The notes under the pieces were generated by a model. That model did no database searches. It had not been told where the DNA came from and worked only from the letters and a program-made list of their open reading frames with translations. The position numbers and the translations under genes were made by a program. DNA of 10,928 nucleotides, taken from contig PALK01000017.1 in NCBI GenBank assembly GCA_002710765.1, forward strand, positions 29,679 through 40,606, given 5' to 3'. Below are positions 1 to 10,928 of this stretch, piece after piece; within the stretch, counting starts at the first letter, position 1; every line of letters begins with the position of its first letter. This DNA comes from Rickettsiales bacterium. GTDB taxonomy: Bacteria > Pseudomonadota > Alphaproteobacteria > Methylaequorales > Methylaequoraceae.

Positions 1-227
1 TTATTTTTCAAGTTCTTTAGACTCCAGTTAGCACTTCCGGGAGCATCCTTCCAGTCTACATCAAAACGAGGTGCTCTAAAGACGAACTCACTATTCTCTA
101 AGGACACATCAAACTGTGTATCACTAATTGATTTAAAATCAATAATCAAAGCGTTCTGGTAAAACCTGCCACATTCTATCCATCGTCCCTTGTCATCGTC
201 CCAATAAGATACGGGATAATAGTCCAT
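1..227 (-). CDS. Partial hypothetical protein (N-terminal 75 residues)
   Basis: An open minus-strand frame runs from an ATG at 225-227 to the left edge with no stop, so only the first 75 residues are visible. The protein begins MDYYPVSYWDDDKGRW and is rich in Asp, Trp, Tyr and Phe; I see no signal peptide, membrane segment or catalytic motif and do not recognise a family. The ATG was chosen because a TATA-like element (CTATTTATAG on the minus strand, 249-258) is centred about 26 nt upstream, which would give a leaderless transcript, and there is no convincing Shine-Dalgarno. The in-frame stop upstream (249-251) limits any earlier start. It diverges from the Cas4-like gene. The other two minus-strand frames have stops within the first 30 bases of the window, which supports this frame as the real one. 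Confidence 0.6.
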   Translation of the reverse strand, partial: MDYYPVSYWDDDKGRWIECGRFYQNALIIDFKSISDTQFDVSLENSEFVFRAPRFDVDWKDAPGSANWSLKNLKN

Positions 228-248
228 AATATTGATACTGCCCTTCAA

Positions 249-258
249 CTATAAATAG
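249..258 (-). promoter_or_regulatory. TATA-like element for the divergent minus-strand gene
   Basis: Read on the minus strand the site is CTATTTATAG, centred about 26 nt before the ATG at 227, the usual archaeal TATA position when transcription begins at or next to the start codon. It lies too close to the plus-strand ATG at 270 (about 16 nt) to serve that gene in the standard way, so I assign it to the minus strand. Inference from position and composition only. Confidence 0.45.
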
Positions 259-263
259 GTGAT
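257..263 (+). promoter_or_regulatory. Shine-Dalgarno of the Cas4-like gene
   Basis: AGGTGAT ends 6 nt before the ATG at 270. It matches the core of GGAGGTGAT, the complement of the archaeal 16S rRNA 3' end, and supports that start codon. Confidence 0.6.
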
Positions 264-269
264 GGCATA

Positions 270-1406
270 ATGAAGAAATACAACTGTCCTAAATGGCAGC
301 ATAAAAAGGTGATTACACTGACTAACTTTGACCCAATACAGAACTATATTTATAGCAAGCGAAACGGTGGACTGCGAGTATCCTTGGGTGGACTAAACCC
401 AACTGGCGCATCCTGTGAGATAACTAACGAAAAAGGCAACCGTGTGTTGATTGGCAAATGCCACCGACAAGTATGGTATAGTAAAAAGAGAGTTCCACGA
501 ACCAATGAATCTGATGATATGAGTATGATCCGCTTCGGTATTGGTGATGCTTATGAAGAAGAACTACAACAACACTGGGAGAAACAAGGTATTCTCTTGG
601 CTTCCAATCTTAAACTGAAAGCACCTATTGGAGTCTGTTCAGATGGTGAGCAGATTGACATGAGTGGTGAAATTGACGCTATTCTAAGAATGTGTGAGAT
701 GGATGAGTATGGGCGAGTAACATCTATGAATATGGATGAAGCCATCGCTATTGAAGTTAAATCTACTCGTGGATATTTTAGTGAGAAGGGACTCATGGGT
801 AAAGGCAATAAGATTTATCCTATTGGTTATCCTAAGTTGGAACACTTAATGCAGACTGGAATGTATTTACATACTCGTAAGGTAGTAGAAGATACTTACG
901 GTGTCAAAATCCCTTATGCCGTGATTGTGTATGGTTTAGTAGACTCTTGTAAGACCAATCAATTCCGCATTGAGTTATCAAATGACTATGATGGTGAAAT
1001 CTTAGTTAAAACTATGGATGGCAGACCTATCGTGCCACAAACCGATCCTATGGAACAGTTGAAAGACCCTAATGGTAAAACTAATGTGCCTATTGGTGGA
1101 CTAACTATTGAAAACATTTTGGCTCGCTATGTGGAATCCTATGAGAAACTCAAGGCCGATAGTCCCCCAGACCGTGATTTCAGCCTTCGTTATTCCGATG
1201 AAGTGTTTGAAGAACTGAAGAAGCAAGGTGAACTTACCAAAACCAAGATGGCTGCTTTTGAAAAGAATGCTACTAATCCTGTAGGTGACTGGCAGTGTTC
1301 TTATTGTGATTGGAAAGATGAGTGCTATCCTTTTGGTGTGATGACTGAACTGGTGGAATCTGGTGGCATCACTAAAGAAGATGCTATGCGTGAACTCGGT
1401 TTCTGA
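270..1406 (+). CDS. Cas4/RecB-like PD-(D/E)XK nuclease with Fe-S cluster cysteines
   Basis: A 378-residue protein with the layout of Cas4/AddB-type nucleases, which cut or trim single-stranded DNA ends and hold a 4Fe-4S cluster. Visible motifs: Cys64 in GKCHRQVWY (first cluster cysteine), GEID at 133-136 (metal-binding Asp136), IEVKS at 161-165 (the ExK pair Glu162/Lys164), Q195-x3-Y199 (RecB motif IV), and a C-terminal WQCSYCDWKDEC (Cys343, Cys346, Cys352) completing the four cluster ligands. All catalytic residues appear intact. It is longer than typical Cas4 (about 200 residues); the extra length is mostly between motif IV and the C-terminal cysteines (about 200-340). No other cas genes or CRISPR repeats are present, so a role in viral replication or recombination is more likely than spacer acquisition. 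Viral homologues of this type are known in archaeal viruses. The start is supported by an SD. Confidence 0.85.
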   Translation: MKKYNCPKWQHKKVITLTNFDPIQNYIYSKRNGGLRVSLGGLNPTGASCEITNEKGNRVLIGKCHRQVWYSKKRVPRTNESDDMSMIRFGIGDAYEEELQQHWEKQGILLASNLKLKAPIGVCSDGEQIDMSGEIDAILRMCEMDEYGRVTSMNMDEAIAIEVKSTRGYFSEKGLMGKGNKIYPIGYPKLEHLMQTGMYLHTRKVVEDTYGVKIPYAVIVYGLVDSCKTNQFRIELSNDYDGEILVKTMDGRPIVPQTDPMEQLKDPNGKTNVPIGGLTIENILARYVESYEKLKADSPPDRDFSLRYSDEVFEELKKQGELTKTKMAAFEKNATNPVGDWQCSYCDWKDECYPFGVMTELVESGGITKEDAMRELGF

Positions 1407-1413
1407 TTTATTA

Positions 1414-1429
1414 GAGAAGCGCACTTCTC
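1414..1429. repeat. Perfect 6-bp inverted repeat with tetraloop
   Basis: GAGAAG-CGCA-CTTCTC begins 8 nt after the stop codon of the Cas4-like gene. It could fold as a 3' hairpin in that transcript. No T-run follows, so it is not a standard intrinsic terminator. It could instead be an operator for the next gene. Confidence 0.4.
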
Positions 1430-1446
1430 AGGGGAAAGGATAAATC

Positions 1447-1474
1447 AGCGATATCGCTAACTACATATAGTTAG
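1447..1474 (+). promoter_or_regulatory. Promoter with two abutting palindromes over the TATA box
   Basis: Two perfect inverted repeats lie side by side: AGCGATATCGCT (1447-1458, no spacer) and CTAACTA-CATA-TAGTTAG (1457-1474, 4-nt loop), sharing two bases. The TATA-like ACATATAG (1463-1470) sits inside the second palindrome and is centred about 26 nt upstream of the ATG at 1492. A dimeric repressor or activator bound here would cover the position of TBP/TFB. The inverted repeats are seen directly; their role as operators is inferred. Confidence 0.45.
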
Positions 1475-1491
1475 TGTGTCCATTATATTCC

Positions 1492-1863
1492 ATGGATTCT
1501 ATTAATTTTGCTTTCATTGTCCCCGGCGATGAGTATAATGACGATTGTCATCAGTGTGCAGAACTATGGGAAGAATCCGAAAAGCGACCAGAAGATCTTC
1601 GTCGTATTAGAAGTGCTCATAATAATTGTCATGGTTGGACTCATTGTGAGATTGATTGTTGCGGTCCATGTCCTTATTGTGGCTGGTGTGAGGGTATAGA
1701 AGAATATTATGATAATCCAATCCGATTTGATAAAGTATTGAACCGTGTAGTAGAAATGACTGATGAAGAACTGGAAGAAGCCAAGAAATATGTTCCTGCT
1801 GACTTAGAAGATGTTGATAATACTGATTGGTCTCTGGACGAAGCCTTTGAAAGATCTCGTTAA
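1492..1863 (+). CDS. Small cysteine-rich, probable zinc-binding protein
   Basis: A 123-residue protein I do not recognise. The start is ATG 1492: it is preceded by no SD but by a TATA-like element at the leaderless distance; an in-frame GTG at 1474 lies within the palindromic promoter and is rejected. The central part holds nine cysteines: Cys19, Cys22, Cys46, Cys52, Cys56, Cys57, Cys60, Cys63, Cys66, plus His20, His43, His47 and His51. The spacing CxxC then C-x5-C-x3-CCxxCxxCxxC suggests binding of one or two zinc ions or an Fe-S cluster. The C-terminal 40 residues are strongly acidic and probably helical (EMTDEELEEAKKY). There is no signal peptide or membrane segment, so it is probably intracellular; a small regulator or protein-protein adaptor is a guess. 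It is convergent with the surface-protein gene, the two stop codons sharing TTAA (4-nt overlap). Confidence 0.7.
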   Translation: MDSINFAFIVPGDEYNDDCHQCAELWEESEKRPEDLRRIRSAHNNCHGWTHCEIDCCGPCPYCGWCEGIEEYYDNPIRFDKVLNRVVEMTDEELEEAKKYVPADLEDVDNTDWSLDEAFERSR

Positions 1864-2957
1864 GAGGCTAATTTATTTATAATTAGTAAACCAAACAATC
1901 CTGCTGCGCCGTAGCCAATCCACTTAAGGTTGTTGCTGTCCTCACCATTGTCGTCACCGTTATCTCCATTATCTCCATTGTCGTCATCTTCATCGTCAAT
2001 GTCATCATCATTGATGTCATCGTCACCACCATTATCGGTTTCACAGATTCTGCTAATTTGGTCAGGCCAGTCATCATCACCTAAATTGCCTTCGGTAACT
2101 GAATCATTGTATTGAGCAGTCACATGAGCACTACCTACAGTATCAGCCTCGTTGCGAGTTTCATAATAAGTAGTTTGCATTTCTTGACCTGTGGCACAAT
2201 TATAGGTAATTAACTTGTAGGGCAGGGATTCTCCCACTTTTTGATAAATCTTGTATGCTGCGTTGCCCTCGGTAGAACTACCTAATTGCTTTTTCCACAC
2301 TTCTACGGCATTACCATTACCGTCTGCATAACCTGAAGTGCAGGAATGTTGTTTCTTGTAGACGGGTGCTTCGTGACATCCCTCACCCATTATTTGTTCT
2401 AAATACCATTTGCCACATTGGTTTTTGGTAATGGTGACGTTACCAATACAATAAGAAGTGTTTTGTAGTTCCCAACTACTGGATCCAGTATCGCTTCCCG
2501 CTAAAGGAATAAATGCACCGTCAGCAACTCCTATGGCTTGTGGACCAGAATTATCGTATCCCATTAAAAAGTTCTTACGGGTTTGACAACCGCTGGCGGC
2601 AGAAGAACCGAAAGCAAACTCCGTAGTTGGATTAAAATAAAATACTTGGTGTCTTAAATCACCTTCAGTATCTGTAAATCTAATGTGCCAAGCGTAAGAA
2701 CAGCCTGTAATATTGGTATCAGTAACTTGCGTTTGAGGGGTTTGGGTTTGCACGATAGCCTCTACTTCGTCAATCTGCCTCCCATCAGTCCACCAATTTG
2801 GACCCCAACAATTGTTAAAGAAGGAAGTAAATGCATTAGTGACCCAAGTTTTTGTATTGCTAAAACTATTGACATATGACCTAAATATAAGATCTTGATT
2901 GGGTTCTGTGCCAAATAATTCTAATGGAGTCCCGAAAAGAGATGCTAATAATATCAT
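1860..2957 (-). CDS. Tail-anchored, Cys-rich surface-type protein with poly-Asp stalk
   Basis: A 365-residue protein of unrecognised family with the build of an exposed virion or envelope protein. The N-terminus (MILLASLFGTPLELFG) is hydrophobic but is not a clear signal peptide. Residues about 50-305 form a Trp/Thr/Asn-rich domain with nine cysteines (50, 86, 124, 170, 181, 194, 206, 254, 305) that could make disulfides. Residues 308-342 are a low-complexity Asp/Asn/Gly tract, followed by one membrane segment (about 347-361, IGYGAAGLFGLLII) and a short NKLAS tail. The likely arrangement is an ectodomain on an acidic stalk held by a C-terminal anchor. It is second in an operon: its ATG overlaps the phosphatase stop as ATGA, with SD GGGGAGATT 5 nt upstream. 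Receptor-binding, fusion or S-layer-like roles are all possible; no homology is claimed. Confidence 0.75.
   Translation of the reverse strand: MILLASLFGTPLELFGTEPNQDLIFRSYVNSFSNTKTWVTNAFTSFFNNCWGPNWWTDGRQIDEVEAIVQTQTPQTQVTDTNITGCSYAWHIRFTDTEGDLRHQVFYFNPTTEFAFGSSAASGCQTRKNFLMGYDNSGPQAIGVADGAFIPLAGSDTGSSSWELQNTSYCIGNVTITKNQCGKWYLEQIMGEGCHEAPVYKKQHSCTSGYADGNGNAVEVWKKQLGSSTEGNAAYKIYQKVGESLPYKLITYNCATGQEMQTTYYETRNEADTVGSAHVTAQYNDSVTEGNLGDDDWPDQISRICETDNGGDDDINDDDIDDEDDDNGDNGDNGDDNGEDSNNLKWIGYGAAGLFGLLIINKLAS
1932..2034 (-). repeat. Low-complexity Asp-codon tract
   Basis: GAT/GAC-rich coding repeat in the surface protein gene (roughly residues 309-342), containing a 9-nt unit (TTATCTCCA-type on the plus strand) repeated near 1960-1980. 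It encodes the acidic stalk before the membrane anchor and is the kind of sequence that expands or contracts by slippage. Open frames on the other strand here are by-products of this composition. Confidence 0.6.
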
Positions 2958-3751
2958 AGTAATCTCCCCACAATAACTGTAATATCATCTGGCTTACCGC
3001 CCATGTATTCTACCAGTGGTGCAGGTGGAGGTGTAAACTCGGGGTCTTCGGCATATGGTGAAGCGGAATACAGGTTTTCTACCGAGGCTTGACTGAAAGG
3101 TGCCCATCGTTTATTATCATTAGAAGCATGGAACGCACTCACGGCTAAATTAGCAGCGATATCTTCGGGATGCAAATCATTATCCAAGAACTTAAGGATT
3201 TCTTTATGATAAAGATTGTCCCAGAGACCGTCGGTGGCTAATATAATTATATCTCCTGACTTCAGTTTGGTAAGCAACTTACGATCTGCGTCGGAAGGAA
3301 CAGCATCTTTTTCAGAACTTAAAGAGTAAGGGTAGTTAAACATATATTCTTGTTGCTGTGTTTCAAATAAAAGTTCATCGTCACGATACAAAGCGACAGC
3401 CGAGTCACCTAAATTAGCAATAGCAATACTTCGGGGACCATTTTTTACAGCCAAACAAGCCGTGCAACTACCTTCGTGTCCAGAAACCTGTGCGTTGCGG
3501 TAACCTTCACTTAACACCGCAATAGGTCCTGTGATGCCATCCATAATAGCAGACGAGCATCCATCGGCTACAGCCATACTCCAATAAATAGGATTGATAT
3601 TTTCATCTTGCCAAGCCCCTACGCCATCAAAGACTCCAGCAGAAGGCATATTAGCATCATTTATAACAAACCAAGTGTCTTCCCCATCGCCCTTGTCAGG
3701 GTGGGGGACGTTAGAAACACCCCATTCAATGCGTAAAGCAGGCTCAGCCAT
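2954..3751 (-). CDS. PP2C-family Ser/Thr protein phosphatase, PTC7-like
   Basis: A 265-residue metal-dependent (Mn/Mg) protein phosphatase. PP2C motifs in order: GED at 23-25, VFDGVGAW at 40-47 (metal Asp42; the usual second Gly of DGVGGW is Ala46), GSCTACL at 94-100, ANLGDSA at 112-118 (Asp116), GDIIILATDGLWDN at 166-179 (Asp174), and GGKPDDITVI at 251-260 (Asp255/Asp256). The segment around 130-145 (TQQQEYMFNYPYSLS) and PFSQAS at 218-223 resemble the PTC7 branch, which I know mainly from eukaryotes and which differs from bacterial RsbU/SpoIIE-type enzymes. The core is complete and no signal peptide is present, so it should act in the host cytoplasm. The start ATG 3751 has a TATA-like element about 28 nt upstream and no SD, suggesting a leaderless mRNA. 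It is first in an operon with the surface protein. Confidence 0.88.
   Translation of the reverse strand: MAEPALRIEWGVSNVPHPDKGDGEDTWFVINDANMPSAGVFDGVGAWQDENINPIYWSMAVADGCSSAIMDGITGPIAVLSEGYRNAQVSGHEGSCTACLAVKNGPRSIAIANLGDSAVALYRDDELLFETQQQEYMFNYPYSLSSEKDAVPSDADRKLLTKLKSGDIIILATDGLWDNLYHKEILKFLDNDLHPEDIAANLAVSAFHASNDNKRWAPFSQASVENLYSASPYAEDPEFTPPPAPLVEYMGGKPDDITVIVGRLL
2963..2971 (-). promoter_or_regulatory. Shine-Dalgarno of the surface-type protein
   Basis: GGGGAGATT on the minus strand lies about 5 nt before ATG 2957, inside the end of the phosphatase gene. It supports this start and coupled translation. Confidence 0.55.
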
Positions 3752-3773
3752 ATGTTTAATATGGCCTCACGAC

Positions 3774-3785
3774 TACTTATATTTG
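3774..3785. promoter_or_regulatory. Shared divergent TATA-like element
   Basis: TACTTATATTTG on the plus strand reads CAAATATAAGTA on the minus strand. The minus-strand AAATATAAG is centred about 28 nt before the phosphatase ATG (3751). On the plus strand TTATATTT would give a transcript start near 3805, about 25 nt upstream of the helicase ATG with its SD. One element may thus serve both directions. Inferred from position. Confidence 0.4.
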
Positions 3786-3830
3786 CGGGTTGATGGAAAG
3801 TATAAGAGGGTGATACAACCAAGGGATACT

Positions 3831-6047
3831 ATGTTCGTTGATATTGTTGTTCGTGGCAATTGTTGGCCTTATCGTGACATTCTCAAAGATACATATAATT
3901 TGTATTGGAACAAAAAACGCAAATGCTATACTGGAAGAGTGGACATCCGTGGCAGGAAGGTCAAGAATCTGGAAAAGTTCTGTTCTACATTTAATCTTAA
4001 GTTATGGGTGGCTGGACAAATAGTCACTTTAGAACCTGAAGTAGAAGAAGACGACGATTTCATTGAGGTCGGTGAATATGATGCCACACAATTAGGAAAG
4101 ATCGGTAACCGAACTTTTGGTATGTTACAGAATAGCAAACATAATAAAATTATTGTTAAAAAGGAAGACCAACCGTTATGGGACGTGGCTGAATACTTCG
4201 CAGGCACACGATTTCCCACCCCTCGTTTAGAACAACAGCAAGTTACTCCCTTGATTGTGAAAGCCTTGGAAGATGGTTATCAAAATATAATTATTGAATG
4301 TCCTGTAGGTTCAGGTAAATCTGCTATGGCTATGGTTGTCCCTAAAATGTTTGATGCCACTGCTTATATTGTGACCCCACTCAAAGGATTGCAGAAACAA
4401 TACTTAACTGAAATGCCATTTATGCGTTCTGTCATGGGTAAAGGTAATTATGATTGTGAATTAGATGTAGAGCCTAATTGTAGGTCTGAACCCGAGGCCC
4501 AGAAAGCCGTAGAAGCACGAAAGATGAAACTACCTATGGCTACTGCAGGATGTAGTGCTGATTTAGCACCTTGTAGCAATATTGGATTCAAATGTGACTT
4601 CCGACTACCCAGTAAAAATAAAAGTATTGATTGGGGCACTGAGCGCAATAAGTTGTGTGATTACTATGGTGCTTTACACGAGGCTCATCACAATAGATAT
4701 TTCGTAGGCAACACTCATTATCTGATGGGTATGAATCAAAGCGATGCATATCTAAGACAAAGAGATTTATTGATTATTGATGAAGCCCATACTCTACCAC
4801 ATAACATGGCTGATTTCTACTCTTTCGATCTGAGCATTAAGAAAATGGAACGACTGTTAGGTATACCTACATTTAATGATATTATGGAAGCCATTGATGA
4901 AAAGGCTGTTAATATGCAGAACCAACGCAACATGATGCTGACTCCATGGAATCCTTCAACCTCTCCTACTACTTGGGGAATGCCTCGTATTGGTAGCATT
5001 ACTCCCGAAACTGAAGAAAAACGTCATAAGATGGGTGCTGCTATCTGGATTGCTTATCTTACTAAGATGGTAAAACACATTAACCAAGAAATAGAAAAGA
5101 AGAACTATGATGATAAAACTATTCGCTATGCCAATAATAGTAGTAAACATTTAGAAACCTTGATAGAACAACTATCACAAAACCCTCAAAACATTATTTG
5201 GCAGTATGATAATGAAGATGACCCTGTTTATCTTAACTTTAAGCCTCTGGACATCAGCCACCACAGTAAAGATTTACTGTTAGGTCTCGGTAGTCGCCGT
5301 ATTTTCATGAGTGGAACTATTGCTGACGAAAATATATTTATGGAAGAGTTGGGATTAGATCCAAAAAGCACTACTTTCATTAAAGTGGACTACAGTAGTT
5401 TCCCACTGCAGAACCGACCTATCTATACTACTCTAAAAGGTGGTAATCTAACTCGCAGTAAGCGAAGTGAAGAACAGTATATGAAAACTGCCGAACAAAT
5501 TGTAGCCATCGCTAAACAATTCCCAGACCAAAAAGGATTGATTCTACCATATACAGATGAAATTGAAAAGAACTTAGTTGCTGCTGTGGAACATATTGAC
5601 CGTGGCGTAGCCGATAGGTTAGTGCAACACGGAAAAGGTGCACGAGAAAGAGATAGTGTCTTTGAGAACTTTGATAAATCTGATGGCAATCAAATACTTT
5701 TATCTACTTATGCTAACCAAGGTTATGATGGTGGCAGTGTTGGTTTTTGTGTAATTCCTAAACTACCCTTCCCAAGTCTGGGCGATGTTAGAATCGTTAA
5801 GAAAATGAGGGCTAATCCTAATTGGTATAAACTACAAACCGGGGTTATGCTGACACAAATGTTTGGACGCATTGTGAGATCTCCTAAAGATACTGGGAAG
5901 ATATACATATTAGACCCTGCTTTTGATTTCCATCTTAATCAAGGTTTTGAAGGTAGCACACCATTGAAACAATTTATTCCTACTTACATGACTGAAGCCA
6001 TGGACAGCAATACTGCTGCTGGTGCTAATCAGATGAAGTTATATTAA
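3831..6047 (+). CDS. XPD/DinG-type SF2 helicase with Fe-S cluster
   Basis: A 738-residue ATP-dependent 5'-3' DNA helicase of the Rad3/XPD/DinG group. Using the ATG at 3831: a short N-terminal module (1-65, with WNKKRKCYTGRV) resembling small DNA-binding domains found ahead of phage helicases; Walker A CPVGSGKSA at 157-165; cysteines 209, 217, 241, 248, 255 and 276, of which four should bind the Fe-S cluster; Walker B DEAH at 317-320; FMSGTIAD at 492-499; STYANQGYDGG at 625-635 (motif V); and QMFGRIVRSPKDTG at 676-689 (motif VI). All motifs look intact. The frame stays open upstream to 3594, but that part overlaps the phosphatase gene antisense. ATG 3831 has AAGGGA 4 nt upstream and begins the N-terminal module cleanly; TTG 3783 is an alternative. 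It is followed 22 nt later by the dNMP kinase and probably works in viral replication or repair. Confidence 0.85.
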   Translation: MFVDIVVRGNCWPYRDILKDTYNLYWNKKRKCYTGRVDIRGRKVKNLEKFCSTFNLKLWVAGQIVTLEPEVEEDDDFIEVGEYDATQLGKIGNRTFGMLQNSKHNKIIVKKEDQPLWDVAEYFAGTRFPTPRLEQQQVTPLIVKALEDGYQNIIIECPVGSGKSAMAMVVPKMFDATAYIVTPLKGLQKQYLTEMPFMRSVMGKGNYDCELDVEPNCRSEPEAQKAVEARKMKLPMATAGCSADLAPCSNIGFKCDFRLPSKNKSIDWGTERNKLCDYYGALHEAHHNRYFVGNTHYLMGMNQSDAYLRQRDLLIIDEAHTLPHNMADFYSFDLSIKKMERLLGIPTFNDIMEAIDEKAVNMQNQRNMMLTPWNPSTSPTTWGMPRIGSITPETEEKRHKMGAAIWIAYLTKMVKHINQEIEKKNYDDKTIRYANNSSKHLETLIEQLSQNPQNIIWQYDNEDDPVYLNFKPLDISHHSKDLLLGLGSRRIFMSGTIADENIFMEELGLDPKSTTFIKVDYSSFPLQNRPIYTTLKGGNLTRSKRSEEQYMKTAEQIVAIAKQFPDQKGLILPYTDEIEKNLVAAVEHIDRGVADRLVQHGKGARERDSVFENFDKSDGNQILLSTYANQGYDGGSVGFCVIPKLPFPSLGDVRIVKKMRANPNWYKLQTGVMLTQMFGRIVRSPKDTGKIYILDPAFDFHLNQGFEGSTPLKQFIPTYMTEAMDSNTAAGANQMKLY

Positions 6048-6054
6048 GGTAGCA

Positions 6055-6063
6055 GGGAGATGA
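6055..6063 (+). promoter_or_regulatory. Shine-Dalgarno of the dNMP kinase
   Basis: GGGAGATGA lies 6 nt before ATG 6070 in the 22-nt spacer after the helicase stop, supporting this start and co-transcription with the helicase. Confidence 0.55.
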
Positions 6064-6069
6064 AGTAAC

Positions 6070-6573
6070 ATGAAGATTGCAGTATGTGGAAAGATGGCCA
6101 GTGGGAAAACAACCTTAGCAGATTGGTTTGTAGAACACCATGATTTCCAAAAGATTTCTTTGGCTGCTAAAGTTAAATCTATTGCTGCTGATTTGTTCGG
6201 TATGGTTCACAAAGATCGTAGATTGCTACAACAGATTGGTATGAAGATGAGAGAAATCAGGGAAGATGTCTGGATTGATTATTTGATTAACCATGAAGGC
6301 GATAACTTAATTGTAGATGATGTTAGATTTATTAACGAGGCTGAGAAACTTAAGGCCGCTGGATGGACTATTGTGAGAATCAACATTGATGATGAGTTGC
6401 AGAAAGAAAGGTTGAAGATTACTTATCCTGATGATTGGGAAGTGCACTGGAACAGTCGGGGAGATTCTTCCGAAGCCCAAGTAGATTTAATTGCCACTAC
6501 TTTATTGGATTTAGAGATTAAGGCTGTAAACCAAGAATGGCCTGAACAAGAACTACTGGGTTTGTTGAGTTAG
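6070..6573 (+). CDS. Deoxynucleoside monophosphate kinase, T4 gp1-like
   Basis: A 167-residue P-loop kinase that should phosphorylate dNMPs to dNDPs to supply replication. It has Walker A GKMASGKTT at 7-15, a helical substrate-binding part (SLAAKVKSIAADLF at 30-43), the Walker B-like IVDDVRFINEAE at 81-92 with the Asp-Asp-x-Arg pattern typical of phage dNMP kinases and relatives, and a C-terminal region with GDSSEAQVD at 131-139. Its length is at the short end for the family (T4 gp1 is 241 residues). It is second in an operon after the helicase. The last 21 nt overlap the end of the convergent Nudix gene. Adenylate-kinase-like activity cannot be ruled out from sequence alone. Confidence 0.8.
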   Translation: MKIAVCGKMASGKTTLADWFVEHHDFQKISLAAKVKSIAADLFGMVHKDRRLLQQIGMKMREIREDVWIDYLINHEGDNLIVDDVRFINEAEKLKAAGWTIVRINIDDELQKERLKITYPDDWEVHWNSRGDSSEAQVDLIATTLLDLEIKAVNQEWPEQELLGLLS

Positions 6574-7863
6574 ATTTAACGCTGCTTCCATGCCGGGGTG
6601 GAGATTAGGAACTTGTTTCCATGCATCTAAAGTTGCCCAACGCCAATCATCCCATTCCCATTTGAACTCATTAATTTCGGGTTCAAACTCGGTGTCTACA
6701 TAAAACAAATAAGTGCGGTGAGAACCATCATCCCAAATAATTCTATGATTCCATCTTTTAATAGTGGCTACAGGTAAACCACTTTCTTCATGGATTTCAC
6801 GAACCACTGCGTCATACGGTGTTTCGCCTGCGTCCAAAAATCCAGAAATACCTGACCAAGTGTTAGGAGATAAAACTAATTGTGATCTTAATTGTAGACC
6901 AATGCGTCCTGCAGGAGAATAAAAGATACCTGTAGTAGAACGATACTTATCATCCCACTCTACATCAATCCATTCTTCCTGTTGTAAACGAGGTGGTTTA
7001 GTGGTGGTCCACTCTATGTCGTCCCATCGCTCGGCACCAAACAAATCTCTCAGTCTATATCTCTCATTAAAATTATAAAAAGCAAAATTAATGGAGATAG
7101 GGAACTCATCTCTGCGATTGTCTAAATTATCGGGAGAACCCACTTTCCAACCATATCTTTTATCAAACATCTCTTGGTTCATGGCTTCGCTATTAAACAA
7201 ACCATAGCCATGACGTTCTGTAAAATATTTACCAGACTCAATAGCCTTGCGATAAGAGGTCGGGTAGGCTACTACTTCTTCATGACATTGTTCTAATGCT
7301 TGTTGGCTAAAACCGGGAAATCCTCGTCTGCGAGCCACCATAGGATCGAACCACACAGGTTCACCATGTATATTATAACCGATATTACGAGGGTCAATTA
7401 AATCCCGAACCCACCAACCAGAGTCGTATAGATAGGTTACCATGGCCTCATAAATAGATTGTTCTTCCAATTGGTTGCCTTTATCTTTAAGATTACGACC
7501 ACAAAATTGATTTTGGGCTATGCAGGGCAACCGTTCCATATTGACGATTCCATATTCAGTGCCTGCAGGGAAGGTAGTTCTTACTCGTCTCCGAGCCTCA
7601 GAATCGGTAGTAGTATAACTAAGTATATTTAAAATGTTGGTGTTCATGATGCCACGAAACGTTTGAAAGACAAAAGGAAGACCCGGGGTCCGGATTCCTT
7701 GGTCTTGGTGATTCATAATTTGAATAAACATATTATATTGTTGTAGATTGCAGGGATTACTAAGATTCATAATCTTAACGACGCTACCATCTGGACCATT
7801 GATTTCAGTTTCATCTTCATAAACAAAGCCATAATCGCCATAGCCAACAAGGTTACCGAACAC
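6553..7863 (-). CDS. Kinase-like domain fused to a C-terminal Nudix hydrolase
   Basis: About 436 residues from GTG 7863 (438 from the overlapping GTG 7869; numbering below uses 7869). The N-terminal half has protein-kinase-fold marks: Gly-rich loop VGYGDYGFVY at 8-17, VVKIM with Lys32, hinge-like YGIVNMERLP at 106-115, catalytic-loop VRDLIDPRNIG at 154-164 (Asp156, Asn162), and WFDP with Asp175 in the place of DFG. No clear helix-C Glu is visible. The C-terminal part (about 310-430) is a Nudix domain with a perfect box, GFLDAGETP then REIHEESGL (Gly343, Glu349, Arg357, Glu358, Glu361, Glu362), so it should hydrolyse a nucleoside-diphosphate-linked substrate, such as a modified nucleotide, ADP-ribose derivative or cap. 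The two parts are split by LFGAER at 276-281, a motif also found in the upstream giant protein. SD GGAGGA is 6 nt from GTG 7863. It is translationally coupled to the upstream gene. Confidence 0.8.
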   Translation of the reverse strand: MFGNLVGYGDYGFVYEDETEINGPDGSVVKIMNLSNPCNLQQYNMFIQIMNHQDQGIRTPGLPFVFQTFRGIMNTNILNILSYTTTDSEARRRVRTTFPAGTEYGIVNMERLPCIAQNQFCGRNLKDKGNQLEEQSIYEAMVTYLYDSGWWVRDLIDPRNIGYNIHGEPVWFDPMVARRRGFPGFSQQALEQCHEEVVAYPTSYRKAIESGKYFTERHGYGLFNSEAMNQEMFDKRYGWKVGSPDNLDNRRDEFPISINFAFYNFNERYRLRDLFGAERWDDIEWTTTKPPRLQQEEWIDVEWDDKYRSTTGIFYSPAGRIGLQLRSQLVLSPNTWSGISGFLDAGETPYDAVVREIHEESGLPVATIKRWNHRIIWDDGSHRTYLFYVDTEFEPEINEFKWEWDDWRWATLDAWKQVPNLHPGMEAALNLTQQTQ

Positions 7864-7865
7864 GG

Positions 7866-10800
7866 TCACTCCTCCTTGGCAACTATAGTTATTTGGTCTA
7901 ACGCCTTTTTCGTCCGTGCTAATTGATTAATTAGTTTACTGGCTTGACGACGATTAAGATCTGGATGTGGGTCACCACCTAATCGCTTAATATAATTACG
8001 TTGTTTCTCAGTAGCCAAGTCATACCATGCATTGAACTCACGAGTTTCTGCTTCCATGGACTGATTCTTGTTACGAGATATTAACCATTTGTTATCTTGC
8101 CAATGCACTAAAGTATATTTACCTTGATACTTGCCATCATTAACATAAAACACCCATTTTTTAGGACTGTAAGAAACAGTTTGGAAGGTAGATTTATTAT
8201 CTAATGATACTTTACCAGCACCATAACTGCCTTCGGGAATGTCTCCATCAAAATCTAACCATGACATATTATGGTCAGAAGTGGCAATAGCCAAATGACG
8301 TTTATCTGTCGGCATTCCTTTAGGAATACTCCACGATTTCAAAACACCATCTCGTTCTAACCTCAGATCATAATGCAATCCTGCTCGGTGGGCATCATGT
8401 CGTTGCACTCCAAATACTTTACTATCTTTAGATTCGGCACCGAATAAACTACCTAATCCTTCAAACACGAATGGTTTTTCATAGTTGTAATGGGCCAGAT
8501 TAATAGCCATAGGGGTTTCCAGTGAAATCATACCCTCAGCAACCTGATCAATACCATCAAAGTATCCGTTTTCCTGTTCTCTTTTATTAAAAACTTCTTC
8601 TATCAAACCTTCAGATTTCTTTTCGTCCATCTTTTTCTGAAGTTCTCTAAGTTTTTCCATTTCTGGACCTCGGCCAAACATAATATCAGGGATATTAGAT
8701 TTAGTAGTCATGATTAACATCTGATAATCTCTCCAAGTGCGGTTAGAGTTTTCCCAAGCGGCTATGGCCTCTGGACCTGCCATCATACCAGCCAATGCTT
8801 CTGCAGTTCCACATTCCGAACAGATTTCGGTTTCGTTATCATAACGGGCTAATGCGCCGGGGTAAGCACCCGGGGTTTGGTTGTTGGGAATATAACTATA
8901 ACAGATTGGACAGATGGGTCCAAGTTCTGATTCTGCACCTAACGCTGTAGGTCCGAAACTATATTTTAAGGAATCGGTAGTATAATCTCCAGTGATTGCC
9001 GAAGAAGTCATCAACTCTTGGGTAGTATATTCATTTAACATTTGTGTAGGTTGGTAAGGTGCCTCAAACTCAGCACGGTAATCGGCCACTACATTCTGAA
9101 TATCTTTACTATATGAGGCTCTTTGCTTGCCAGCCTTGGTTGCAGCACGTTTCTGACGAGTAGCCTTGGCATACAATCCCTTTTTCTTGAGTGCTTTGAC
9201 AGCACCAGCAGGGAAATAAGGTTCACCAGTTACTGAGGATTTTTTACCCGAGGCTGTGCCCCACTTTTGTTTACTCCAATTGCTGAGATCTTGTTGCTTG
9301 GAAGTTTTCTTACCTTTGTAGGCTCGCAATCCTCTACGCTCACAAGCAGCCTCATACTTTTGTTTCAATAATTGTGATTTACGAGCAGACCATTGTCCTG
9401 CTTTCGTGCCATGAGTAGCCTTGGCTTTGATTTGTTTCTTAAGTTTACGACGAATCTTGGCTTGTTCCTTGCCATAGGTAGCCTCATAATTATCTTCGGC
9501 ATCAAAGGAAGCACGGCGACCAAATATATCTAACCACTTCTGTTCCATAAGTCTAACACAATCATTACATAACCACCATGCACCATATTCAGGGTCATCT
9601 GAATCTCGGGTGACTCCATAATCTTTCAAACCAGCATAACCACGTTGGTCTTTTTCAGCACCTGAACGCAAACACTGATAACATTTAACACCCATATTGA
9701 GTTTACCTGTATCATCACGATGGTAGTCAATAGATTTATCTTCTGCACTCAAAGATTCTTGATTGGCCATTTGGAGGGCTAAACAATCAATACCTCTTGC
9801 CAGCAGTTGGGCATCCGTGAGGTTTTTCAGTTCGGGATAAGTTCGTAAATCATTGAGATAATCCATATAGTCCAACCTATCTTCAGCACCTAAATTAATA
9901 GGCAAACAATCATAACAATAAGTTCCTGCCTGAATGGTAGTCAAACCTTCTTGGGTCTGACATTCACAACACTCTCTTTTATCTTCAGCCTTTTTAGTAG
10001 TTTTCTTTTTAGATTTAGAGAAGCCTTGTCTTTGGGCTGGGTCTTTGTAGGGTCTACCCAAGGCTGTAAATATATCTGCTTCGGTAGCACCTGCTAAGTA
10101 TTGGTCGGTATTACGATCAAACAATCCATACTCACTTAACTTAAGTCCCTTGCGTTTCGCCATCCATCTATATTTAATGTTAAAATCAGCAGGTCCTGTG
10201 AAATACAAGATGGTAGCACCCCAAGCCGCCGGGGTGGTGACCTTAAAGTCTACTTTTTCGCCATCTATAATTACTTGGGCTTTATTTTCGCCTACCCAAT
10301 TAACTCCTTCGTTGGCTGGTAACATATTAGGAAGAGTGTATCCCTCTTTAGGAATAATAACGAAATCAATGTCTCCAATCATCTGTGCACCACGACGGTA
10401 AGACCCACAAGCCATCATTTTATCTACCATGGGACGAAGGTGGTTTTCTACTTTGGTAACAATTTTATCTGCTTTGGCACGAGGAAACTTAACTTTAGTC
10501 TGTTTCGGGGCAGGAGCCTCAAACTCTTCTTGGAATCCAGAATCAAAACCTTTCGGTTGCAGACAGTTATCCCGTGCCATACGCACGGCATCAGGGTCAT
10601 TACCTGTAAACTCACCATATTTATGTCGCACTAATAAATCTTTACTGTAATACGGATCGGCTAATCGTGGACCATAGATACCAATCTCGTAAACAACTTT
10701 TCTTCCTAAAATTAAGCCACACATTTGTGCTAAAGCCAAATTAAAATTATTTTGACGTGATAAAATCTCTTCCTTGCCATTAGGCATTCGTAAATAAACT

Positions 10801-10928
10801 TCGTATGTAGAATCACGATGATACATAGATTCAGCATTGAGACCATAATTAAACTTGGCTTGGTCTTCTAAAAAGTTCCCAGTCACAGCATTAGAATACA
10901 TTAAATCTCTAACAGACCAGTCTGTCAG
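7866..10928 (-). CDS. Multidomain DNA-end-repair polyprotein: PolX + zinc ribbons + phosphoesterase (5' end cut)
   Basis: At least 1,011 residues; the frame is still open at the right edge (LTDWSVRDL precedes Met 10901), so the true start may lie outside. Numbering is from that Met. Residues 131-291 are a family-X DNA polymerase palm and thumb: GSYRRG 166-171, GDID 176-179 and VDF 217-219 supply the three catalytic Asp, then YFTGPADFN and SEYGLF 256-261; the usual N-terminal lyase/HhH part is absent. Three paired-CxxC segments (311-332, 407-448, 664-697) look like zinc ribbons. Residues 498-605 (GQWSARKSQ, then NWSKQKWGT) match a basic domain common in phage and giant-virus proteins (DUF5872-like, from memory). 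Residues 826-945 are a LigD-type 3'-phosphoesterase with His835, His843, Asp845, Arg847, His877 and IPEGSYGAG. The end (963-995) is a small ATEKQ..YI..LGGDP helical domain. [FL]xAE motifs separate the modules. It probably repairs or trims DNA ends. Confidence 0.85.
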   Translation of the reverse strand: MTDWSVRDLMYSNAVTGNFLEDQAKFNYGLNAESMYHRDSTYEVYLRMPNGKEEILSRQNNFNLALAQMCGLILGRKVVYEIGIYGPRLADPYYSKDLLVRHKYGEFTGNDPDAVRMARDNCLQPKGFDSGFQEEFEAPAPKQTKVKFPRAKADKIVTKVENHLRPMVDKMMACGSYRRGAQMIGDIDFVIIPKEGYTLPNMLPANEGVNWVGENKAQVIIDGEKVDFKVTTPAAWGATILYFTGPADFNIKYRWMAKRKGLKLSEYGLFDRNTDQYLAGATEADIFTALGRPYKDPAQRQGFSKSKKKTTKKAEDKRECCECQTQEGLTTIQAGTYCYDCLPINLGAEDRLDYMDYLNDLRTYPELKNLTDAQLLARGIDCLALQMANQESLSAEDKSIDYHRDDTGKLNMGVKCYQCLRSGAEKDQRGYAGLKDYGVTRDSDDPEYGAWWLCNDCVRLMEQKWLDIFGRRASFDAEDNYEATYGKEQAKIRRKLKKQIKAKATHGTKAGQWSARKSQLLKQKYEAACERRGLRAYKGKKTSKQQDLSNWSKQKWGTASGKKSSVTGEPYFPAGAVKALKKKGLYAKATRQKRAATKAGKQRASYSKDIQNVVADYRAEFEAPYQPTQMLNEYTTQELMTSSAITGDYTTDSLKYSFGPTALGAESELGPICPICYSYIPNNQTPGAYPGALARYDNETEICSECGTAEALAGMMAGPEAIAAWENSNRTWRDYQMLIMTTKSNIPDIMFGRGPEMEKLRELQKKMDEKKSEGLIEEVFNKREQENGYFDGIDQVAEGMISLETPMAINLAHYNYEKPFVFEGLGSLFGAESKDSKVFGVQRHDAHRAGLHYDLRLERDGVLKSWSIPKGMPTDKRHLAIATSDHNMSWLDFDGDIPEGSYGAGKVSLDNKSTFQTVSYSPKKWVFYVNDGKYQGKYTLVHWQDNKWLISRNKNQSMEAETREFNAWYDLATEKQRNYIKRLGGDPHPDLNRRQASKLINQLARTKKALDQITIVAKEE
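7870..7875 (-). promoter_or_regulatory. Shine-Dalgarno that decides the Nudix-fusion start
   Basis: GGAGGA (minus strand) abuts the GTG at 7869 with no spacer but lies an ideal 6 nt before the in-frame GTG at 7863, so the latter is the likelier start. Confidence 0.55.
8067..8426 (-). other. LigD-type 3'-phosphoesterase domain
   Basis: Residues 826-945 match the PE domain that removes 3'-phosphate and 3'-ribonucleotide ends in bacterial and archaeal end joining. Metal and phosphate ligands expected from Pseudomonas LigD are present: His835, His843, Asp845, Arg847, His877. The spacing between the first two His is 8 rather than the 6 I recall for LigD. It follows directly after an FGAES junction and ends just before MEAET. 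Confidence 0.85.
9087..9410 (-). other. Basic GQWSARKSQ / KQKWGT domain (DUF5872-like)
   Basis: Residues about 498-605 of the large protein: very Lys/Arg rich, with GQWSARKSQLL at 502-512, a Trp pair at NWSKQKWGT (541-549), PYFPAGA and a run of ALKKKGLYAKATRQKRA type. The same pattern recurs, as I remember it, in hypothetical proteins of tailed phages and giant viruses. Nucleic-acid binding is plausible from charge alone. Confidence 0.5.
10029..10511 (-). other. Family-X DNA polymerase domain
   Basis: Palm and thumb of a PolX enzyme within the large protein (residues 131-291). The nucleotidyl-transfer triad Asp177, Asp179 and Asp218 is present, with the thumb signature FTGPADFN...KGLKLSEYGLF. 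No helix-hairpin-helix or dRP-lyase domain is seen in front of it. It is preceded by an FEAP junction (127-130) and followed by a Lys-rich linker. Confidence 0.85.

Follow-up and report, generated by a model that had tools for sequence, protein, structure and literature searches.

The module boundaries of A62, the large protein encoded at one end of the window (the whole 10,928-nucleotide stretch analysed), coincide with Ala-Glu (AE) pairs, and the enrichment of the motif around these pairs is located in late-block and mosaic proteins, where the site is kept despite different codons and neighbours. From the sequence, we consider it probable that A62 is a polyprotein of exchangeable modules (kinase-like, PolX, zinc ribbons, DUF5872-like, LigD-type phosphoesterase and a C-terminal module) and that such enzyme polyproteins are matured during particle assembly by an element-encoded protease cutting beside AE, at a site shared with other late proteins. 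The first-pass annotation had likewise proposed matured polyproteins. Its expectations of enrichment over shuffled proteins, found in the contig carrying the window and in three related contigs, and of a motif conserved while its neighbours change, seen in the homologue comparison, were borne out, but its FEAP variant sites were not.

The window lies on C16, a contig of 136 kb with 169 ORFs. The A62 ORF extends upstream past the window end; the complete gene (C16:37544-41521) encodes 1325 aa, and the nearest database protein has 1326 aa. Because the window end cuts the protein, residue 1 of the 1011-aa frame numbered by the first-pass annotation is A62 residue 315. The features are collected in Table 1; kinase-like, zinc-ribbon, ART-like and membrane-helix assignments were made by eye. 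The positions reported earlier for seven [FLM]xAE motifs (residues 21, 337, 384, 466, 654, 820 and 949 of the 1011-aa frame) and for LFGAER in the neighbouring fusion A61 are correct, as are the count of 7 out of 12 AE pairs of that frame with F, L or M two residues ahead of Ala and the lack of the motif in the Cas4-like, helicase, phosphatase and dNMP kinase proteins. Shuffling the 1011-aa part 5000 times gave a mean of 0.8 motifs and a maximum of 6, against the 7 observed. None of the seven falls inside a Pfam match, and in an AlphaFold model of the 1011-aa protein (mean pLDDT 43.7, with an input alignment made of mosaics) all seven lie in stretches with pLDDT <50, as do 692 of the 1011 residues overall.

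Table 1. Features of A62 and A61 in the window. A slash in a motif marks the junction; "AE/SE kept" counts proteins retaining AE or SE.
Feature	Position	Strand	Evidence
Module-shuffled polyprotein gene A62/g62, 3' 1020 codons	7866..10928	-	ORF calling; 247 homologues at E<=0.001
LNAE/S junction, AE at 23-24	10830..10841	-	Left kept, right differs in 10 of 123 comparison proteins; 7 distinct followers, of which a SKYFN/SKYFM pair may be divergence; AE/SE kept 10/10
PolX palm (PF14792)	10341..10484	-	1.5e-07
PolX thumb (PF14791)	10026..10211	-	3.9e-19
KKAE/D junction after PolX, without F/L/M	9984..9995	-	12 distinct followers; AE/SE kept 17/18
LGAE/D junction after zinc ribbon (by eye)	9882..9893	-	27 distinct followers; AE/SE kept 49/50
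LSAE/D junction	9741..9752	-	11 distinct followers; AE/SE kept 13/18
FDAE/D junction before DUF5872-like module	9495..9506	-	46 distinct leaders; AE/SE kept 84/90
Basic DUF5872-like module	9225..9446	-	PF19197 4e-05, 24.6 bits (cut-off 27.5); phrog_14910 1e-12 at 534-609
YRAE/F junction, without F/L/M	9069..9080	-	17 distinct followers; AE/SE kept 35/35
LGAE/S junction before zinc ribbon (by eye)	8931..8942	-	17 distinct followers; AE/SE kept 29/33
FGAE/S junction before phosphoesterase	8433..8444	-	Right kept, left flank differs in 14; AE/SE kept 14/14
LigD-type 3'-phosphoesterase (PF13298)	8106..8405	-	5.2e-24
MEAE/T junction after phosphoesterase	8046..8057	-	7 distinct followers; AE/SE kept 8/8
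A61, 438-aa fusion, N-terminal kinase-like part (by eye) and Nudix	6553..7869	-	PF00293 1.4e-12, residues 314-426
LFGAER, putative site between A61 kinase-like part and Nudix	7027..7044	-	Motif at residues 276-281

Among the 120 listed of the 247 homologues, modules are swapped, inserted and reordered. Right-hand homology breakpoints lie within 2 residues of AE in 574 of 1284 distinct cases (random mean 59, maximum 78) and left-hand breakpoint contexts in 377 of 1159 (random mean 53, maximum 75); contexts were de-duplicated by local sequence, and related proteins are still not independent. The same test showed no comparable coincidence for AD, AQ, GE, KE, AK, LE, DE or VE. With the main polyproteins removed (six protein names of our choosing), 29 of 56 right ends in mosaics of the four contigs were no more than 2 residues from AE, where random placement averaged 3.3 and never exceeded 9. 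A Cu/Zn-SOD-like protein has its own gene in two contigs and also forms a module inside polyproteins.

In our reading of the comparison site by site, nine of the 12 AE pairs of the 1011-aa frame are swap junctions, and all seven [FLM]xAE motifs sit at module joints, as the earlier annotation had placed them. Its rule of F, L or M two residues before Ala describes a preference; KKAE (303-306) and YRAE (608-611) are also clear junctions, lacking these residues. At FGAE/S, only about four of the differing left flanks are true swaps, because in 10 of the 14 the six residues ahead of AE remain SLFG- or DLFG-like; two additional proteins have another right side.

C16 as a whole contains 61 [FLM]xAE motifs against 26.9 +/- 5.1 in shuffled proteins (maximum 45 in 300 shuffles), and none of the comparison words [FLM]xAD, AQ, AK, AR, AS, GE, SE, VE, LE, TE, DE or AP was enriched. 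Plain AE is raised too (257 against 195.5), and [IVYW]xAE less so (50 against 34.4). ORF calling was mechanical (starts ATG/GTG/TTG, keeping the longest ORFs without overlap), and we ourselves set where the late blocks end and which genes count as core. A61 and A62 hold 8 motifs where 1.3 are expected, six further mosaics 15 (2.6 expected) and 55 other late-block genes 28 (10.1 expected), the last set omitting A109, A139 and A155; A139, with two motifs, is in none of the five gene sets. Twelve core replication, transcription and enzyme genes are not significantly enriched (1 against 3.2), and the 93 remaining genes have 7 against 8.9. The late blocks of the three related contigs show 42 against 12.9, 32 against 12.0 and 48 against 10.3, which makes late-block enrichment 2.7- to 4.7-fold in four of four contigs, with no significant enrichment in their core replication genes. 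By the same method, the motif is not enriched in 145 ORFs taken from parts of the remaining contigs in the metagenome-assembled genome (MAG) (15 against 19.3) or in a Pelagibacter phage (8 against 7.3). FEAP, previously counted as a variant site, finds no support as one: on C16, [FLM]xAP occurs 21 times with 20.7 expected and FxAP 8 times with 5.4 expected, and in homologues FEAP starts a module placed after AE (LNAE/FEAPAPKQ, KKAE/FEA). Separately, FxAP is seen inside the first 13 residues of three further C16 proteins (g7, g9 and g25).

We propose that the joints between modules are protease recognition sites with the putative consensus [M/F/Y/L]-[G/S/D/N]-A-E-[S/T/D], and that an element-encoded protease would cut beside Ala-Glu, most likely, we infer, after Glu. 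Cutting in A62 and other late proteins would take place while a large DNA virus of archaeal type, or a virus-like element, assembles its particles, and the freed enzymes, presumably packaged, would act early in infection. Because such a site would work in any context, it would permit gain, loss and rearrangement of modules. The motif might instead be a docking or packaging tag, a short linear motif by which a capsid or core protein gathers the modules with no cutting. We hold this unlikely: late-protein enrichment and one motif copy per module would look identical, but a tag should remain on modules at chain ends, and AE is not over-represented there among the 120 listed homologues (6 in the last and 6 in the first 12 residues, 11.7 expected from density; 21 and 7 in 20-residue zones, 20.3 expected; counts that include some contig-cut fragments). 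Furthermore, the usual last module acquires YDAE when another follows it in homologue P0010, but not in P0009 or P0011.

Quite improbable is a recombination seam, in which a DNA word around GCTGAA is the exchange site and Ala-Glu merely its translation. In an analysis of 24 mosaic proteins with a site pattern, both of our choosing, GCTGAA is indeed over-used at junction-like sites (68 of 138, against 290 of 1016 elsewhere; P = 1.9e-6), but all eight Ala-Glu codon pairs occur at these sites, 124 of the 138 twelve-base words are distinct and the residues flanking AE are also nonrandom (M/F/Y, G/S and S/T/D). The motif is moreover enriched and positionally conserved in nonmosaic late proteins despite codon change: A148 keeps F[A/S]AE in all four contigs, each time with another Ala-Glu codon pair.

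A very unlikely alternative to cleavage at particle maturation is that the proteins are cut once a new cell has been infected, by a host protease or a delivered one. Processing after delivery is one option proposed by Iyer et al. 2017 (PMC5512222), and HExxH modules are present in homologue P0011 and in C208, but a pattern scan found no HExxH in A62, and sites in many late proteins beyond the enzyme polyproteins fit assembly-time maturation better. That the motif is a chance or compositional product of Ala/Glu-rich helices is hardly credible, since the over-representation of AE itself on C16 and matches in probable coiled coil, such as the C-terminal part of A148, stand against controls lacking enrichment and the coincidence with breakpoints.

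For the protease, the MPN/JAMM-like protein A63, encoded directly upstream of A62 (C16:41532-42368, outside the window), is the leading candidate, though a tentative one. The JAMM-type fold is known from deubiquitination. A63 has the JAMM catalytic set of Glu, HxH and SxxD, with E36 taken as the catalytic Glu by its first-strand position; in its family, E36, H86, H88 and S103 are present in 49 of 49 alignment rows and D106 in 48. It shares this E...HxH...SxxD pattern with the JAMM/MPN+ metallopeptidases Rpn11, CSN5, BRCC36 and archaeal JAMM1, and its predicted fold may be MPN-like, but it has a probable transmembrane helix (by eye), no match in Pfam even at E 10 and an H-to-S spacing presumably longer than in solved archaeal JAMM enzymes. 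The MPN likeness came only from fold comparison, where the two Foldseek matches at E<=0.001 and most VIA rows were entries with MPN-domain subunits; a PDB sequence search with the family gave nothing meaningful. Among 120 A63 homologues, [FLM]xAE lies within the last 40 residues in 51 and within the first 215 in none. Our second choice is the zincin A142, which carries HEIGH, adjoins a MoxR-like AAA gene and lacks a Pfam match; HExxH zincins are also found in B84 and C136, with none among the ORFs of contig D. A pattern scan for an Ulp1-like cysteine protease yielded nothing convincing by eye, and in the about 49 of 169 C16 ORFs scanned, neither Pfam nor PHROG gave a match to a prohead protease of T4 or phiKZ type (gp21, gp175 or gp245) or to one with an assemblin fold.

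The closest known systems are phage prohead-protease maturation and the polyvalent proteins. Phages with packaged ejection proteins, among them SPN3US, phiKZ and T4, undergo prohead-protease maturation. For SPN3US gp245 the cleavage motif is A-X-E/S, and this protease trims off a C-terminal propeptide of its own (PMC10052503). The motif here is likewise short and degenerate and is enriched in the late blocks of all four contigs; if it is cut after Glu, its Glu at P1 and Ser at P1' would recall the SPN3US site. In both cases several late proteins of a genome bear the site, and the [FLM]xAE located in A63-family tails recalls the propeptide. In those phages it is mostly N-terminal propeptides that are removed, whereas the sites here separate swappable enzyme modules. 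Polyvalent proteins (Iyer et al. 2017, PMC5512222) are giant mosaic chains encoded by mobile elements; their many domains include Pol-beta-type nucleotidyltransferase and ART, and they are predicted to be delivered together with DNA and to be processed, likely by an internal zincin; a zincin-like MPTase occurs in ~36% and is not obligatory. A62 shares the Pol-beta-type nucleotidyltransferase and the multidomain mosaic design, joining functionally different domains (PolX, LigD-type phosphoesterase and DUF5872-like) and being mosaic between relatives. It lacks a zincin HExxH, which some homologues have, and most joints here bear one motif, whereas a shared junction motif is absent from the excerpted text of PMC5512222.

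C16 is misbinned in its MAG and belongs to a marine virus-like element that is uncultured and probably has an archaeal host. It encodes a PolD large subunit (DP2, 4.2e-108), TFB, MCM and a HerA-like ATPase; the ATPase matches a TerL-labelled PHROG (3.6e-17), the only low-E terminase-type match in the about 49 of 169 ORFs scanned, none of which was recognisable as a portal or an HK97 capsid protein. Since PDB profile searches found no relative of A148 or of the conserved late proteins A112 and A113, we claim no capsid protein. Neither the polyprotein nor the ATPase occurs in the 31 further genomes of the family to which the MAG is assigned, and PolX matches of 32-35% occur in 5 of 384 other genomes searched in its class. 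Searches with the polyprotein or its alignment gave no match among viral contigs and one remote PolX in a Bathyarchaeota MAG. A single-sequence search with the ATPase found no related loci, and its family alignment found three contigs. The Aoguangviridae (magroviruses) and Satyavativiridae of Poseidoniales have HK97, terminase and prohead protease modules and genomes of 87-100 kb, with PolB in Aoguangviridae. The present elements are likewise large marine archaeal-type dsDNA elements and have TFB and MCM in common with Aoguangviridae, but carry a PolD large subunit and HerA-like ATPase on contigs of 123-166 kb. Titles and abstract openings of open-licence papers gave no account of this element family or of a shared AE junction motif. 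A more specific picture, which we regard as doubtful, is an undescribed lineage of large archaeal DNA viruses in which a membrane-anchored JAMM-type metalloprotease would cut packaged polyproteins, made of cassettes of repair and host-modifying enzymes, as well as further virion proteins. The cuts would fall at one universal site, [MFYL]xAE, that would also be the seam for rapid module shuffling.

If cleavage holds, a single short motif would allow a virus to gain or discard the enzymes it delivers cassette by cassette, which would explain the mosaic architecture. Mature fragments would be predictable, and packaged proteins of unannotated marine elements could be traced through the motif. A further consequence would be virion maturation in a lineage without a recognised prohead protease, possibly by a JAMM enzyme.

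All seven [FLM]xAE motifs that the first-pass annotation had placed at domain junctions of the large mosaic polyprotein A62 were found where it had located them, and the 1011-aa part of this protein in the window carries 7 against 0.8 expected (5000 shuffles, maximum 6). Over the whole contig, C16, the motif occurs 61 times against 26.9 ± 5.1 after shuffling (maximum 45 in 300 shuffles). None of the comparison words, [FLM]xAD or the same with AQ, AK, AR, AS, GE, SE, VE, LE, TE, DE, or AP as the final pair, was enriched there; AE alone (257 vs. 195.5) and [IVYW]xAE (50 vs. 34.4) were elevated, but less than [FLM]xAE. In three related contigs (B, C, and D, C16 being A), obtained from IMG/VR via the ATPase family, the counts were 76 vs. 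35.7, 89 vs. 36.8, and 79 vs. 27.7, with [FLM]xSE in C (63 vs. 42.5) and [FLM]xAD in D (36 vs. 22.2) also up. The same method gave no excess in 145 ORFs of other contigs of the MAG (15 vs. 19.3) or in one Pelagibacter phage (8 vs. 7.3). The original observation is correct and stronger than was claimed. FEAP had been suggested as a variant, and FxAP is overall not enriched, despite N-terminal FNAP or FEAP in g7, g9, and g25.

The nearest database protein to A62, P0001 (1326 aa), is 99% identical. Pfam matches PolX palm, PolX thumb, and LigD 3'-phosphoesterase in A62, with DUF5872 below cut-off, and a Nudix domain at the end of the neighboring 438-aa protein A61; the zinc ribbons and the N-terminal kinase-like part were recognized by eye. 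A homology search found 247 proteins, and the 120 matches listed were analyzed. These are mosaics with PolX and phosphoesterase in varying order, and with Cu/Zn SOD, GNAT, Nudix, and HTH modules and weak PPPDE matches; inspection by eye added modules of ART-like and HExxH type. We defined a breakpoint as the end of local homology between two proteins while both chains run on, and computed these for the 120 proteins and three contig proteins. Among distinct right-hand ends, 574/1284 lay within 2 residues of AE (random mean 59, maximum 78 of 200), 235 of them exactly at Glu (11.7 random); on the left, 377/1159 did so (mean 53, maximum 75), the commonest homology start being the Ala of AE. Since the breakpoints are concentrated there, the Ala–Glu pair is what unrelated neighboring modules have in common. 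Among all proteins of the four contigs excluding the main polyproteins, 29/56 right ends were near AE (random 3.3, maximum 9), while the left ends showed no significant excess (5/42; random 2.7, maximum 7).

Comparison of 18-residue flanks in 123 proteins leads us to read 9 of the 12 AE pairs in the window protein as swap junctions, two of them lacking F/L/M. The weakest is FGAE (822): 10 of its 14 left flanks still end SLFG/DLFG-like, so about 4 count as genuine exchanges on that side, with 2 more on the right. No swap was seen at AE 415 in this comparison; AE 700 showed within-module divergence only (kept 17/33), and AE 788 was ambiguous, with three different left sides and the pair kept in two. 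A structure model of the 1011-aa part was of low confidence (mean pLDDT 43.7) and of no help in placing the sites: all seven fell below pLDDT 50, as did 692 of the 1011 residues.

Swap junctions in the window protein (site number, Ala position; kept, Ala–Glu or Ser–Glu)
Site	Different flanks	AE/SE kept
LNAE (23)	7 followers	10/10
KKAE (305)	12 followers	17/18
LGAE (339)	27 followers	49/50
LSAE (386)	11 followers	13/18
FDAE (468)	46 leaders	84/90
YRAE (610)	17 followers	35/35
LGAE (656)	17 followers	29/33
FGAE (822)	14 left flanks	14/14
MEAE (951)	7 followers	8/8

Across 212 AE pairs in 24 mosaic proteins, M (4.6-fold), F (3.6-fold), and Y (2.1-fold) were up two residues before Ala, G (2.0-fold) and S (2.3-fold) one before, and S (2.4-fold), T (2.6-fold), and D (1.7-fold) after Glu, with F 3.7-fold up at the next position. 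All eight Ala–Glu codon pairs are used at junction-like sites, where 124 distinct 12-mers were found among 138, and GCT GAA is favored (68/138 vs. 290/1016, P = 1.9e-6); the conserved site of A148 has four different codings in four contigs. Selection on the peptide is the simplest account; DNA homology may have some role in module exchange.

The motif is unevenly distributed over the genes. A61 and A62 hold 8 against 1.3 expected, six other C16 mosaics 15 vs. 2.6, and the 55 other genes of block A96-A158 28 vs. 10.1, reached by 0/300 shuffles; there was no enrichment in a core set of 12 genes for replication, transcription, and enzymes (1 vs. 3.2) or in 93 other genes (7 vs. 8.9). What we call the late block is a conserved gene run that includes the ATPase gene, the two highly conserved paralogs A112/A113, and numerous genes for small proteins in which hydrophobic stretches were noted by eye. 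With mosaics included, late blocks of A to D gave 43 vs. 12.8, 42 vs. 12.9, 32 vs. 12.0, and 48 vs. 10.3; core sets 1 vs. 3.4, 5 vs. 4.2, 8 vs. 4.3, and 2 vs. 3.3; and the remaining genes, further mosaics among them, 17 vs. 10.9, 29 vs. 18.6, 49 vs. 20.3, and 29 vs. 13.6. Fixed positions are held by F[A/S]AE in the nonmosaic A148 (4/4 contigs) and FEAE in the nonmosaic A136 (3/4); A130, counted among the mosaics in the enrichment sets, has [M/Y]GAES in 3/3. At the level of sequence, then, the joints between exchangeable modules share a single motif, and late proteins are where most of the excess lies.

C16 is a 136,324-base contig in a 1.63-Mb MAG (68% complete). Its GC content is 41.5%, against 26.5% in eight stretches of other MAG contigs, and it carries the MAG's sole match to PolD DP2, a family matched in only three archaea among 14 control genomes; given this contrast and the archaeal pattern, it is very probably misbinned. 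It also encodes TFB and a HerA-like ATPase (PF01935, 2.3e-6; phrog_2666, 3.6e-17), and one gene weakly resembles MCM (E 0.0095); no tRNA or Rfam match was found in the whole contig. Its probable identity is a virus, or an element resembling one, of archaeal type that was binned by mistake with a bacterial MAG. The ATPase family has 368 homologs, yet a two-pattern scan of IMG/VR with it gave only three contigs; the element family seems widespread but under-recognized. No description of it was found in the literature searched.

Features of C16 and the window (L002-L008, pieces of C16)
Feature	Position	Observation
Window	C16:29679-40606	
A62	C16:37544-41521	Complete ORF, 1325 aa; start beyond window end
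365-aa protein	window 1860-2957	Acidic Asp/Asn/Gly-rich, then C-terminal hydrophobic stretch; resembles anchored surface protein; no Pfam or PHROG match
DUF5872-like region	window 9225-9446	Basic; matches in three Pelagibacter phages (small hypothetical genes, 59-62% identity)
g7	L002:3075-3659	FNAP or FEAP inside first 13 residues
g9	L002:4572-5015	As g7
g25	L002:15680-16564	As g7
A112	L006:6097-6729	Capsid protein candidate; common C-terminal half with A113, 60-80% identity between contigs; no relative found by PDB profile search
A113	L006:6773-7258	As A112
A133	L007:1269-1883	Cu/Zn-SOD-like (by homology to PF00080 proteins); stand-alone gene in C16 and contig D, counterpart a polyprotein module in contig C and many homologs
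A139	L007:5166-6380	ATPase family; 368 homologs in a clustered database, the longest contigs reaching 170 kb
A142	L007:10178-11404	HEIGH zincin-like; pair with A143 in two of three relatives
A143	L007:11440-15969	MoxR-like AAA protein beside A142
A161, A162	L008:11550-13144	Asp/Asn/Gly-rich repeat proteins, DNDGIPD type; 79-91% identity over matched parts between contigs that otherwise diverge

That the motif is a docking tag, marking modules without being cut, is weakened because chain ends carry no AE excess over density: in the 120 listed homologs, 6/120 had AE in the last 12 residues against 11.7 expected, and 21 against 20.3 in the last 20. Proteolytic maturation, proposed in the first-pass annotation, is the best available reading of the putative sites. 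A protease would cut at the motif while particles assemble. The likeliest bond is the one following Glu, if the prohead protease of phage SPN3US is a guide; its cleavage motif is reported as A-X-E|S (PMC10052503). A142 is an alternative protease candidate. The freed enzymes would travel together with the genome, and we rate the system as one joining enzyme cassettes like those of polyvalent proteins with putative maturation sites of prohead type.
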